A stretch of DNA of 60,274 nt from Haloferacaceae archaeon B1-Br10_E2g22 (GTDB lineage: Archaea; Halobacteriota; Halobacteria; Halobacteriales; Haloferacaceae): contig LKML01000003.1 of assembly GCA_001563795.1 (NCBI GenBank), positions 1-60,274 on the forward strand, in the 5' to 3' direction. Position numbers and translations under genes: made by a program. The stretch's first letter is position 1. Each line of letters starts with the position of its first letter. The notes below the pieces were generated by a model that was not told the DNA's origin, did not search any database, and saw only the letters and a program-made list of their open reading frames with translations. This document shows, piece by piece, positions 1 to 60,274 of this stretch.

Positions 1-75
1 GATCGACTGCTGTTTTGCGGCATCCATTACTGGCAGTCTCTCAGTCGACCATTTTACTGTTCCGTCCAGAGCCGG

Positions 76-411
76 CTACCCTGTAACAACCCAGATCAGT
101 GCCGTATTCCAGGCGGTGACAGCGATTCCGACAATCGTCAAGCCGAGCGGAATGCCGAGACGATGGGGTTGTGGCACAACTTGCCAGGCAGCGTAGCTTC
201 CAGCGAGCATCCCTGATTTCAACACCACCAATCCCGGTGTCCCGTAGGCGTTGAGTACCGGCTGGGCGACCGGCCCGACTTCGACGATACCCTGCTGGCT
301 GAGACCCACAATCGTCGTTACCAGATCACCGAATCCGTACAACAGCAGCGCAACGATCCACAGCGTTTGCTGGCGGGCGCGAAGCCACCCAATGACACCA
401 GCGTTGCTCAT
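76..411 (-). CDS. Small integral membrane protein, function unknown
   Basis: The 111-residue product has a short basic N-terminus (WLRARQQ) followed by about three hydrophobic stretches, near residues 15-38, 55-75 and 85-110. That predicts a small polytopic membrane protein. No catalytic motif is visible and I do not recognise the family, though similar short proteins are common in haloarchaea. The ATG at 411 is the only reasonable start. It is divergent from pyrF, with about 135 bp between the two starts holding both promoters. The gene ends near the left edge of the window, and bases 1-75 contain nothing I can interpret. Confidence 0.6.
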   Translation of the reverse strand: MSNAGVIGWLRARQQTLWIVALLLYGFGDLVTTIVGLSQQGIVEVGPVAQPVLNAYGTPGLVVLKSGMLAGSYAAWQVVPQPHRLGIPLGLTIVGIAVTAWNTALIWVVTG

Positions 412-547
412 AGCTGGTGGTCGTCACAGTCGGATTTCGTTAGCCGTCTGCTCACTGCCAGTAGAGACTGCCTACAGTCCCCTCAGGAATGAGGCGACGA
501 AAGCCGACACAGAAGGAGACTTAAGAGAGCCACGACACCCCTCGGTA

Positions 548-1360
548 ATGGCTACTGCCTTCTTCGATCGGCTTGCCGACCGGATTGCGACCATCGACAG
601 CGTCGTCTCGGTTGGTCTCGATACTGACCCGAAACGGATTCCCGAGCATCTCGAGGACAAAGACCTCCCACAGTGGGCATTCAATCGCCGTATTATTGAT
701 GCGACCCACGAGCATGCGGCCTGTTATAAGCCCAACGCTGCGTTTTATGAGTCAGCCGACGGCTGGCGGGCACTACGGGAGACAGTTGCCTATGCCCACG
801 GCAAAGACGTACCCGTGCTGTTGGACGCAAAGCGCGCCGACATCGGCAACACAACCCGCCAGTACGCCCAGATTCTCGAGGAGGTCGATGCGATTACAGT
901 TAATCCATATATGGGCCGAGACTCACTACAGCCGTTTTTGGATCGCGCCGACAAAGGCGTGTTCGTGCTGTGTCGGACTTCGAATCCGGGCCGCGAGGAT
1001 TTCCAAGACCTCGAGCTCGACTCCGGCGAGCGGCTCTACGAACGGGTGGCCGCGCTCGCCGAGTTGTGGAACGCCCACAACAACGTTGGACTGGTCGTCG
1101 GTGCAACCGGCCCCGAGGAACTCAACTCCATCCGGGAGGCCGTCCCCTCGCTGCCGTTTCTCGTCCCCGGCGTTGGCGCACAGGGTGGTGATGCCGAGGC
1201 AGCCGTCGAACATGGACTTACCGCCGACGGCGTCGGTCTGGTAAACTCCTCGCGTGGGATCATCTATGCGGGTGAAAATCAGGGCGAGGCGTTCGCTGCT
1301 GCCGCCGGCCAGTCAGCAAGGAAACTCAAACGGCGACTCAACCAGTATCGAGAGTCGTAG
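548..1360 (+). CDS. pyrF: Orotidine 5'-phosphate decarboxylase
   Basis: Decarboxylates OMP to UMP, the last step of de novo pyrimidine synthesis, in the cytosol. The 270-residue protein carries the OMP decarboxylase signature D93-x-K95-x-x-D98 (DAKRADIGN), which supplies the charged catalytic network, and a late phosphate-binding loop (PGVGAQGGD). Length and the N-terminal FFDRLADRI fit the longer PyrF subfamily. The open frame extends upstream to 251, but those residues are not acidic and do not look haloarchaeal. The ATG at 548, about 30 nt after a TATA-like gacttaag, is the credible start. It stands alone, with no pyrimidine operon around it. Confidence 0.95.
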   Translation: MATAFFDRLADRIATIDSVVSVGLDTDPKRIPEHLEDKDLPQWAFNRRIIDATHEHAACYKPNAAFYESADGWRALRETVAYAHGKDVPVLLDAKRADIGNTTRQYAQILEEVDAITVNPYMGRDSLQPFLDRADKGVFVLCRTSNPGREDFQDLELDSGERLYERVAALAELWNAHNNVGLVVGATGPEELNSIREAVPSLPFLVPGVGAQGGDAEAAVEHGLTADGVGLVNSSRGIIYAGENQGEAFAAAAGQSARKLKRRLNQYRES

Positions 1361-1383
1361 CTACCCGGTGTTCGTAGCTATCG

Positions 1384-1518
1384 CTATCTGCCCAAACACT
1401 GGTGGCATGCACCTTGCTTGCGGTCATAATGCTGTTGGCAGACCAGCGAGCCACAGTGTTCGCACGTGTGGCTGGCGGGTGCCGCCTGACAGACCTGACA
1501 GAGACCGACCGTACTCAT
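1384..1518 (-). CDS. 44-residue zinc-finger microprotein
   Basis: Reading the minus strand from ATG at 1518 to TAG at 1384 gives 44 residues with a dense Cys/His array: CQVC (residues 7-10), CEHC (19-22), C27, H30, and a final CHQC (38-41). Spacing of the CxxC pairs fits two zinc-knuckle sites. It begins MSTVGLCQVC, and about a quarter of its residues are Cys or His, which is very unlikely for a chance frame. Haloarchaea encode many zinc-finger proteins under 60 residues, some implicated in stress and biofilm behaviour. I cannot assign this one to a named family. It sits between pyrF and the J-domain gene, convergent with pyrF. Confidence 0.75.
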   Translation of the reverse strand: MSTVGLCQVCQAAPASHTCEHCGSLVCQQHYDRKQGACHQCLGR

Positions 1519-1601
1519 ATACTCGAATACAACTGCGAGGGGGTTAGCTACTGGGGCAAAGAGGGGGTGGCCAGCCGAGACAATTACATTGATGCAACAC
1601 G

Positions 1602-2129
1602 TTGTCTTTGGCAGTGAACCGAAACGGCCTCATCATGGGGATAGCATCCGTCTTTGTGGGGATTACTGTCCTGATGATGGTCGTTGGCCTTGCAGTCAAT
1701 CCGTTCTTTTTGTTCGTTGCACTCCCCTTTGGTGGGTCGGCGTATCTGATGTGGTATCAGGCCAGCGGGAAACTCGCCGAACGGATGCGTCGGCAGGCCG
1801 CCGCCGGGCAGTTCAACGCTGCCGGCCGACAGCGGAGAGCCCCAGGAGGCTTCGGACCAAGAGCAAGCCGAGCGGGCTTTTCGGCACGCGAACGCGCCCG
1901 CCGAGCACGGCAAAACCGTCGACGGGCCAAACGCGGGACCAAAACAGTTTCCTCGAGGCTCTCAGCGGCCGAAGCACGAAGTATCCTCGGTGTTGAGTCT
2001 TCGGCGAGCCAATCGGAGATCAAGACGGCCTACCGACAGCAGGCAAAACAACACCATCCGGACACCGACGGTGGTAACGAAGCCCGGTTTAAAAAGATAA
2101 GCAAGGCCTACGAGACGCTCTCGGAGTGA
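1602..2129 (+). CDS. Membrane-anchored J-domain (DnaJ-like) protein
   Basis: Two hydrophobic segments (about residues 10-30 and 32-50) are followed by a basic, Arg/Ala-rich linker. A C-terminal J domain (about 120-175) carries the diagnostic HPD tripeptide (HHPDTDGG) that stimulates Hsp70 ATPase. No G/F-rich or zinc-finger DnaJ regions are present, so this is a J-domain-only cochaperone likely recruiting DnaK to the membrane. The longest frame starts at TTG 1602; ATG 1635 is an alternative that would shorten the N-terminus by 11 residues. No dnaK or grpE is nearby. Confidence 0.85.
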   Translation: MSLAVNRNGLIMGIASVFVGITVLMMVVGLAVNPFFLFVALPFGGSAYLMWYQASGKLAERMRRQAAAGQFNAAGRQRRAPGGFGPRASRAGFSARERARRARQNRRRAKRGTKTVSSRLSAAEARSILGVESSASQSEIKTAYRQQAKQHHPDTDGGNEARFKKISKAYETLSE

Positions 2130-2133
2130 GTTA

Positions 2134-2148
2134 TTCGGTAGTACCGAA
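2134..2148. promoter_or_regulatory. 15-bp perfect inverted repeat upstream of the GTPase gene
   Basis: TTCGGTA-G-TACCGAA is a perfect 7-bp inverted repeat with one central base. It starts 5 nt after the J-domain gene stop and lies about 80 nt before the GTPase start. It could be an operator, or part of the 3' end of the upstream transcript, although no T-run follows it. Confidence 0.35.
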
Positions 2149-2230
2149 CGGGATACTACATTCGAGTTTCATTTGGTATGAGTCCACACAGCATGAAAAG
2201 CGTTTTACTGTCGCCTGATAAACGGCGCGT

Positions 2231-3835
2231 ATGAGCGCGGATCGGGCTGCCCTACAGGAGGCCCTCAAGCGCGGTGAACAGGACGGCGAGCCCATCGAGT
2301 TCAAAGAACGACTCACTCGGTCGCTTCATCTGGCCGACGGGCGCATGGAGAGTCTGGCAGCCCAACTTCGACACAGAGTGTTGTCGGGCGATGGCCAGGC
2401 CACATATGTCGTTGGCGTCACAGACGACGGCGGTATCGCCGGTATTTCATCGGAGGCGTTTTCAGAAACAATGGACGTCCTCTCGTTGCTCGCCGAGGAG
2501 GCCGGTGCCCACATCGAAAACGTTGATACCTGGTCGGCCGGCAACGACGGCCTGGTGGGGATGGCCACGATCAGCGAGGGCGCGATGCTGTCGGCTGACA
2601 ACGGCCACATCGTTATCGGAACGGCGGGCCACGTCGATCACGGCAAATCGACGCTTGTCGGCTCGCTGGTTACCGGTGAACCTGACGACGGCGACGGCTT
2701 TACCCGGAGCTTTCTGGATGTCCAACCCCACGAAGTCGAACGCGGGCTGTCGGCCGATCTCTCGTATGCGGTCTACGGCTTCGAAGAGACAGGCAAGGCC
2801 GTTCGGATGGACAACCCGCATCGGAAAACGGATCGCGCACGCGTCGTCCAAGAGTCTACTCGACTTGTCTCGTTTGTAGACACTGTCGGCCACGAGCCGT
2901 GGCTCCGAACCACGATTCGTGGACTCGTTGGACAAAAAATCGACTACGGGCTGTTGGCTGTTGCTGCCGACGACGGGCCCACAAAGACGACACGCGAGCA
3001 CTTGGGTATTTTACTGGCAACTGATCTCCCGACAATCGTAACGGTGACCAAAGTCGATGCGGTCACACCCGAGCGCGTCGTCGAGGTCGAAAAGGAAATC
3101 GAGACACTACTGCGAGATGTTCAGAAAACCCCACTGCGGGTCGAACGCTACGGTATCGAAACTGCCGCAGCCGAACTCAACGAGACAGTCGTCCCGATTG
3201 TCCGAACGAGTGCTGTCCGTGGCGACGGAATGGAGGATCTGGATTACCTCTTCGAGACGCTCCCCAAGCGGGCGACCGACGAACACAGCAGCTTCCAGAT
3301 GTATATCGACCGCACCTACAACGTCACAGGCGTCGGCGCAGTCGCATCGGGAACAATCAACGCGGGAACGGTGTCGGCCGGCGACGAACTCCTCGTTGGC
3401 CCCATGGCCGACGGCAGTTTCCGAGAGGTCGAGGTTCGATCAATCGAGATGCATTACCATCGCGTCGACGAGGCCAAAGCCGGCCGAATCGTCGGCATCG
3501 CTCTCAAAGGAGTCACCGAAAGCGAGGTCGAACGCGGCATGGTGCTTTTGCCCCGAACGACAACACCCCAGCCAGTCCGTTCGTTCGAAGCAGAGGTGAT
3601 GGTGCTGAACCATCCCACACGGATCACCGATGGCTACGAGCCAGTCGTCCACCTCGAGACACTGAGCGAGACGGCAGTGTTTTCGCCCGCCGAAGGCAAA
3701 CTGCTTCCCGGCGATACCGGCAAAACAACGGTCGAGTTCAAGTTTCGGCCCTACTTCGTCGAGGAGGGCCAGCGGTTCGTGTTCCGAGAGGGCTCGAGTA
3801 AGGGCGTCGGAACAGTCACCGCAATCAACCAGTAG
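2231..3835 (+). CDS. GTPBP1/2-like translational GTPase
   Basis: A 534-residue GTPase related to EF-1alpha/EF-Tu and closest in layout to the archaeal/eukaryotic GTPBP1 family. An N-terminal region of about 125 residues precedes the G domain. G1 is GHVDHGKST (about 133-141), G3 is DTVGHE and G4 is TKVD, a TKxD variant of NKxD. Two beta-barrel domains follow (e.g. FQMYIDRTYNVTGVGAVASGT and the RGMVLL region). GTPBP proteins are linked to mRNA surveillance and translation quality control; the role in archaea is not settled. It ends 11 nt inside the convergent gene at 3825-4340. Start ATG 2231. Confidence 0.88.
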   Translation: MSADRAALQEALKRGEQDGEPIEFKERLTRSLHLADGRMESLAAQLRHRVLSGDGQATYVVGVTDDGGIAGISSEAFSETMDVLSLLAEEAGAHIENVDTWSAGNDGLVGMATISEGAMLSADNGHIVIGTAGHVDHGKSTLVGSLVTGEPDDGDGFTRSFLDVQPHEVERGLSADLSYAVYGFEETGKAVRMDNPHRKTDRARVVQESTRLVSFVDTVGHEPWLRTTIRGLVGQKIDYGLLAVAADDGPTKTTREHLGILLATDLPTIVTVTKVDAVTPERVVEVEKEIETLLRDVQKTPLRVERYGIETAAAELNETVVPIVRTSAVRGDGMEDLDYLFETLPKRATDEHSSFQMYIDRTYNVTGVGAVASGTINAGTVSAGDELLVGPMADGSFREVEVRSIEMHYHRVDEAKAGRIVGIALKGVTESEVERGMVLLPRTTTPQPVRSFEAEVMVLNHPTRITDGYEPVVHLETLSETAVFSPAEGKLLPGDTGKTTVEFKFRPYFVEEGQRFVFREGSSKGVGTVTAINQ

Positions 3836-4340
3836 TCGCATCCGGCCGTTCAGATTCAGTGAGTCGGTAGCCGGTTGCTGTCTTTTCAGCCACCGCACAC
3901 AGGACGAACCAGTCAGCAAGCCGACGCTGTCTGCGGCGATGTACCCGTTGGTGGTCTGTGTGATGATGTCGTTCCCACGTCGGGAGGTCGATCCCACACT
4001 CGAGAAGCGATTCGACATCGAGCGGTTCGTCGGCGGCCACCAACGACGCATAGAGTTCACGGCCACCGAAGAGACGCTCTTGGAGTCGGCTGGCCAGCGT
4101 TTCGGCAGTCAGTTCCTCGCGGGTCCGACGATAGCCGCCTGAGACCTGTTCGACAGCCTCGAGCGCGCGGAGAAACGTTAGCCACTCGTTTGCGGTCTCA
4201 CGGTCGTCGATCTGTGTGGTTCGTTCGCCCAAGCGGGCCAGACAGTCGGATTTGCTCGCAGGCACGAGCGGAATCGCCCGCTGGACGGATCGAAGCTCCT
4301 CGAGGGACGCCGGTGGTTCGGGAACCCACTTGAATCGCAT
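3825..4340 (-). CDS. Conserved hypothetical protein encoded directly after mch
   Basis: The 171-residue soluble protein opens with MRFKWVPEPPASLEELRSVQRAIPLVP. It has helical segments compatible with winged-helix DNA binding (ANEWLTFLRALEAVEQVSGGYRR), then a His-rich stretch (WERHHHTDHQRVHRRRQRR) near residue 120. No catalytic motif is evident. Its ATG is the base next to the end of mch (4341), so the two are surely co-transcribed and probably translationally coupled. That raises the possibility of a link to C1-pterin metabolism. Its 3' end overlaps the convergent GTPase gene by 11 nt. Confidence 0.6.
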   Translation of the reverse strand: MRFKWVPEPPASLEELRSVQRAIPLVPASKSDCLARLGERTTQIDDRETANEWLTFLRALEAVEQVSGGYRRTREELTAETLASRLQERLFGGRELYASLVAADEPLDVESLLECGIDLPTWERHHHTDHQRVHRRRQRRLADWFVLCAVAEKTATGYRLTESERPDATTG

Positions 4341-5276
4341 CTATTGGATGCCGAACGATTTGGCGACGAGTTGGTCGTCTGTGTCGCCGAGGACGTGTGT
4401 TGGCCCGTCGACAACGTCAATGGTCACCTTCGCGGGCGCAAAGATGTCTTCGTCGACCGCATAGAAATCCCAGTCGGCCTCCTCGAAAATCTGCTCGAAG
4501 GGGATGCCGTACTCCTCGCGCGCATTAGATGGCACCTGCTCGAAGAAAGCGGCGTCTTCGCGAACCTGAACGTATACCTCCCCACCGTAGGCCAGCGCGT
4601 CGTTGGTGCGGCCCATTGCGGTTGATTCGTTGTAGCTGACCGGTGCGAGTGGCGCACGGCCCGTCGCCGAGATGATGTCTGCTGGTGGGTATCCCAGCTC
4701 CGAGAGCCGGAAAACGGCTAGCTCTGCGGCTCGAGCGGCCATCGAAACGCTGCCTGCGGTCGAGCCTGCTGCAAACGTGGGCAAAAAGACGCTTGTCGGC
4801 TCGACGTTGCTGAGTTCGGCGATATGTTCGGCGATCTCGTCGGTCGGGAAATCGATTGATTCGACCGCCAGCACGGCGAAATCGAACTCGTCGTAGTAGC
4901 CGACGCGTTCGAAGTCGGTTTCTCTGCCGACAAGTGCGCGCGCGGGGCCCGAACCAAGTCCGTTGAACTCCCCAAGGTCGAGTTCCCAGCCGGCCTTCTG
5001 GGAACACAACAGCGCGAGACCAGGATGATCGGTACTCAACTCGACATATGGGATCGGTGCACCACCGACCTGTCCCATCTGGGTATAGATCGTCGCTAGC
5101 CCAGCAGTCTGGATGTCTGCCAACATGAGTCCGGCTTCGATGCCGCCATCAGCTTCGATGCCGAAATCCAGTACCGTTGTCCCGCAGTTGAGTTCCAGAG
5201 CCCCGATACCGAGTTCCTCGGCAAAATCGAGCGCCTCGTCGATGAGTTCGACGGCCGAACGATTGATACTCTCCAT
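4341..5276 (-). CDS. mch: Methenyltetrahydromethanopterin cyclohydrolase (Mch)
   Basis: Mch interconverts N5,N10-methenyl-tetrahydromethanopterin and N5-formyl-H4MPT; haloarchaeal homologues presumably act on their folate-type C1 carrier. The 311-residue length is normal for the family. Matching features are the N-terminal SINRSAVELIDEALDFAEELGI, the TTVLDFGIEADGG segment, the GRAPLAPV stretch and the TNDALAYGG motif. It is the first gene of a two-gene unit with 3825-4340. folP and mptE elsewhere in this window (24.8-26.8 kb) supply pterin synthesis steps, so the window holds several C1-carrier genes without clustering them. Confidence 0.93.
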   Translation of the reverse strand: MESINRSAVELIDEALDFAEELGIGALELNCGTTVLDFGIEADGGIEAGLMLADIQTAGLATIYTQMGQVGGAPIPYVELSTDHPGLALLCSQKAGWELDLGEFNGLGSGPARALVGRETDFERVGYYDEFDFAVLAVESIDFPTDEIAEHIAELSNVEPTSVFLPTFAAGSTAGSVSMAARAAELAVFRLSELGYPPADIISATGRAPLAPVSYNESTAMGRTNDALAYGGEVYVQVREDAAFFEQVPSNAREEYGIPFEQIFEEADWDFYAVDEDIFAPAKVTIDVVDGPTHVLGDTDDQLVAKSFGIQ

Positions 5277-5318
5277 ACGTCTCGGTTGGCTGTCGTCTGT
5301 TAAATGGATTCGTAGTTG

Positions 5319-5630
5319 CTATCGGTCGCCTTTGGCTGTCCGGCCCAAAACGTCCTCGACGGCTTCGACCTTATTAGCGGCGGACTGATCGCTGGTTCGT
5401 TTGTCGTCGACTTTCAGGAACGTGCTCACCCGGTCTGCCTCAACGGCTTTGTGTGCATCGGCAACCGCTGCCAACAGCGTGTCGATATCGTCGGCTTCGA
5501 TTACGGTTCCCATAGGATTGGTCTCATAGCGCACATCGTGGGCCTCGAGTGCGGCGACCGCGTTGGCGACCTCACTGGCCATGCTGTCTTCGATAACGGG
5601 TGCGACACTGAGCATTGCAATGACTGTCAT
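5319..5630 (-). CDS. MTH1187-family thiamine-binding protein
   Basis: The 103-residue protein has the ferredoxin-like fold pattern of the MTH1187/YkoF (UPF0045) family. Matching features are the N-terminal beta strand TVIAMLSVAPV, the central YETNPMGTVIEADDIDTLLAAVADAHKAV and the RVSTFLKVDDKR strand near residue 70. Members bind thiamine or its pyrimidine moiety and often accompany thiamine transport or salvage genes, none of which is next to it here. It lies downstream of, and in the same orientation as, the region leading to mch, and is divergent from the Nudix gene. Confidence 0.85.
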   Translation of the reverse strand: MTVIAMLSVAPVIEDSMASEVANAVAALEAHDVRYETNPMGTVIEADDIDTLLAAVADAHKAVEADRVSTFLKVDDKRTSDQSAANKVEAVEDVLGRTAKGDR

Positions 5631-5771
5631 CGCTCACCGTAGTGCATGGAGGCTCCTAACTGTCCTGACTAGTCGGCGGCTGTCGGAACCACACAGGACG
5701 CGATGTTGCTGGCAAATCCGTCGAGTAGTCGGCCCCGGTGATATTTAGCCGTTGACTCCAGACAGTCAGCT

Positions 5772-6317
5772 ATGACACACGGATCGCTTCGATGGAAAAC
5801 CAAAGCCACAGAAATTGACTACAGTTCACCAGCGTTCGACATCCGGCGGGATGCCGTCGAGCTTCCAGACGGTACGGTAACTGATTATCACTACGTCGAG
5901 GAGCCGGCTGCGGTCGTTATTCTTCCGTTCACACCGGATGGTGATGTCGTCGTAATCGAAGAGTGGCGACAGGCCGTCGACAAAGTCAATCGCGGGCTCC
6001 CTGCGGGCACACTCGAGGGCGATGAAGCCAGCTTCGATGCCGCCCGGCGAGAACTCCGCGAAGAGACCGGCTACGAGGCTGGCAGCCTCGAGCATCTGTT
6101 GACAGTCGAGCCCTCGAACGGAATTTCCACCTCGGTTCATCACCACTTCGTTGCCCATAACTGTGAGCCGGCCGGCGATCAAGAACTCGACGAAAACGAG
6201 TCTATCCGCGTGGATGTGACCGATTACAACGAGTATCTCGCGAGTGTGGTTGACGGCGAGTTGGACGATGGGCGGGCGGCGTTGACTGTCACCCACTACG
6301 AGCTTACCTGCCGGTAG
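5772..6317 (+). CDS. Nudix hydrolase, ADP-ribose pyrophosphatase-like
   Basis: The 181-residue protein contains a complete Nudix box at about residues 80-102. It begins GTLEGDE and ends [10 protein letters not shown], so the metal-binding Glu residues of the REXXEE core are all present. The preceding [20 protein letters not shown] matches the substrate loop of ADP-ribose/NDP-sugar hydrolases. It probably cleaves nucleoside diphosphate derivatives in the cytosol. ATG 5772 follows a short spacer shared with the divergent thiamine-binding gene. tgtA starts 54 nt downstream in the same direction, so the two may share transcripts. Confidence 0.9.
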
Positions 6318-6370
6318 TCCTGTCGCGGCCGAACGCAATCCTTACCGACCGGCCCGGATACCACTCGCAT

Positions 6371-7891
6371 ATGCGCGATCATTTCGAGATCCGGGATGCC
6401 GATGTCGCTGGACGAATCGGCCGCCTGGAGATTCCGCGGGCAGACCGGACAATCGAAACCCCGGCGCTGATGCCCGTTATCAACCCGAATATGCTGACTA
6501 TCGAGCCCTCGCGGCTCGCCTCCGAGTTCGGCGTGGAACTGCTTATCACCAACTCGTATATCATCCGCCAGACTGACCGCCTCCGCAAACAGGCACTCGA
6601 GGAGGGCCTGCACGAACTGCTCGAGTTCGACGGCGCGATTATGACCGACTCGGGGTCGTTTCAGCTCTCCGAGTACGGCGAAATCGAGGTGACAACCGAA
6701 GAAATCGTCAACTTCCAGTACGAGATCGGCTCCGACATTGCCACCCCGGTCGACATTCCGACCCCACCCAACGTAAGCCGCAAGCAGGCCGAAGACGACC
6801 TGGCGATTACTGAACAGGCGTTGGCTGATGCCGAAGCCATCGACGTTGGTGAGATGCTGCTCAACGCGCCGGTTCAGGGCTCGACCTACCCGGAACTCCG
6901 AGAGCAGGCGGGCCGACACGCCGCCAGGACGGATCTTGATATGTTTCCGATTGGGGCGGTCGTCCCCCTGATGAACAACTACCGCTATGATGAACTGGTG
7001 ACTGCCGTCTCGGCGGCCAAACGCGGCTTGGACACCGACTGTCCAGTCCACCTGTTTGGAGCCGGCCATCCGATGATGCTTGCGCTGGCCGTCGCAGTCG
7101 GCTGTGATCTGTTTGATTCGGCAGCCTACGCGCTGTATGCCCGTGCGGGTCGGTATCTCACCGTCTCGGGTACCGAACACCTCGAGGAGCTAGATTACTT
7201 GCCGTGTTCGTGCCCGGTTTGTACCGAGCAGACGCCCGAAAAACTCCGCGAAAAAGACGACGAGACCCGCGAGCGACTGTTGGCCGAACACAACCTCTAT
7301 GTTACCTTCGAGGAACTCCGCCGAATCAAACAGGCCATTCGGAGTGGGAACCTTCTCGAACTCGTCGACCGCCGAGCGCGCGGCCACCCCGCGATGTACG
7401 ACGGCTACCGTGCGTTGTTGGATCATGCCGCCCAACTCGAGGCCGAAGATCCGGTCTCGAAAGGCACGTTCTTTTATACATCCCCGGAGAGTGCGCGCCG
7501 ACCTGAAGTGCTGCGGCATCACACACGTCTCGAGCGGCTCTCGACGCCTGAGCGGCTGTTGCTCACCGAGGCCGGTGCGCCTGATACGGACGAATACGAC
7601 GCCGCCTGGCGCGTTCTCGCCCCGTTCGGCCCGTTCCCGCGAGCGCTCTCGGAGACGTATCCGTTCACCGCAGCCGTCCCGGATCGGCCAGACCGACAGG
7701 GGCAGATTGCGGCCGCCGAGGGTGTGTCCCGGCTCGTCGAGGCCAACCGTGAAACCGAATTCACCTTAGCCATCTCAGCGTGGCACGTTGATGCGCTTGA
7801 TGTCATTCCCAAACAGGTTCGAATCAAACGGATCGGTGAAATCGGAGAACAAAACGAAAGAAGCGAAAACAACACGAAGCACGACGAGTAG
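6371..7891 (+). CDS. tgtA: tRNA-guanine(15) transglycosylase (archaeosine pathway)
   Basis: Exchanges G15 of the tRNA D-loop for preQ0 in the first tRNA-level step of archaeosine formation. The 506-residue protein has the TIM-barrel catalytic core: DSGSFQL with Asp at residue 93, a second active-site Asp in DLFDSAAY (near residue 245), and the zinc site CSCPVC around residue 280. The C-terminal PUA region of longer archaeal TgtA proteins is not obvious. Here it may be absent or very divergent; ArcS encoded nearby does have one. It opens an archaeosine block with arcS, queD, queE and queC. Confidence 0.95.
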
Positions 7892-7911
7892 CGATCCCAC
7901 GGCGTTGCCGT

Positions 7912-8346
7912 TCACATCCTCTCGGTGAAATCCCACGTATACACGCTGTGTGGATCGATCCGGATCTTCACTTCCTCGCGATCCGGCGACAGCAGGCGCT
8001 TTGCCAGCGGCGAGTCAGTGTCTCCGAGATAGCGATCCAGAAGATCGGATAACAGTTCTTTCTCAGTATCGGGTATGACCGCCGCCGTTCCGTTGCCACG
8101 GACGCCTTTGTATGGAGGTTGGTTGGTCGACACCTCGAAAGCTACCTGATCGGTCGAAGATAGATACGTGATCACATCGGCCTCCGCACTGGTCGCACAC
8201 CACAGCGCGTTGTCACGGTAGATAAACCACAGCGAGAGCATCCACAGATCACCGGCCGGTCGTCTACACGAAAGACGAATCGGAATCGTCTCGCTGTGGA
8301 GAAACGCCTCGGTTGTATCCTTGTCCCACATGCCAGTTGGATTCAT
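7912..8346 (-). CDS. Pyridoxamine 5'-phosphate oxidase-family FMN-binding protein
   Basis: A 144-residue split-barrel protein of the PNPOx-like superfamily. It shows IPIRLSCRRPAGDLWMLSLWFIYRDNALWCAT followed by VAFEVSTNQPPYKGVRGNGTA, the usual flavin-contacting strands and the conserved glycine-rich GVRGNG turn. Such proteins bind FMN or F420 and act as small oxidoreductases; the substrate cannot be told from sequence. It is convergent with tgtA (20 nt between stops) and divergent from arcS, whose start lies about 80 nt away. Confidence 0.85.
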   Translation of the reverse strand: MNPTGMWDKDTTEAFLHSETIPIRLSCRRPAGDLWMLSLWFIYRDNALWCATSAEADVITYLSSTDQVAFEVSTNQPPYKGVRGNGTAAVIPDTEKELLSDLLDRYLGDTDSPLAKRLLSPDREEVKIRIDPHSVYTWDFTERM

Positions 8347-8428
8347 ATGTTCCTCTCGCGGAGTGTCTGCAAATCAGTTGGGGTCGACGAAAAGCAAGAT
8401 AGTTCACCCTCGACTGCCCAGAATCGGT

Positions 8429-10186
8429 ATGACTGAGTATTTCGAGGTTCTTGACCGCGACGGCGCGGCCAGACTCGGCGAGTTGCGGCTTTCGTCACCG
8501 GTGCGGACGCCAGCGCTGCTTGACGATGTGATCGTTGACAGTGGCTCTCTGTGGACAAGCAAAAACGAGGTTCCAGAAGGTAGCGACGACCAGTTGACGG
8601 TACTTCCACATCGCTCGCTGCCGGCCGGCACCCGCGAAGAAGTCCGTGAGGCGTTCGCGACCGAGGCCGTCGACGTCGAGTTTCCAGCGGCGGCGGTCAT
8701 CTCCTCGGAGTCATCCCGCGAGCTTGGCGTCGACGTCTATATTCTGAGCGATGCCTCGGGCTTTGTCGGCCACGGTGAAGGGTTCAAGAATGCAATACTA
8801 CGAACGAAAAACGCCCTCCCAGCCGATACCGCCCTCATGGTTTCCGGTGTGGCTACCCCGCTCAACGTCGCCACGCTGGCCTATGCCGGCGTCGATGCAG
8901 TTGACGCCAAACTGGCGAAAATAAAGGCCAGCCAGGGTAAGTATCTGACCAGCGACAGCGAGGCGTTTCTCGAGGATCTCGAGGAACTGCCCTGTAGCTG
9001 TCCGGCCTGTCAGACCCCACGCGATGAGTTTGGTCGACAAGACTGTATTGACCACAACGTCGCCGCTCTTCGGGCCGAACTTCGCCGCGTCCGAGAACGG
9101 ATTCGGGCTGGCCGACTCCGCGATTACATCGAGGGCCAGGCGCGCCACGACAACTGGTTGACCGCCGCATTCCGGGAGTTCGACGCCCAGTATAGCTACC
9201 TCGAGTCCCGGACGCCGGTTGTTCGGAACACCGAACTGTCGGCGGCGACAAGCGATTCGATACGCCGGGTCGAAATCCAGCGGTTTGCCGACCGCGTGAC
9301 AACCCGGTACCGCAACCGGTTTGATAACCCGCTTGTCCTCGTTCCGTGTTCGGCCCGCAAACCCTACAGCGAGTCTCAAAGCCACAGCCAGTTCCACGAC
9401 ATGATCGCGTTCCGAGGCCACACTGTCTCGATGACCTCGCCGATCGGTGTCGTCCCCCAAGAACTCGAGTTGACGTATCCTGCCCAGCACTACGATTCGG
9501 TAGTAACAGGCCGATGGTCCGAAGATGAAAAGCAGTTTGTCGCCGCGGTTTTGGAACGATACCTCGAGCGCAACGACTACCCGCGGGTGATCGCCCACGT
9601 TCCCGACCACGGTTACCGCGATATCGTCGAACGCGTTGAGACAGAGGTTGCTCTCGAGTTCGAATACACCGTCGAGGGACATCCGACCGCGACCGACTCG
9701 CTTGGGAACCTCGCGGCTGCCCTCGAGGGCGAGCTCAAATACGCCAAACGCGAACGTGAACACAACACCGTCAAAGCGATTGCGGACTACCAGTTCGGCC
9801 CCGACGCAGGCGACCAGTTGTTCGGCGACATCGAGATCCGGACGACTGGACGCTATCCCAAACTTCAGGTTCGCGATAGCGACGGCGAACAGTTGGCGAC
9901 GATGGTTCCACAGTACGGCATGCTGGCGATGACACTCACCGGCGCAGACCGCTGGGTCGAAAGCGACGCGCCAACCAAACTCATCGAGATTGACGGCTTT
10001 GTGCCCCACGGCAGCGTGCTCGCGCCGGGTGTCCTCGAGGCCAGCGAGGAGATTCGACCGGGTGACGAAGTCGTTATTCGCGGCCCGAAAGCCTTCGCGG
10101 TGGGACGCGCCGAGATGAGCGGCCCAGAGATGACAGACGCAACGCGTGGGATCGCCAGTACGGTTCGACACGTCAGAGAGCGCTAA
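8429..10186 (+). CDS. arcS: Archaeosine synthase ArcS (TgtA2)
   Basis: ArcS converts preQ0 at tRNA position 15 toward archaeosine. The 585-residue protein is a TgtA paralogue. Its barrel has lost the DSGSF active site, while the zinc motif CSCPAC (about residue 192) remains. It carries the ArcS-specific block PCSARKPYSESQSH near residue 310 and a C-terminal PUA domain (about 505-585) for tRNA binding. An upstream in-frame ATG at 8321 would add 36 residues with no resemblance to the family and would overlap the divergent gene, so ATG 8429 is preferred. No radical-SAM partner gene is adjacent. Confidence 0.93.
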   Translation: MTEYFEVLDRDGAARLGELRLSSPVRTPALLDDVIVDSGSLWTSKNEVPEGSDDQLTVLPHRSLPAGTREEVREAFATEAVDVEFPAAAVISSESSRELGVDVYILSDASGFVGHGEGFKNAILRTKNALPADTALMVSGVATPLNVATLAYAGVDAVDAKLAKIKASQGKYLTSDSEAFLEDLEELPCSCPACQTPRDEFGRQDCIDHNVAALRAELRRVRERIRAGRLRDYIEGQARHDNWLTAAFREFDAQYSYLESRTPVVRNTELSAATSDSIRRVEIQRFADRVTTRYRNRFDNPLVLVPCSARKPYSESQSHSQFHDMIAFRGHTVSMTSPIGVVPQELELTYPAQHYDSVVTGRWSEDEKQFVAAVLERYLERNDYPRVIAHVPDHGYRDIVERVETEVALEFEYTVEGHPTATDSLGNLAAALEGELKYAKREREHNTVKAIADYQFGPDAGDQLFGDIEIRTTGRYPKLQVRDSDGEQLATMVPQYGMLAMTLTGADRWVESDAPTKLIEIDGFVPHGSVLAPGVLEASEEIRPGDEVVIRGPKAFAVGRAEMSGPEMTDATRGIASTVRHVRER

Positions 10187-10282
10187 CTCGAGCAATAGGT
10201 TCGTACGACAGCCACGAACTGTTGAACGCACTGTAGTAGCCAGAGCCAGTGATGAGTACTCGAGGGCCGAGTTCGATGATGA

Positions 10283-11059
10283 TTACTCGAGTGAGTCAGG
10301 TTCGTCCCACAGAGATTCAGGTTCGACCGCCTCGAGTGCGTGGGTGATTTCTTTCTCGCTGAACTCGATTTCGTCGAGTACCATACTCAGCCGTTGCCAG
10401 CGGGCGCTCAGGTCTGCTTCGCCTTCGGGGCCGACACGCGCACCTCGGGTTTTGAAAAAGCGTTTGCCCCGCTCGAGGCGTGCGCCCTCGCCAGTGTGGC
10501 CGTCGAAAATGGCGTCGTATGTACCACCAGGCTCGAGGTTGCCCGCTGGGAAATCGACGGCTGGCTCCTCGCCCTGCTCGTAGGCATTGGCACGCACAGC
10601 AGCGACTTTTCGGAAGTATTCGTCGGCGTTGGCAGCCTCGCGCGTAGAGGGCGCGCGGGCCGCAGCGAGCGCGGCGTGGATCGCACAGAGTCGGCCTTTC
10701 CAGCCGGCTTCGTCCCAGCGTTCTGTTGCCAGTTTTTCGTAGCGTTCGATAGTGAGTGCGATGCGGTCGCCGGCCTGGAGGTCTTCGACAACGTAGAGAT
10801 TGAGCCGATCCCAGAGGTTCCAGGCGTATCCCGAGCGGGCGAGTTCCCAGGCGGCCCAAGCAGCGAGTTCTTCGTCCGAGCGGCGGACTGCCTTCTGGAG
10901 GAGACTCGAGACCGCATAGCGGTTGTAGCCGCCGTCGGTTTCGTTGGCTGCTTTGGGCTCGCCGAAGTCCGTTTCTGTGGAGGCCTCGGGATCGCGGTCG
11001 GTCTCGAGTTCGCCGTTGTTTCCGAACGTTGCCTGTCGTGGCTCTCGATCCTCGCCCAT
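10283..11059 (-). CDS. RarA/MgsA C-terminal-domain-like protein without an AAA+ domain
   Basis: A 258-residue protein with an acidic, disordered N-terminus of about 45 residues. A helical region follows that resembles the C-terminal oligomerisation domain of RarA/MgsA clamp-loader-like ATPases (SSLLQKAVRRSDEELAAWAAWEL, then LCAIHAALAAARAPSTREAANA). There is no Walker A or B motif, so it cannot be an ATPase itself. The resemblance is my own pattern reading and is not certain. A role in replication-fork or clamp-loader complexes would be inference. It lies convergent with arcS and divergent from tRNA-Tyr. Confidence 0.6.
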   Translation of the reverse strand: MGEDREPRQATFGNNGELETDRDPEASTETDFGEPKAANETDGGYNRYAVSSLLQKAVRRSDEELAAWAAWELARSGYAWNLWDRLNLYVVEDLQAGDRIALTIERYEKLATERWDEAGWKGRLCAIHAALAAARAPSTREAANADEYFRKVAAVRANAYEQGEEPAVDFPAGNLEPGGTYDAIFDGHTGEGARLERGKRFFKTRGARVGPEGEADLSARWQRLSMVLDEIEFSEKEITHALEAVEPESLWDEPDSLE

Positions 11060-11140
11060 GGCCGCAGTGAGGATCGCAGGGGCTAAAATTCGACGGCTCC
11101 GAATCGTGCGATGGCTTGGCGATGAGCGGGCAAATGGGAA

Positions 11141-11149
11141 TTCTTAAAC
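11141..11149 (+). promoter_or_regulatory. TATA-like box for tRNA-Tyr
   Basis: TTCTTAAAC lies 28-36 nt before the mature 5' end of tRNA-Tyr. That is the expected distance of a haloarchaeal TATA element from the tRNA transcription start. Confidence 0.5.
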
Positions 11150-11176
11150 ACCGATGGGCGGCTATACTGAGATAGC

Positions 11177-11250
11177 CCGCCCTTAGCTCAGCCTGGTAGA
11201 GCAGTCGACTGTAGATCGACTTGTCCCCCGTTCAATTCGGGGAGGGCGGA
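11177..11250 (+). tRNA. tRNA-Tyr (anticodon GTA)
   Basis: A complete 74-nt cloverleaf. The acceptor stem CCGCCCT (11177-11183) pairs with AGGGCGG (11243-11249), followed by discriminator A. The D stem is GCTC/GAGC. The anticodon stem GTCGA/TCGAC encloses CTGTAGA with GTA at 11211-11213. The T stem CCCCG/CGGGG surrounds TTCAATT. There is no intron and the CCA end is not encoded. The D-loop begins A-G (11190-11191), placing G15 at 11191, the base exchanged by TgtA. A T-rich stretch follows the gene and may end transcription. Confidence 0.97.
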
Positions 11251-11341
11251 TTTCTCTCTGCGAATGAACTTATCAATGCCAAATCCGTCCCGACCCGAAT
11301 TGGGCAGCGGGTGAGTTTAATTCAGACAGGACAGACAGGTG

Positions 11342-11698
11342 TTATTCGTCTCGATTCCCCCAGATTACCTTTTCAACCAAATCCACACGCAAATCCTGGG
11401 TAACCCCAATCTGACACGACAGCCGCGGATACCCAAACCGCTCGGCCAGTTTGTCGTGCCAGTGATCCGGCTCCAGATCCTCAACGATCCGAACTCCACA
11501 GGTCGCACAGATTCCTCGCCCGCCACAGTTGGCGCGCTCGGTCAGTCGACTGTACGGCGACAGTCCTGCGTCCAAAAGCACGTCCCGCAACACCCGCCCG
11601 CGGTCGACGACGAGTTCGGTTTCGGCCTCACCGTCGACAACCACCAGTCGAACTGTCTCGGTCGAATCCCCAGTAGACAGGTCGACTTGATCGCCCAT
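11342..11698 (-). CDS. [2Fe-2S] ferredoxin
   Basis: A 118-residue plant-type ferredoxin fold. The cluster loop reads ANCGGRGICATCGV (cysteines in C-x4-5-C-x2-C spacing around residues 58-67), with the fourth Cys in RLSCQI near residue 94. It lacks the N-terminal insertion of the abundant haloarchaeal ferredoxins, so it is a separate minor electron carrier. Partners are unknown. It is the last gene before tRNA-Tyr on the opposite strand; its own start at 11698 is separated from the next minus-strand gene by 58 nt. Confidence 0.9.
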   Translation of the reverse strand: MGDQVDLSTGDSTETVRLVVVDGEAETELVVDRGRVLRDVLLDAGLSPYSRLTERANCGGRGICATCGVRIVEDLEPDHWHDKLAERFGYPRLSCQIGVTQDLRVDLVEKVIWGNRDE

Positions 11699-11756
11699 AC
11701 CGAACCATAGCGAGAAGCTGATAAAAGTGTGACCGACCAGTCAAGCCGTAACGTCG

Positions 11757-12206
11757 TCACGCTGTGCTGCGGCGACGTTTCCAGGCCCGCAGGGAGACGA
11801 ACATATACAGCACTCCAAGCCCACGGATGATCGTCGGAAAGCGGTCGGTCGACTCGAGTTGGTCCGGGTTCTCGTAGATCAGACGCGTTGCGAAATCATG
11901 GTACTGTGATGGGAAACAGGCCGCCACTGCGCCCGCAAAGCCCATGAGATTCAACAGCCACGCATACCCCCGCCCACCGAGGAGACTGACCACGCCAACC
12001 ACGATACCTTCGGCTCGAACCACCGAGAGCAGCCACTCTTTTCGGACTCCATCGTCGGGATTCTCGTGGGCCAGTTTCTCATACAAGTCAGTGATACGGG
12101 CTGGAAACAGTGCTTCGACGACACCAAGGGCGACAAACGCTGCTCGGGCCATGCTACGAGCTACGAGTAGCACCTCAATAAGCCATGCTGCCGATTCCGA
12201 ATCCAT
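11757..12206 (-). CDS. Haloarchaeal membrane protein, function unknown
   Basis: A 149-residue protein with about four predicted hydrophobic segments: AARSMARAAFVALGVVEALF, IVVGVVSLLGGRGYAWLLNLMGFAGAVAACF and a C-terminal TIIRGLGVLYMFVSL. Two similar acidic motifs, KLAHENPDD and RLIYENPDQ, suggest an internal duplication of a two-helix unit ending in an ENPD motif. No enzymatic motif is present. It is divergent from queD across 110 bp, and a link to archaeosine synthesis cannot be inferred. Confidence 0.6.
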   Translation of the reverse strand: MDSESAAWLIEVLLVARSMARAAFVALGVVEALFPARITDLYEKLAHENPDDGVRKEWLLSVVRAEGIVVGVVSLLGGRGYAWLLNLMGFAGAVAACFPSQYHDFATRLIYENPDQLESTDRFPTIIRGLGVLYMFVSLRAWKRRRSTA

Positions 12207-12286
12207 CGCGCTGCCAACGAAACTGAAAGCCAGGGAACGATTCTACGACCGAATCCACCGGGTGCGGTTCGACCTAACGGTGTACA

Positions 12287-12294
12287 TTTATATA
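12287..12294 (+). promoter_or_regulatory. TATA box of the queDEC operon
   Basis: TTTATATA ends 22 nt before the queD ATG. That spacing predicts transcription starting at or within a few bases of the start codon (leaderless mRNA), the usual haloarchaeal arrangement. It also leaves no room for a preQ-type riboswitch. Confidence 0.6.
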
Positions 12295-12316
12295 CCTCAC
12301 CTGGTAATCTCTCGGT

Positions 12317-12781
12317 ATGCCTCAACGACTATCTCGAGAACACTCACTCGCTGCAGCGGCCGGCGTCCGGACAATTCACGTCGGTCGTGACCGGCCGATT
12401 CGAGTGAGTGCTGGCCACCGTATTCTCCATCACGACGGCAAGTGTAGCCGGCCACACGGCCACAACTACGAGATTTCGGTTGCCGTCTCGGGCGAACTCA
12501 CAACCGAAGGCTGGGTTGTCGACAAAGGCGACGTGACCGATATTATCGACCAGTGGGATCACATGTTCCTGCTTCAGGAGGGCGATCCACTGATTGAAGC
12601 CTTCGAGGAGGCCGGCGATGGCGATGCGGTAGTCGTCCTCGAGGCTCCGCCCACTGCCGAAGTAATGGCAGTCGTCCTCGAACAGAAACTGCTCGAGGCG
12701 CTTCCTGAGACGGTCACAGAGGTGTCAGCCGACGTGAGCGAAACTGCCGAACTGAGTAGCTGTCAGTACGATGCCCGTTAG
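12317..12781 (+). CDS. queD: 6-carboxytetrahydropterin synthase QueD
   Basis: Makes 6-carboxy-5,6,7,8-tetrahydropterin from dihydroneopterin triphosphate, a step toward preQ0. The 154-residue protein has the zinc ligands of the PTPS/QueD fold: an upstream His in SAGHRI and the HGHNY motif. The catalytic Cys lies in GKCSRPHGHNY, and DKGDVTDIIDQWDHMFLL carries the active-site Asp-His pair. It heads a tight operon, overlapping queE by 11 nt. The GTP cyclohydrolase feeding the pathway is not in this window. Confidence 0.93.
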   Translation: MPQRLSREHSLAAAAGVRTIHVGRDRPIRVSAGHRILHHDGKCSRPHGHNYEISVAVSGELTTEGWVVDKGDVTDIIDQWDHMFLLQEGDPLIEAFEEAGDGDAVVVLEAPPTAEVMAVVLEQKLLEALPETVTEVSADVSETAELSSCQYDAR

Positions 12782-13577
12782 CTCCACTCCTGCGGTCGAA
12801 AACGATAATTCAGCCGGCGAGATTGACGGCTCTGGACTGCCGATCAACGAACTGTTCGAGTCTCTCCAGGGTGAGGGCATGCTTGCTGGTGTCCCGAGCG
12901 TTTTTATCCGAACCAGTGGCTGCAATCTGCGGTGTTGGTTCTGCGATTCGTATCACACCTCCTGGGAGCCGACTCACGCCTGGATGAGTCTCGATGAAAT
13001 CCTCGAGGCTGTCGGCGAGTTCGATGCAACCCATGTTGTGCTTACCGGCGGTGAGCCACTCATCCACGAGGAGGCCCTCGAGTTGATCTGCCGGCTCTCG
13101 GAGCGTGGGTACCACATCACTGTCGAGACCAACGGTACGATCGCTCCACCGCCGGAGACGCCAATCGATCTCGCCAGCATCAGCCCAAAGCTAGCCTCTT
13201 CGACACCAACATCTGAGCGACCGCCTGCCGGCGGTAGCACAGCAACCGACGAAGTTGGTGTCTGGCAACAACGCCACGAGGAAAACCGAATCGACTACGA
13301 GACACTGACCGCACTCCTCGAGCGATTTGCGTTCCAACTCAAATTCGTCCTCACGGGTCGAGATGATCTGCCGGAAATCGAGACACTGATCGACGAACTG
13401 CGCACTCGAGCCGAGACCGAAATCACCGACACCGACGTACTGTTGATGCCAGAGGGCCAGACCCGCAGCCAACTTGCCGACACACGCCAAGAAGTCGCCG
13501 AAGTGGCTGTCGAATCTGGCTTCCGCTATACGCCGCGAATCCATGTTGATCTCTGGAACGACGCCCCCGAAACCTGA
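12771..13577 (+). CDS. queE: 7-carboxy-7-deazaguanine synthase QueE (radical SAM)
   Basis: Radical-SAM enzyme turning 6-carboxytetrahydropterin into 7-carboxy-7-deazaguanine. The 268-residue protein opens with NELFESLQGEGMLAG, then the cluster motif CNLRCWFC (CxxxCxxC), and VVLTGGEPLIHEE with the SAM-binding GGEP. It carries a variable insertion around residues 140-170 (DEVGVWQQRHEENRIDYETL) typical of haloarchaeal forms. Its ATG lies inside the queD 3' end, and its stop directly abuts queC, so all three are coupled. Confidence 0.94.
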   Translation: MPVSSTPAVENDNSAGEIDGSGLPINELFESLQGEGMLAGVPSVFIRTSGCNLRCWFCDSYHTSWEPTHAWMSLDEILEAVGEFDATHVVLTGGEPLIHEEALELICRLSERGYHITVETNGTIAPPPETPIDLASISPKLASSTPTSERPPAGGSTATDEVGVWQQRHEENRIDYETLTALLERFAFQLKFVLTGRDDLPEIETLIDELRTRAETEITDTDVLLMPEGQTRSQLADTRQEVAEVAVESGFRYTPRIHVDLWNDAPET

Positions 13578-14348
13578 GTGACAATGCCACCATCCACACA
13601 GAACCCACAGACCACCGACACTGCCGCCGAACCGACCGCAGAGCAGCAACCGAAACGCGCCGTCGTCCTCGTTTCGGGCGGTATGGACAGCGCGACAACC
13701 GCCTACGAGGCCCGGGATCAGGGCTATGAGCTGTATTTTTTGCATACATCCTACGGCCAGCGAACCGAGTCCAAAGAGTACGACTGTGCGGTCGAGTTGG
13801 CCGAGATCGTTGGTGCAGCGGAGTTCCTCCATATCGAAACCGACCACCTCCGACAGATCGGTGGGTCGGCGCTCACTGACGACGAAATCGCAGTTGGCGA
13901 GGCTGCTCTCGACAGCCAAGAGATTCCCGATACGTACGTGCCGTTTCGAAACGCCAACCTGCTTTCGATGGCCGTCTCGTACGCCGAGGCCAACAACTGC
14001 GAGGCCGTTTTCGTTGGCGCACACAGCGAAGATTTCGCGGGATATCCGGACTGTCGGCCCGCCTTTTTCGAGGCCTTCGAGACGATGGTCGAGGTAGGCA
14101 CGAAACCCGAAACGGAGATTTCGATTGAAGTCCCGTTTGTCGAGGCAACAAAAACCGAGATCGCCGACCGCGGAGTCGACCTCGAGGTACCGTTCGAACA
14201 CACCTGGAGTTGTTACCGGGATGCCGAACCAGCCTGTGGGACGTGTGATTCGTGTGCATTCCGACTGCAGGCCTTCGATCAGATCGGTGTTCGTGATCCA
14301 ATCGAGTACGCCGAACGGCCCGAGTATCCCTCGAGGAAAGCCGAATAG
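13578..14348 (+). CDS. queC: 7-cyano-7-deazaguanine (preQ0) synthase QueC
   Basis: ATP-dependent synthesis of preQ0, the base TgtA inserts into tRNA. The 256-residue protein has the PP-loop SGGMDS near residue 33, the conserved SYGQR segment and the C-terminal zinc site (CYRD, CGTCDSC). GTG 13578, immediately after the queE stop, and ATG 13584 are both plausible starts. The first 25 residues are a low-complexity Pro/Thr/Glu stretch that is probably disordered. Last gene of the queDEC operon. Confidence 0.94.
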   Translation: MTMPPSTQNPQTTDTAAEPTAEQQPKRAVVLVSGGMDSATTAYEARDQGYELYFLHTSYGQRTESKEYDCAVELAEIVGAAEFLHIETDHLRQIGGSALTDDEIAVGEAALDSQEIPDTYVPFRNANLLSMAVSYAEANNCEAVFVGAHSEDFAGYPDCRPAFFEAFETMVEVGTKPETEISIEVPFVEATKTEIADRGVDLEVPFEHTWSCYRDAEPACGTCDSCAFRLQAFDQIGVRDPIEYAERPEYPSRKAE

Positions 14349-14426
14349 CTCTGTTGTGTCAAAGCAACGAGTATAAAACCACAAACGGATGGCGTTAAGT
14401 GCCACCCGTCCAGATTTCAACCACGA

Positions 14427-15881
14427 ATGAGTGCTGGCGCTATCGGCTCGTCACGATCTACCTATGCGATTCTCGGCTGTGGAAGCGTCGGCCACGCAGT
14501 CGCCGAAGAGTTGGCCGAGGAGGGCAACGATGTGCTCATCCTCGATAAAGACGACAGTCGCGTCGAGGCGCTTCGGGATCAAGATCTCAACGCCAAAGTC
14601 CAAGATATCAGCGACCCCGAAGCCGCCGAGGTCATTGCTGACCGAGATATCGTACTCGTGTTGGCCTCTGATGTCGAAGCCTCCAAAGCCGCCGTCTCGG
14701 CGATCCGCGAACGCGGCAGCAACCAGTATATTGTCGTCCGGGCCTCCGATCCCGTTACTGAAGAAGAACTCCGAAACCTCGGTTCAGATGTCGTGGTCAA
14801 CCCCTCGACAGTGATCGCAGAATCCGCCCTTCGAAGCCTCGAGTCCGGCGAACTCCAGTACAAAGCCCGCCAGCTTGCTGAGATTCTCGAATCAACCAGC
14901 GGTCGGCTCGCGATACTCACACAGGACAACCCAGACCCCGACTCGATTGCGAGTGCGACAGCCCTCCAGGCAATCGCCGAGGAGTTCGACATCGAATCCG
15001 ATATTCTCTACGACGGCGATATCGGCCACCAGGAAAACCGTGCGTTCGTTAATCTATTGGGCATTGAGCTGTTGGCTCGTGAGGACGCCACCCCGATCGA
15101 GGAGTACGAACGCGTTGCACTGGTCGATAAGATGAAATCCGGCGACCAGGTCGTCGAGTTCGAGATCGACATTTTCATCGACCACTACGAGCCCGACGAT
15201 GAACTCGAAGCCGCGTTTGTCGATATCCGAACGAACGTTTCTTCGACTTCGACGATTCTCACCAAATATCTCCAAGAGTTCGATCTCTCGCCGAGCGAAA
15301 CCGTCGCTACCGCACTGTTGTACGGTATCCGGGCCGAAACCTTGGATTTCAAGCGGGATACAACACCCGCAGATCTGACCGCTGCAGCGTATCTGCATCC
15401 GTTCGCGAACCACGACACCCTCGAGCAGGTCGAATCGCCGTCGATGTCGCCCGAAACCCTCGATGTGCTCGCCGAGGCGATCCAGAACCGCGAAGTCCAG
15501 GGTAGCCATCTGTTTTCGACCGCAGGCTTCATTCGAGACCGAGACGCCTTAGAGCAGGCAGCCCAGTATCTGCTCGATTTAGAAGGAATCACCACGAGCG
15601 CTGTCTTCGGCATCGTCGACAACGAGATCATTGTCGCTGCACGCTCGAAAGATATCCGGATCAACATCGGCAGTGTGCTCAAAAGCGGCTTTGAGGAGAT
15701 TGGTGAAGTGGTGGGCCACTCCAAACAGGGTAGCGTGGAGGTCGAACTCGGGATCTTTACCGGAATCGAAGCCAGCGAGGACAACCGCGATACGCTGTTG
15801 CAGTTGACCGAAGAGGCAGTTCGTAGAAAGCTCTTCGAGGCGATGGGTGTCGAAGGCAGCGACAGTACGAACGGCTCGTAG
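14427..15881 (+). CDS. RCK_N (TrkA-N)-DHH/DHHA1 fusion phosphoesterase
   Basis: A 484-residue two-part protein. Residues 12-130 form a Rossmann NAD-binding RCK domain (GCGSVG at 17-22, acidic LDKDDSR at the end of beta-2), as in Trk/Ktr potassium-channel regulators. Residues 155-480 form a DHH-DHHA1 phosphodiesterase: TQDNPDPDSIAS near residue 165, IDHYEPDD near 252, and a glycine-rich tail. Motif I has Gln where the family usually has His, and the DHH triplet reads DHY. DHH-DHHA1 enzymes cleave nanoRNA or cyclic dinucleotides such as c-di-AMP, a known potassium signal, so a role linking the two is attractive but inferred. Convergent with the PRC gene, with abutting stops. Confidence 0.85.
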   Translation: MSAGAIGSSRSTYAILGCGSVGHAVAEELAEEGNDVLILDKDDSRVEALRDQDLNAKVQDISDPEAAEVIADRDIVLVLASDVEASKAAVSAIRERGSNQYIVVRASDPVTEEELRNLGSDVVVNPSTVIAESALRSLESGELQYKARQLAEILESTSGRLAILTQDNPDPDSIASATALQAIAEEFDIESDILYDGDIGHQENRAFVNLLGIELLAREDATPIEEYERVALVDKMKSGDQVVEFEIDIFIDHYEPDDELEAAFVDIRTNVSSTSTILTKYLQEFDLSPSETVATALLYGIRAETLDFKRDTTPADLTAAAYLHPFANHDTLEQVESPSMSPETLDVLAEAIQNREVQGSHLFSTAGFIRDRDALEQAAQYLLDLEGITTSAVFGIVDNEIIVAARSKDIRINIGSVLKSGFEEIGEVVGHSKQGSVEVELGIFTGIEASEDNRDTLLQLTEEAVRRKLFEAMGVEGSDSTNGS

Positions 15882-16172
15882 CTAGATAACGGCTTCTTCA
15901 GTCTCTTCGGGCTGTTTGAGTCGTTCGATCACGTCGTTGATCAAAATTACATCACCGACCGCCCGAACCCACCGATAGGGAACGATTATGCCCTTGCCGG
16001 GCGAGACCGTATTAGAAAACAACTCGGCGTTGAGCTGGCCGACTGCCAGTCCGGTGACAGCTTCCTGGTCTAGGTTGAGTCGTACGTCCTCGACTTCACC
16101 AACAAAAACGCCGTTGTTCGAGTAGACTTCGCGTCCAACGAGGGTTGTGATCTCTTGTGGGGTCGCGTCCAT
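15882..16172 (-). CDS. PRC-barrel domain protein
   Basis: A 96-residue protein with one PRC-barrel: EITTLVGREVYSNNGVFVGEVEDVRLNLDQEAVTGL. The C-terminal strand is GIIVPYRWVRAVGDVILIND. PRC-barrels occur in RimM and photosynthetic reaction-centre H subunit. The small stand-alone archaeal versions are RNA- or protein-binding adaptors; some influence cell division in haloarchaea. An AT-rich element (CCTTAATATC on the minus strand) about 20 nt before ATG 16172 fits a leaderless promoter. Its stop abuts that of the RCK_N-DHH gene. Confidence 0.9.
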   Translation of the reverse strand: MDATPQEITTLVGREVYSNNGVFVGEVEDVRLNLDQEAVTGLAVGQLNAELFSNTVSPGKGIIVPYRWVRAVGDVILINDVIERLKQPEETEEAVI

Positions 16173-16292
16173 GCCGGACGGTTGGGTGTGCTGATATTAA
16201 GGTTTCGTGGTCGACCGCCAACTGTCTGACATGAGACAGACAGTGCTGTTCGACGAGTGGCTGTGTTGATAGGCTGTGCTGAGAGAACACGC

Positions 16293-17084
16293 CTACTCGA
16301 GAGGCTGTTCTGAAAGCGGTGTAGACTGCATCAACTGATCGGTTATCCGATCACGGAGCCAGGAGACTGCTTCGTCTGTGTCGGTTTCAATAAACGCTCG
16401 TGGACCGCCCCGTTCGTCTAACACAATGAGCCCACCGGTCGCACTCGAGTCGTCTTCGGCGACAACCAACCCGCAGGCGGGTTCCGTCTCGATTTGATGG
16501 AGCCTCACTCTGGGTTCGGCAAGCAGTGTCTCGAGTGAGTCGGTGTGTGAACTAACCAGCGTTCCAACAGCAGGCTCTGAAAGAACAATGTCGGCCCGAA
16601 TCATCTGTTGGTCACACAGTTCGACCCACTGATCAAGCAGTTGTGGGAAAACGGACGGAAAAACGGTCTGTGTCCAGCGAGCTGTTCCAGTCAGCGAGCA
16701 GAACGCCGAAATCGGCTCATGTGGATTGTGCTTGCTCGCGGTGATGATTGTTGCATCCTGAAAGACGACCGGGTCGAGTTCGTGTGCCGGCGAGAGATCA
16801 GCCAACAGTTCCTGGCCAGCCAACAGAGACTGTGTCTGTGTGGCGAACCGATCGTACTCCGATAACAGCAGTTCGCCAAACAGTGTTCGCCGGTAGCCAT
16901 CGGACGTGCGGGCGAGCAGCCCCACATTCTCGAGTTCACGGATTCCACGATCAACGGTCGACCGCGAGACCCGCAACTGCTCGACGAGTTCACGCTTGCG
17001 GATTCCGTCGGCATGTACCGCCCGAAGAATCGGCTCGCGTTTCGTCACAAGCGAAATAATCCCGAGAGGAGTATGCTGAGTCAT
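16293..17084 (-). CDS. Winged-helix transcriptional regulator
   Basis: A 263-residue haloarchaeal regulator. An N-terminal winged helix (residues 15-75; RKRELVEQLRVSRSTVDRGIRELENVGLLAR) is followed by a long C-terminal domain. That part ends in a beta-rich region (GLVVAEDDSSATGGLIVLDERGGPRAF) typical of the family, which often senses small molecules by unknown means. It is divergent from malQ across a 490-bp region full of repeats, so malQ is the obvious candidate target. TATA-like TTTATATAT and TTTATATAC sequences precede its start on the minus strand. Confidence 0.85.
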   Translation of the reverse strand: MTQHTPLGIISLVTKREPILRAVHADGIRKRELVEQLRVSRSTVDRGIRELENVGLLARTSDGYRRTLFGELLLSEYDRFATQTQSLLAGQELLADLSPAHELDPVVFQDATIITASKHNPHEPISAFCSLTGTARWTQTVFPSVFPQLLDQWVELCDQQMIRADIVLSEPAVGTLVSSHTDSLETLLAEPRVRLHQIETEPACGLVVAEDDSSATGGLIVLDERGGPRAFIETDTDEAVSWLRDRITDQLMQSTPLSEQPLE

Positions 17085-17574
17085 CTCATATCATCCGCTG
17101 AACGGATCTACCCCTGACATATGTATATAAATAACCGCCAGATATATAAACTTTGGTCAGATCTCGGTGAGCACACTCATGCAGTGATGTAAAGATGAAA
17201 CCAACCAGTTGTAGATACGCCGGGGTGCCTCTGACAAACCGGCACTGTGATCAACCGCCTTGCCCGGACGGTTGATCTATCGCTTGTCCGTCTTTGCCCG
17301 GACCGGCAAGCACTGACCGGCCGACTTTGCCCGGGTCGGCTCGGTTATGCGTCCACCCGGCTACTATTTGTGGCCGGGTGAACGTTTCAGATTCTGCGGT
17401 ATCGGATCCTCCGAATCTACAACTACACACCCTGGAAGCCAGCCGGCTTCTGAAGTGGCACAACTGATACGAACTGCCAGCGCCGTCTTTGCCAGAAGAA
17501 TCGATTTCTGGAAAGTGGTACTGAATACGACAAATACCGCAACGTTTGACAGTACGGCCACCAATAGCTGTTAT
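17085..17574. promoter_or_regulatory. Divergent regulator/malQ control region with repeats
   Basis: The first 80 bp are AT-rich with two TATA-like elements (near 17120 and 17140). From 17249 the region becomes repeat-rich. A 9-bp inverted repeat GATCAACCG/CGGTTGATC lies at 17249-17277 with an 11-nt loop. Three copies of TTGCCCGG start at 17260, 17294 and 17327 (34 and 33 bp apart). An 8-bp inverted repeat CACCCGGC/GCCGGGTG lies at 17354-17380, again with an 11-nt loop. No convincing coding frame covers it; the open frames here have a non-haloarchaeal composition. Confidence 0.5.
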
Positions 17575-19062
17575 ATGCAATTTAATCGACAGAGCGGACT
17601 CTTCTTGCATCTAACCTCGCTGCCCGGGCCGCACGGGATCGGCGACCTCGGCGAGGGTGCACGGGAGTTCCTCTCGTTTCTCGAGCAGGCCGAACAGCAG
17701 TTCTGGCAGTTTTGTCCACTTGGGCCGACCTCCTCTGCCCACGGCAACTCGCCGTACCAATCGTTTTCGGCGTTCGCCGGCAACCCGTTGCTCATCAGTC
17801 TCGAGCGGTTGGTCGACGATGGATGGCTGTGTACCGACGACCTCGAGCCAGTACCGGCGTTCGACCGCCACGAAGTCGACTACGAGCAGGTCGCCGACTA
17901 CAAACGTGAGAAACTCCGAACGGCCCACGAGACGTTTCGCCAAACCGCAACCGAAGCCGACCGCACCGACCTTGCGGCGTTTCGTGAGGACGAACAGTGG
18001 GTCGATGACTACGCGCTGTTTCGCGCACTCAAGGCCAAACATGACAAACAGGCCTGGGTCGAGTGGCCCGAACCGATTCGTACCCGCGAACCCGAGGCCC
18101 TCGAGGCAGCCCGCGAAGAACTCAGCGAGGAACTCGAGTACCGAACGCTCACACAGTACTGGTTCGACCAACAGTGGCAAGCGTTCAAACAGGATGCCGA
18201 AGACGCCGGAATCACGCTTGTTGGTGATGTGCCGATCTACGTCGGCCTCGACAGCGCGGACGTCTGGTCGAGCCCCGAAGCGTTCCAGCTCGATGAGGGA
18301 AACCGACCGACCGTGGTCGCAGGTGTCCCGCCGAACGCTGGCGATTCGGGCCAAAAGTGGGGCAACCCACTGTACGACTGGAAACGGCTCGCCGAGAACA
18401 ACTACGACTGGTGGACTCGTCGGCTCGAGCGACTGTTCGAACAGGTCGACGTGACGCGGCTAGACCATTTCCAGGGTTTTCTGGAATACTGGGCGATTCC
18501 GACCCATGCTGAGTCGGCCGCCGAAGGGGAGTGGCGCGAAGGGCCGGGTGCCGCATTTTTCAAAGCCATAGACGAACAGTTGGGCGAACTCCCGTTTATC
18601 GCCGAAGATCTGGGCTTTCCAAATGCCGAACTCACTGCGCTGATGGATCGCTTTTCGTTCCCAGGAATGCGGGTTCCACAGTATGCCGACTGGTGTCAGG
18701 GCGGCAACCAACATCAGCCGATGAACTATCCAAAAAACTCAGTAGGCTACACCGCAACCCACGACACCGATACGTTCGTAGGCTACTATGAGGGGTTGTC
18801 GGATCGCCAACGAGAGTGTCTCCACTACAATCTCGGCGTTGACGGTAGCGAGATCAACTGGTCGATTATCGAGGCCGTCTGGCGGTCTGAGGCTGTCTTG
18901 GCGTGTACGACGATGCAAGATCTGCTCGGACTCGATAGCCACGCCCGGTTTAATACGCCAGGGACGGCCAAAGGCAACTGGAGTTGGCGGGTGACCAGCG
19001 ACGGACTCGACGAAGAAATCGCTACCCGACTCGGTACAATGACCCAACTCGAACTCCGGTAG
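17575..19062 (+). CDS. malQ: 4-alpha-glucanotransferase (amylomaltase)
   Basis: GH77 disproportionating enzyme moving alpha-1,4-glucan segments between chains. The 495-residue protein is a standard short amylomaltase. It starts SGLFLHLTSLPGPHGIGDLG and includes FWQFCPLGPT and GDVPIYVGLDSADVW. The nucleophile Asp is in VTRLDHFQGFLEYW, the acid Glu in FIAEDLGF, and a third active-site Asp in THDTDTFVGYY. The frame is open back to 17347 but the extension has no family match, so ATG 17575 is chosen. Probably works in glycogen or maltodextrin turnover and is likely controlled by the divergent winged-helix regulator. Confidence 0.95.
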   Translation: MQFNRQSGLFLHLTSLPGPHGIGDLGEGAREFLSFLEQAEQQFWQFCPLGPTSSAHGNSPYQSFSAFAGNPLLISLERLVDDGWLCTDDLEPVPAFDRHEVDYEQVADYKREKLRTAHETFRQTATEADRTDLAAFREDEQWVDDYALFRALKAKHDKQAWVEWPEPIRTREPEALEAAREELSEELEYRTLTQYWFDQQWQAFKQDAEDAGITLVGDVPIYVGLDSADVWSSPEAFQLDEGNRPTVVAGVPPNAGDSGQKWGNPLYDWKRLAENNYDWWTRRLERLFEQVDVTRLDHFQGFLEYWAIPTHAESAAEGEWREGPGAAFFKAIDEQLGELPFIAEDLGFPNAELTALMDRFSFPGMRVPQYADWCQGGNQHQPMNYPKNSVGYTATHDTDTFVGYYEGLSDRQRECLHYNLGVDGSEINWSIIEAVWRSEAVLACTTMQDLLGLDSHARFNTPGTAKGNWSWRVTSDGLDEEIATRLGTMTQLELR

Positions 19063-19119
19063 CACTCGCATTCTAGCGCACCGAAAGGTCGAAACGGACA
19101 GACACTCACCATTCGTACA

Positions 19120-20034
19120 ATGGAACAGGGTGCGATTCCGGTCGCGGAACTCGAGGGGTCAGTTGATCTGCAGTCGACGGTCGAAAGCGGCCAAAGCTAT
19201 CTGTGGGATCGACTGGATGGTAAGATGTACACCACCACCGCGGCCTACGGCGGCAGCGCGTGGTATGAAACAGTTGTCCCACCGATACCAGGTGTGTTCG
19301 ACCAACAGGCGGTTGTTCGCATTCGGCAACACAACGGCGAACTGCAGTGGGAATCGACCACCGATGCAGTCCCAATTGTCCAGCATCTATTGAGACTCGA
19401 CGACGACCTGCAGGCAATTAAGGCCGCCATACCCGACGACCCACTGCTCGAGAGAGCCTTCGAGCAGTATGCAGGCATGCGGTTGGTTCGCGATCCGGTG
19501 TTTCCCTGTCTGATCTCGTTTATTTGTTCGGCCCAGATGCGAGTCTCCCGAATTTTCGGCATGCAGCGTCGATTGGCCCGCGAGTACGGTGAGGAAATCG
19601 AATTCAACGGTGAGACCTACCACGCGTTTCCAACCCCCGAACAGATGGCCGAACGCAGCGAAGGTGAGCTTCGTGATCTCAGTTTGGGCTATCGTGCACC
19701 CTACGTCCAAAAAACCGCCAAGTTGGTTGCGACGGGCGAGGTCGACCCACGGGCGGCACTCGATCTCGAGTACGAAAAGGCCCGTGAACATCTCACCCAG
19801 TTCGTCGGCGTCGGCAACAAGGTCGCCGACTGTGTGCTGTTGTTCTCGTTGGGCTTTACCGAAGCCGTCCCGCTGGATACCTGGATTCAGACGGCGATTG
19901 CTGAGCAGTATCCGGACTGTGATCAAGGTGGGTATGTCTCGACTTCACGGGCGATCCGCAAGCAGTTTGGCGGTCAGTATGCAGGCTATGCCCAAACGTA
20001 CGTTTTTCATTATCTGCGGAATGGCGGAAACTGA
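19120..20034 (+). CDS. ogg: 8-oxoguanine DNA glycosylase/AP lyase (OGG1-like)
   Basis: Removes 8-oxoguanine from DNA. The 304-residue protein has the OGG_N beta domain, then a helix-hairpin-helix GPD core. LISFICSAQMRVSRI is followed by the hairpin GVGNKVADCVLLFSLGFTEAVPLDTW, which holds the Schiff-base Lys (about residue 236) and the catalytic Asp (about 256). The spacing matches human OGG1. It lies 57 nt downstream of malQ on the same strand and may be co-transcribed. With the photolyase and SODs it contributes to protection against light and oxidants. Confidence 0.94.
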   Translation: MEQGAIPVAELEGSVDLQSTVESGQSYLWDRLDGKMYTTTAAYGGSAWYETVVPPIPGVFDQQAVVRIRQHNGELQWESTTDAVPIVQHLLRLDDDLQAIKAAIPDDPLLERAFEQYAGMRLVRDPVFPCLISFICSAQMRVSRIFGMQRRLAREYGEEIEFNGETYHAFPTPEQMAERSEGELRDLSLGYRAPYVQKTAKLVATGEVDPRAALDLEYEKAREHLTQFVGVGNKVADCVLLFSLGFTEAVPLDTWIQTAIAEQYPDCDQGGYVSTSRAIRKQFGGQYAGYAQTYVFHYLRNGGN

Positions 20035-20111
20035 TAGCAGACGCGGCGGTGACACTCTGTTTTTCGAGAGTGTAGGCGAACTTTCATACCCACTGCGAGG
20101 CTACAATACGT

Positions 20112-20477
20112 ATGGACTGCCGAGTCGTCGTCGAGGCTGCGGTTCCCGTGTACGATGTCGAGACAGTGGACGAGGCCGTCCGGATCGCCATCTCGAAAAC
20201 CGGCGAGATGTTGAACCCGGATCTCAACTACGTCGAAATCGAAATGGGAACCCGAACCTCGCCCGCCGGAGAGGAGTTGCCACCTGCCTTTATTGCTGCT
20301 GACGAAGCACTGGTTGCCCTCGAACTCGAGTTAATCGTTTTCAATGTCGAACAGGAACAACACGCCAGCCGTATCGCCCGCAAAGAAATCGGCCAACAGT
20401 TGCACAATATCCCGCTGAAAGTACTCCGAACTGAGATCATACCCGAAGACGAAACCGAAAGCGACTCCGAACCGTAG
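20112..20477 (+). CDS. DUF555 (UPF0212) family protein
   Basis: A 121-residue archaeal-specific protein: MDCRVVVEAAVPVYDVETVDEAVRIAISKTGEMLNPDLNYVEIE. Next comes RTSPAGEELPPAFIAADEALVALELEL, matching the DUF555 signature. The C-terminus is acidic (PEDETESDSEP). Function is unknown in all members. It is compact and fully soluble. It sits between ogg and a CARF-like regulator, all on the plus strand. Confidence 0.88.
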   Translation: MDCRVVVEAAVPVYDVETVDEAVRIAISKTGEMLNPDLNYVEIEMGTRTSPAGEELPPAFIAADEALVALELELIVFNVEQEQHASRIARKEIGQQLHNIPLKVLRTEIIPEDETESDSEP

Positions 20478-20563
20478 TTGTCAGCAGCGAGAAACAACAT
20501 CTACCGCAACGAATGCGACTAGAGACAGATGTCATTTATACACTCCGTCCGCACATATCAGCT

Positions 20564-21463
20564 ATGCAAACGCACATCGTCCCGGTCGGCTTCGATTACG
20601 ACCGGCTTATTGCGCCGCTCATCCGCGATCAGTTCGATGTGGATCACGTTATTCTGCTCGAAGGCGCAGTCGGTAGCGAGGCCAACGTTGAATACTCTCG
20701 GCGACTAGCGAGCAAACTCGAGACCGACTTTCGGAACCTCTTGGGAGCCGAGACCGAACGCATCCGTCTCGAGGACGTCTACGACTACGATGCGGCCTTC
20801 GAGGGTGCTTTCGAGTTGATCAACAACCAACTCGACAGCGGCGCAGAGGTGTGGGTCAACGTCTGTTCGATGCCGCGACCCGTTAGCTTCGCGTTTGCGA
20901 CCGCAGCCCACTCGGTGATGGTCGAACGGCAAGAAGACAGAGATCGCATTCACACCTACTATACGGCTCCTGAGAAGTATCTCGAGACCGAACTCGCCGA
21001 AGAACTCCAAGCCGAAGGTGATCTTCTTTCGGATCTCCTCGAAGCCGGAGACCTCGACCGCGAGCGAATCGAAACCCGCCTCGAGAGCATCGATAACCTG
21101 CTGGCGGAGTTCGACGAACGCGGTGTGACCATCGGCGCGAAGAAAATCGGTGACAGCCATATCGTCGAACTGCCTGTTGCCTCGTTTTCGAGCGTCAAAC
21201 CGTTCGAGGAACTTGTGTTGTTCACGCTGGGCGAACACGGCGAGTTCGAATCAGTCAGTGAGTTGGCCTCGACGTTGGCTCGAGATCTCAACGAAGAATA
21301 CACTGACAGCTTCCGGTCAAAAGTCATCTACAACGTCGATCGGCTCGGCCCCGGCGGCAAAGGGTATATCGAACAAGAGGAGGTCGGTAAATCCTATCGC
21401 ACCAAGCTCTCACGAATCGGTGAACTCTGGGTGCGATCACACGCCGACAGGACGCGACAGTAG
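20564..21463 (+). CDS. CARF-like regulator with C-terminal wHTH (DUF6293/HFX_2341 type)
   Basis: A 299-residue protein. Residues 1-135 form a Rossmann-type ligand domain: THIVPVGFDYDRLIAPLI, DHVILLEG, an acidic D-Y-D-A-A helix, then EVWVNVCSMPRPVSFAFATAA in the position of the N-[ST]-G-G-T-R-x-M loop of CARF domains. A helical linker joins it to a winged helix (residues 215-295). It resembles Csa3, the CRISPR-linked CARF-wHTH regulator, yet no CRISPR locus is present. The frame is open from 20513, but ATG 20564 matches the expected N-terminus. The DUF assignment is from memory. Confidence 0.75.
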   Translation: MQTHIVPVGFDYDRLIAPLIRDQFDVDHVILLEGAVGSEANVEYSRRLASKLETDFRNLLGAETERIRLEDVYDYDAAFEGAFELINNQLDSGAEVWVNVCSMPRPVSFAFATAAHSVMVERQEDRDRIHTYYTAPEKYLETELAEELQAEGDLLSDLLEAGDLDRERIETRLESIDNLLAEFDERGVTIGAKKIGDSHIVELPVASFSSVKPFEELVLFTLGEHGEFESVSELASTLARDLNEEYTDSFRSKVIYNVDRLGPGGKGYIEQEEVGKSYRTKLSRIGELWVRSHADRTRQ

Positions 21464-21470
21464 CCGACAC

Positions 21471-21593
21471 TCACAGAACGAACAACACTAACTGATATGC
21501 GAAGCCGAGTCCGAACGCTGCGAGCAACAGCATCGTGGTGACGACGACAGCCGGCGACAGATGTGTTTCGCCGGTTAGGATATATTCTTCCAT
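21471..21593 (-). CDS. 40-residue single-span membrane microprotein
   Basis: ATG 21593 to TGA 21471 on the minus strand encodes 40 residues. An acidic head MEEYILTGETHLSPAV leads into one hydrophobic helix (about residues 16-40, rich in Val/Leu/Ala/Phe). An AT-rich element (AAACTATTAAG) lies about 30 nt upstream of the start, suitable for a promoter. The frame fits exactly between the CARF-like gene stop and the palindrome at 21642. I do not know the family. The coherent topology and promoter argue that it is real. Confidence 0.6.
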   Translation of the reverse strand: MEEYILTGETHLSPAVVVTTMLLLAAFGLGFAYQLVLFVL

Positions 21594-21641
21594 ACGCGAG
21601 GATCGACCGTACAGCGGCTTAATAGTTTATCCTGACCAAAG

Positions 21642-21657
21642 CGACTCGGCCGAGTCG
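21642..21657. promoter_or_regulatory. 16-bp perfect palindrome in a divergent promoter region
   Basis: CGACTCGGCCGAGTCG is a perfect palindrome without a spacer. It is about 50 bp upstream of the 40-residue membrane gene and 190 bp upstream of the histidine kinase. The length and position suit a dimeric regulator's operator; a cruciform or transcript-end role is also possible. Confidence 0.45.
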
Positions 21658-21845
21658 GTAGTATCAGACCTGATATTTGTAAGGTGAACTAAAAGTAGTT
21701 GTCTCGAGCAGGGAGAGTATGCATATCCAAGGGAGTTTGGGAGTATCAAAAGAGGCCAGTGGGTGGTGAGAATGCGACCACGTGAGTCGGAGTCAGTAGC
21801 AAATTACCGGCCGATGGAGAGCGGTGTCCACTCGCAGCCACAGCC

Positions 21846-23378
21846 ATGAGTATCAATTCTGGATCAACAGCCCACATATCACCCGACATTCTGTGTGTGA
21901 GCAATAGCCAAAACACAAACAGGAACATTCGAACGGCAGTGGCTCGCCATCGCCCGAACGTCTCAATCGAGACGACAACCGATCCGACAGTTGTCGCTGA
22001 ACTGGTTCGACTCTGGGATCTCAGCTGTGTCGTCGCCGACGCCGACATGGATCCACTGGACGGCTTTGAGCTCAAATCGAGCCTCCAGACGGACGACCGA
22101 CAGCTGTCAGTTCTCGTTGTCTCAACCGAACCAGCAGACGGCGAGTCTACGGTTAGTCTCGCTGCAGCCGACGAAACCGACGAGTTCGCTGTGTGTCTCG
22201 AGCAGGCAGTTCCTCGACAAGATCTCGAGACTACACCGGATTCCAAACACTACCAGCCCGCCAGCCAACTCAAGGCCGTTATCGACGCCGACAGCCGACA
22301 TGCTGTGGTGGCCGAACTCGAAAAGCAGCTTGCAGCGTTGGCATCGGTTCGGCACCACCAGATATGGCTAACTACTGTCGATGGCTCACTCGAGGCCACA
22401 ACAGCGACTGACGGCCACTGCTCGGCTGTTCGGCCGGCTGTGCGTGAGGCCGTCGAAACCGGCGAACCACAGTGGGCGGCCGAACCAACGGACGGTTCGA
22501 CGGTGACAGACCAGACAGACACACCACAGAGAGGCGTCTATCCGCTTGGCAGCCAGGGAGCGATTGTGGTCGAGTACGATGTGTTCACACCGGCAGTAGC
22601 CGCCAGCGTCCATCAGCTTGCGAGTATCGGAGGTGGATGTCTCGACCACCATGCAGCTATCACCAATCTCGAGGCACGGTTCCGCCAGACAGCCGAGCGT
22701 AACCGACAGCTTTTGCAGTTCGCCCGAACGGTTGCACACGATCTCAACTCCCCGCTGTCTGTGATCTATGGGCGTATTGAACTCGTGTTGGCCAACCAGT
22801 CAGACGCCGAAATGCACCTCCAGGCCGCACACAACGCCGTCCAGCGCATCGATTCACTGATCACCGACCATCTCCAAACAATCGAGACCACTGACGCCGA
22901 AGGCGACCGCGAAGACGTTTCAGTACAGACGATGGCGATTCAGGCTTGGCGGATTGTCGATCCCTCGACCGCTCGGCTGCAGGTCGAACCACAACTCGAG
23001 ACCGTCGAAGCCAACGCAATCCGACTCCAACAACTGTTCGAGAATCTGATCCGCAACGCCATCCAACATGGCTCCGAAGAATCAGTAGGACTCGCTTCAA
23101 GCGACTCTCAAGATCCACACGCGGTGTTCGACGATGACACCGATTCAGTGACCGTCACGATCAAACCCACCGAAAGCGGATTTGCGGTCTGTGATGATGG
23201 CCCTGGCATTCGGCCTGAGGAACGCGAAACGATCTTTGAATCAGGGTATACCACAACTGACTCCGGCAGCGGACTCGGGCTTCATATCGTCAGCGAAATC
23301 GTCAGTAGCCATGACTGGGAGATTACCGTAACGGAGAGTGCCAGCGGTGGGGCGCGTTTTGAGATCAACACCGAGTAG
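21846..23378 (+). CDS. Sensor histidine kinase with N-terminal receiver-like domain
   Basis: A 510-residue soluble kinase. Residues 15-120 form a receiver-like fold with an acidic site in CVVADADMDPLDGFEL. Residues 140-270 form a GAF-like sensory region. HisKA follows with the H-box ARTVAHDLNSPLSVIYGR (His about 298), then HATPase: N-box LFENLIRNAIQHG (about 400), D/G box DDGPGIRPEE and G2 box SGSGLGLHIV. There is no transmembrane helix, so it senses a cytoplasmic signal. No dedicated response regulator is adjacent. A 250-bp upstream region contains the 21642 palindrome. The 3' end faces trmJ. Confidence 0.9.
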   Translation: MSINSGSTAHISPDILCVSNSQNTNRNIRTAVARHRPNVSIETTTDPTVVAELVRLWDLSCVVADADMDPLDGFELKSSLQTDDRQLSVLVVSTEPADGESTVSLAAADETDEFAVCLEQAVPRQDLETTPDSKHYQPASQLKAVIDADSRHAVVAELEKQLAALASVRHHQIWLTTVDGSLEATTATDGHCSAVRPAVREAVETGEPQWAAEPTDGSTVTDQTDTPQRGVYPLGSQGAIVVEYDVFTPAVAASVHQLASIGGGCLDHHAAITNLEARFRQTAERNRQLLQFARTVAHDLNSPLSVIYGRIELVLANQSDAEMHLQAAHNAVQRIDSLITDHLQTIETTDAEGDREDVSVQTMAIQAWRIVDPSTARLQVEPQLETVEANAIRLQQLFENLIRNAIQHGSEESVGLASSDSQDPHAVFDDDTDSVTVTIKPTESGFAVCDDGPGIRPEERETIFESGYTTTDSGSGLGLHIVSEIVSSHDWEITVTESASGGARFEINTE

Positions 23379-23384
23379 AAGTCG

Positions 23385-24146
23385 CTATTGATTGGTTGTC
23401 GCCGAGTCGGCCTCAGGCTCCGAGGCTTCGTTGAGTTGGTTGGTGGCCTGCCGGAAGACACCCAACAGCGTGTGGATTTCTCGGTCGGTCGGATGGGCAC
23501 GACCGATGAGTCTACGCAACAGTCGCTGTGTTTTGGCTCGCTTTCGGTCGTTGTAGTTTTGGGCAGCAAGAAACGCTGCGAAGTACGCATAGAGTCGTTC
23601 GATGTCAGGTTCCTCAGCACGGAGGCGTTCGACATCCGGGAGTTGCGTCTGTTCGACAGTTAGCTCCCGGAGTTCGTACAGCATGATCGTTGCCGCCTGC
23701 CCCAGATTAAGCACTGGATACTCATCGCTGGCAGGAATCGAACAGACCTCATCGAGCTGTTCGATTTCGCGGTTGTGAAGCCCACGGCCTTCTCTGCCAA
23801 AGACCAGTGCCGTTCGTGTCTCGACTGTTTTGAGTGAGTCTCGAAGTTCGACCGGAGTTTTAAACGGAAATCTAACGTGGCGGCGGCTGTCTTCGCCTGT
23901 AATGGCGGTACAGCCAACGGTGTGGTAGGTCTCGATGACCTCCTCGAGGCTCACCTCCTCGGCGTTCGGCAGCACGTCCTCGCGGGCGTGGCCGGCAAAG
24001 CCGTAGGCCTCTCCGTCAGGGTCGAGTTCCGGCGGATCGACCAACTTGAGATCAGTGAGTCCAAAGTTCTTCATCGCGCGAGCAATCGTCCCGACGTTAC
24101 CGGGGGTTTCGGGTTCGACGACAACGACAACCGGTTTTGGTCTCAT
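23385..24146 (-). CDS. trmJ: TrmJ-type SPOUT tRNA 2'-O-methyltransferase
   Basis: Probable SAM-dependent 2'-O-methylation of tRNA anticodon-loop C/U32. The 253-residue protein has SpoU motif 1 VVVEPETPGNVGTIARAMKNFG, motif 2 ALVFGREGRGL and motif 3 YPVLNLGQAATIMLYEL, the trefoil-knot cofactor site. A C-terminal helical extension follows (residues 165-250). Its ATG overlaps the stop of the upstream minus-strand gene (24143-24146), so the two are coupled. Distinguishing TrmJ from other SpoU members rests on overall layout. Confidence 0.88.
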   Translation of the reverse strand: MRPKPVVVVVEPETPGNVGTIARAMKNFGLTDLKLVDPPELDPDGEAYGFAGHAREDVLPNAEEVSLEEVIETYHTVGCTAITGEDSRRHVRFPFKTPVELRDSLKTVETRTALVFGREGRGLHNREIEQLDEVCSIPASDEYPVLNLGQAATIMLYELRELTVEQTQLPDVERLRAEEPDIERLYAYFAAFLAAQNYNDRKRAKTQRLLRRLIGRAHPTDREIHTLLGVFRQATNQLNEASEPEADSATTNQ

Positions 24147-24730
24147 TCGTCGCGGCTCGGGTAGTCCGTCTCGAGATCCAACTCGGCGAGTTCGTCGTCG
24201 GTCAGGTGGTCGGTTGACTCGTTCGGTTCGTCGAGATACTCTCGGAGGTTGATTTTGTGTGGCTCGTAGTTCTCTTCGAGTCGCTCTCGAATCTCTCGGG
24301 CGTCCGGCAGATCAGGCAGTGCTTCGGGGTCGGTTTCGACGACTTCGGTGCCGCCAAACGCCTCGGGTGCGCGGTTGCCGTCGGCGAACCACTGATGGAA
24401 GCGATCGGCGAATGCCTCGTCTCCCCGCAGGTCGCTGCCGCCGGCCTCCTGATACCAGTAGATAAAATCCGGCTCGTGGTCTGCACAGAGCAACACCTCG
24501 TCCATCGGCTCGCCGTAGACGAACTCCGCGGGATTACACTGCCGTTTGTTCGCCTCGCCGTGGAGTAGATAACAGCCATCACACGGTTTGTCGACCAGCG
24601 TTAACAGCCGAAGAAGTCGCTGTTTCGGATCCGTTGGGATCTCTTCGAGCGGCTTGAACTGCTCGTCGTCGGTGAAAATTTCGTCTTCGTTGAACCGCCA
24701 ACCACGAAGCCCGACGCTGACTTTTCCCAT
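24143..24730 (-). CDS. Conserved haloarchaeal protein with Cys-rich motif, coupled to trmJ
   Basis: A 195-residue acidic protein that starts MGKVSVGLRGWRFNEDEIFTDD. It has a cysteine group DKPCDGCYLL...RQCNP (about residues 58-77) with a later CADHEP, together able to bind one zinc ion. The rest is Glu/Asp-rich with no catalytic signature. The frame is open to 24808, but the 26 upstream residues do not look like part of the protein, so ATG 24730 is chosen. The 4-nt overlap with trmJ suggests a functional link to tRNA modification, which is an inference. Confidence 0.7.
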   Translation of the reverse strand: MGKVSVGLRGWRFNEDEIFTDDEQFKPLEEIPTDPKQRLLRLLTLVDKPCDGCYLLHGEANKRQCNPAEFVYGEPMDEVLLCADHEPDFIYWYQEAGGSDLRGDEAFADRFHQWFADGNRAPEAFGGTEVVETDPEALPDLPDAREIRERLEENYEPHKINLREYLDEPNESTDHLTDDELAELDLETDYPSRDE

Positions 24731-24816
24731 ACGGTCTGTTACCGACTCAGCCGACAAAAAGCAACTGACTCTGCGGAGACCGGGGTAGCTATGTTCGGGC
24801 CACCCCAAGTCGGTGT

Positions 24817-25971
24817 ATGCGAACAGTCGACGCAGCCGGCCTGCAGATCGGCGACGACCACCCCCCGCGAATCATGGGCGTGTTGAACGTGAGTTCCGAA
24901 TCACCGTACAAACCGAGTGTGTTCAACAGTCCAAGTGAGGCTGCCGAATACGTCGATCGGGAGTTGATCGACGAGGGCGCAGATATCGTCGACGTCGGCC
25001 TCGAGTCAGCCAACAAGAAGTTCGAAGTGCTCAGCGCAGCCGAGGAACTCGAGCGGCTCGATGTCGCCCTCGAGACCATCGAGAGCGTCTCAGGCGATGC
25101 CGTCTTTTCGATCGAAACACGCTACCACGAGGTCGCCGAGGCCGCCTTGCGTGGTGGGTTCGATATGGTCAACGACATCTGTGGCTTTGCAGACCCACAG
25201 ATGCCAGACGTCTGCGAAGCCTACGATGTGGCAGTGGCAAAAATGGCCTCACCACCGGATCTCGAACGACCCGGAGCTATTGCGGCTGTCGATGATATTT
25301 ATGATGCCCTCGAACTCAACGGGCTAACCGATAAAACCATCATTGATCCAGCCTTCGGCGGCTGGAGCGAGGACAAAACAATTGCCGATGACCGCGAGAC
25401 GTTCGAGCGACTCCGAGAGTTTCGAGCCTACGGCCAGCCGATGTTAGTTTCGATCAACCGGAAAAACTTCCTGCGGTCGGTTGCCGGCCGCGAGACTGAA
25501 GCGGCACTCCCCGTTTCACTGGCAGCGACTGCGATGGCGGTCGAACGCGGTGCACACGTAATCCGTACCCACGACGTAGCCGAAACACGGGATGCGGCGC
25601 TCATCGGCCATGAGTTTAGCCGGCGGCGACTACGAGAGACAGCCGGGTCGGTGGCTATCGAAGAACTTGACATAACGAACGATCGTGAGCTGCAGCGGCA
25701 TCTCGAGCAGTTCGGGGCTGCCGAGACCGAACAACTCGCCAACCGAAGTGTCGTTCACGTCTTCGAGATACAGGGTCTGGATGCTGACAGTCAAACAGCA
25801 CTCACCACCGCCGCAAACGACGCTGGCGTTGAGTGTGTCAGTCGTCCGTCTGACAGCGCTGTGATAGTCGTTGGCACGAAATCAGGCTTTGATCGGCTTA
25901 TCGAGGCGCTAAGTGGCCTCTCGGAGGAGGTTTCTACAGTGTGTGAACATATTAGTAATGCGTGCTGTTAA
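24817..25971 (+). CDS. folP: Dihydropteroate synthase
   Basis: Joins a pterin diphosphate to p-aminobenzoate (or an equivalent) in folate/methanopterin-type cofactor synthesis. The TIM barrel (residues 1-270) shows the signatures MGVLNVSSESPYKPS, DIVDVGLESAN, VNDICGF and HVIRTHDVAETRDA. An extra C-terminal region of about 110 residues (ITNDRELQRH to the end) is not part of the core fold and may be a second, unknown domain. It is followed after 143 bp by mptE, which makes the pterin diphosphate substrate. Confidence 0.93.
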   Translation: MRTVDAAGLQIGDDHPPRIMGVLNVSSESPYKPSVFNSPSEAAEYVDRELIDEGADIVDVGLESANKKFEVLSAAEELERLDVALETIESVSGDAVFSIETRYHEVAEAALRGGFDMVNDICGFADPQMPDVCEAYDVAVAKMASPPDLERPGAIAAVDDIYDALELNGLTDKTIIDPAFGGWSEDKTIADDRETFERLREFRAYGQPMLVSINRKNFLRSVAGRETEAALPVSLAATAMAVERGAHVIRTHDVAETRDAALIGHEFSRRRLRETAGSVAIEELDITNDRELQRHLEQFGAAETEQLANRSVVHVFEIQGLDADSQTALTTAANDAGVECVSRPSDSAVIVVGTKSGFDRLIEALSGLSEEVSTVCEHISNACC

Positions 25972-25980
25972 GAGAAAACT

Positions 25981-26098
25981 TATGCCGGATGGTTCTAAAT
26001 CGAACAATGGACGCCGGAGGGGTATGCGGGTAGGGGTACTTGATGCCCATCCGGCCCATACAATATTACAACTCGTGAGCCGTAGGCTTTTGGGCTCA
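25981..26098 (+). ncRNA. Two-hairpin structured spacer between folP and mptE
   Basis: The 143-bp spacer contains a long hairpin: GCCGGATGG (25984-25992) with CCATCCGGC (26047-26055). An outer TATG/CATA (25981-25984, 26057-26060) can extend an alternative register. A second 6-bp hairpin follows, TGAGCC/GGCTCA (26076-26098), ending 17 nt before the mptE ATG. An ACA trinucleotide at 26060-26062 follows the first stem, reminiscent of an H/ACA guide. A cis-acting leader for mptE is equally possible. No credible coding frame explains the pairing. Confidence 0.4.
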
Positions 26099-26114
26099 AC
26101 TCGAACAAAGACCA

Positions 26115-26831
26115 ATGGACAGTAGCATCCCGTTTGCCGAATTCGAACCCATCTACGAGGCAATCCTCGCAGACCTCGGCTTCGAGCGGACTGCCGACGA
26201 GCAGGCCCGTGAGATAGCCGCCAAGTTCGCCCAAGAGTTCGACGAGCGTCGGCTCACAGCTCTCGAGGGTGGGCGTGTGGCGATTGTCGGAGCCGCACCG
26301 TCCCTAAAGGCGGAGCTTCGGGCGTTCGACGAATCAGCGGTCGACGCTATCGTCGCCGCCTCAACGGCCGTCGACACCCTAGCCGACCACGGAATTACGG
26401 TCGATCTGATGGTGACAGACTTGGATAAAAACACCGAGACGGCCCGAGTGTTGAGCCACTCGGAAACGCCTGTGGCAGCCCACGCCCACGGTGATAACAT
26501 TCCGGCTCTCGAGACGTGGCTGCCGAAGTTCGATCTCGACTGGACGCTGGTGACGACACAGACAGCACCACAACGGGCCGTCGAAAACCCCGGTGGCTTT
26601 AGCGACGGCGACCGGGCAGCATTTATTGCTCACGCGTTTGGGGCCGACGAGTTGCAATTTATCGGCTGGCAGTTCGACGATCCATCCGTTGGCCCGCTCA
26701 AAGCTCGCAAACTCCGATGGGCCGAACACCTGCTTTTTTGGCTCGAGCGTCGACGCGGCGAGCGATTTGCGGTGTTGGACGAAAGACGTGAGGCGTTGGT
26801 CGAAGACCTCACACAGCTTTCGACCGCCTGA
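26115..26831 (+). CDS. mptE: 6-hydroxymethyl-7,8-dihydropterin pyrophosphokinase MptE
   Basis: A DUF115-family archaeal enzyme that diphosphorylates 6-hydroxymethyl-dihydropterin, unrelated to bacterial FolK. The 238-residue length is typical. Recognisable blocks are VAIVGAAPSL near residue 55, DAIVAASTAVDTLADHGI, the metal-binding VTDLDKN near residue 100, AHAHGDNI, and the C-terminal KARKLRWAEHLLFWLE. Its product is the FolP substrate, and the two genes are neighbours on the same strand. Confidence 0.92.
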   Translation: MDSSIPFAEFEPIYEAILADLGFERTADEQAREIAAKFAQEFDERRLTALEGGRVAIVGAAPSLKAELRAFDESAVDAIVAASTAVDTLADHGITVDLMVTDLDKNTETARVLSHSETPVAAHAHGDNIPALETWLPKFDLDWTLVTTQTAPQRAVENPGGFSDGDRAAFIAHAFGADELQFIGWQFDDPSVGPLKARKLRWAEHLLFWLERRRGERFAVLDERREALVEDLTQLSTA

Positions 26832-26912
26832 GGCCGCTTGGGCTGAACCCGAATCTTCCAGTCGTCAGCTAGCTTCCAAAACGTTCCTTACGAACGCCCA
26901 CGTTGTGTACGT

Positions 26913-28340
26913 ATGCAACTACACTGGCACCGTCGTGACCTGCGAGGGTCGGACAATCGCGCACTGACTGCGGCGAGCGAGGCTGCCGAGGCTGACTCCG
27001 ACGGCAGTGTTGTCGCGCTGTTTGTGTTCGATCCGGGCGTCCTCAAGCATGCAGGCTCGCCACGTGTGTCGTATCTCCTCGAGTCACTGGCTGAACTCCG
27101 TCAGTGGTACCGCGAACGCGGCGGCGAACTCCTCGTGCGGCGTGGCGACCCCGAAATCGTCGTTCCTGAGATGGCCGAAGCTATCAAAGCCGACCGCGTG
27201 GTCTGGAACCGCGATTATTCGGGACTCGCCCGCAAGCGCGATGCTCGCGTTCGAACAGCACTCAACGACATCGGAATCTCTCGAGCGTCGTTTCATGATG
27301 CGATCTGTCACGAACCGGGGTCGATCACGACAAACCAAGGCGAGCCCTACTCGGTGTTTACCTACTTCGGTCGCAAATGGCACGACCGACATAAGGACGC
27401 CCCGTACCCAGCACCCGACGCCGATGTGTTGGCCGACGCCGAACGGCTCGCTGTGGAGGCTGGTGACCTGCCAACGCTTGCTGAGTTAGGTTTCGACGAA
27501 CCCGAAGCCGACCTGCTGGCGGCCGGTACCGAGGCGTCCCGCAGGCGACTCGAGGCGTTCTGCGAGGACGGCGTGTATCGATATGACGACGACCGTGATT
27601 ATCCCACACGGAAATCGACCTCGAGGCTGTCAGCGGATCTCAAATACGGAACAGTCGGTATCCGGGAAGTCTACTGGAAAACCGAAAGTGCCCGCGAGGA
27701 CGCAACGGAGGCCGAAGTCGAACAGATCGAAGAGTTCCAATCGCAGTTAGCCTGGCGAGAGTTCTACACACATGTCCTGTGGTTTACCCCTGAAGTCGTC
27801 TCGGAGAACTACAAGGAGTACGAAAATGAGATTGGCTGGGAGCAGGATGAAGATCTCCTGGAGGCATGGAAAGACGGCCGGACGGGCTATCCCATTGTCG
27901 ATGCCGGAATGCGACAGCTTCGGACAGAGGGGTTCATGCACAACCGCGTGCGAATGATCGTCGCCTCGTTTCTGACAAAGGATCTGCTGATCGACTGGCG
28001 TGAGGGCTACGACTGGTTCCGCAAAAAGTTGGTCGACCACGATACGGCCAACGACAACGGCGGCTGGCAGTGGGCGGCCTCGACAGGAACTGACGCCCAG
28101 CCTTACTTCCGGATTTTCAATCCGATGACCCAGGGCGAACGCTACGACCCTAATGCTGAGTATATAAAGAAGTACGTCGAGGAGTTGGCCGAGACCGATC
28201 CCGAAGTTATCCACAACTGGCATGAGGCCTCGTTGACCCAGCGACGAAACGCCGCCCCGGAGTATCCCGATCCGATTGTCGATCACAGCAAGCGACGCGA
28301 AAAGGCACTGGCGATGTTTGAGGCCGCCCGCGGCGAGTGA
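26913..28340 (+). CDS. phr: Deoxyribodipyrimidine photolyase (cryptochrome/photolyase family)
   Basis: Light-driven repair of UV pyrimidine dimers. The 475-residue protein has an N-terminal antenna-binding Rossmann domain (MQLHWHRRDLRGSDNRAL) and a C-terminal FAD domain. Key motifs are TRKSTSRLSADLKYG, EFQSQLAWREFYTHVLW, GMRQLRTEGFMHNRVRM and the signature NGGWQWAASTGTDAQPYFRIFNP, with the Trp residues expected for electron transfer. Length and the HNR/WQWAAS context fit a class I CPD photolyase. Monocistronic, with ATG 26913 81 nt after mptE. Confidence 0.95.
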   Translation: MQLHWHRRDLRGSDNRALTAASEAAEADSDGSVVALFVFDPGVLKHAGSPRVSYLLESLAELRQWYRERGGELLVRRGDPEIVVPEMAEAIKADRVVWNRDYSGLARKRDARVRTALNDIGISRASFHDAICHEPGSITTNQGEPYSVFTYFGRKWHDRHKDAPYPAPDADVLADAERLAVEAGDLPTLAELGFDEPEADLLAAGTEASRRRLEAFCEDGVYRYDDDRDYPTRKSTSRLSADLKYGTVGIREVYWKTESAREDATEAEVEQIEEFQSQLAWREFYTHVLWFTPEVVSENYKEYENEIGWEQDEDLLEAWKDGRTGYPIVDAGMRQLRTEGFMHNRVRMIVASFLTKDLLIDWREGYDWFRKKLVDHDTANDNGGWQWAASTGTDAQPYFRIFNPMTQGERYDPNAEYIKKYVEELAETDPEVIHNWHEASLTQRRNAAPEYPDPIVDHSKRREKALAMFEAARGE

Positions 28341-28532
28341 GGCGTGTTCGGGGATACCATTGGTGAAGCTAATCTAATTCCAGAAGTTCGATGACGACGA
28401 GTTGGTTTCTGTTCCGCACTGAGTTCGCCAAAGCTGGATTTCGTACGTGTTGACCGTCACCCCTTGCGTACAGTCTACAAAAGTATTAACACACCGAAAC
28501 TTTAGGACGGATTCGACCGTTGATCAAGAGGC

Positions 28533-29138
28533 ATGACCTACGAACTCCCCGACCTCCCCTACGAGTACGACGCCCTCGAGCCGCACATTGATTCCCGCAT
28601 CATGGAACTCCACCATGACAAACACCACCAAGGCTACGTCGACGGTGCGAACGCCGCTCTCGAAGCACTGGCAGAAATGCGACAAAACGAGGAGTTCAGC
28701 GATATCAAAAGCACCAAGCGAGCCTTGGCGTTCCATCTGTCTGGCCACGTCAACCACACGATATTCTGGGAGAACATGTCTCCGGACGGTGGCGGCGAAC
28801 CCGAGGGTGCGCTTGTCGACCAGATTGAACAGGATTTCGGCTCCTACGAGGCGTTCAAATCCGAGTTCTCGGCGGCCGCAGGTGGCGTCGAAGGCTCCGG
28901 CTGGGCACTGTTGCTCCACGATGCGGCGGCCGACCAGTTGATCGTTGGCGCAACTGAGAACCACCAAAACCAGACGCCGCAGGCGACCACGCCGATCCTT
29001 GCACTCGATGTGTGGGAACACGCCTACTATCTGCAGTATGAGAACAACCGTGGTGAGTACGTTGAGAACTTCTGGAACGTCGTCGACTGGGACGACGTTG
29101 CCAATCGATTCGAACAGTGCCACGAGAAGTCGATTTAA
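28533..29138 (+). CDS. Superoxide dismutase (Fe/Mn), unusual lineage
   Basis: A 201-residue Fe/Mn SOD. Metal ligands are His27 (HHDKHHQGYV), a His in the GHVNHTIFW helix, and the Asp and His of DVWEHAYY. The IKSTKRALAFHLSGH region and the DGANAALEALAEMR helix resemble bacterial (actinobacterial-type) SODs more than the usual haloarchaeal form, which is encoded just downstream. Gene transfer or old duplication are both possible. A promoter-like CGAAACTTTA lies about 35 nt before ATG 28533. Confidence 0.93.
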   Translation: MTYELPDLPYEYDALEPHIDSRIMELHHDKHHQGYVDGANAALEALAEMRQNEEFSDIKSTKRALAFHLSGHVNHTIFWENMSPDGGGEPEGALVDQIEQDFGSYEAFKSEFSAAAGGVEGSGWALLLHDAAADQLIVGATENHQNQTPQATTPILALDVWEHAYYLQYENNRGEYVENFWNVVDWDDVANRFEQCHEKSI

Positions 29139-29308
29139 ATAACGATACAAACGCAATTTAACACGATTGCGGAAACTATTTTCCTTACGTCCGTCGGTGG
29201 GTGTTACGGGAACACATTATTTGCCGGTATTTTTTGTGCGGTGTGTTATCAAACTACTCCTCAAGCTTTAACAGCAATCGAGACAATATAGAAATAGAGG
29301 TAATACCC

Positions 29309-29908
29309 ATGAGTTACGAACTAGATCCACTTCCGTACGATTACGACGCCCTTGAACCGCACATTGACGAGCAGATCCTGAAATGGCACCACGACACCCA
29401 TCATCAGGGCTATGTCAACGGCTGGAACTCAGCCGAAGAGACGCTGGCTGACAACCGCGAAAGCGGTGAGTTCGGTTCCAGCGGCGGAGCCATCCGAAGC
29501 GTGACCCACAACTCCTCGGGTCACATTCTGCACGACCTGTTCTGGCAGAACATGTCTCCCGAAGGTGGCGACGAGCCGTCCGGCGAGCTCGCCGATCGGA
29601 TCGCCGAGGACTTCGGCTCCTATGAGGCCTGGAAAGGCGAGTTCGAAGCCGCAGCCAAAGACGCCAGTGGCTGGGCGCTGCTTGTTTATGATTCCTTCTC
29701 GAATCAGCTTCGGAACGTCGTGGTTGACAAACACGACCAGGGTGCAATCTGGGGCGGTCACCCAATCCTCGCTCTCGACGTCTGGGAGCACTCGTATTAC
29801 TACCAGTTCGGTCCGGACCGCGGTGGCTTTATTGAGGCCTTCTTCGAGGTCGTAGACTGGGACGAACCGAGCGCACGCTACGCACAGGCCGTCGAGGCAT
29901 TCGAGTAA
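29309..29908 (+). CDS. sod: Superoxide dismutase (Mn), typical haloarchaeal type
   Basis: A 199-residue SOD with the haloarchaeal signature WHHDTHHQGYVNGWNSAEETL, SSGHILHDLFWQNMSPEGG and DVWEHSYYYQF. It holds all four metal ligands. The upstream open frame (from 29201) is not homologous. ATG 29309 is preceded by AGAGGTAA, a fair ribosome-binding site. A separate 170-bp AT-rich spacer from the first SOD probably contains its own promoter, so the two isozymes can be expressed independently. The proteins differ strongly over residues 35-75. Confidence 0.95.
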   Translation: MSYELDPLPYDYDALEPHIDEQILKWHHDTHHQGYVNGWNSAEETLADNRESGEFGSSGGAIRSVTHNSSGHILHDLFWQNMSPEGGDEPSGELADRIAEDFGSYEAWKGEFEAAAKDASGWALLVYDSFSNQLRNVVVDKHDQGAIWGGHPILALDVWEHSYYYQFGPDRGGFIEAFFEVVDWDEPSARYAQAVEAFE

Positions 29909-30045
29909 GGGCAGTTCCGGTTATTTTTTGTGTCGCCACGTGCCCAGCGGTAGCTCTCGAATTCCGCGACAGACAGTTGCGAGGTGTTTCATGTGGGTGC
30001 CCGAAAGGAGGGTGGGTTTTTCTATGCCGAGTGGTATGTCAGGAT

Positions 30046-30306
30046 ATGAGGATTGGATTGTTTCGGCTTGTCCAGTTGATAGCCGGAATCTCTACGTCTG
30101 GGCCAATCTTGTACTATACGACAGTTTCCGCACAACGTGGTGAGTGGCTACTGTTTGGTGTGTTGCTTGTAGTCTCGTTGTTTGCGTTCGTACTGCCAGG
30201 CTGGCTGTTAGAACGATATATTAGCTGGGTGTTTGGCCTCAAACAGCGTGCGGTGAACTATGTGGTATCGAGACTAAAGCGGTTGTCTCCGATGAATCGG
30301 CTGTAG
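30046..30306 (+). CDS. Small membrane protein, function unknown
   Basis: An 86-residue protein with two hydrophobic helices (about residues 6-26 and 32-52) and a basic amphipathic C-terminal tail (KQRAVNYVVSRLKRL). ATG 30046 is selected because the upstream extension of the frame (from 29977) is Cys/Gly-rich and lacks sense. I do not recognise a family, although small two-span proteins of this layout are frequent in haloarchaea. Located between sod and coaBC on the same strand. Confidence 0.55.
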   Translation: MRIGLFRLVQLIAGISTSGPILYYTTVSAQRGEWLLFGVLLVVSLFAFVLPGWLLERYISWVFGLKQRAVNYVVSRLKRLSPMNRL

Positions 30307-30385
30307 TCTCTGTGTAGTGGTAGTTGACAGTCTCGAGATCCAAAGCCCGAACGACTATTTAGCCGCCGCACTTCGGATGCACTGA

Positions 30386-31558
30386 ATGCTCGAGGGTTGC
30401 AACGTCGCAGTCGGCATCACCGGCAGCATCGCCGCGGTGAAAACGGTCGAACTCGCCCACGAACTCCGACGACAGGGCGCAGCCGTCCGGGCTGTGATGA
30501 GTCCCAGCGCGAGCGGTATCATCCATCCCTGGGCTGTCGAGTTCGCCACCGAAAACGATGTCATCACTGAAATCACAGGCCGGGTCGAACACGTCGAACT
30601 GTGCGGTCGTGAGGGATGGGCAGATGTCTTTTTGATCGCACCCGCCACGGCGAACACGGTCGGTAAAATCGCCAGCGCGATTGATGATACTCCCGTGACG
30701 ACCACCGCAACAACCGCCCTCGGAGCGGACATCCCTGTCGTCATCGTCCCCGCGATGCACGAACCGATGTACGACCATCCCGGTGTCCTCGAGGCAATCG
30801 CCCACCTCGAGCAGTGGGGCATCGACTTTGTCGATCCACGAATCGAAGAACAAAAAGCAAAAATCGCCACCGAAGACACAATCATCACCGCCCTCGCCCG
30901 CGCGAGAACTGACCAGACGCTTGCGGGCCAACATGTCGTCATCACCAGCGGGGCGACCAGCGAATCAATCGATCCCATTCGTATGCTAACGAATCGCGCC
31001 TCGGGCACTACGGGCCGGGCGGTCGCCCGTGCCTGTTATATCCGGGGTGCGGAAGTCACACTGGTTCACGACGGCCCTGAGGTACAGTATGCTGAGACGG
31101 TAGCCGTCGAGAGTGCGGCCGAAATGCTCGCAGCTGTCGAAGCGCAGGCAGCCGACGCCGACGCGCTGATTTCGGCCGCAGCCATCTCGGATTACACCGT
31201 CGAGGCCGCCGCAAACAAACTCCGCTCCGGCGAACCGCGAACCCTCGAGTTAGAACCGACACCGAAGCTGCTGGATTCAATCCGGCAGGCCCACCCAGAT
31301 CTCACGATGATCGGATTCAAAGCCGAAACCTCGGGCGACGACAAAGCGTTGTTCAAGCAGGCTGCCGCACTCAGAGATCGCCTTGAGTTGGCCGCTGTCG
31401 TGGCCAACGACGCCAGTGTGATGGGTAGCGACGAGACACGCACACTGTTGGTCGAAGCGGGCACAGACGACAGCAGTGACTGTTTTGTCCTCGAGGGCTC
31501 GAAAGCCGAGTTGGGCGAGTGTGTCGCCCAGCGGTTAGCGAGCTACCTCACTACGTAG
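30386..31558 (+). CDS. coaBC: Phosphopantothenoylcysteine decarboxylase/synthetase CoaBC
   Basis: Bifunctional CoA-synthesis enzyme of 390 residues. The CoaC flavoprotein domain (1-180) starts NVAVGITGSIAAVKTVELAHELRRQGA and includes the FMN motif APATANTVGKIA and PAMHEPMYDHPGV. The CoaB domain (190-390) has VVITSGATSESIDPIRMLTNRASG, the nucleotide site, and ALISAAAISDYTVEAAANKLRSG. Catalytic residues appear intact. Its last 8 nt overlap the 3' end of the convergent Mrp operon. Confidence 0.95.
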   Translation: MLEGCNVAVGITGSIAAVKTVELAHELRRQGAAVRAVMSPSASGIIHPWAVEFATENDVITEITGRVEHVELCGREGWADVFLIAPATANTVGKIASAIDDTPVTTTATTALGADIPVVIVPAMHEPMYDHPGVLEAIAHLEQWGIDFVDPRIEEQKAKIATEDTIITALARARTDQTLAGQHVVITSGATSESIDPIRMLTNRASGTTGRAVARACYIRGAEVTLVHDGPEVQYAETVAVESAAEMLAAVEAQAADADALISAAAISDYTVEAAANKLRSGEPRTLELEPTPKLLDSIRQAHPDLTMIGFKAETSGDDKALFKQAAALRDRLELAAVVANDASVMGSDETRTLLVEAGTDDSSDCFVLEGSKAELGECVAQRLASYLTT

Positions 31559-33020
31559 TCAACATCGCCTCGATTGCCCCCTCGACAAGGAGCTGTATCT
31601 CACTGGAGAAGAACCCGAGTGTCAACCCGAGTGTCGCCCCCAGCGAGACCGCAATCAGCATACCGGTGGTGATCGACGCCCGGTCGATATCCTCGCCGGC
31701 GAACGGATGGAAGTAGATGCGGTTGATAAACGGCAGAATGTAGCCTGCAGTCAACAGCGAACTAACCAACACCAACGCGGAGACGACCCACAGTCCCTCT
31801 TCGAACGCGCCGAGAGCGATATACCACTTGCCGGCAAAGCCAACTGTCGGCGGCAGTCCGATCATCGTCACACCAAGTACGGCAAACGCTCCGGCCATGA
31901 CGGGTGCACGTTTGGCGAGGCCCGCATACTCATCGACCAGTCGGATCCCGCCGAACCGCAGGGCGAACATCCCGGCGAGAATGAAAAGCGAGGCCTTGAC
32001 GATACCGTGGCCGAAGATGTGAAGCATCGAGCCGTACAGCGCCGTTTCGTTGGCAATGCCGATTCCGATAAGGACGAGTCCGAACTGAGAGACTGTCGAA
32101 TAGGCCAACACCAGTTTGATGTGATCTTGCATCAGCGCAAAGAGGCTCCCCGCAAACAGGCTCAACAGCGCGCCGACGAGAATGACCTGTGAAATGACGG
32201 GGTTGGCCGACAAGAACTCCGGTGTAAAGACGCTGAAGGTGATCCGGGCAAACGCATACACGGCGACCGCTGGCATCAACGCCGAGATAACAGCACTAAT
32301 GCCGTCAGGTGCAGAGGCGTGAGCATCAGCCAGCCACGTATGAACCGGAAACAGCGCGATTTTGATCGCCAACCCCACGGCCATTAGGACGAACGCGGCA
32401 AGCACAACCGGGTCGCTGTAGCCTGCCTCCGGAATTCGAACTGCCAGATCCTGCATGTTCAGTGTGCCCGTGGCTGCAAAGGTGAGCGCAACCCCAAGCA
32501 GATAAAACGAGGCACCGACCGTTCCAACAAGCAGGTATTTGAACGCCGCGTAGGTCGACCACCGATACTTCGAGGAGGCGACCAGCGCGTACGATGAGAT
32601 CGCCATGATCTCGAGAAAGACATACAAGTTGAAGATGTCGCCCGTAATAACGACGCCGAGCATTCCGCCAGTCAGCAGCAGAAAGCCCGCATAGAAGGTG
32701 TTTCCACGCGGGCCGCCGATACGGGTAAAGACGAGTACACCCAGACAGATCGCCAACACGAGCAGCACCACCAGCATCGAAAACTCATCAACATAAAGTT
32801 CGATACCAAATGGTCGGGCGATACCGGCGACGAGATAGCTGATCGCACCCTGACTGTGAACCTGCATGGCGGTGGCGAGAGCCATCGCAAACGTCACCGA
32901 GACGATCGCCGCTGCAATCGGCCAACCGACATCGTCGTACCGCAGACTTGCGGCAACTGGGATGACAGCACTCAACACTGGCACAAGCACGAGCGCACCG
33001 ACAAGCCACTCCATGCTCAT
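31551..33020 (-). CDS. Mrp antiporter D-type subunit (distal copy)
   Basis: A 489-residue proton-conducting membrane subunit of the NuoN/MrpD family with about 14 helices. The essential Glu sits in NLYVFLEIMAISSY (about residue 140). The conserved Lys of helix 7 is in AVGLAIKIALFPVHTWLADAHASAPDG. LVLAYSTVSQFG and HIFGHGIVKASLFILAG are also typical. It is the last gene of the antiporter operon. Its ATG overlaps the stop of the 26-codon mini-ORF (ATGA). The 3' end runs 8 nt into coaBC. Confidence 0.92.
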   Translation of the reverse strand: MSMEWLVGALVLVPVLSAVIPVAASLRYDDVGWPIAAAIVSVTFAMALATAMQVHSQGAISYLVAGIARPFGIELYVDEFSMLVVLLVLAICLGVLVFTRIGGPRGNTFYAGFLLLTGGMLGVVITGDIFNLYVFLEIMAISSYALVASSKYRWSTYAAFKYLLVGTVGASFYLLGVALTFAATGTLNMQDLAVRIPEAGYSDPVVLAAFVLMAVGLAIKIALFPVHTWLADAHASAPDGISAVISALMPAVAVYAFARITFSVFTPEFLSANPVISQVILVGALLSLFAGSLFALMQDHIKLVLAYSTVSQFGLVLIGIGIANETALYGSMLHIFGHGIVKASLFILAGMFALRFGGIRLVDEYAGLAKRAPVMAGAFAVLGVTMIGLPPTVGFAGKWYIALGAFEEGLWVVSALVLVSSLLTAGYILPFINRIYFHPFAGEDIDRASITTGMLIAVSLGATLGLTLGFFSSEIQLLVEGAIEAMLTT

Positions 33021-33097
33021 TGTTCCTCCCGCAGCCGAGCGATTGTGTGGCTATTCGTTCCGTCCGTCGAAAGACCGTTCAGAGACATATCGATCAT
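33017..33097 (-). CDS. 26-residue mini-ORF coupled between two Mrp subunit genes
   Basis: Between the stop of the upstream subunit (33097-33099) and the start of the last one (33018-33020) lies an ORF of 26 codons. Its ATG shares the A of the preceding TGA (TGATG), and its TGA lies within the next start (ATGA). The product (MIDMSLNGLSTDGTNSHTIA...) is hydrophilic with no membrane helix. It may be a genuine microprotein, or simply keep ribosomes engaged across a gap in the coupled operon. Confidence 0.45.
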   Translation of the reverse strand: MIDMSLNGLSTDGTNSHTIARLREEQ

Positions 33098-34896
33098 CAC
33101 TGTACCCCCAGTGTGAGTCCGAGGAAAACGAGCAACACGCCAGTTGCCACATAGACAGTCAGTCCAATGCCAAGCTTTGCGCCGGTTTTACCAGGAATCG
33201 CTGCCAGCCGACTATCGTATCGTGGCCGCCAGCCGGCTGGGAGTCGCTGGCGGATAACCGGCGCAGGGTCTTGTGCGACAGCGACGAGCTGCCAGCCGGT
33301 CGCAACGACGCGGCGGTCGACGCCGTTGTAGAGTCGACCCAGCCCACCTGAGAGCCCTCGAGTCCCGTAGAACGCCAGCGGATCATGGGCACGATTGACG
33401 TCGATGCCGCCGTGCATTCGGTCGAAAAGCGGTTTGCCGGCGACAAAGACCACCAACCCACCGATTGCGAACGTGGCGGTATCGAGGAGTTTGCCCGTTG
33501 TGTACGGATCGAGGCTCCATTGATCCTGGAACGGCAGGATTGCGAAAAGCGGCTGGTAGAAAACCCCGAGAACGACACAACTCGCCGCGACTGACCCAGC
33601 CACAACTGTGTGTCCGAGATCCGCATCAGGCATCTCGATTGGATCGCCGTAGAGGAACGCGTAGTAGCCGAACTTAATAAAGGACGCAAAGGTTCCAATG
33701 CTGCCCAGAATGAGCATCCACTCGAGGATGGCCAGTCCTTCAGTAGTGACGGCCTCTTTGAGCAGTCCCTTGCTGACAAAGCCGTTGAACAGCGGGACAC
33801 CGGAAATCGAAAGCGCCCCGACGAGGAACGCGCCGAGTGCGATCGGTGCCGACGTACCGACCGCACCGTACTTGTCGAGTGCCTCCGTGCCGAGTTTGAT
33901 GATGATAATGCCCGCAGCCATGAACAACAGGCCCTTATACAGGATGTGGTTGAACAGGTGTGCAAACGCACCAGCGATTCCCAGCGACGAGCCGACGCCG
34001 ATGCCGACCAGCATGAATCCAACCTGTCCTTGGATATGGTATGACAGCAGTCGGCGCATGTCCTTTTGGGCCAACGCGAAGGCTGCCCCGTAGATCGCCA
34101 TCGCCCCACCCATATATGCCAAAGCGAGGTTACCATCGGGGAACGCACGGTAGGCCGCATAAACCGCAGTTTTTGTCGTATAACAGGCCAGAAACACCGA
34201 GGTCGCAACATGTGGCCGCGGGTAGGTATCCGGCAGCCAACTGTGAAAGCCGATGATTGCGGCGTTGATCCCGATTCCGATCCCAGCGAGCAGTGCGGCC
34301 AGCGAGAACTGGAAGCCCGCGAGTGTGACGTCCAACCCGGTGATTCCCGCCCCATCGAAGTGCAGCGCAGTTGGGCTAACGCCGACGCCCGCGAGATGTA
34401 CCAACAGCCCCGCAAGCAGGATACTCCCTCCGAGGGCGTGCACCAGCGCATAGCGGTAGCCCGCCCGGATCGCATCGCCGCCCGAGAGCCAGACGAAAAC
34501 GGTGCTGGCGATTGCCATTGCCTCCCAGCCGGCGATCAACCCGAGCCAGTCGCCGACCATAACCGTCCACAGCGAGGCGGTGACATAGCCAAGCCCCCAC
34601 AACAAGTGACGCTTGCTCGCGTTCGCAAAGTAGGCAAAGCCGACCGCGCTTGCGCCGAAGGCCCCAAAGATGATCGCCATTAGCCTCGAGAAGGAATCAA
34701 CGTTGACGACAATCAACTCAAAGCCGATGAATGTCACCGTTGTTCCTGTCCCTTCGGGCACTACCAGCGCCCAGGCGACAACTGCACTCAGGGCGACAGT
34801 CGCGATGGCGTGGGCGATCCGTCTGGAGACTAACGGCACAACACAGACTGCGAGCGCAGCGAACAGGGCCGGTGGGACAGACAGTAGACTGCTCAT
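33097..34896 (-). CDS. Mrp antiporter A/D-type large subunit, helix-7 Lys replaced
   Basis: A 599-residue subunit of the NuoL/MrpA-D family. The N-terminal core has the Glu of helix 5 in LIAGWEAMAIASTVFVW. The usual Lys of helix 7 is Asn211 in GIGINAAIIGFHSWLPDTYPRPH, and the common APTPVSA tail of that motif is altered. LLSYHIQGQVGFML and LFNHILYKGLLFMAAG are recognisable. A C-terminal extension beyond the core (after about residue 430) contains two more membrane segments and an Arg-rich loop. It overlaps the upstream gene by 4 nt. Confidence 0.9.
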   Translation of the reverse strand: MSSLLSVPPALFAALAVCVVPLVSRRIAHAIATVALSAVVAWALVVPEGTGTTVTFIGFELIVVNVDSFSRLMAIIFGAFGASAVGFAYFANASKRHLLWGLGYVTASLWTVMVGDWLGLIAGWEAMAIASTVFVWLSGGDAIRAGYRYALVHALGGSILLAGLLVHLAGVGVSPTALHFDGAGITGLDVTLAGFQFSLAALLAGIGIGINAAIIGFHSWLPDTYPRPHVATSVFLACYTTKTAVYAAYRAFPDGNLALAYMGGAMAIYGAAFALAQKDMRRLLSYHIQGQVGFMLVGIGVGSSLGIAGAFAHLFNHILYKGLLFMAAGIIIIKLGTEALDKYGAVGTSAPIALGAFLVGALSISGVPLFNGFVSKGLLKEAVTTEGLAILEWMLILGSIGTFASFIKFGYYAFLYGDPIEMPDADLGHTVVAGSVAASCVVLGVFYQPLFAILPFQDQWSLDPYTTGKLLDTATFAIGGLVVFVAGKPLFDRMHGGIDVNRAHDPLAFYGTRGLSGGLGRLYNGVDRRVVATGWQLVAVAQDPAPVIRQRLPAGWRPRYDSRLAAIPGKTGAKLGIGLTVYVATGVLLVFLGLTLGVQ

Positions 34897-36644
34897 GGCC
34901 GCACCTCCCCGGCCTCAGCGACAATGGTCTCGATCAGCTCGAAAAACACCATGTGATCAGGCAGCGTTCCGAACGCAATCATGAGCGTCGTTGTCGCCAT
35001 CAGTGGGGCGAGCATCAACAGTGTCGTCTCGCGGCCGAAGCCGCCGGATGACTCCCAGCCATTCGACGGTGGAAGTGCACCATGGCCATGGCCGTGGTGA
35101 TCGTCGTGATCGTTGCTGTGGCTGTCGTCTTCGTTGTGATCAGCGTCGTGTGGTTCCATATCGTCGTGATCAGCATCTGAATCTGCGTCGTGGTCGTCTT
35201 CGCTGCCGCCGTCAGTGATCACTGCCCGCTCGAGGTCCTCGCGGCCGCCGAAGCGGGCGGTGAGAACGGGTTTTTCGTCGTGGTCGGCGGGTGTCTCGAA
35301 AAAGGCCGTATAGATGATCGGCCAGAAGTACGCGACGTTGAGCACGCCCGACGAGACGAGAACGGCGATCACCAGCAGATTGCCGCCCTCAATGCCGCCC
35401 AGTAGGATGTGCCATTTGCTGACGAATCCAGCCAAAATTGGAATACCAGCCATCGAGAGGCTCGCCAGTGTGAACGCCGTCATCGTCACCGGCATTCGGC
35501 GGGCGATCCCCGGCATCTCGCTGATGTATTTCACCCCGAGTTGGACGTACAGCGCGCCCGCACAGAGAAACAGCGTTAACTTGGCAAATGCGTGGGCCGG
35601 GATGTGCAACAGCGCGCCGGTGAGTGCCATCGGCGAGAGCAATGCCAGCCCCAAGACGATGTACGACAGCTGGGCAATCGTCGAGTATGCCAGCCGGGCT
35701 TTGAGATTGTCTTGGCGTAGCGCGAACAGGCTTGCAATGATAATAGTCGCACTTGCCAGCACTGCCAACGGCAGACCCATCCCGATGGCAGCAACCGTCT
35801 CCGGACCGAAGACATCGATCACCGTTCGGGCCACCCCGAACGCGCCGGCCTTGACAACTGCGACCGCATGCAGCAGTCCCGAAACCGGCGTTGGTGCGAC
35901 CATCGCACTCGGTAGCCACGCATGAACCGGCATCACACCGGCTTTCACCGCAAACCCACCAGCCAGCAGCCCAAAGGCAATCCGGGCGACCCACTGATCG
36001 TCGGCGGCGACCGTCGACAGCGCTTCGATGCCGCCACGCGTGAAGGTGATATCGCCGTTCGTGAGTACGAACACAGCAATCATCCCACCGAAGACGGCCA
36101 ACCCGCCTGAGAGTGCGTAGGCGAGATATTTGTATCCCGAAACGCGTGATTCGTGGGATTCGTCATGGGCGACTAGTGGGTACGTCGCCAGTGTCAACAC
36201 TTCATAACAGACAAGCAAAACGAAGATGTTGCCCGCGAAGGCAACACCCAGTGCTGCCCCAACGCTTGCGGCCAGCATCGCAAAAAACCGCGTCTGTGAC
36301 GGCTCGTCGTGGCCGCGCATGTAACCAATGCTGTAGATTGCGGTCAGCACATAGAGGCCACTCGAGACGAGCGCAAAGATCATCCCCAGGCCGTCGGCCC
36401 GGAAGGTGAATTCGATGCCGGCGACGAACGTGCCGAGGTTCGTCTCGTAGACAGTGCCAGCCAGCACATCGGGCACCATACTCGCTACGAGGCCGAACAT
36501 CGAGAGCGCCGCGAGCAACGTCCAAGCCTCCCGAACGTTCGGCCGGGTTTTCGACAGTCCGATCAGTACGATTGCGACCAGTGCGATCAGCAGTACCGCA
36601 GCTGGGCGAACTGACGGCACCGTCGTTGTGAGTGGTTCAATCAT
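34893..36644 (-). CDS. Mrp antiporter D-type subunit with His/Asp-rich loop
   Basis: A 583-residue MrpD-type subunit. The core contains the helix-5 Glu (LVCYEVLTLATYPLVAH), the helix-7 Lys (GFAVKAGVMPVHAWLPSAMVAPTPVSG) and LAYSTIAQLSYIVLG. Near the C-terminus, residues 483-522 form a hydrophilic stretch with 10 His and 15 Asp, ending in DDHHGHGHG, just before the last membrane helix. Such a segment could bind divalent metals. It overlaps the mrpC-like gene by 8 nt at its start and the next gene by 4 nt at its end. Confidence 0.92.
   Translation of the reverse strand: MIEPLTTTVPSVRPAAVLLIALVAIVLIGLSKTRPNVREAWTLLAALSMFGLVASMVPDVLAGTVYETNLGTFVAGIEFTFRADGLGMIFALVSSGLYVLTAIYSIGYMRGHDEPSQTRFFAMLAASVGAALGVAFAGNIFVLLVCYEVLTLATYPLVAHDESHESRVSGYKYLAYALSGGLAVFGGMIAVFVLTNGDITFTRGGIEALSTVAADDQWVARIAFGLLAGGFAVKAGVMPVHAWLPSAMVAPTPVSGLLHAVAVVKAGAFGVARTVIDVFGPETVAAIGMGLPLAVLASATIIIASLFALRQDNLKARLAYSTIAQLSYIVLGLALLSPMALTGALLHIPAHAFAKLTLFLCAGALYVQLGVKYISEMPGIARRMPVTMTAFTLASLSMAGIPILAGFVSKWHILLGGIEGGNLLVIAVLVSSGVLNVAYFWPIIYTAFFETPADHDEKPVLTARFGGREDLERAVITDGGSEDDHDADSDADHDDMEPHDADHNEDDSHSNDHDDHHGHGHGALPPSNGWESSGGFGRETTLLMLAPLMATTTLMIAFGTLPDHMVFFELIETIVAEAGEVRP
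35079..35198 (-). other. Segment coding the His/Asp-rich loop
   Basis: This is the part of the 583-residue subunit gene that encodes residues 483-522. Histidines occur mostly as isolated residues among aspartates (DHD, DHN, NDHD) and end in HHGHGHG. The DNA is built from imperfect repeats of TCGTGATCA-like units, suggesting growth by local duplication. Confidence 0.8.
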
Positions 36645-37017
36645 CCTTACTTGCTCCTGTGGTGTCGTCGGCCGCGATTGCGGCCTCGATTTCGTTGACG
36701 TTCAGCGTCTCAAACTCAGCATACAGCCGGATCACTAACGCGAGAGCCAGTGCGGTCAGTGCCACGCCAACGACAATCGCCGTCAACACGAGCACGTGAA
36801 CCAGCGGGTTTGCATACGGCTCGCCGAAGCCAATAATTGGTGGCGAGGCATCCTCAACATAGCCGATGATAACCAACATCAGATACACCGAAATCTGGGT
36901 GAGGTTGAGCCCAATGATCTTTTTGATCAGGTTTGGGTCTTCGATCATTACATACAGCCCTGTAAGAAACAGCGCGAACGACACGAAGTAGTAGTGATAG
37001 GCGCCGAGTTCGATCAT
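36637..37017 (-). CDS. mnhC: Mrp antiporter subunit C (NuoK-like)
   Basis: A 126-residue NuoK/MrpC homologue with three membrane helices: YYFVSFALFLTGLYVMI, IIGLNLTQISVYLMLVIIGYV and PLVHVLVLTAIVVGVALTALALALVIRL. The KKIIGLNLTQISVYLM motif and the acidic C-terminal tail are characteristic. It starts 4 nt inside the upstream mnhB-like gene and ends 8 nt inside the next one. Part of the nine-gene coupled antiporter operon. Confidence 0.92.
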   Translation of the reverse strand: MIELGAYHYYFVSFALFLTGLYVMIEDPNLIKKIIGLNLTQISVYLMLVIIGYVEDASPPIIGFGEPYANPLVHVLVLTAIVVGVALTALALALVIRLYAEFETLNVNEIEAAIAADDTTGASKDD

Positions 37018-37511
37018 ATCGAATCACCTTCCTCGCCAAAGCCGTCGGCCAGCCAGACGATGAGGCCGATAATGACACCGCTGACAAGTGCGGCAATGGC
37101 AACCTCGATTAGTTTGACCATGTTTTCGACCGACAGTGGAAAGACAAACAACTCGAGGATCGTCCCGCCGTACAACAGCGCACCGAACGCAACAGCACCG
37201 AAGATCACAGCTCCGAGGACGAACAGGCCGACAAGCGCGGGCCCAGACAGCCACGCTTGAGTCGGCCCGAACCCGAAGGCCATCGCAATCAGCGTGACCG
37301 CCGAGGCGATAATAACCCCGCCCTGAAAGGCCCCGCCTGGCAGACTCGTACCGAACAGTGTCAGATACACACCAAAAGCGACGACAAACGGTGTTACCGT
37401 CCTCGAGGCGGTTTTGACCACCGGACTTTCGGTGACCGTAACCTGCGTGCTGGCCGAGACCGTTTCGGGTTGTACTGCTGGAGATTCGTCGTCGTTTTGT
37501 GGTACACTCAT
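37014..37511 (-). CDS. mnhB: Mrp antiporter subunit B
   Basis: A 165-residue MnhB-domain protein with four helices: TVTPFVVAFGVYLTLFGTSLPGGAFQGGVIIASAVTL is the diagnostic MnhB block. LFVLGAVIFGAVAFGALLYGG and a C-terminal IEVAIAALVSGVIIGLIVWLADGFGEEGD follow. A cytoplasmic N-terminus of about 35 residues precedes the first helix. ATG 37511 overlaps the upstream MbhD-like gene by 4 nt. Confidence 0.92.
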   Translation of the reverse strand: MSVPQNDDESPAVQPETVSASTQVTVTESPVVKTASRTVTPFVVAFGVYLTLFGTSLPGGAFQGGVIIASAVTLIAMAFGFGPTQAWLSGPALVGLFVLGAVIFGAVAFGALLYGGTILELFVFPLSVENMVKLIEVAIAALVSGVIIGLIVWLADGFGEEGDSI

Positions 37512-38083
37512 AGGATATCCTCCCGGTTGAGAACGATCAGGATGCTCACCGCCGCCGCAAAGGCAACAATGAGTTCCCCGAGGGTATCGAGCCCACGATA
37601 CACCACAAGCACCGCAACAACCGCGTTCGGAAAGTCGGTTTCAGGTACCGTTTCCTCGATATAGTAGTCGTACGGTGTTTGGGTACCAGCAAACGTCGGT
37701 GACACGGCAGGTGCGCTCGCCGCACCAACTGGCTCGAGCGAGAGAAACGCATATCCCAGCGGGATCGCCAGCCCGCCAACAACGACCAGTGCGGGCACGT
37801 TGATCGATCGAAAGACGCTGTCTGTGTTGTCTCGGCTCTCGCTTTCGCTTCGCGAACCAGAGGTTTTGACAAGCGCGATCATGAACAGCACGGAGGTCAC
37901 GCCGGCACCGACAGCAGCCTCGATAAGCGCAACATCCGGTGCGGCCAACAACACCCAGATAATAGCGACACCGAGTGTGAGACCGGCGAAAGTGACAATC
38001 GAGCCGACGAGGTCCCGCACAGTCGCCGCAAACAGCGCGCCGACAATGACAAACGCCACTAAGCCGAGTTCAAGCCAAATCAT
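37508..38083 (-). CDS. MbhD/DUF4040-type Mrp subunit (detached MrpA C-terminal part)
   Basis: A 191-residue protein. Residues 1-72 match the DUF4040/MbhD module (ATVRDLVGSIVTFAGLTLGVAIIWVLLAAPDVALIEAAVGAGVTSVLFMIAL), which in bacterial Mrp complexes is the C-terminal part of MrpA. Residues 95-190 hold an MbhE-like segment (FPNAVVAVLVVYRGLDTLGELIVAFAAAVSI). An acidic linker joins them. The archaeal operon therefore has MrpA broken into separate genes. Overlaps both neighbours by 4 nt. Confidence 0.9.
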   Translation of the reverse strand: MIWLELGLVAFVIVGALFAATVRDLVGSIVTFAGLTLGVAIIWVLLAAPDVALIEAAVGAGVTSVLFMIALVKTSGSRSESESRDNTDSVFRSINVPALVVVGGLAIPLGYAFLSLEPVGAASAPAVSPTFAGTQTPYDYYIEETVPETDFPNAVVAVLVVYRGLDTLGELIVAFAAAVSILIVLNREDIL

Positions 38084-38394
38084 TCGCTCGCCTCCTCGTC
38101 GGCTGTCCAGACCTCAACGCCTCGACTGTACGCCGAGCGAGTGATCGCATGAGCCGCAGTCGGGTTCGTAAAGTAGACGAACAACAACAGTACGACGGCT
38201 CGAAAGCCGACGCTGGCGGTTCCAAAGTAGAGCGCAACCGCAAAAATCGAACAGCCGACACCAAGCGTGTCTGCTTTCGTCACCGCATGCGAGCGGCTGT
38301 AGACGTCCGGCAGCCGGATGACACCGACGGCCGCAACGAAGGTGAAAAACACACCGACGGCCGCCAGCAACACGATGATCGCCGAGAGAATCAT
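38080..38394 (-). CDS. mnhG: Mrp antiporter subunit G
   Basis: A 104-residue MnhG homologue with three helices. The core AVGVIRLPDVYSRSHAVTKADTLGVGCSIFAVALYFG carries the RLPDxYxRxHAxxKxxTLG family signature. ATG 38394 is chosen, sharing a base with the mnhF stop (TAATG); an in-frame GTG at 38400 would add two residues. The tail is acidic (TADEEASE). MnhG with E and F forms the small-subunit part of the antiporter. Confidence 0.92.
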   Translation of the reverse strand: MILSAIIVLLAAVGVFFTFVAAVGVIRLPDVYSRSHAVTKADTLGVGCSIFAVALYFGTASVGFRAVVLLLFVYFTNPTAAHAITRSAYSRGVEVWTADEEASE

Positions 38395-38675
38395 TACCAC
38401 TCGACCCCCGATGGATCGTACGTAAATCGGCCAACAACGAGGCTCAACACGAAGTTGAGCAGTGCATACACGATAGCGATATCGAGATACTCCGGCCGAC
38501 CAAGACCGGCCGACAGAAACACCAGTACCATAACAATACTGGTACCGATCATGTTGACCCCGATAACACGGTCGTACGTCGTCGGTCCGACAGCGACCCG
38601 ATAGAGGACAACCACTGCTGTCAGGACGACGACTGCAGCCGCCGCTATCATCACACTGGTCATAATCTCAGTCAT
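38394..38675 (-). CDS. mnhF: Mrp antiporter subunit F
   Basis: A 93-residue MnhF/MrpF protein with three predicted helices. VVLYRVAVGPTTYDRVIGVNMIGTSIVMVLVFLSA contains the GPTxxDRVIGxN family signature. YLDIAIVYALLNFVLSLVVGRF forms the last helix. Its ATG overlaps the mnhE-type gene by 4 nt, and its stop shares a base with mnhG. Confidence 0.92.
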   Translation of the reverse strand: MTEIMTSVMIAAAAVVVLTAVVVLYRVAVGPTTYDRVIGVNMIGTSIVMVLVFLSAGLGRPEYLDIAIVYALLNFVLSLVVGRFTYDPSGVEW

Positions 38676-39703
38676 GGTTCGTCTCCCAGTTCGGCCGTCT
38701 TGGTTGCGTTGTTCGACATCTCTCCATGTGTAATTTGGTCGTACTCACCGCGCGCCCGCGGGCCAGGATGTTCGCTCGCAACCCGGCCGTAAAACAGAAA
38801 GCGGACGGCTTTCTCGTGGACGCCATCAAGCACGTCGTCCTCGGCTGAGGACGTCATCGAATGAATAAGCAACGTGTGTCCCGACGCATCCAGCGTGAGC
38901 GTTCCTGGTGTTAGCGTAATGCTGTTGGCTAGCGTCGTCACCGAAAGGCTGTCGCCGACCGCAGCATCAAAGCGGCTGATTCGGGGATCGATCGGCAACG
39001 AGGGATGCAACACAAGGTAGGCAAACAACACGTTCGCCTTGGCGATCTCCCACAGCAAGTAGGGCAAAAACGCCAGTGCGCGAACCGCAGTTCGGAGAGT
39101 ATCGCCGACAGTCGGTGTCGTCTCAAAAGCAACGTTCCGAAGCAGCACGCCGGCGATAAGCCCAGTGACAACACCTGAGGCCAATGTGAACGTCGACGTT
39201 GGGCCGCCGAGAGCGATATAAAATCCGAACGCGACACTGGCGATAATGCTCGCCCGAAGCAGTTCACCCCGGGTGAGTCCACCAGTAGAATCGACAGTGG
39301 CGTACTCGAAGTCGATCTCATGGGCCTCGAGAATCGATTCGACCGACTGAAGCGTTGGATCGGTCGCATCAACGGTGTAACGCGGATCGAGAACGATCCG
39401 CTCGAGGTCGTTGGTTTCAGCGTAGGTGGCCAACAGTTCACAGTGGTCGCCCGGCCCGGCAACGTACGTCTCGGTTCCAAGCATCGCCGTCTCGAAACGC
39501 TCGAGGCCGGCGCTGGCGGCCGTCTGCGTGGCGCGCTCGAGGAGTGCGACGTCGGTATTAGGAACGCCACCCATGTGGTGGCCCGGAACGACGCGAACGA
39601 AATGAACCGCTGTTCCGGTTTTGTGTGCGATCTCGACAGCGGCTTCGACCGTCTGGTCGACTGTCGGTGTCTCGGCAATTGGCACGAGAATGCCGCCGGT
39701 CAT
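38672..39703 (-). CDS. mnhE: UspA-MnhE fusion, Mrp antiporter subunit E
   Basis: A 343-residue fusion. Residues 1-140 are a universal-stress-protein-like domain: GGILVPIAETPTVDQTVEAAVEIAHKTGTAVHFVRVV. The usual ATP-binding GxxGS end is not evident. Residues 150-310 are MnhE: ASIIASVAFGFYIALGG, LAFLPYLLWEIAKANVLFAYLVLHPSLPIDPRI, and NSITLTPGTLTLDASGHTLLIHSM, a strong MnhE signature. It is the first gene of the operon. ATG 39703 is preferred over GTG 39712. The Usp part may let a nucleotide or stress signal regulate the antiporter (inference). Confidence 0.9.
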   Translation of the reverse strand: MTGGILVPIAETPTVDQTVEAAVEIAHKTGTAVHFVRVVPGHHMGGVPNTDVALLERATQTAASAGLERFETAMLGTETYVAGPGDHCELLATYAETNDLERIVLDPRYTVDATDPTLQSVESILEAHEIDFEYATVDSTGGLTRGELLRASIIASVAFGFYIALGGPTSTFTLASGVVTGLIAGVLLRNVAFETTPTVGDTLRTAVRALAFLPYLLWEIAKANVLFAYLVLHPSLPIDPRISRFDAAVGDSLSVTTLANSITLTPGTLTLDASGHTLLIHSMTSSAEDDVLDGVHEKAVRFLFYGRVASEHPGPRARGEYDQITHGEMSNNATKTAELGDEP

Positions 39704-40209
39704 CGAAACCACCTGAACGACCGCTCACGATTCAACCATGAAAAGAGCTCACGCTGTCGGTGCCGAACCGTCGTCGAACCGTCCAGTGGCCATCGATTCC
39801 GATTCATTCTCTATGCTCGTTACTCGCCTCATTTGTGACCGGGTGGAAAACTATTTCGTTATTTAACAGACAGCCAAATGAGAGAGTATACTGTGCCTCA
39901 TTGTTCGTTTATGTTTTGCGATACAAGATATTTTGAGAATTTGTTAGACATTCATGTGCTGTAACTCCCCTCGAGAGCCGAACCATGAGCCTGTGGGCCG
40001 AGTGGTGTCAATTGCCAATACTTTCTCGTGGGTGGGTGACCGGTCGAGACGCTGTCGAATGCGCCGATAGACTCATATCGCTGGTGTCGCCGTCAGAGAT
40101 CGAATCAACTGCCAGCCAGAGAGAAACAAGTCTCCAGAGTTGTTCTCGAGCGGCCGGCGGACACCAGTATTGTACACATTACACAAACTCTTTTGTCTAC
40201 TGAGCCAGT
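39704..40209. promoter_or_regulatory. Divergent control region, Mrp operon and TrmB-like regulator
   Basis: About 500 bp without a convincing gene. The segment 39840-39960 is markedly AT-rich. A minus-strand TATA candidate TGTTAAATAACG (39857-39868) would give an Mrp leader of about 130 nt. Toward the right end, CCAGTATTGTACA (40164-40176) and CCAGTATGTACA (40205-40216) form a near-direct repeat beside the regulator start. A 72-codon frame at 39985-40203 has non-haloarchaeal composition and is not called. Confidence 0.45.
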
Positions 40210-40216
40210 ATGTACA
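40164..40216. promoter_or_regulatory. Duplicated CCAGTAT(T)GTACA element
   Basis: Two near-identical elements 41 bp apart, differing by one T, each containing the palindrome TGTACA. The second spans the proposed start codon of the TrmB-like gene. The layout suits autoregulation by that protein or joint control with the Mrp operon; only the repeat itself is observed. Confidence 0.4.
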
Positions 40217-40626
40217 GTATCATGGCAAACTCAATGAGCGAGTATCTCAAACAGGACATGGAGTGCGAGGGGCTTTTGGAGTGTATCCACGGTCTCAAAC
40301 GTCTCGACAAAGAGATATTCGTCCTGTTGACCGAGCAGTCCGAACCGATCACAGTAGACGAAGTCGCCGAACTGGTCGATCGTGAACGCTCGACGGCCTA
40401 CCGGTCGATCCAGCGACTGATCAAAAGCGGCTTCGTCCAGAAAGAACAGGTCAACTACGAACAGGGCGGTTATTACCACGTCTTTCGGCCAACCGACCCC
40501 GATGAGATCGCCGACGATATGCAGCGGATGCTCAACGACTGGTATGCCAAAATGGGCCAACTCATCGGGGAGTTCCGAACCGAGTACGACACACCACAGG
40601 AGCTGCAGGCGACTGCCGAAAACTGA
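40210..40626 (+). CDS. TrmB-like HTH regulator with N-terminal cysteines
   Basis: A 138-residue DNA-binding protein. The winged helix (about residues 35-95) reads ILLTEQSEPITVDEVAELVDRERSTAYRSIQRLIKSGFVQKEQ-like, and is followed by a wing and C-terminal helices for dimerisation. Two N-terminal cysteines (DMECEGLLECIHG) recall thiol-based redox regulators of this family, such as OxsR of Haloferax; that identity is a suggestion only. ATG 40210 or ATG 40222 could start it. hisD follows after 67 nt; the Mrp operon diverges upstream. Confidence 0.78.
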   Translation: MYSIMANSMSEYLKQDMECEGLLECIHGLKRLDKEIFVLLTEQSEPITVDEVAELVDRERSTAYRSIQRLIKSGFVQKEQVNYEQGGYYHVFRPTDPDEIADDMQRMLNDWYAKMGQLIGEFRTEYDTPQELQATAEN

Positions 40627-40693
40627 GTTTGCAACCGGGCTGTGAGTACGTCCCGATGGAAACGGTTTTTCAGCAGCCACGACAACCGATGGT

Positions 40694-41962
40694 ATGACCT
40701 ACCGCAACATTTCGGAGCTCTCGCCGGACGAGCGCGTGGCCTTTTTCCAGCGCGATGCCGGCATCGATGCCGCACGCAGCGATGCCGCAGAAATCATCAC
40801 TCGCGTCCGCGAGGAGGGCGACGTCGCCCTGCGGGAGCTGTCCGCAACGTTCGACGATGTCGAGGTCGGCAATCTCGAGGTGACAGACCTCGCCGAACGC
40901 GCCCACGCAGACGTCGACGACGAGATCACCGCGGCCATCGCTGAGGCCGCCGACAACATTCGGGCATTCCACGAGCGACAAGTGCCGGACGACTGGCGCG
41001 AGACGTTCGGCGACCGCGAGTTGGGCCGGCGGTTCCGACCGCTCGAGCGCGTTGGCGTCTACGCACCAGGCGGCACCGCCGCCTACCCTTCCAGTGTGCT
41101 TATGGGCGTGATTCCTGCGAAAATTGCGGGCGTCGAACATGTTGCGGTTGCCACGCCGCCAGCTGACCCGATGAACCCCGTCACGCTGGCAGCCGCCCAC
41201 GAAGCCGGCGCAGATGCAATATACGCTGTCGGCGGTGCACAAGCCGTCGGCGCGCTCGCGTACGGAACTGAAACAGTTACGTCGGTCGAAAAGATCGTCG
41301 GCCCCGGAAACAAGTGGGTGACCGCGGCCAAAGCCGAGGTTCGAGGCGATGTCGAAATCGACTTTCTGGCAGGCCCAAGCGAGGTGCTTGTTGTCTGTGA
41401 TGAAACCGCCAATCCAACCCTCGTCGCCAGCGACCTCATAGCCCAGGCCGAACACGACCCGAACGCATCGGTTGTCGCGGTGACCGACGACGACGCAACG
41501 GCCGAAGCCATTCTCGAGGCACTCGACGAGCAGGTAGCAGGCCGCGAGCGATGCGAGATCATCGAACAGGCACTGGCCAACGAGGCCAGTGGCGTCCTCT
41601 TGGCTCGGTCGATGTCCGAGGCCGTGTTGTTTGCCGAAGAGTATGCGGCCGAACACCTCTCGATTCAAGCCGACGACGACGAGCCACTGCTCGAGCGGAT
41701 CGATTCGGCCGGTAGCGTCTTTTTAGGTCCGTACACCCCAGTTGCTGCCGGCGATTATGCCTCCGGGACGAACCACGTCCTGCCGACCAACGGCAGTGCA
41801 AAACGATTCGGCGGGCTCTCAGTTGATGCGTTCGTACGCTCGACGACGGTTCAGCGACTCAGCAAAGAGAGCCTCGAGGGGCTCTCAGAGACGATTACGA
41901 CGCTGGCTGAAGCCGAGGGCCTTGAAGCCCACGCCGAGAGCGTTCGGCGGCGCTTCGAGTAG
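40694..41962 (+). CDS. hisD: Histidinol dehydrogenase
   Basis: Two-step NAD-dependent oxidation of histidinol to histidine, the last reactions of the pathway. The 422-residue protein shows [51 protein letters not shown] and [12 protein letters not shown]. The zinc/substrate block [22 protein letters not shown] is also present. The catalytic Glu-His pair is present in YAAEHLSIQ. No other his genes are in the window, consistent with the scattered his genes of haloarchaea. Confidence 0.96.
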
Positions 41963-42052
41963 CGAGTCGAACTAGCTGTTCTCACTGGTTGCAATAGGTT
42001 CTGATTACATCCAGTCGTCACAGTTAACACGCTTGGACAACGAAAGGTAGCT

Positions 42053-42418
42053 ATGAGTACGGGAACCGTCGACGGCAGTTCCGAACCCGCCGTGGAGGTC
42101 ACGGCTGCGGCTGCCGAAGAAGCACTCGAATTGATGGATCGCGAAGGGATGGATCTCGAGGTTGGGGGGCTTCGGCTGTTCGTCCAGCAGGGCGGCTGTG
42201 CGGGGCTGTCGTACGGAATGCGCTTCGATACCGAACCGGAAGAAGACGACACCGTGACGGTTCACCATGGCCTGCGCGTGTTCGTTGATCCGGCGAGTCT
42301 CAACTACATTGGCGGGAGTAAACTGGAGTACGAAGACGGCCTGCAGGCAGCCGGCTTCCACGTTGAGAACCCAAACGTCGTCTCCGAATGCGGGTGCGGC
42401 GAGAGCTTCCGGACATAG
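42053..42418 (+). CDS. A-type iron-sulfur carrier (HesB/IscA/ErpA family)
   Basis: A 121-residue carrier that passes Fe-S clusters to apoproteins. The three conserved cysteines are in GGCAGLSYGMRF (about residue 50) and the C-terminal ECGCGESF. FVDPASLNYIGGSKLEYEDGLQAAGFHVENPN is the classic A-type core. A 17-residue acidic N-terminal extension is present. It is followed closely by a small zinc-ribbon gene, possibly co-transcribed. Confidence 0.93.
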   Translation: MSTGTVDGSSEPAVEVTAAAAEEALELMDREGMDLEVGGLRLFVQQGGCAGLSYGMRFDTEPEEDDTVTVHHGLRVFVDPASLNYIGGSKLEYEDGLQAAGFHVENPNVVSECGCGESFRT

Positions 42419-42455
42419 GAGCTATACATATACTGTGGGCGGTGCTGAGTACGGT

Positions 42456-42701
42456 ATGGAACTCCAAGAACTCCAAGACTGCACGGAGGGGACGCTGTAC
42501 GTCGACCGCGAAGATGCAGAACGTGGCTCCGAAGGGCCATTTTATGCTGTTTACAGTACTCTCGAGGCCACAGAGCGGTGGGGATATTTTTGCAGTGCGT
42601 GCGAAAGCGTTGATAATGCGATGGATACGATGGGCCGGATCGTCTGCAACCGGTGTCCAAACGTCCGGAAACCCGACGAGTGGGACGCCGCTCACGAGTA
42701 G
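42456..42701 (+). CDS. Small zinc-ribbon protein (DUF5816-like)
   Basis: An 81-residue acidic protein with two CxxC pairs, CSAC (about residues 46-49) and CNRC (64-67), forming a zinc ribbon around a helical segment. The N-terminus MELQELQDCTEGTLYVDRE is soluble. ATG 42456 lies about 25 nt after an AT-rich catatact element, consistent with a leaderless transcript. The frame is open from 42267 only because it overlaps the preceding gene out of frame. Function unknown; the DUF label is from memory. Confidence 0.75.
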   Translation: MELQELQDCTEGTLYVDREDAERGSEGPFYAVYSTLEATERWGYFCSACESVDNAMDTMGRIVCNRCPNVRKPDEWDAAHE

Positions 42702-42766
42702 GCGGTTGTGAGCGGTTCGTATCGTGTGACAAAGTTTATCATGGATGCGTCCGTAGGCTCACCTGG

Positions 42767-43120
42767 ATGGCCCCTGTTACCATACCACCGACTGAAGAAG
42801 CCAGGAACGTGTTCCGACGGCTCGGTTACGCCATCGACGAGAGTGGAAGCGAGTTCGTCGCCGAGCGAAAGTGGCGACGCGTCCGTGTGACACCGCTGTG
42901 TGCGGATGACGCCACCGAACCCGGAGCAGTACTCGCCGCAGAGTCCACCGAGGGCCCGCGGCTCCGGTGTTTCGTAACGTGGATGCAGTGTACAGGGGCG
43001 TTACGTGAGTATCTGCAAGCTGCAAAACCGCCGTACGACTGGGCAATTATCGGAATCGAAGAAGACGACAACGAGGCGTTCGAGGTCGTCCATCCGGAGA
43101 CGACCCTCGCACCTGCCTGA
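42767..43120 (+). CDS. Haloarchaeal hypothetical protein
   Basis: A 117-residue soluble protein beginning MAPVTIPPTEEARNVFRRLGYAIDESGSEFVAERKWRRVRVTPLC. The alternating pattern suggests an alpha/beta fold. Later blocks include RLRCFVTWMQCTGALREYLQ and YDWAIIGIEEDDNEAFEVVHP. Similar short proteins are widespread in haloarchaea, but I cannot name a function. ATG 42767 is used; the upstream extension of the frame (to 42653) overlaps the previous gene. Confidence 0.7.
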   Translation: MAPVTIPPTEEARNVFRRLGYAIDESGSEFVAERKWRRVRVTPLCADDATEPGAVLAAESTEGPRLRCFVTWMQCTGALREYLQAAKPPYDWAIIGIEEDDNEAFEVVHPETTLAPA

Positions 43121-43185
43121 GAGAACCGCGAGGAGTCGACTCGGCGAGCGATTTTTTATGCAAGCGTCCAGAATGAGCAGGTGCA

Positions 43186-43386
43186 ATGGTACACAAAAAA
43201 GTCACACTGATCGGTAAAAGTACAGACAGTTTCGAGAGCGCAGTAGACGACGCAATCGAGCGTGCAGAAGCGACCCTCGAGAACGTCCACTGGGTCGAAG
43301 TCGAAGAACTCGGTGTTGAACTCGCTACGGTCGAAGACCGCGAGTATCAAGCGGAAGTCAAAGTCGCCTTCCAACTCGAAGGCTAA
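43186..43386 (+). CDS. Dodecin (flavin-binding dodecamer)
   Basis: A 66-residue protein matching the archaeal dodecin family: [30 protein letters not shown], then a Trp in [13 protein letters not shown], positioned like Trp36 of Halobacterium dodecin, which stacks on riboflavin. The C-terminal strand is [13 protein letters not shown]. Dodecins buffer riboflavin/lumichrome in the cytosol and limit flavin phototoxicity. It lies 65 nt downstream of the previous gene with its own AT-rich leader. Confidence 0.95.
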
Positions 43387-43480
43387 CCAAGCGATGGCGG
43401 CCACATCGTCTGTAGAACGGCTACCGTGTGGCTTCTGGGAACCATAGCCTCTTTGGGCGCTGCAGACGAACTGCACCCAG

Positions 43481-43900
43481 ATGACACTCGTTGTGGTTCC
43501 CGTTCGGTTTCCGCTTTCTGCCCACTCGGCGGCGACACTCCGAGAGGCGATTCGCATCAGCCGCGATCGCGATGCCGAACTCTCGGTGCTGCATGTCGAT
43601 CTGTATCAGGACAGCAACCACGTCAGCCGGACTGAACTCAAACAGGCAGTCGAACGCGAATTCGGCGAACTCGAGCATGCCAGGTACGTCGTCCGCCGCG
43701 GCTTTCTGGTCGAAGAGACAATTCTTGAGGAAATCGCCGCCGAACGTGCCGATGTAGTCGTCATTGGCTCGAAACAAGCAAGCCAGTGGCAACGAATGGT
43801 TCGTAAACTGCTTTCGGATCCGGATATTGGTTCGTATCTCCGCGAGAAACTCGAGTGTACGGTGATCACGGTCGACGCCGACGGACACACTGACGAATAA
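43481..43900 (+). CDS. Universal stress protein (UspA family)
   Basis: A 139-residue single Usp domain. The first strand TLVVVPVRFPLSAHSAATLREAIRIS is followed by AELSVLHVDLY. A helix VEETILEEIAAERADVVVIGSKQASQWQRMVRKLL then leads to the end VITVDADG. The ATP-binding G-x2-G-x9-G-S pattern is only partly kept (GSKQASQ), so nucleotide binding is uncertain. It is convergent with the DUF63 gene, with 24 nt between stops. Confidence 0.88.
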   Translation: MTLVVVPVRFPLSAHSAATLREAIRISRDRDAELSVLHVDLYQDSNHVSRTELKQAVEREFGELEHARYVVRRGFLVEETILEEIAAERADVVVIGSKQASQWQRMVRKLLSDPDIGSYLREKLECTVITVDADGHTDE

Positions 43901-43924
43901 CAGCCCTCAACTCGCTGCGACAGC

Positions 43925-45076
43925 CTACACACCGAACGTCGCCCGTAGCATATCACGGGTGCCCGGACCTAAGCCAACCGCAACCACTGCGACAAGCAAC
44001 AACAGCGTATAGCGTGGTGATTCATCGAACAGTTCGTCATTGAACAGCCAAACGACGGCTGTTGCGGCCCCCAGTTTGACGAACAAAAACGGCCAGGCGT
44101 CGCTCGTCACCGCAAGAACCGCTTCGGGCAACAGCCGGCCCGTGTACTCAACGATAGCCGCGTTGAGTGGGTGTTTCGGCACGAGATTGCTCCCCGCGCC
44201 GAGTGCGGGCATCCAGTTGAGCCCGATCACGTTGGCCACCCCGTCTACCGCGTGGCCCCAGATCACCACGAAGCCGATAAAGCCAGTCCCAGAATTGAGC
44301 GAGGGATACCGCCAGCTGACGAGTTTCCAGGTAACCCACGCCGAGACAGTCGCGCCGACGAGGGTGATACCCAACACCTGTGGATAGATGGTTGCATACT
44401 CGGTGGCGACACCGAGGTAGGTCAGATATCCCATTGAGCCGACCAGCAGCGCGGTGCCAATCCCTGCGAGTGGATACTCATAGCGGTCGACGTAGCCGTC
44501 GGATTCGAGCCGCACACTGAACAGAACCGCTGCCAGCGTCAACAGGAACATCGTGATGTAGATGAACGGGCTGATAATCAGCGCGCTTGCCGGGAACGCG
44601 ATCAGGGGCTCGGCTCCCGCGCGAGTTGCCGAGACGCCAGCGTCCTCAATCGTCCTGAGCGCGCCGCCGAACAGCATAAACGGGAACAAAGCATAAAAGA
44701 AGCCGCGGTCAGTGCCGATATCGAGCCGACGGAGCAGCAGAATCATGCCAAGCAACATAAACAGCAGTACCGTAATGTAGCCGAGCGTCGATGGGATGGT
44801 GTATCCCGGATGGGCGACGATCTCGCCGGCCGCCTCGGCCTGACTGCAGGCGGCGCTTGAGCCGAGATACTCGACGCTACCGCCGGATCGAACCGCACAG
44901 ATTGCGCCGTTGCCGTCGGCCGCAACCGGGCCCCAGAAGTACTGCCAGATAAATCGGTCGTAGACGAGTTCTCGAAACAGTAGTGAGCCAACGAGGAGGG
45001 CAAACGTGATCGCACTGCCGGTAGCGATCCACAACCGCTCAGGGGAGCTATTGAGTCGGTCGGAGACTGTAGCCAT
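43925..45076 (-). CDS. DUF63 family membrane protein
   Basis: A 383-residue polytopic protein with about nine to ten helices. Family blocks include [35 protein letters not shown] and [20 protein letters not shown], plus a conserved His-Asp in the GHAVDG helix. DUF63 proteins occur only in archaea and their function is unknown. ATG 45076 is preferred over the start at 45103, because the nine extra residues are basic and precede [11 protein letters not shown]. An extracytoplasmic loop with two cysteines lies near residues 58-77. Confidence 0.88.
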
Positions 45077-45201
45077 TTGCAGACTGTCGGGCCGTCTCCG
45101 CATTTAGCGTTCCGGTCTCCTGTGGCCGGCTCGTCAAATCAGCGCCGGGTAATCACCAACTACTTAGAGAGTAGCGGCCGGCTTGGTCAACGCCGGGGTG
45201 C

Positions 45202-46014
45202 TCACCTGTTGATGATTCCATCGGCCGCTGCCTGCATCGCCTCGTGGACGTTTCCATTCGAGATGACCATTCCCTGTGAGTCGACGTGCCAGCGGTTGCC
45301 ATCGAGGTCAGTTACTCGCCCACCGGCGTTACGCACGAGATGGACGCCAGCGACGCTGTCCCACGGCGGAGCCTGCAGATCAGTGATACCGCCCTCGAGT
45401 GCGCCGGCAGCGACCATAGCAAGCGTGGCCTGTGCAGAGCCGAATCGCCGGAGATCATCGAACCGCTGGACGATCTCGCGGGTCGCAGCCGCATACGCAT
45501 CGCGGCTCTCACGATCCCACCACAGCATAGGGACGACCGTTGACAGTTCGGGCCGGTCGGTCTCGCTTACAGTAATGGGTGTGCCGTTGCAGTAGGCTGT
45601 CTGTGTGTCAGCCGTGTACGTATCGCCCACCGCTGGCAGGACGACCGCCGAAGCGACTGGCTCGCCGTCGACGACAGCCGCGACTGCAGTGGCCCAGATG
45701 CGGATGCCGTCGACAAAGTTGTTCGTTCCGTCAATCGGATCGATAATCCACGCTGGGCCCTCTTTGGGGACTTGTTTCAGGGCGTCGTCCTCTTCGCCGA
45801 CGATGGGATCGTCGGGATAGGTGGCTTGTATGCGTTCGATCACCCGCCGTTGGGCCGCGCGGTCGGCCTCGGTGACGAGGTCGGTCTCGGAGTCTTTCGA
45901 TTCGGCGACAATTCCTGTACGGAACTGCTTGAAGGCGAGTTCCGCCCCAGCAGTTGCGGCCTGCTCGACGACGACTGCTCGTGAGGTGTCAGCGTCAGTC
46001 ACACTCGTACTCAA
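45202..46014 (-). CDS. Inositol monophosphatase/FBPase-family phosphatase
   Basis: A 270-residue Mg-dependent phosphatase. Metal-ligand motifs are all present: GEED (about residue 73), WIIDPIDGTNNFVDG (about 90-103) and WDSVAGVHLVRNAGGRV (about 215). Archaeal members of this fold act on inositol-1-phosphate and often on fructose-1,6-bisphosphate; sequence alone does not decide. Stands alone on the minus strand, with the divergent 85-aa gene starting 128 bp away. Confidence 0.9.
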   Translation of the reverse strand: MSTSVTDADTSRAVVVEQAATAGAELAFKQFRTGIVAESKDSETDLVTEADRAAQRRVIERIQATYPDDPIVGEEDDALKQVPKEGPAWIIDPIDGTNNFVDGIRIWATAVAAVVDGEPVASAVVLPAVGDTYTADTQTAYCNGTPITVSETDRPELSTVVPMLWWDRESRDAYAAATREIVQRFDDLRRFGSAQATLAMVAAGALEGGITDLQAPPWDSVAGVHLVRNAGGRVTDLDGNRWHVDSQGMVISNGNVHEAMQAAADGIINR

Positions 46015-46088
46015 GAGCCATTTTACCTATAGCCGTCGGAACTATTCGGTGGTTATGACGTGATGGAAAGACGGTAGTCGCCATGATT

Positions 46089-46123
46089 TACTCAATTCTG
46101 AATTGGAGTAAATACTTATACTC
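46089..46123. promoter_or_regulatory. Nested TACTC/GAGTA operator around a TATA box
   Basis: TACTC (46089-46093), GAGTA (46106-46110) and TACTC (46119-46123) form two overlapping inverted repeats, with N12 and N8 spacers. The first pair extends to an almost perfect TTTACTC-AATTC/GAATT-GGAGTAAA arm. The AT-rich AAATACTTATA between the last two sites is 22-33 nt before the downstream ATG, so a bound protein would cover the TATA box. Confidence 0.5.
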
Positions 46124-46142
46124 ATCTCCCATACGAACGTAT

Positions 46143-46400
46143 ATGCACCCCGAAGAAGCGCTCAAACAGGTTCAGTGCGTTGCCAACACCACCCTCGAAG
46201 ATATCGGACAGCGCGTCGCGCCGCTGTACGGGCCGACGTTCCGTCGGGTCGCCGCAAACGGAACCGGAACTGATGTAACCGTCCTCGCCGACCAACTGTG
46301 TTCGGAACTTCGTGCCGGCAACCGTCCAACGGTCGCTGAAGCAGAAGGGTTTGCGACAGACGTACTGAGTCGGCGTGCGCTGACTGACGGCGGCAACTAG
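46143..46400 (+). CDS. 85-residue haloarchaeal protein, function unknown
   Basis: A soluble protein starting MHPEEALKQVQCVANTTLEDIGQRVAPLYGPTF with predominantly helical character, one Cys near residue 12 and another near residue 59. No known motif is apparent. ATG 46143 directly follows the operator/TATA arrangement, implying a leaderless and tightly regulated transcript; the upstream ATG at 46083 would lie within that control region. NAD kinase starts 41 nt after its stop and may be in the same unit. Confidence 0.7.
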   Translation: MHPEEALKQVQCVANTTLEDIGQRVAPLYGPTFRRVAANGTGTDVTVLADQLCSELRAGNRPTVAEAEGFATDVLSRRALTDGGN

Positions 46401-46441
46401 CGACTCGCGGCGTTTTTGTTCGTTCGGGGCCTCGTGTCACT

Positions 46442-47497
46442 ATGCACATCGGCCTCGTCGTCAATCCAATCGCCGGCATGGGTGGCCGTGTGGGTCTCAA
46501 AGGCACCGACGGTAAAGTAGCACAAGCCCGTGCTCGAGGCGCAGAGCCACGTGCGCCTGATCGGGCCCGTCGGATGCTCTCGAGGCTAGCCGAACTCGAT
46601 TCGACGATCGAGTTGTCTGTGGCCGGCGAGCCGATGGGGGCAACACTGGCCCGCGAGGCCGGCTTCGAACCGACCGTTGTCTTCGAGCCAGCCAGCGAGA
46701 CAACAGTCGCCGATACGCACACAGCGATTGCTGCGTTCGTCGACCGAGGAGTCGATCTCGTCGTGTTCGTCGGGGGTGACGGCACTGCCGCCGACGTCGC
46801 CGACGCACTCGAGGGCACGGAAATCCCAATGGTGGGGGTGCCTGCCGGCGTCAAGGTGTATTCAGCAGTGTTTGCGGTCTCGCCGGAAGACGCCGCAGCG
46901 ATCATCGTCAGTTTCGAACGAACCGAGCGACGAGAGGTGATGGATATCGATGAAGACAACTACCGCGACGGTGAGGTGACTCCTAAACTCAGAGCAGTTG
47001 CGTGGGTTCCGGTTACTGATGAACTCCAGTCATCGAAACAGCTCGGCGGCGGTACAGTCGAGGCGCTTGCCGAGGGAATCGCCGACAGCGTCGACTCCGA
47101 GACAACGTACGTCCTCGGGCCGGGTTCGACAGTCGGCGCGATCAAAGCAGCGTTGGGATTCGACGGCTCGCCTATCGGTGTCGACGTGTGGCGTGCGGGC
47201 CAACTGCTAGTTCGGGATGCAAGCGAACAAGAGATTCTGGATTCCCTTAGCGATGACAACGTGATTATCGTCTCGCCAATTGGCGGCCAGGGCTTTGTTT
47301 TTGGCCGAGGAAACCCACAGCTTTCGCCGGCAGTGATCCGCCGCTGTTCGGTCGAGATTGTTGCCTCGAGAACGAAACTCGATGGGTTGTCAGTGCTTCG
47401 GGCCGACACTGATGACCCCGAACTCGACGCCGAGTTACGCGGCTGGCGAAAGGTTCGGGTCGGACGGTTCGAACGCCGAATGATAAAGCTCACATAG
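46442..47497 (+). CDS. ATP-NAD kinase family protein
   Basis: Phosphorylates NAD to NADP, or a related acceptor. The 351-residue protein begins MHIGLVVNPIAGMGGRVGLKG. It contains the diagnostic VVFVGGDGTAADVADAL (GGDGT near residue 106) and VPAGVKVYSAVFAVSP. A later YVLGPGSTVGAIKAALG block holds further conserved glycines. It is longer than the standard archaeal PpnK (about 280 residues) and belongs to the AcoX-like/NADK branch, so the exact substrate is less sure. Confidence 0.88.
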   Translation: MHIGLVVNPIAGMGGRVGLKGTDGKVAQARARGAEPRAPDRARRMLSRLAELDSTIELSVAGEPMGATLAREAGFEPTVVFEPASETTVADTHTAIAAFVDRGVDLVVFVGGDGTAADVADALEGTEIPMVGVPAGVKVYSAVFAVSPEDAAAIIVSFERTERREVMDIDEDNYRDGEVTPKLRAVAWVPVTDELQSSKQLGGGTVEALAEGIADSVDSETTYVLGPGSTVGAIKAALGFDGSPIGVDVWRAGQLLVRDASEQEILDSLSDDNVIIVSPIGGQGFVFGRGNPQLSPAVIRRCSVEIVASRTKLDGLSVLRADTDDPELDAELRGWRKVRVGRFERRMIKLT

Positions 47498-47610
47498 ACG
47501 TTCGACGGAACGACGCAACTCGCCGGCCGACACCAGAGTATGAGAACAAACCACATACTTAGGAGTGGCGTACTCTGCATTGTCAGCCAACACCGTTGAG
47601 AAAATACTAT

Positions 47611-47620
47611 GTCTATAGAC
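47611..47620. promoter_or_regulatory. 10-bp palindrome upstream of the PhoU-type gene
   Basis: GTCTATAGAC is a perfect palindrome 33 nt before the ATG of the AbrB-PhoU gene and overlaps the expected TATA position. It is short, so chance is possible. An AGGAG ribosome-binding-like sequence follows at 47629-47633. Confidence 0.3.
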
Positions 47621-47652
47621 AAGACTAAGGAGATACAAAGCCCACAGATGGT

Positions 47653-48684
47653 ATGGAAACGCGGAAGGTCCAACGGCTAGGCCCCTCGACGCTGGCGATG
47701 ACGCTACCGGCCGAATGGGCCAAAGCCCACGACGTCGAAAAAGGCGATGAGGTCTCGATTCGAATGGGTGGGAAAGGAACACTAACAGTGTTGCCCGAAT
47801 CGGCCAGCACCGAAGAAAGCGAGGCGGCCATCCACGCCGACAATCTCGATGCTGGTGCCCTCGAGCGCGCTATCGTCGCCCAGTACGTACTGGGTCGGCG
47901 TGTTATCCACGTTCAAAAAGAAGACGGCGCACTTGAGTCCGAACACATCAACGCCGTCTACAAGGCCGAAACCCAGCTTATGGGATTGGGCGTCATCGAA
48001 GAGACGCCCGAAAGCATCGCTATCCGCTGTTCGGTCGATCCTGAGGACTTTACGCTCGATAACCTCTTGGAGCGACTCGAGAATACAGGCAGCACAATGC
48101 GGGGCGAAGCAGTCAAAGCCCTGGCGCATAGCAACACTGATCTGGCCCAACGGGCACTCAACCGCGAACGACAGGCGAATAAAATTTTCGTACTGTTGTT
48201 GCGATTGATCTTTAGTGCCTACCAGAATCCGAACCTCTGTCGGGCCGTCGGACTGGATTCGAGTTTTCCGCTTATTGGCTACCGGTCGGTTGCGAAAAAC
48301 CTCGAGCTCACGGCCGACAACGCCGAAGATATCGCCGATATTGTCATCGACGCCGAAAGCGATGGGCTGGATATCGATTCTTCGACGATGCGTCGCATCC
48401 GAGAGTTCACCGACCAGGTCGACGAAATGACCGAACTCGCAGTACAGGCGGTCGTCGAGCGAGACTACGACAAAACGATCAAATGCCGGTATATGTTCCA
48501 TGAAATAAAGGATCGCGAACAGGAGATCCTCGAAGATCTGCCGGAACTGTCGAATACGGAACTGCTACGAGTGCGCGAAGTGCTTGTGAGTCTCCAACAG
48601 ACTGCCGAGCATGCCATGCGAAACGCCGAAATCGCCGCTAATCTCGCACTCGATGAAGAATCAGAACACGTCGAGATCAGCTAA
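47653..48684 (+). CDS. AbrB-PhoU phosphate uptake regulator
   Basis: A 343-residue fusion. Residues 1-48 form a SpoVT/AbrB swapped-hairpin DNA-binding domain (ETRKVQRLGPSTLAMTLPAEWAKAHDVEKGDEVSIRM). Two PhoU-like helical bundles follow, the second having VDEMTELAVQAVVERDYDKTIKCRYMFHEIKDREQEILEDL. PhoU proteins restrain phosphate transport and signalling; the AbrB head makes this a direct transcription factor. No pst transporter genes are adjacent. A palindrome at 47611 could be its own site. Confidence 0.92.
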   Translation: METRKVQRLGPSTLAMTLPAEWAKAHDVEKGDEVSIRMGGKGTLTVLPESASTEESEAAIHADNLDAGALERAIVAQYVLGRRVIHVQKEDGALESEHINAVYKAETQLMGLGVIEETPESIAIRCSVDPEDFTLDNLLERLENTGSTMRGEAVKALAHSNTDLAQRALNRERQANKIFVLLLRLIFSAYQNPNLCRAVGLDSSFPLIGYRSVAKNLELTADNAEDIADIVIDAESDGLDIDSSTMRRIREFTDQVDEMTELAVQAVVERDYDKTIKCRYMFHEIKDREQEILEDLPELSNTELLRVREVLVSLQQTAEHAMRNAEIAANLALDEESEHVEIS

Positions 48685-48722
48685 GACGAATGAACTAAGT
48701 GCTCGCTGTCGAACCAGCAGGT

Positions 48723-48905
48723 ATGGAAACCGGCTCAGTCGACTCTGATAAAGCAATCGGGATTTCGATGGCGTTCGGCCTTCTGGCACTGCTTGGGGCG
48801 CTGTTGATGTTCGGCGGTGAGACACAACTGCTGCGAGCCTGGGGCTTTGGGGCGGCAATGATTGCCGCTGGCCTCTGTGTAGTCGTCATCCAACTCTACG
48901 AGTAG
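48723..48905 (+). CDS. 60-residue two-span membrane protein
   Basis: METGSVDSDKAIGISMAFGLLALLGALLMFGGETQLLRAWGFGAAMIAAGLCVVVIQLY: an acidic head, then two short hydrophobic helices joined by a GGETQLLRAWG turn. Small proteins of this pattern are conserved in haloarchaea. ATG 48723 is used; the extension to 48699 overlaps the region after the PhoU stop and adds only eight residues. Confidence 0.65.
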   Translation: METGSVDSDKAIGISMAFGLLALLGALLMFGGETQLLRAWGFGAAMIAAGLCVVVIQLYE

Positions 48906-48957
48906 CTCCCGTTTGTGGACGTAATTGTTAAGCCACTCACAGCCGTATTACTGTCCG

Positions 48958-49182
48958 ATGACCACCTACACCGACGAGGAACAACGCATCGTCGCCTATC
49001 TGCGCGACAGCGTCTCGCGTGGCGAGCGATACTTTCGGGCCAAAACCATCGCCGAGGCCATCGGGCTTTCCTCCAAGCAGGTCGGTGTGCGGCTGCCGCA
49101 GTTGGCTGAAAAGTCCGACGACGTTAAAATCGAAAAATGGAGCCGTGCGAAATCGACGACCTGGCGAGTCACCCCGGAGTAG
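48958..49182 (+). CDS. Small winged-helix DNA-binding protein
   Basis: A 74-residue protein that is essentially one winged helix-turn-helix. EEQRIVAYLRDSVSRGERYFRAKTIAEAIGLSSKQVGVRLPQL is the helical part, and VKIEKWSRAKSTTWRVT the wing. The recognition helix would be SSKQVGVRLPQLAE. Small stand-alone haloarchaeal wHTH proteins of this type are common and uncharacterised. ATG 48958 chosen; the frame is open from 48925. Located between the small membrane protein and the SRPBCC gene. Confidence 0.75.
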   Translation: MTTYTDEEQRIVAYLRDSVSRGERYFRAKTIAEAIGLSSKQVGVRLPQLAEKSDDVKIEKWSRAKSTTWRVTPE

Positions 49183-49228
49183 CCCGTTACCACGCCCTTT
49201 TTAGCCTCTGTGCGTCTATTCGATAGCA

Positions 49229-49657
49229 ATGACAGTCCGTGTTTCGCGGACCTTCGAGTTTGATGTCCCTGGCGAGCGTGTCTGGGAGTTCATTGCCGAC
49301 CCCGAAAAGCGAGTGGGCGCGATCAGCGTCGTCGACTCGTATGAACTTCGCGGCGATACTCGAGCAATCTGGCATGTCAGCCTGCCGATTCCACTCATCA
49401 ACTCGACGGTTCAAGTCAAAACCGAAGACATCCACCGAGAACCACCAACCAGCGTGAAGTTCATCGGCCGCTCGAAGGCCATGGAAGTCACTGGTGAACA
49501 CACAATCGAGACGACATCAACAGGCTGTACGCTCACAAACGAGTTCGTCGTCGACGGCAAACTCCCCGGAGTCGAACGGTTTTTCAAACGAAACCTCGAC
49601 AGCGAGATGGATAATCTCGAGGCCGCCCTACGGGCTGATTTCGAAACAGACGCATAA
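49229..49657 (+). CDS. SRPBCC (START-like) domain protein
   Basis: A 142-residue helix-grip protein with a typical start VRVSRTFEFDVPGERVWEFIADPEKRVGAI, a beta-sheet core, and the long C-terminal helix GVERFFKRNLDSEMDNLEAALRADFE that closes the ligand cavity. It resembles the CoxG/carbon-monoxide-dehydrogenase-subunit-G branch. Ligand unknown. Its stop TAA shares a base with the ATG of the next gene, so the pair is translationally coupled. Confidence 0.88.
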   Translation: MTVRVSRTFEFDVPGERVWEFIADPEKRVGAISVVDSYELRGDTRAIWHVSLPIPLINSTVQVKTEDIHREPPTSVKFIGRSKAMEVTGEHTIETTSTGCTLTNEFVVDGKLPGVERFFKRNLDSEMDNLEAALRADFETDA

Positions 49658-50472
49658 TGCATCTGGCAGTCGTCCAACTCGAGATTACGCCTGGTGAGCC
49701 CGAAACTAATCTCTCGAGGGCAGCCGAGGCGGTCGCAAACGCAGCCGAAACCGGAGCCGACCTGGTCGTGTTGCCCGAACAGTTCGTGGTCGGATTTTTC
49801 GCATTCGATGCGTATCGGACGCATGCGGCCGGGCTCGACGAGAGACGCTTCGAACGGCTGGCAGAACTCGCTGCTGACAACAACATCGGGTTGGTCGCCG
49901 GAACCACTGTCGAAGATCTTGCGGCCAGCGCGGCAGCGGGCTACGATGTGCCTGCTGCCGAAGGGTATGCCAACACGGCCGTCTTTTTCGACCGCGAGGG
50001 CACACGCCGGGGCGTCTACCGAAAACATCACCTTTTCGGCTACGAATCGACCGAGGCCGAACTGCTCGTGGCCGGCAACTCAGTTGGCGTCGTCGACTTC
50101 GAGGGACTGTCGGTGGGGATGACAACCTGTTATGATCTGCGATTTCCCGAGTTGTACCGGGAGTTGCTTGAGAAGGGTGCAGAACTCATTGTCGTCCCGA
50201 GTGCGTGGCCCTACCCCAGAGTCGAACACTGGAAAACCCTGGGGCGGGCCCGCGCAATCGAAAACCTCTGTTATGTGGCGACCGCCAACGGGTCGGGACG
50301 GTTCCCTGCGGCCGACAGCCAACTCTGTGGCCGTTCGACGGTGTACGATCCGTGGGGAACGACACTGGCCGGCAGCGGCGAGGAACCAACAGTACTGCAC
50401 GCAGAGATCGACCCACAGCACCTCGAGTCGATTCGAGCGTCGTTTCCGGCGGTGGATGACCGACGGCGGTGA
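49657..50472 (+). CDS. Carbon-nitrogen hydrolase (nitrilase superfamily)
   Basis: A 271-residue amidase-type enzyme with the complete catalytic triad. Glu lies in VVLPEQFVVG (about residue 42), Lys in YRKHHLF (about 127) and Cys in GMTTCYDLRFPELYREL (about 156). The size fits the omega-amidase/N-carbamoyl-type group. It hydrolyses a C-N bond in a small amide; the substrate is not evident. Coupled to the SRPBCC gene. It is followed by about 500 bp of non-coding DNA. Confidence 0.92.
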   Translation: MHLAVVQLEITPGEPETNLSRAAEAVANAAETGADLVVLPEQFVVGFFAFDAYRTHAAGLDERRFERLAELAADNNIGLVAGTTVEDLAASAAAGYDVPAAEGYANTAVFFDREGTRRGVYRKHHLFGYESTEAELLVAGNSVGVVDFEGLSVGMTTCYDLRFPELYRELLEKGAELIVVPSAWPYPRVEHWKTLGRARAIENLCYVATANGSGRFPAADSQLCGRSTVYDPWGTTLAGSGEEPTVLHAEIDPQHLESIRASFPAVDDRRR

Positions 50473-50969
50473 CCACAACCAGGGGACGGTGCATTTATCC
50501 GTTTGACCGACAAACCTCCGATGCCGACGCATTGACGCTTTTCTCGTCACCGTCGGCAGAACGCTGCCGCGCCCATCCCACTCACCCGGGTCTGGTCGGA
50601 CCCACAAGACGAACCGAGGATTCGGGGGCCTCCTTGGTTCGTTTTCGCCCGCCTTCATGTGTGCTCCGAGAAAATTGGAGAGACCGAGTGCCGTCTACGG
50701 CGGTGTATAAAGCATATATATAATTTAACGGTCTGTATGAGGGCTTATAACCTAAATTATATGTTGACTCGTACCATGGCTACCAGTAGATCACGAACGG
50801 AGGTGAAAACACGTTCACAGACTTCCAGTACATCGACGGCATCCTCGCTGCATCCAGATCTGTCCGTTGACGTACATTCACGGTACCCGTGGCAGCTCGG
50901 ACGAACGCTGGGAGGTTCGTTCGTCCGATATCCACCCCCACTCCGTCTGTTCAGCCTCCCGTTTTGTTC
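50473..50969. ncRNA. 500-bp non-coding stretch with strong hairpins; candidate ncRNA locus
   Basis: No haloarchaeal-like gene is visible. Left half: nested hairpin TGCCGACG/CGTCGGCA enclosing TGACG/CGTCA (50522-50558), GGGTC/GACCC (50588-50603), and an 11-bp hairpin CGAACCGAGGA/TCCTTGGTTCG (50610-50641) followed by TTTT. Centre (50702-50760): very AT-rich, with TATA-like TATAAAG, TATATATAA and TTATAA. Right half: perfect 10-bp hairpin CGGACGAACG/CGTTCGTCCG (50898-50927), then T-rich DNA. I could not match RNase P RNA or SRP RNA core motifs. Boundaries and strand are unknown. Confidence 0.4.
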
Positions 50970-51254
50970 TTACCGGCGAATTTCGAAACCCTCGAGTCCT
51001 GTTGGCTCTTCGGTCGTCCGTTCGACAGCCTCGACACTAGCGGCCCGTGATCCGGTTTTACACCACTCGATCATCACCTCAACAGCCGGCTTCGGCCCCT
51101 CAAAAACAGCCTCAACACGGCCGTCTGTGCGGTTTTTCACCCAGCCGTCGATACCTTCCGTGCGGGCTTTTTCGCGTGTACTGGCTCGATAAAAGACGCC
51201 CTGGACATGACCACTCACGTAGACGTGCGTGCGAACACGGTCGGAGTCGCTCAT
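50970..51254 (-). CDS. acyP: Acylphosphatase
   Basis: Hydrolyses acyl phosphates such as acetyl phosphate. The 94-residue protein has the signature VSGHVQGVFYRASTREKA with the catalytic Arg. WVKNRTDGRVEAVFEG carries the catalytic Asn, and the C-terminal strand ends FEIRR. ATG 51254 (MSDSDRV) is preferred; the frame extends nine residues to 51281 without homology. It is divergent from the phosphohexomutase gene, with about 77 nt between starts, and its 3' end faces the hairpin region. Confidence 0.94.
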   Translation of the reverse strand: MSDSDRVRTHVYVSGHVQGVFYRASTREKARTEGIDGWVKNRTDGRVEAVFEGPKPAVEVMIEWCKTGSRAASVEAVERTTEEPTGLEGFEIRR

Positions 51255-51331
51255 ACAGCTTATGTGGATGCGATTGCTCATAAATTCGGGCCACCCCGGC
51301 CGGTTTTAACCGTCGGGCATCGACAGTAGGT

Positions 51332-52723
51332 ATGATTGAGTTCGGAACGGCGGGCATTCGGGGCAACGTTACTACCCACCTCAGGCCTGCAGCCGCACTG
51401 TCGGTCGGCAAAGCAGTCGGGCAGTTCGTTGTCGAAACCACGAACAACACATATTCCTCGCCAGAAATCGTTATCGGCCGGGATGGTAGAACAACCGGTG
51501 TCGGGCTTGCAGCAGCCCTCGAGGCAGGGGTCGTCTCGGCTGGCTGTCAGGCGATTCGGATCGGGCAGGTTCCGACGCCGACACTGGCGTTTGCCTCTCG
51601 AGGTCGGTTGGGGCTGATGGTGACCGCCTCGCACAACCCGCCGACCGACAACGGGATCAAATGTTTTGTCGATGGCCGAGAGTTCGACAGCGACCACGAA
51701 TCAGTAATCGAACAGTACGTTGCCGAAGACCGCCAACCAGCCGACTGGGACGACTGGGCGTCCACAACGACAACCGACTTACTGCCAGCCTACCAGCAGG
51801 CCGTCGTCGACTACAGCCACCAGTTCGGCAGCGACTGCGAGGGGCTTCGTGTCGCGGTCGACTGCGCCAATGGGATGGCCGCCACCGCAACCCCCCAGGT
51901 TCTCCGCGAACTCGGTGTGGATGCGATTACATTCAACGCCAACGTCGACGGTCATTTCCCGGCCCGACCCTCGAAGCCGACTCCTGAGACGCTCTCGGAG
52001 TTCCGCAGGCTGTTGGCCGACAGCGAGTTTGCCTTTGGCATCGCCCACGACGGCGATGCTGACCGGATCGTCATTCTCGACGGCGACGGCGAGATTATCC
52101 ATGAGGATACAGTGCTCGCCATATTAGCTGGTTACTACACTCGAGAGTACGCCGACGAACACGGAGCCAACGCCGACGATCCGGTAGTCATCACGACGCC
52201 GAACGCCTCGGGACGGATCGACGAACAGGTGGCTGCTGCCGGCGGGCGAATAGAGCGAGTGGCCCTCGGCGGACTTCACGAGGGAATCGCCGCGGTCGAA
52301 TCCACACCAGGCGAGCAGGTCGTCTTTGCGGCCGAACCCTGGAAACACATCCACCCCGCGTTCGGCACCTGGACTGACGGGATCACCAGTGCGGCAGTGT
52401 TATCGAGAATCGTCGCCGAAACAGGGCTGGCTGGGCTCCGAGAGCCGATCACCGAACGTCCCTACCGAAAGATCAGCGTCGACTGTCCGGACGACCGAAA
52501 GCCGACTGCAATGACACAACTCGAGACCGCCTTACCCGAGGCGTTCGACGAAGCCGAAGCGTCGTTCGAACACGGCGTCAGATTGCGGTTTCCGGACGAA
52601 TCGTGGCTGCTTGTTCGGCCCTCCGGCACCGAGCCCTACATTCGGCTGTATGCCGAAAGCGACGAGGTAGAACAGCTCGTCGAGCAGACAACCGCGCTAC
52701 TCGAGGCGGTAGTAGACGCCTAA
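51332..52723 (+). CDS. Phosphohexomutase (phosphomanno/gluco(samine) mutase family)
   Basis: A 463-residue alpha-D-phosphohexomutase. The N-terminal EFGTAGIRG is followed by the active-site phosphoserine loop VTASHNPPTDNGIK (about residue 93). The metal loop is HDGDADRIV (about 243), a sugar-binding segment follows, and the phosphate-binding RPSGTEPYIRLY lies near the C-terminus. All catalytic residues are present; specificity for mannose, glucose or glucosamine cannot be read reliably. Feeds surface glycan or nucleotide-sugar pathways. Confidence 0.93.
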   Translation: MIEFGTAGIRGNVTTHLRPAAALSVGKAVGQFVVETTNNTYSSPEIVIGRDGRTTGVGLAAALEAGVVSAGCQAIRIGQVPTPTLAFASRGRLGLMVTASHNPPTDNGIKCFVDGREFDSDHESVIEQYVAEDRQPADWDDWASTTTTDLLPAYQQAVVDYSHQFGSDCEGLRVAVDCANGMAATATPQVLRELGVDAITFNANVDGHFPARPSKPTPETLSEFRRLLADSEFAFGIAHDGDADRIVILDGDGEIIHEDTVLAILAGYYTREYADEHGANADDPVVITTPNASGRIDEQVAAAGGRIERVALGGLHEGIAAVESTPGEQVVFAAEPWKHIHPAFGTWTDGITSAAVLSRIVAETGLAGLREPITERPYRKISVDCPDDRKPTAMTQLETALPEAFDEAEASFEHGVRLRFPDESWLLVRPSGTEPYIRLYAESDEVEQLVEQTTALLEAVVDA

Positions 52724-52793
52724 CGCCAGAGCATGTGGACTAACGCCGCCGACAGCAGGAAACCGGTTTGTAGGAGCCCACCGTACGGTAGAC

Positions 52794-53561
52794 ATGCATA
52801 CCAACGACGGTGGCCACATTGCCGAGGCAATCGCGGCGTTGTCGGCTCGTCACTATGAACTCGCAGGCGACGCCTACAGTCGTGCGGCCTGGCATGTGCT
52901 CGCCGAGCCGCGAGATGGCCAAAGCCCCTTTGCGGCCGACGACCGCGGCTATGTCGGTGCTGGAATCCAATATTTTCTCACGAGTGCGATCTGCTATCGG
53001 GTCGCCGGCTGTGATCGACGGGCAACCCATCGCGGCCTCGAGGCGATTGCCGTTGGGCGCGACCTCCAGCGGACGCTGTCCCAACCCGTCCAGCAGGCAT
53101 GTCTCGATGAACTCATTGCAGACTGTCGAGCCGCCGGTGATTTTGAGGACGTCACAGCGGCCTATGAGACCGCAGCCGAGGCCTACCGTGCGGCCGGCGA
53201 CAGCGTTTCGAGCGCCCAAGCAGTTGCAACGACCCCGCTTTTTGAGGCCGCAGCCACACCGATCAAACAGGTCGCACGCAGCCTCGCTGACGGCGAAATC
53301 GCGATCAAGTGGGAAACACTCCACGGCCCGGATCCGAACGCAGCCGGTGAGTTTCTGGCCCAGCGGCCGACGTACAAAAAACAGCGATTCCAGCGTCTGC
53401 TACAGCAAGTCATCGAACGGGAGTTTCTGGCTGCCCCGCGAGGCACAACCGAGTATGCGACCGACCACCACCGATGTCCGAGCTGTGGCTCGAGGCATGT
53501 CAACTGGATTGCCGACAGCGTACTCTGTTTGCGGTGTTCACGGCCGACCGAGCCCGTATGA
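52794..53561 (+). CDS. TPR-like helical protein with C-terminal zinc ribbon
   Basis: A 255-residue protein. Residues 1-175 are helical repeats resembling TPR/SNAP units (ALSARHYELAGDAYSRAAWHVL, VTAAYETAAEAYRAAGDS), suited to protein-protein contacts. The C-terminus has CPSC and CLRC pairs (about residues 226-248), a compact zinc ribbon. The combination is seen in uncharacterised haloarchaeal proteins; no enzymatic motif. It is convergent with the methyltransferase gene, with 13 nt between stops. Confidence 0.72.
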   Translation: MHTNDGGHIAEAIAALSARHYELAGDAYSRAAWHVLAEPRDGQSPFAADDRGYVGAGIQYFLTSAICYRVAGCDRRATHRGLEAIAVGRDLQRTLSQPVQQACLDELIADCRAAGDFEDVTAAYETAAEAYRAAGDSVSSAQAVATTPLFEAAATPIKQVARSLADGEIAIKWETLHGPDPNAAGEFLAQRPTYKKQRFQRLLQQVIEREFLAAPRGTTEYATDHHRCPSCGSRHVNWIADSVLCLRCSRPTEPV

Positions 53562-53574
53562 GTTGCTGGCAGAG

Positions 53575-54174
53575 CTACGGCGAGTGTGTCGCAAAGACGA
53601 ACTCGCTGGTCGATCCCAGTGGATCTGAGGCGGTTTCGGTGCGAAGCTTCTCGAAGCCGGCGTCGCCTAACTGCTCGAGCGTCGCAGCTCGACCGGGTGC
53701 TGAAAAGAACATCGTACCGCCCATCCAGCCACGCCGAACTGTCTCGAAGCGGCCCGACGGCAGCGTCAACAACAGCCTGCCGCCCGGTTTGAGCACGCGA
53801 GCGAACTCCTCGTAGACATCCGGATGCCGAGCGTGCGGGACGTGAAAGACAGCATAGTAGGCGGTGATGCCATCGACCGTGTTGTCGGCCAACGGGATAG
53901 CCTGCATGTCGGCCTGCAGTAGCCGCGCCTCAGGAACGGTCTCGGCCGCAAGCGAAAGCCCTTGGCGGGCGAAATCAAGGCCGACGGCGTTGGCCGGCAG
54001 GTTTGCGAGCGTCCTCGCGCCATCCCCGCAGCCGACATCCAACACGACGGGATCAGGTGGACAGTCTGCCAGCAGTTGCGTGATGAGCGCGGCGTCCGAA
54101 CCCTCCGGGTCACGTCGGACGGCGTACGTCTCCGAAAGCTGTTCCCACGCCGCTCGGCGCGCCATGCGATCCAT
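53575..54174 (-). CDS. Class I SAM-dependent methyltransferase
   Basis: A 199-residue protein with motif I VVLDVGCGDGARTL, motif II LLQADMQAIPL, and motif post-II GITAYYAVFHVPHARHPDVYEEFARVLKPGGRLLLTLPSG, a standard small-molecule methyltransferase. Substrate unknown. The frame is open to 54294, but ATG 54174 (MDRMARRAAWEQLSETYAVRRD) is the natural family start. The extra 40 residues lie in the promoter region of the divergent geranylgeranyl reductase gene. Confidence 0.88.
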   Translation of the reverse strand: MDRMARRAAWEQLSETYAVRRDPEGSDAALITQLLADCPPDPVVLDVGCGDGARTLANLPANAVGLDFARQGLSLAAETVPEARLLQADMQAIPLADNTVDGITAYYAVFHVPHARHPDVYEEFARVLKPGGRLLLTLPSGRFETVRRGWMGGTMFFSAPGRAATLEQLGDAGFEKLRTETASDPLGSTSEFVFATHSP

Positions 54175-54293
54175 ACACCCGTTACGGTTTCGAGTACAAT
54201 CAGTGCTGTCGACACGGCCAGTGGTATTCGTCGGCGTCGGGCCGACGTATTTCGTGATAAAGCGTTTTCTCTCCGGAGGAAGGATGTCACCCA

Positions 54294-55664
54294 ATGACCT
54301 CCTATGAGTATGATATCGCTGTCGTCGGTGCCGGCACGGCCGGCTGTTATGCTGCGGCGACCGCGGCCAACGCCGGTCTCGATGTTGTCGTTATCGAGCG
54401 CAAGGACAGCGAGGAAGCCGGCCACATCGCCTGTGGAGATGCGCTCAAGGGTGCAGATGCTTTTCCAGATGCGATCCCGAAATCCAAAATCCAACCTGCG
54501 TTCACCAACACCGCCGTCGATCACGGCCGTTTTGAGATCCCGAGCCACGATACCGTCCTCGAGATTCCAGTCCCCGGCGAACTCGCGGTCATTGATCGCT
54601 GGGAGTACGGCCGACTGCTGATCGAGGGTGTCGAAGAGGCGGGCGGGGAGATACACTACGATACGGTGGTGCAGGATGTCATACAGGACGACGACGGCAC
54701 TGTCAGGGGTGTCGTCGGTACACGAAAGACCGAGACTGTTGAGTATGACGCCGAGATCATCATAGACGGTGCTGGCTCGCTGTCGTTGCTTCAGGACAAA
54801 ATCGATTTTGAGGGCTCGACGTTCGATACCGACGTCCGATACTCGCAGTTCTGTTCGGCCTACCGCGAGATACTTGAGGTCGACGAACCAGTCGAGTGGG
54901 ACGATGCGCTCGTATTCAAACCGACCAAGCGCGCAGCAGGGTATCTGTGGTACTTCCCGCGGACAGAGACAACGATCAACGCCGGGCTTGGTTTTCAGAT
55001 GAACGAAGAGCCAATGCAGATGATCGACGACCTCAAAGAAGACCTCAGAGATCGCACGGAATTCAACGAGGCCGAAGTCGTCGACAAACTCGGGGCAGCT
55101 CTTCCGACCCGTCGCGTGTATGACTCGGCAGTTGCACCCGGCTATCTGGCCGCCGGCGATGCGGCCGCCCACGTCAACCCAACGACTGGTGGCGGTATTG
55201 CGGGGGCCGCGTATGCTGGCCAGTACGCCGCCGAACAGGCCATCGAAGCCATCGAACAGGGTGATGTGAGCGAAGCGATGCTGTGGCACTACAACGAGCG
55301 CGTAATGGAGCATTTCGGTACGCGGTATGCGGGCTTGGATGTGTACAACATTCTGTCGACCGCGGTCGATGTCGATGATCTGATGGGACTGCTTGCGGCC
55401 CTGCCGGGCGAAAAGCTGGCCGAAGCGCTGTATACGGGCAGGACTTCAATGGGGCCGCTGCTTGCGGCCCGATGTGCGATCGATAGCTTTGGCTACTGGC
55501 GACAGATTGTCGATTTCTATAAAGTCAAACAACTCGCCGAAAAGCTCATGACCCACTACGAGCGGTACCCCGCGACACCCGCCGCACTCAGTGGGTGGCA
55601 ACGCCAGCGCGATGCGTTACTGGAGACGATCTACGAGACGACCGGCGCAGAGCCCAAATACTGA
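54294..55664 (+). CDS. Geranylgeranyl reductase (archaeal lipid saturation)
   Basis: A flavoprotein that hydrogenates geranylgeranyl chains of archaeal membrane lipids, or of isoprenoid cofactors. The 456-residue protein starts DIAVVGAGTAGCYAAATAANAGLDVVVIERK, the FAD-binding fold, with the following CGDALKG. Then come YLWYFPRTETTINAGLGF and the second FAD contact GYLAAGDAAAHVNPTTGGGIAGA, diagnostic of this family. Transcription probably starts close to ATG 54294. It is convergent with the DUF309 gene; the stop codons abut. Confidence 0.94.
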   Translation: MTSYEYDIAVVGAGTAGCYAAATAANAGLDVVVIERKDSEEAGHIACGDALKGADAFPDAIPKSKIQPAFTNTAVDHGRFEIPSHDTVLEIPVPGELAVIDRWEYGRLLIEGVEEAGGEIHYDTVVQDVIQDDDGTVRGVVGTRKTETVEYDAEIIIDGAGSLSLLQDKIDFEGSTFDTDVRYSQFCSAYREILEVDEPVEWDDALVFKPTKRAAGYLWYFPRTETTINAGLGFQMNEEPMQMIDDLKEDLRDRTEFNEAEVVDKLGAALPTRRVYDSAVAPGYLAAGDAAAHVNPTTGGGIAGAAYAGQYAAEQAIEAIEQGDVSEAMLWHYNERVMEHFGTRYAGLDVYNILSTAVDVDDLMGLLAALPGEKLAEALYTGRTSMGPLLAARCAIDSFGYWRQIVDFYKVKQLAEKLMTHYERYPATPAALSGWQRQRDALLETIYETTGAEPKY

Positions 55665-56300
55665 TCAGTCGTCTCGAGGCTCGAACAACCCAGCGACATC
55701 CTGTTGTTTCTGTGTGCGACGCTCGACAGTTCTGTCCAGCCGGTCGTAGACGATATCGCGGTGAGTCGCTTCGTCGACGAATGTCACAAGTAGTCCAATG
55801 AACTGCGTGTTGCTGCGTTCGGTTTCCCCACGAGCGTAGTCGGCAGCCTGCTCGAGTACATCCACCGCATAGGCCTCGCTATCGGCAGCAATCGTCTCGG
55901 CGGCAATGATAATCTCAGAAATCGACAGATCGGCGGCCACGAGCGGTTGGCCCGCATAAACGAGTCGTGGCGGCCCAGCGCGTTCGATCCGTTCTGGGTC
56001 GGCTTCGAGTCCACGCAAGTACGCACGAACAGCGGTGAGCTCAACGTGGCGATAGGTTGCTGGCAAGTCCTCGAGATACGCCTGAGCACTTTCGGCGAGG
56101 CCAACAGCCCCCGACCAGTTGCGGTGTTCGGCGTGATAGACTGCGGCGGTAAACTGGATCAATCCGTGGAAAAACCGCTCGTCGTCGGTTCCGTCGGCCA
56201 ACTCGAGCCAGCAGTCTTCCCAGGCGTCGTGGGCTGCATGAGTGGCTCCGGCGTTGTAGACGGCGATGCCCGCGCGGAGTGATTCGACGAGTGCGTTCAT
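55665..56300 (-). CDS. DUF309 family protein
   Basis: A 211-residue helical protein. The N-terminal half holds the DUF309 signature IAVYNAGATHAAHDAWEDCWLELADGTDDERFFHGLIQFTAAVYHAEHRNWSGAVGL, with conserved His, Trp and Glu residues (HDAWEDCW, FHGLIQ). The C-terminal half is extra and Ala/Glu-rich. Function unknown across the family. ATG 56300 is selected by homology of the N-terminus; the open frame upstream to 56492 is a basic, non-haloarchaeal translation. Confidence 0.87.
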   Translation of the reverse strand: MNALVESLRAGIAVYNAGATHAAHDAWEDCWLELADGTDDERFFHGLIQFTAAVYHAEHRNWSGAVGLAESAQAYLEDLPATYRHVELTAVRAYLRGLEADPERIERAGPPRLVYAGQPLVAADLSISEIIIAAETIAADSEAYAVDVLEQAADYARGETERSNTQFIGLLVTFVDEATHRDIVYDRLDRTVERRTQKQQDVAGLFEPRDD

Positions 56301-56385
56301 ATCGAAGCCTGCGGCCGTGGGGCCTAAACGCTCGCGGCCGACGGCGATAGTAATCCTGATACGGTCGCCACTCCTCAGATGATGT

Positions 56386-57003
56386 GTGACTACGTGGGTC
56401 GAAACGCCGCGCGGTGGCCGAGCGCGTGGCCCCAGCGGCATGGCACGTGCGTGGGTCGAGATCATGCTTCGACCACGGCGGTTTTTCATCAACGGTGTCG
56501 CACCAGGCGACCAAGCACCGGGACTGAGCTTTGCGATAGCAGTCGCATTACTCTACGTCGGCGGGCTGCTTGCCGTCCAACCAGCCCGCATTTTGGGTGA
56601 CAGCCGGATTCCAATCATGGGCGACAGCCCGGGCCTTACGGCTGTCTTTATTCTCCTGTTGACCGCAGTCGTCGCCGCACCCGCCGCGTTGCATCTCGTT
56701 TCGGCGATCCAGACAGTGTTTTTGATGCTGACGGTCTCGGATCGGGCGGGCGTCAGCGAGACCGTCCAGATCATCGGCTATGCGACTGCACCGTGTGTGA
56801 TTGTCTGGCTTCCCGTTCCGGGATTGGCCGCTCTCTGTGGGCTGTATGCCACCGGACTGCTGATTGTCGGCCTCGCAGTAGTCCATGAGACAACGCTCTT
56901 TCGGGCCGCAGTTGCGGGGTTGGCTCCGGCAGTGCTCGTCTTTGGGGTGGCGTTCGGCGGACTATGGGACGGGCTGGCACTCCTCGAGACCGTCGTCGGC
57001 TAA
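56386..57003 (+). CDS. YIP1-family membrane protein
   Basis: A 205-residue protein. The cytoplasmic start WVEIMLRPRRFFINGVAPGDQAPGLSFAIAVALLYVGG is the YIP1 lead-in, and about five helices follow. TVQIIGYATAPCVIVWLPVPGLAALCGLYATGLLIVGLAVVHETT is the conserved core. Archaeal YIP1-domain proteins are common and uncharacterised. The first 20 residues (MTTWVETPRGGRARGPSG) may be an over-extension; ATG 56440 (MARAWVEI) is an alternative start. Followed after 54 nt by the RecJ-like gene. Confidence 0.87.
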   Translation: MTTWVETPRGGRARGPSGMARAWVEIMLRPRRFFINGVAPGDQAPGLSFAIAVALLYVGGLLAVQPARILGDSRIPIMGDSPGLTAVFILLLTAVVAAPAALHLVSAIQTVFLMLTVSDRAGVSETVQIIGYATAPCVIVWLPVPGLAALCGLYATGLLIVGLAVVHETTLFRAAVAGLAPAVLVFGVAFGGLWDGLALLETVVG

Positions 57004-57057
57004 CGACTCGGCGCGTTTCGACAACCGTTAAAGGGTGGGTCTATATCGTTGTATCAA

Positions 57058-59181
57058 ATGGGTTCGTGCATTATCTGTGGCATCCCTGTTGATGGCGGTC
57101 ACGTCTGTGACAGTCATCAAGAAGACGTCCTTTTCGAGTTCCGTGGTAACCACGCATCGCAACTGATTGACAACCGATTCTACGAAGGAACGGTCGATGG
57201 CTATGCCGATTTCGGCGTCTTCATCGATCTCGCTCCTGGTGTTACTGGTCTGCTGCATCGTAGCGAACTGGATCGACGCCTCGAGAGTCTCTCGTGGGAG
57301 CCGGGCGATACTGTCTGTATCCGAGTCAACAACGTCCGAGACAACGGAAACATTGACCTCGGGAAATCGATCCGCCAAACTGAACGCGAGTTCCGAGGCA
57401 AACTGATTTTGGACGGCACCGACGAGAAACTGCCCGAAGAACTAACAGACGACACCGAAGACGCAACCGACGCCGACAGTTCGGCCGAGGACACAGCGGA
57501 TGAATCGGGCGGCGACCGAGACGACGCCGAGACAGCCAGCGAAACCGAGTCAGTTGCTGTCAGCCACGGGGCCGACACCGCAGCCGAAACCGCCGAGTCA
57601 GTGGGCGAAACGACCGATGAGACCCCAACACGATCCGATGCTTCCTCGGGTGGGGCGGTCACCGTCACCGAACGCGAGACCGAAGCAGCGTACGACGAAC
57701 ACAAGATCGAATCGCTCTCCGAGCAGGTCGAAAAGCACGTCCGCCTCGAGGGCGAAATCGTCTCCATTCGCCAGACTGGCGGGCCAACCGTTTTCGAACT
57801 CCGTGACGAAACAGGGGTCGTCGACTGTGCAGCCTTCGTTGAGGCCGGTGTTCGGGCCTACCCCGAGATCGAACTTGGCGACTTCGTCCGACTCGACGGC
57901 GAGGTCGAACGCCGCCGCGGCGAACTCCAGGTCGAAACCGACGAGCTACTCACACTCGAAGGCGACGACCGTGAGGCAGTCAAAGGCCGGCTCGCCGATG
58001 CACTCTCGGATCGTGCCCGTCCTGATGTGCTCGAGCCAATCGGCGACCACGAAGCGGTCGCCGCACTCGAAGAGCCACTGCTTGATGTGGCCGAAGCGAT
58101 CCGCCGGGCTGTACTCGAGTCCCGACCGGTCGTCATTCGCCATCCGGCGACCGCCGACGGCTACGTTGCCGGTGCGGCCATCGAACGGGCTGTCCTCCCG
58201 CTGGTTCGTGAGGAACACGCCCGCTCGGACGCCGAGTACCACTACATCGTCCGCCGACCGCTCGAGAACGCCGTCTACGGGATGGACGCCGCAACCAAAG
58301 ACGCCACCCGAATGCTTCAGGATCGGGATCGCCACGACGAGAAACTGCCGCTGTTTTGCTTTGTCGGCGCAGCCAGCACCGCTGACTCCGCTGATGGGCT
58401 CGGCCTGCTCGGCGTGTACGGAGCCGAACGCATCGTCCTAGATTCGATTGCGGCCGACACAGACGTAGACGATGTCGCCGAACAGGTTGTGACGGCTGGT
58501 GCAAATGCGGCTGGTCTCTCAGTTGGCGCACTAACCGCTATGCTTGCGGCCGCGCTCAATCCTGCAGTTAGCGAGGATATGCAACATCTACCGGCAGTGA
58601 GCTACTGGGAAGATACGCCTGAGGCCTACACCACCGCAGCCGAAGCCGCGGGCTACGACGCCGAGCAGGTGACGAACGTCCGCGAGGCAGTCGCACTCGA
58701 GGCCTACTATCAGTCCTACCAGGACAAGCGTGAGTTGATCACAGATCTGTTGTTCGAAGACGCCGGCGACCTGGCGGCTCATATCGCCGAACAGTTCCGC
58801 GAGAAACTACACACCGAACTCTCGACGGCGCAGGCCAATCTCGAAAGTGACGAGCGCGACGGTGTGTCGTTTGCGATCCTCGATACCGACCAGTTCAGCC
58901 ACCGGTTCGATTTCCCTTCGACCGAACTGCTTGTCGATGAACTCCACCGTGCCGAACGCGACGATAAAGCGTTTGTCACTGTCGGAATCGGTATGGACGA
59001 ACTGTATCTCCGAACCACCCAGCCGGTTGATATCCGTGCGGTCGCCGAGGCGGCTGCTGAGACAGCCCCCGAAGCCGCAGTCACGGCCCGTGGTGTTCGT
59101 GAGGGTCGCATCGAGTTCCTCGCCGGCAAGCGCGAGGCAGCCAAAGACGCTGTGCTTGAGGCCGTAGCCGCGCAGTTCTAA
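57058..59181 (+). CDS. RecJ/Cdc45-like protein with zinc finger, S1 and OB domains
   Basis: A 707-residue nucleic-acid protein. It has a zinc knuckle CIICGIPVDGGHVCDSHQ (residues 4-21), an S1 domain (about 40-100; FYEGTVDGYADFGVFIDLAPGVTGLLHRSEL) and a very acidic linker (110-205). An OB fold follows (225-300), then a RecJ-type DHH fold (340-700). In the last, motif I reads RHPATADGYVAG, and the place expected for DHH is IVLDSIAAD. The Asp/His metal centre is thus mostly lost, as in Cdc45. A replication or repair scaffold role is inferred. ATG 57058 is preferred over TTG 57049. Confidence 0.82.
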   Translation: MGSCIICGIPVDGGHVCDSHQEDVLFEFRGNHASQLIDNRFYEGTVDGYADFGVFIDLAPGVTGLLHRSELDRRLESLSWEPGDTVCIRVNNVRDNGNIDLGKSIRQTEREFRGKLILDGTDEKLPEELTDDTEDATDADSSAEDTADESGGDRDDAETASETESVAVSHGADTAAETAESVGETTDETPTRSDASSGGAVTVTERETEAAYDEHKIESLSEQVEKHVRLEGEIVSIRQTGGPTVFELRDETGVVDCAAFVEAGVRAYPEIELGDFVRLDGEVERRRGELQVETDELLTLEGDDREAVKGRLADALSDRARPDVLEPIGDHEAVAALEEPLLDVAEAIRRAVLESRPVVIRHPATADGYVAGAAIERAVLPLVREEHARSDAEYHYIVRRPLENAVYGMDAATKDATRMLQDRDRHDEKLPLFCFVGAASTADSADGLGLLGVYGAERIVLDSIAADTDVDDVAEQVVTAGANAAGLSVGALTAMLAAALNPAVSEDMQHLPAVSYWEDTPEAYTTAAEAAGYDAEQVTNVREAVALEAYYQSYQDKRELITDLLFEDAGDLAAHIAEQFREKLHTELSTAQANLESDERDGVSFAILDTDQFSHRFDFPSTELLVDELHRAERDDKAFVTVGIGMDELYLRTTQPVDIRAVAEAAAETAPEAAVTARGVREGRIEFLAGKREAAKDAVLEAVAAQF

Positions 59182-59393
59182 GCTCTATCGTTTTTCGGGT
59201 CGCCGTAGGCGACCATACACTGAAACAGGTCAAAAAGGCCGCTCGAGCCCCAGAGCCGCTTGAGTTATAGAAGACAATAGGTTCTGAACCCAGAGTCTAA
59301 AGAACTGCTATGTCGATAGGTTCTGGTACCCTACTGCAGGCCGACCTCGAGGGCAATCCTCCAATCATACAGATAGTTACAAAACAGAAGCGT
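59182..59393. other. Spacer between RecJ-like gene and IS end
   Basis: Begins with TTTTT at 59191-59195 just after the gene stop. A tight hairpin GGTCGCC-GTA-GGCGACC follows (59198-59214), likely part of transcript termination. The rest shows two copies of ATAGGTTCTG (59278 and 59319) and nothing coding. Confidence 0.5.
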
Positions 59394-59403
59394 GTTGACA
59401 TCC

Positions 59404-59426
59404 TCCCGCGCCTGGAAGACGCGGGA
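59404..59426 (-). ncRNA. Terminal hairpin of putative omega RNA (reRNA)
   Basis: A 7-bp stem with 9-nt loop immediately 3' of tnpB. In IS200/IS605 elements the RNA from the tnpB 3' end to the element boundary forms the guide-carrying omega RNA. Only the terminal hairpin is clearly visible; the extent into tnpB is unknown. Confidence 0.45.
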
Positions 59427-59447
59427 ATCCCGACCGCCGTTGGGATA

Positions 59448-60274
59448 TTAGGGTTCGCGGTTCACAACCTGCTCTCGTGGGGCGAAACAGCCCTCACTAC
59501 GGTCGAGCAGATGAACCGCTGGCTGTGCCAACCAGCCGTTATCCCTATCGCCGCCATCTGTGGCGAGACTCGGGAGTACCTTTTGCCGAATGTTCTCTGC
59601 ACCGTTCACGTCTGCGTTCGCAACCGTGTCGCACGCCTCACACACGTACAGTCCACGTTCGACACGCTGGTTGTCGTCAGTGTGACCGCACGCCGAACAC
59701 GACTTCGACGTGTCACGTTCCGACACCAACTCAACGTCGATACCTTCGGCTTCTGCTTTGTAGTCCAGAAGCGTCGTAAAACGGTCGAACGCCCACCCGT
59801 GCAAGTCGAGATTGCCGTGATCGCCCCAGTTGCGTGGTTCGCCGTTCTGGTCGTCCTCTCGGATGCCGCCGAGATCACCAACCACGAGTGTTCCAACACA
59901 TCGTTCGACGCATTCCTCTACGATTGCTTTCGAGAGCGTGTGCAAGAAGTGCGTCCGACGACCCGTTCGCGTCCGGTCAATCCGAGTAGCTTCACGAGAC
60001 GAGGCATCGTCGCACTTGGCTTTCTTTTTCGTGAAGTAGTATTCGTCCTCTTTGAGTGCGCCACCGGGATACAACACCGACTCGCCGCCGAACGAGACCG
60101 CGGCGAAGTTACAAATCCCGAGGTCAACACCGGCCACCTCGTCGCCTGGCGGTTCCGGGTCGATGGTGGTGCGACAGACGAATTGTAACCGCCATTCGTC
60201 GCGCTTGTAGACGGCGCGAACCTGTTGAATGTCCCACTCGGTCAACTCAACATCCGGGCGAGTCTGGTACTCGC
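59448..60274 (-). CDS. tnpB: TnpB (RNA-guided nuclease family), N-terminus outside window
   Basis: At least 275 C-terminal residues of an OrfB/TnpB protein; the frame stays open to the window edge. RuvC-I Asp is in VAGVDLGICNFAAV. The RuvC-II position reads LVVGDLGGIREDD, with Gly where TnpB normally has the catalytic Glu. Zinc-finger cysteines CSAC and CEAC and the RuvC-III Asp (ANADVNGAENI) are present. TnpB proteins are omega-RNA-guided endonucleases that help retain the element. A possible internal start at 60245 is a TTG and not real. Confidence 0.88.
   Translation of the reverse strand, partial: EYQTRPDVELTEWDIQQVRAVYKRDEWRLQFVCRTTIDPEPPGDEVAGVDLGICNFAAVSFGGESVLYPGGALKEDEYYFTKKKAKCDDASSREATRIDRTRTGRRTHFLHTLSKAIVEECVERCVGTLVVGDLGGIREDDQNGEPRNWGDHGNLDLHGWAFDRFTTLLDYKAEAEGIDVELVSERDTSKSCSACGHTDDNQRVERGLYVCEACDTVANADVNGAENIRQKVLPSLATDGGDRDNGWLAQPAVHLLDRSEGCFAPREQVVNREP

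Follow-up and report, generated by a model that had tools for sequence, protein, structure and literature searches.

In a window comprising the whole 60,274-nt stretch of DNA analysed, positions 50520–50650 of the plus strand probably (at about 0.7) encode a small RNA from an order-wide family that includes sRNA500 of Haloferax volcanii, most likely a regulator acting in trans after transcription. The predicted gene occupies the left part of a 497-base intergenic gap between a carbon–nitrogen hydrolase gene ('amidase', 49657–50472, plus strand) and an acylphosphatase gene (50970–51281, minus strand). The source genome (G000) is a 2.37-Mb draft whose genus we took to be Halohasta, and three other Halohasta genomes were compared with it. 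An earlier note on this DNA had claimed four hairpins in the gap, and all four are present, at 50522–50558, 50588–50603, 50606–50645 and 50897–50928; the TTTT end that it gave to the left three closes the hairpin at 50606–50645. We regard these three as almost certainly a single plus-strand small RNA gene, hereafter element A. The left 131 bases fold more clearly than their shuffles (z −2.86; 2 of 200 shuffles as good), and the gap as a whole is unremarkable, doing only somewhat better than shuffles on either strand (z −1.73 on plus and −1.35 on minus). The weight of the case is carried by conservation rather than folding energy.

Promoter and anatomy of element A

Immediately left of element A lies a promoter (50485–50499, plus strand) made up of a BRE-like stretch and a TATA box, TTTATC (50494–50499), followed by a −10 'WW' element, AA in the window (50512–50513, plus strand). 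In distinct loci the TATA box stands at one distance from the first hairpin, with T in 100% and 98% at its first two positions and exclusively A or T at the next two. These loci also share the G-rich BRE position and the WW at −10/−9, the first W being T in 61% and A in 33% and the second A in 87%. A strict TTTAT-like expression occurred at the promoter position in 79 of 87 loci against a background of 0.19%. Of 18 further matches fetched from within the order, 17 also had the hairpin loop and, at the expected distance, a T-rich box. The structure models used to collect loci (R1 and R2, below) hold no upstream sequence, yet the loci share this promoter. By its letters, the element corresponds to the haloarchaeal promoter type outlined in the available text of PMC4983044 (TTWT, BRE and −10 WW), and the transcript should begin at the foot of the first hairpin, at about 50520. 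This start is predicted to within about 3 bases; the 3′ end is uncertain. A scan for sigma-70-type promoters found none, as expected for archaea. Two marks of an intergenic sRNA are thus in place: element A has its own promoter, and a conserved ORF is absent.

The predicted RNA opens with hairpin H1 (50522–50558, plus strand), in which an outer stem of 8 bp (50522–50529/50551–50558) and an inner stem of 5 bp (50533–50537/50545–50549) carry the apical loop CUUUUCU (50538–50544), fixed across loci except for its last base. Base composition and the fold indicate that H1 is followed by a C-rich, mostly unpaired linker (50559–50587, plus strand); over 87 loci, the 28 nt past H1 are 47% C and 22% G, against 33% each in the control. 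Beyond the linker, the fold predicts a small middle hairpin of 6 bp (50588–50603, plus strand), which by eye is kept in the other Halohasta genomes (L002–L004), and then hairpin H2 (50606–50645, plus strand), whose 15-base arms are 87% complementary and which has a G-rich loop and a terminator-like TTTT end.

H1 covaries across the order

Covariation across relatives, which the earlier note had named as a check, is seen in the 5′ hairpin over 85 distinct sequences. In an alignment fitted to the tested structure, which favours that structure, 95.8% of cells were paired, compared with 17.9–69.2% when the partner was slid by one to three columns; 7 of the 12 pairs had changed on both sides, giving 52 double-changed cells versus 16.0 in shuffles. 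Haloferax-type loci, for instance, have GGCG/CGCC in place of GACG/CGUC, and another change is from UGCCGAC/GUCGGCA to UGCCGG/CCGGCA. All 92 alignment rows and 17 further loci have either CUUUUCU or CUUUUCA as their loop.

Alignment across the order extends only over the first 42 nt, and the 3′ half differs by clade. Within it, GGGGTC occurs 50–140 nt downstream in 27 of 87 distinct loci, 18 of which have it adjoining an 8-nt stem in which 7 or more positions pair, and GGGGTCC turns up in 26 of 86 loci where 2.0 would be expected. The H2 alignment used 17 of these 18 loci (15 distinct rows), the one with a shifted register being excluded. Both partners had changed in 7 of its 8 pairs, a count that leans towards structure because rows were partly chosen for pairing. 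The window's H2 carries GGGGGCC, and the covarying stem was seen in loci of other genera with GGGGTCC. A tail motif, CGCCTC, also recurs (46 of 86 loci versus 16.3 expected).

Distribution of the family

BLAST of the gap against 99 genomes, its own included, matched 17. Besides the genome itself, 15 matched the left part of the gap, most only around 50520–50560; the three other Halohasta genomes matched as far as about 50644–50650, with 50484–50650 conserved there. The seventeenth match, in G077 from another family (L016, 1501–1526), covers 25–26 bases elsewhere in the gap (about 50938–50962) at 96% near-identity and is possibly due to chance.

A pattern scan of a named genome collection returned 43 stretches, 38 of them archaeal, from Halonotius, Haloquadratum, Halorubrum, Halarchaeum, Halogeometricum, Halopenitus, Halobellus, Haladaptatus, Halomicrococcus, Haloplanus, Halohasta, Haloparvum, Candidatus Halobonum and metagenome-assembled genomes. 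The five bacterial stretches (two Pseudomonas, one Burkholderiales and two Opitutae/Opitutia) were dropped before alignment, as were 10 archaeal ones that repeated loci already in the set, one of them incomplete. Model R1 was built from 44 hairpins (alignment A1), all picked by the exact letters GACGCTTTTCTCGTC and 28 also by TGCCGA; because every row was selected by those letters, A1 cannot show variation at GACGCTTTTCTCGTC. Alignment A4 added 48 rows from the better-scoring R1 matches to the 44 of A1, and model R2 comprises these 92 examples of the 5′ hairpin alone. Calibration was short, and E-values are therefore rough.

At E ≤ 0.1, R1 matched 301 of the 392 genomes of the order. R2 at E ≤ 0.002 matched 302 of 392 (279 of 344 of good quality; 83 of 95 genera), leaving 90 of the 392 without a match at that threshold, and nearly every matched genome carried a single copy. 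Within the window's own family, the sole unmatched genome in a kinship-sorted listing was G341. The window's R2 match (50520–50560, 54.6 bits) contains both the hairpin and the loop CUUUUC(U/A). A sample of 246 genomes from the phylum gave 43 with an R2 match at E ≤ 0.01, 41 of them within the order. The two outside it are attributed to chance: G518 lacks both loop and promoter, and G564 has the loop letters without the promoter. The 18 in-order matches read individually had middling to weak scores; one of them, in G075, has neither loop nor promoter and is likewise dismissed. The next four R1 matches in the window's own genome (at most 22.7 bits) lack the CUUUUC loop and are apparently chance.

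The earlier note proposed structured non-coding RNA that it could not place in a known family, and the analysis supports both points. Searching the whole window against Rfam 15 yielded no family at or above its gathering score over element A, RNase P and SRP RNA included. A 651-base stretch searched at E up to 10 and 8 loci searched at E up to 0.5 gave chance matches only, and a search of 20 loci gave no family match. A weak sR48 (RF01132) match (16.2 bits versus a gathering score of 40) lies on the opposite strand inside the acylphosphatase gene (50981–51035) and was set aside as chance. Near the window's end, 59404–59581 (minus strand) matches the Rfam sense overlapping transcript RNA sot0042 (122.1 bits, E 2.1e-31); such RNAs accompany IS1341/TnpB-type transposase genes.

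The Haloferax member is very probably sRNA500

Three loci, L090–L092, which gene order suggests are from Haloferax, carry the covarying 5′ hairpin with the loop CUUUUC(U/A). From gene order and coordinates, the family's representative in Haloferax is very probably sRNA500 (HVO_1187s), placed by PMC3956466 at 1,080,188–1,080,342 on the forward strand of the H. volcanii chromosome (155 nt). In L092, the end of an aldehyde dehydrogenase (ALDH) gene lies 690 nt beyond the start of the model match, and a proline-dehydrogenase-like frame, recognized by eye, follows. The portion of PMC6801745 consulted puts HVO_1189 (aldH2) and HVO_1191 (a proline dehydrogenase homologue) at 1,080,889..1,084,135, so that the published ALDH-to-proline-dehydrogenase span is 3247 nt, compared with about 3244 nt in L092. 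Projected from the L092 spacing, rather than taken from a model match on H. volcanii sequence, the match would start at about 1,080,199, eleven nucleotides inside sRNA500.

According to the sections of PMC3956466 used here, sRNA500 was detected by RNomics, prediction and sequencing, as a separate RNA. Its deletion (Δ500) reduced swarming to 29% of wild type, the lowest value in table 2 of that paper, which also gives a growth yield of 129% in the presence of paraquat. In our literature search, which did not extend to older subscription papers on the sRNAs of H. volcanii, only PMC3956466 was found to name sRNA500.

Other candidate counterparts were discarded. The coordinates point to HVO_1187s in place of HVO_2908s (PMC10927574) and favour it over H225.2R (PMC3956466), and a guess of HVO_0894 was wrong. 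HVO_2908s is expected between HVO_2907 and HVO_2910, and the part of PMC8406309 consulted reports CdrS ChIP sites at unannotated H. volcanii start sites, one of them between these two genes.

A possible tandem element and the right-hand hairpin

The AT-rich stretch described in the earlier note is real (GC 0.38 in 50700–50799), although its role as a promoter between divergent RNAs did not hold up, since the element A promoter sits to the left of A. Both conserved elements read rightwards: with the left RNA's promoter on its left and the AT-rich core apparently serving a same-strand second element, the layout is tandem and not the divergent pair that the note had suggested.

This second element, B, appears to have the AT-rich core as its promoter. 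Its putative promoter region (50713–50763, plus strand) comprises the blocks ATATATATAATTTAA and TTATAACC (50745–50752) and a TATA-like TATATG (50758–50763), and the three blocks recur at nearly fixed spacing in all four Halohasta genomes. In the same genomes, GGAGGTGA (50799–50806, plus strand), a perfect Shine–Dalgarno sequence, starts 54–56 nt after the start of TTATAACC. We take GGAGGTGA to be fully complementary to the 3′ end of archaeal 16S rRNA; the putative ribosome-binding letters of element B are GGAGGUGA. By eye, no conserved ORF follows the motif in Halohasta or Halonotius-type loci. The element B pattern was found in 6 of 60 genomes, the four Halohasta plus G028 and G068, whose matches look unrelated in their matched letters. 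Five Halonotius-type loci, four of them Halonotius, have GGAGGTGACAGC or something near it at +322 to +350 from the hairpin, preceded in three of them (L005, L006 and L018) by a TATA-like box 43 nt upstream; these three together with L038 and L056 share a conserved stretch of about 240 nt (about +322 to +580). The Halonotius stretch has no Rfam match. By BLAST, the Halonotius-type element matched only G025 and G046, from one genus (about 240–254 nt, 86–89%), and no Halohasta genome, so any homology of element B between Halohasta and Halonotius would rest on position, promoter spacing and one motif.

The right-hand hairpin (50897–50928, strand unassigned) was perfect as claimed, with arms of 11 bases where the earlier note had counted 10. 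It lies 41 bases past the acylphosphatase stop codon, on the acylphosphatase strand, and may simply be part of that gene's 3′ region. BLAST against the three other Halohasta genomes did not recover it, and alignment judged by eye showed no conserved pairing.

Mode of action and alternative readings

The order of parts in the RNA suggests how it might work: after the covarying hairpin with its fixed loop CUUUUC(U/A) come a C-rich linker, another hairpin and an end rich in pyrimidines. We tentatively propose, as possible but well short of probable, a trans-acting regulator with its U-rich loop as a protein dock. Element A RNA would act post-transcriptionally in trans, the fixed hairpin docking a U-binding protein such as Lsm while mRNAs are bound by base pairing through the C-rich linker and tail. 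Lsm is a first guess because archaeal Lsm binds U-rich RNA (from the text of PMC10779274 available to us), because a title cited there (Maier 2015) reports that swarming is enhanced when the Lsm Sm1 motif is deleted, and because a U-rich loop and a loss of swarming in Δ500 coincide here. Simple antisense action of the loop was rejected: its complement, CGAGAAAAGC, was no commoner than the reversed control (71 versus 83 sites in 8 genomes). Thirty of the 71 sites were fetched, and besides the RNA gene itself two pairs were shared. The first, in an Orc1/Cdc6-like frame, links G160 with G001; the second, in a uS7-like frame, is confined to Halohasta. As both sit far inside conserved protein-coding frames, identified by eye, neither was counted as a target.

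That the loop is the most constant part of the RNA and its complement is not enriched would also fit a conserved RNA that titrates a protein through H1 as a sponge, with no mRNA pairing. We consider this rather unlikely, as the C-rich linker and the excess of the CGCCTC tail suggest a second active part. Bolder, and doubtful, is the idea of an ancestral single-copy RNA, order-wide, that might control motility and redox response through its fixed CUUUUC(U/A) loop, bound by a single partner (Lsm or some other protein), with the tandem RNA B of Halohasta, and its similarly arranged counterpart in Halonotius, as a ribosome decoy.

Gene neighbours bear on whether there is a separate transcript at all. 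An SRPBCC gene (PF10604) lies upstream in each of 16 loci compared, the window's own included, and among 76 loci with at least 1400 nt upstream, SRPBCC was found in 65, the amidase in 47 and DUF7123 in 62. In the window, 48699–49654 (plus strand) holds a conserved run of DUF7525, DUF7123 and SRPBCC (Polyketide_cyc2). Because element A sits just downstream of the SRPBCC and amidase genes on the same strand, and H2 closes in TTTT, it could be read as the 3′ UTR or terminator of their mRNA. We judge this very improbable: the element has its own promoter at a fixed distance, sRNA500 was found as an RNA in its own right (PMC3956466), and neither gene is upstream in 9 of the 76 loci, so the RNA is not merely their 3′ end. 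On the downstream side, 83 loci extend for 1500 nt or more, and 32 of them have a convergent ALDH gene. Since upstream and downstream neighbours vary, the RNA is not tied to one operon. ALDH faces the sRNA in, for example, L091, L095, L099, L100 and L101, and this neighbour has been lost in Halohasta.

Haloarchaeal mRNAs are often leaderless, and an AUG lies at or beside the predicted start of the window transcript, yet a leaderless message encoding a very short peptide (AUGCCGACGCAUUGA in the window) is scarcely credible, given that many loci have CUG, GUG, CGC or others in place of the AUG and that hairpin length shifts by amounts not divisible by three with the pairs kept. Equally implausible is that the stems, as inverted repeats resembling dimer sites, are DNA sites for a regulator protein, because stem letters vary with pairing kept while the loop stays fixed, and the element holds a fixed place behind a TATA box.

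Significance and comparison with known systems

The kind of RNA and its Haloferax member are already known; within the literature searched, the breadth of the family, its anatomy and the tandem element are new. The consulted text of PMC3956466 describes haloarchaeal sRNAs as very fast evolving, with 22 of 27 tested, sRNA500 among them, confined to H. volcanii. Plain BLAST can miss this family because few bases are fixed and the Haloferax inner stem differs by compensatory pairs. If our preferred reading of element A as a trans-acting member of the sRNA500 family is right, a family, a start site and a fixed loop can be assigned to an RNA whose deletion phenotype is already published; the family can be studied across many species and the RNA's partner sought; and other 'species-specific' archaeal sRNAs merit re-testing with structure models.

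Element A resembles the C/D box sRNA sR48 (RF01132) and other Rfam families as a small archaeal non-coding RNA. It shares with Lsm- and Hfq-dependent trans-acting sRNAs its own promoter, a U-rich loop, a terminator-like hairpin and single-stranded candidates for pairing, but carries its fixed U-rich stretch in a 5′ apical loop instead of a 3′ tail. The closest likeness is with sRNA500, similarly intergenic, of similar length and oriented alike with respect to the SRPBCC and ALDH genes; the two differ in that the Haloferax hairpin is of the GGCG/CGCC type and that of element A of the GACG/CGUC type. Whereas table 5 of PMC3956466 records sRNA500 in no other haloarchaeal genome by BLAST, the structure model used here follows the family through most of the order.
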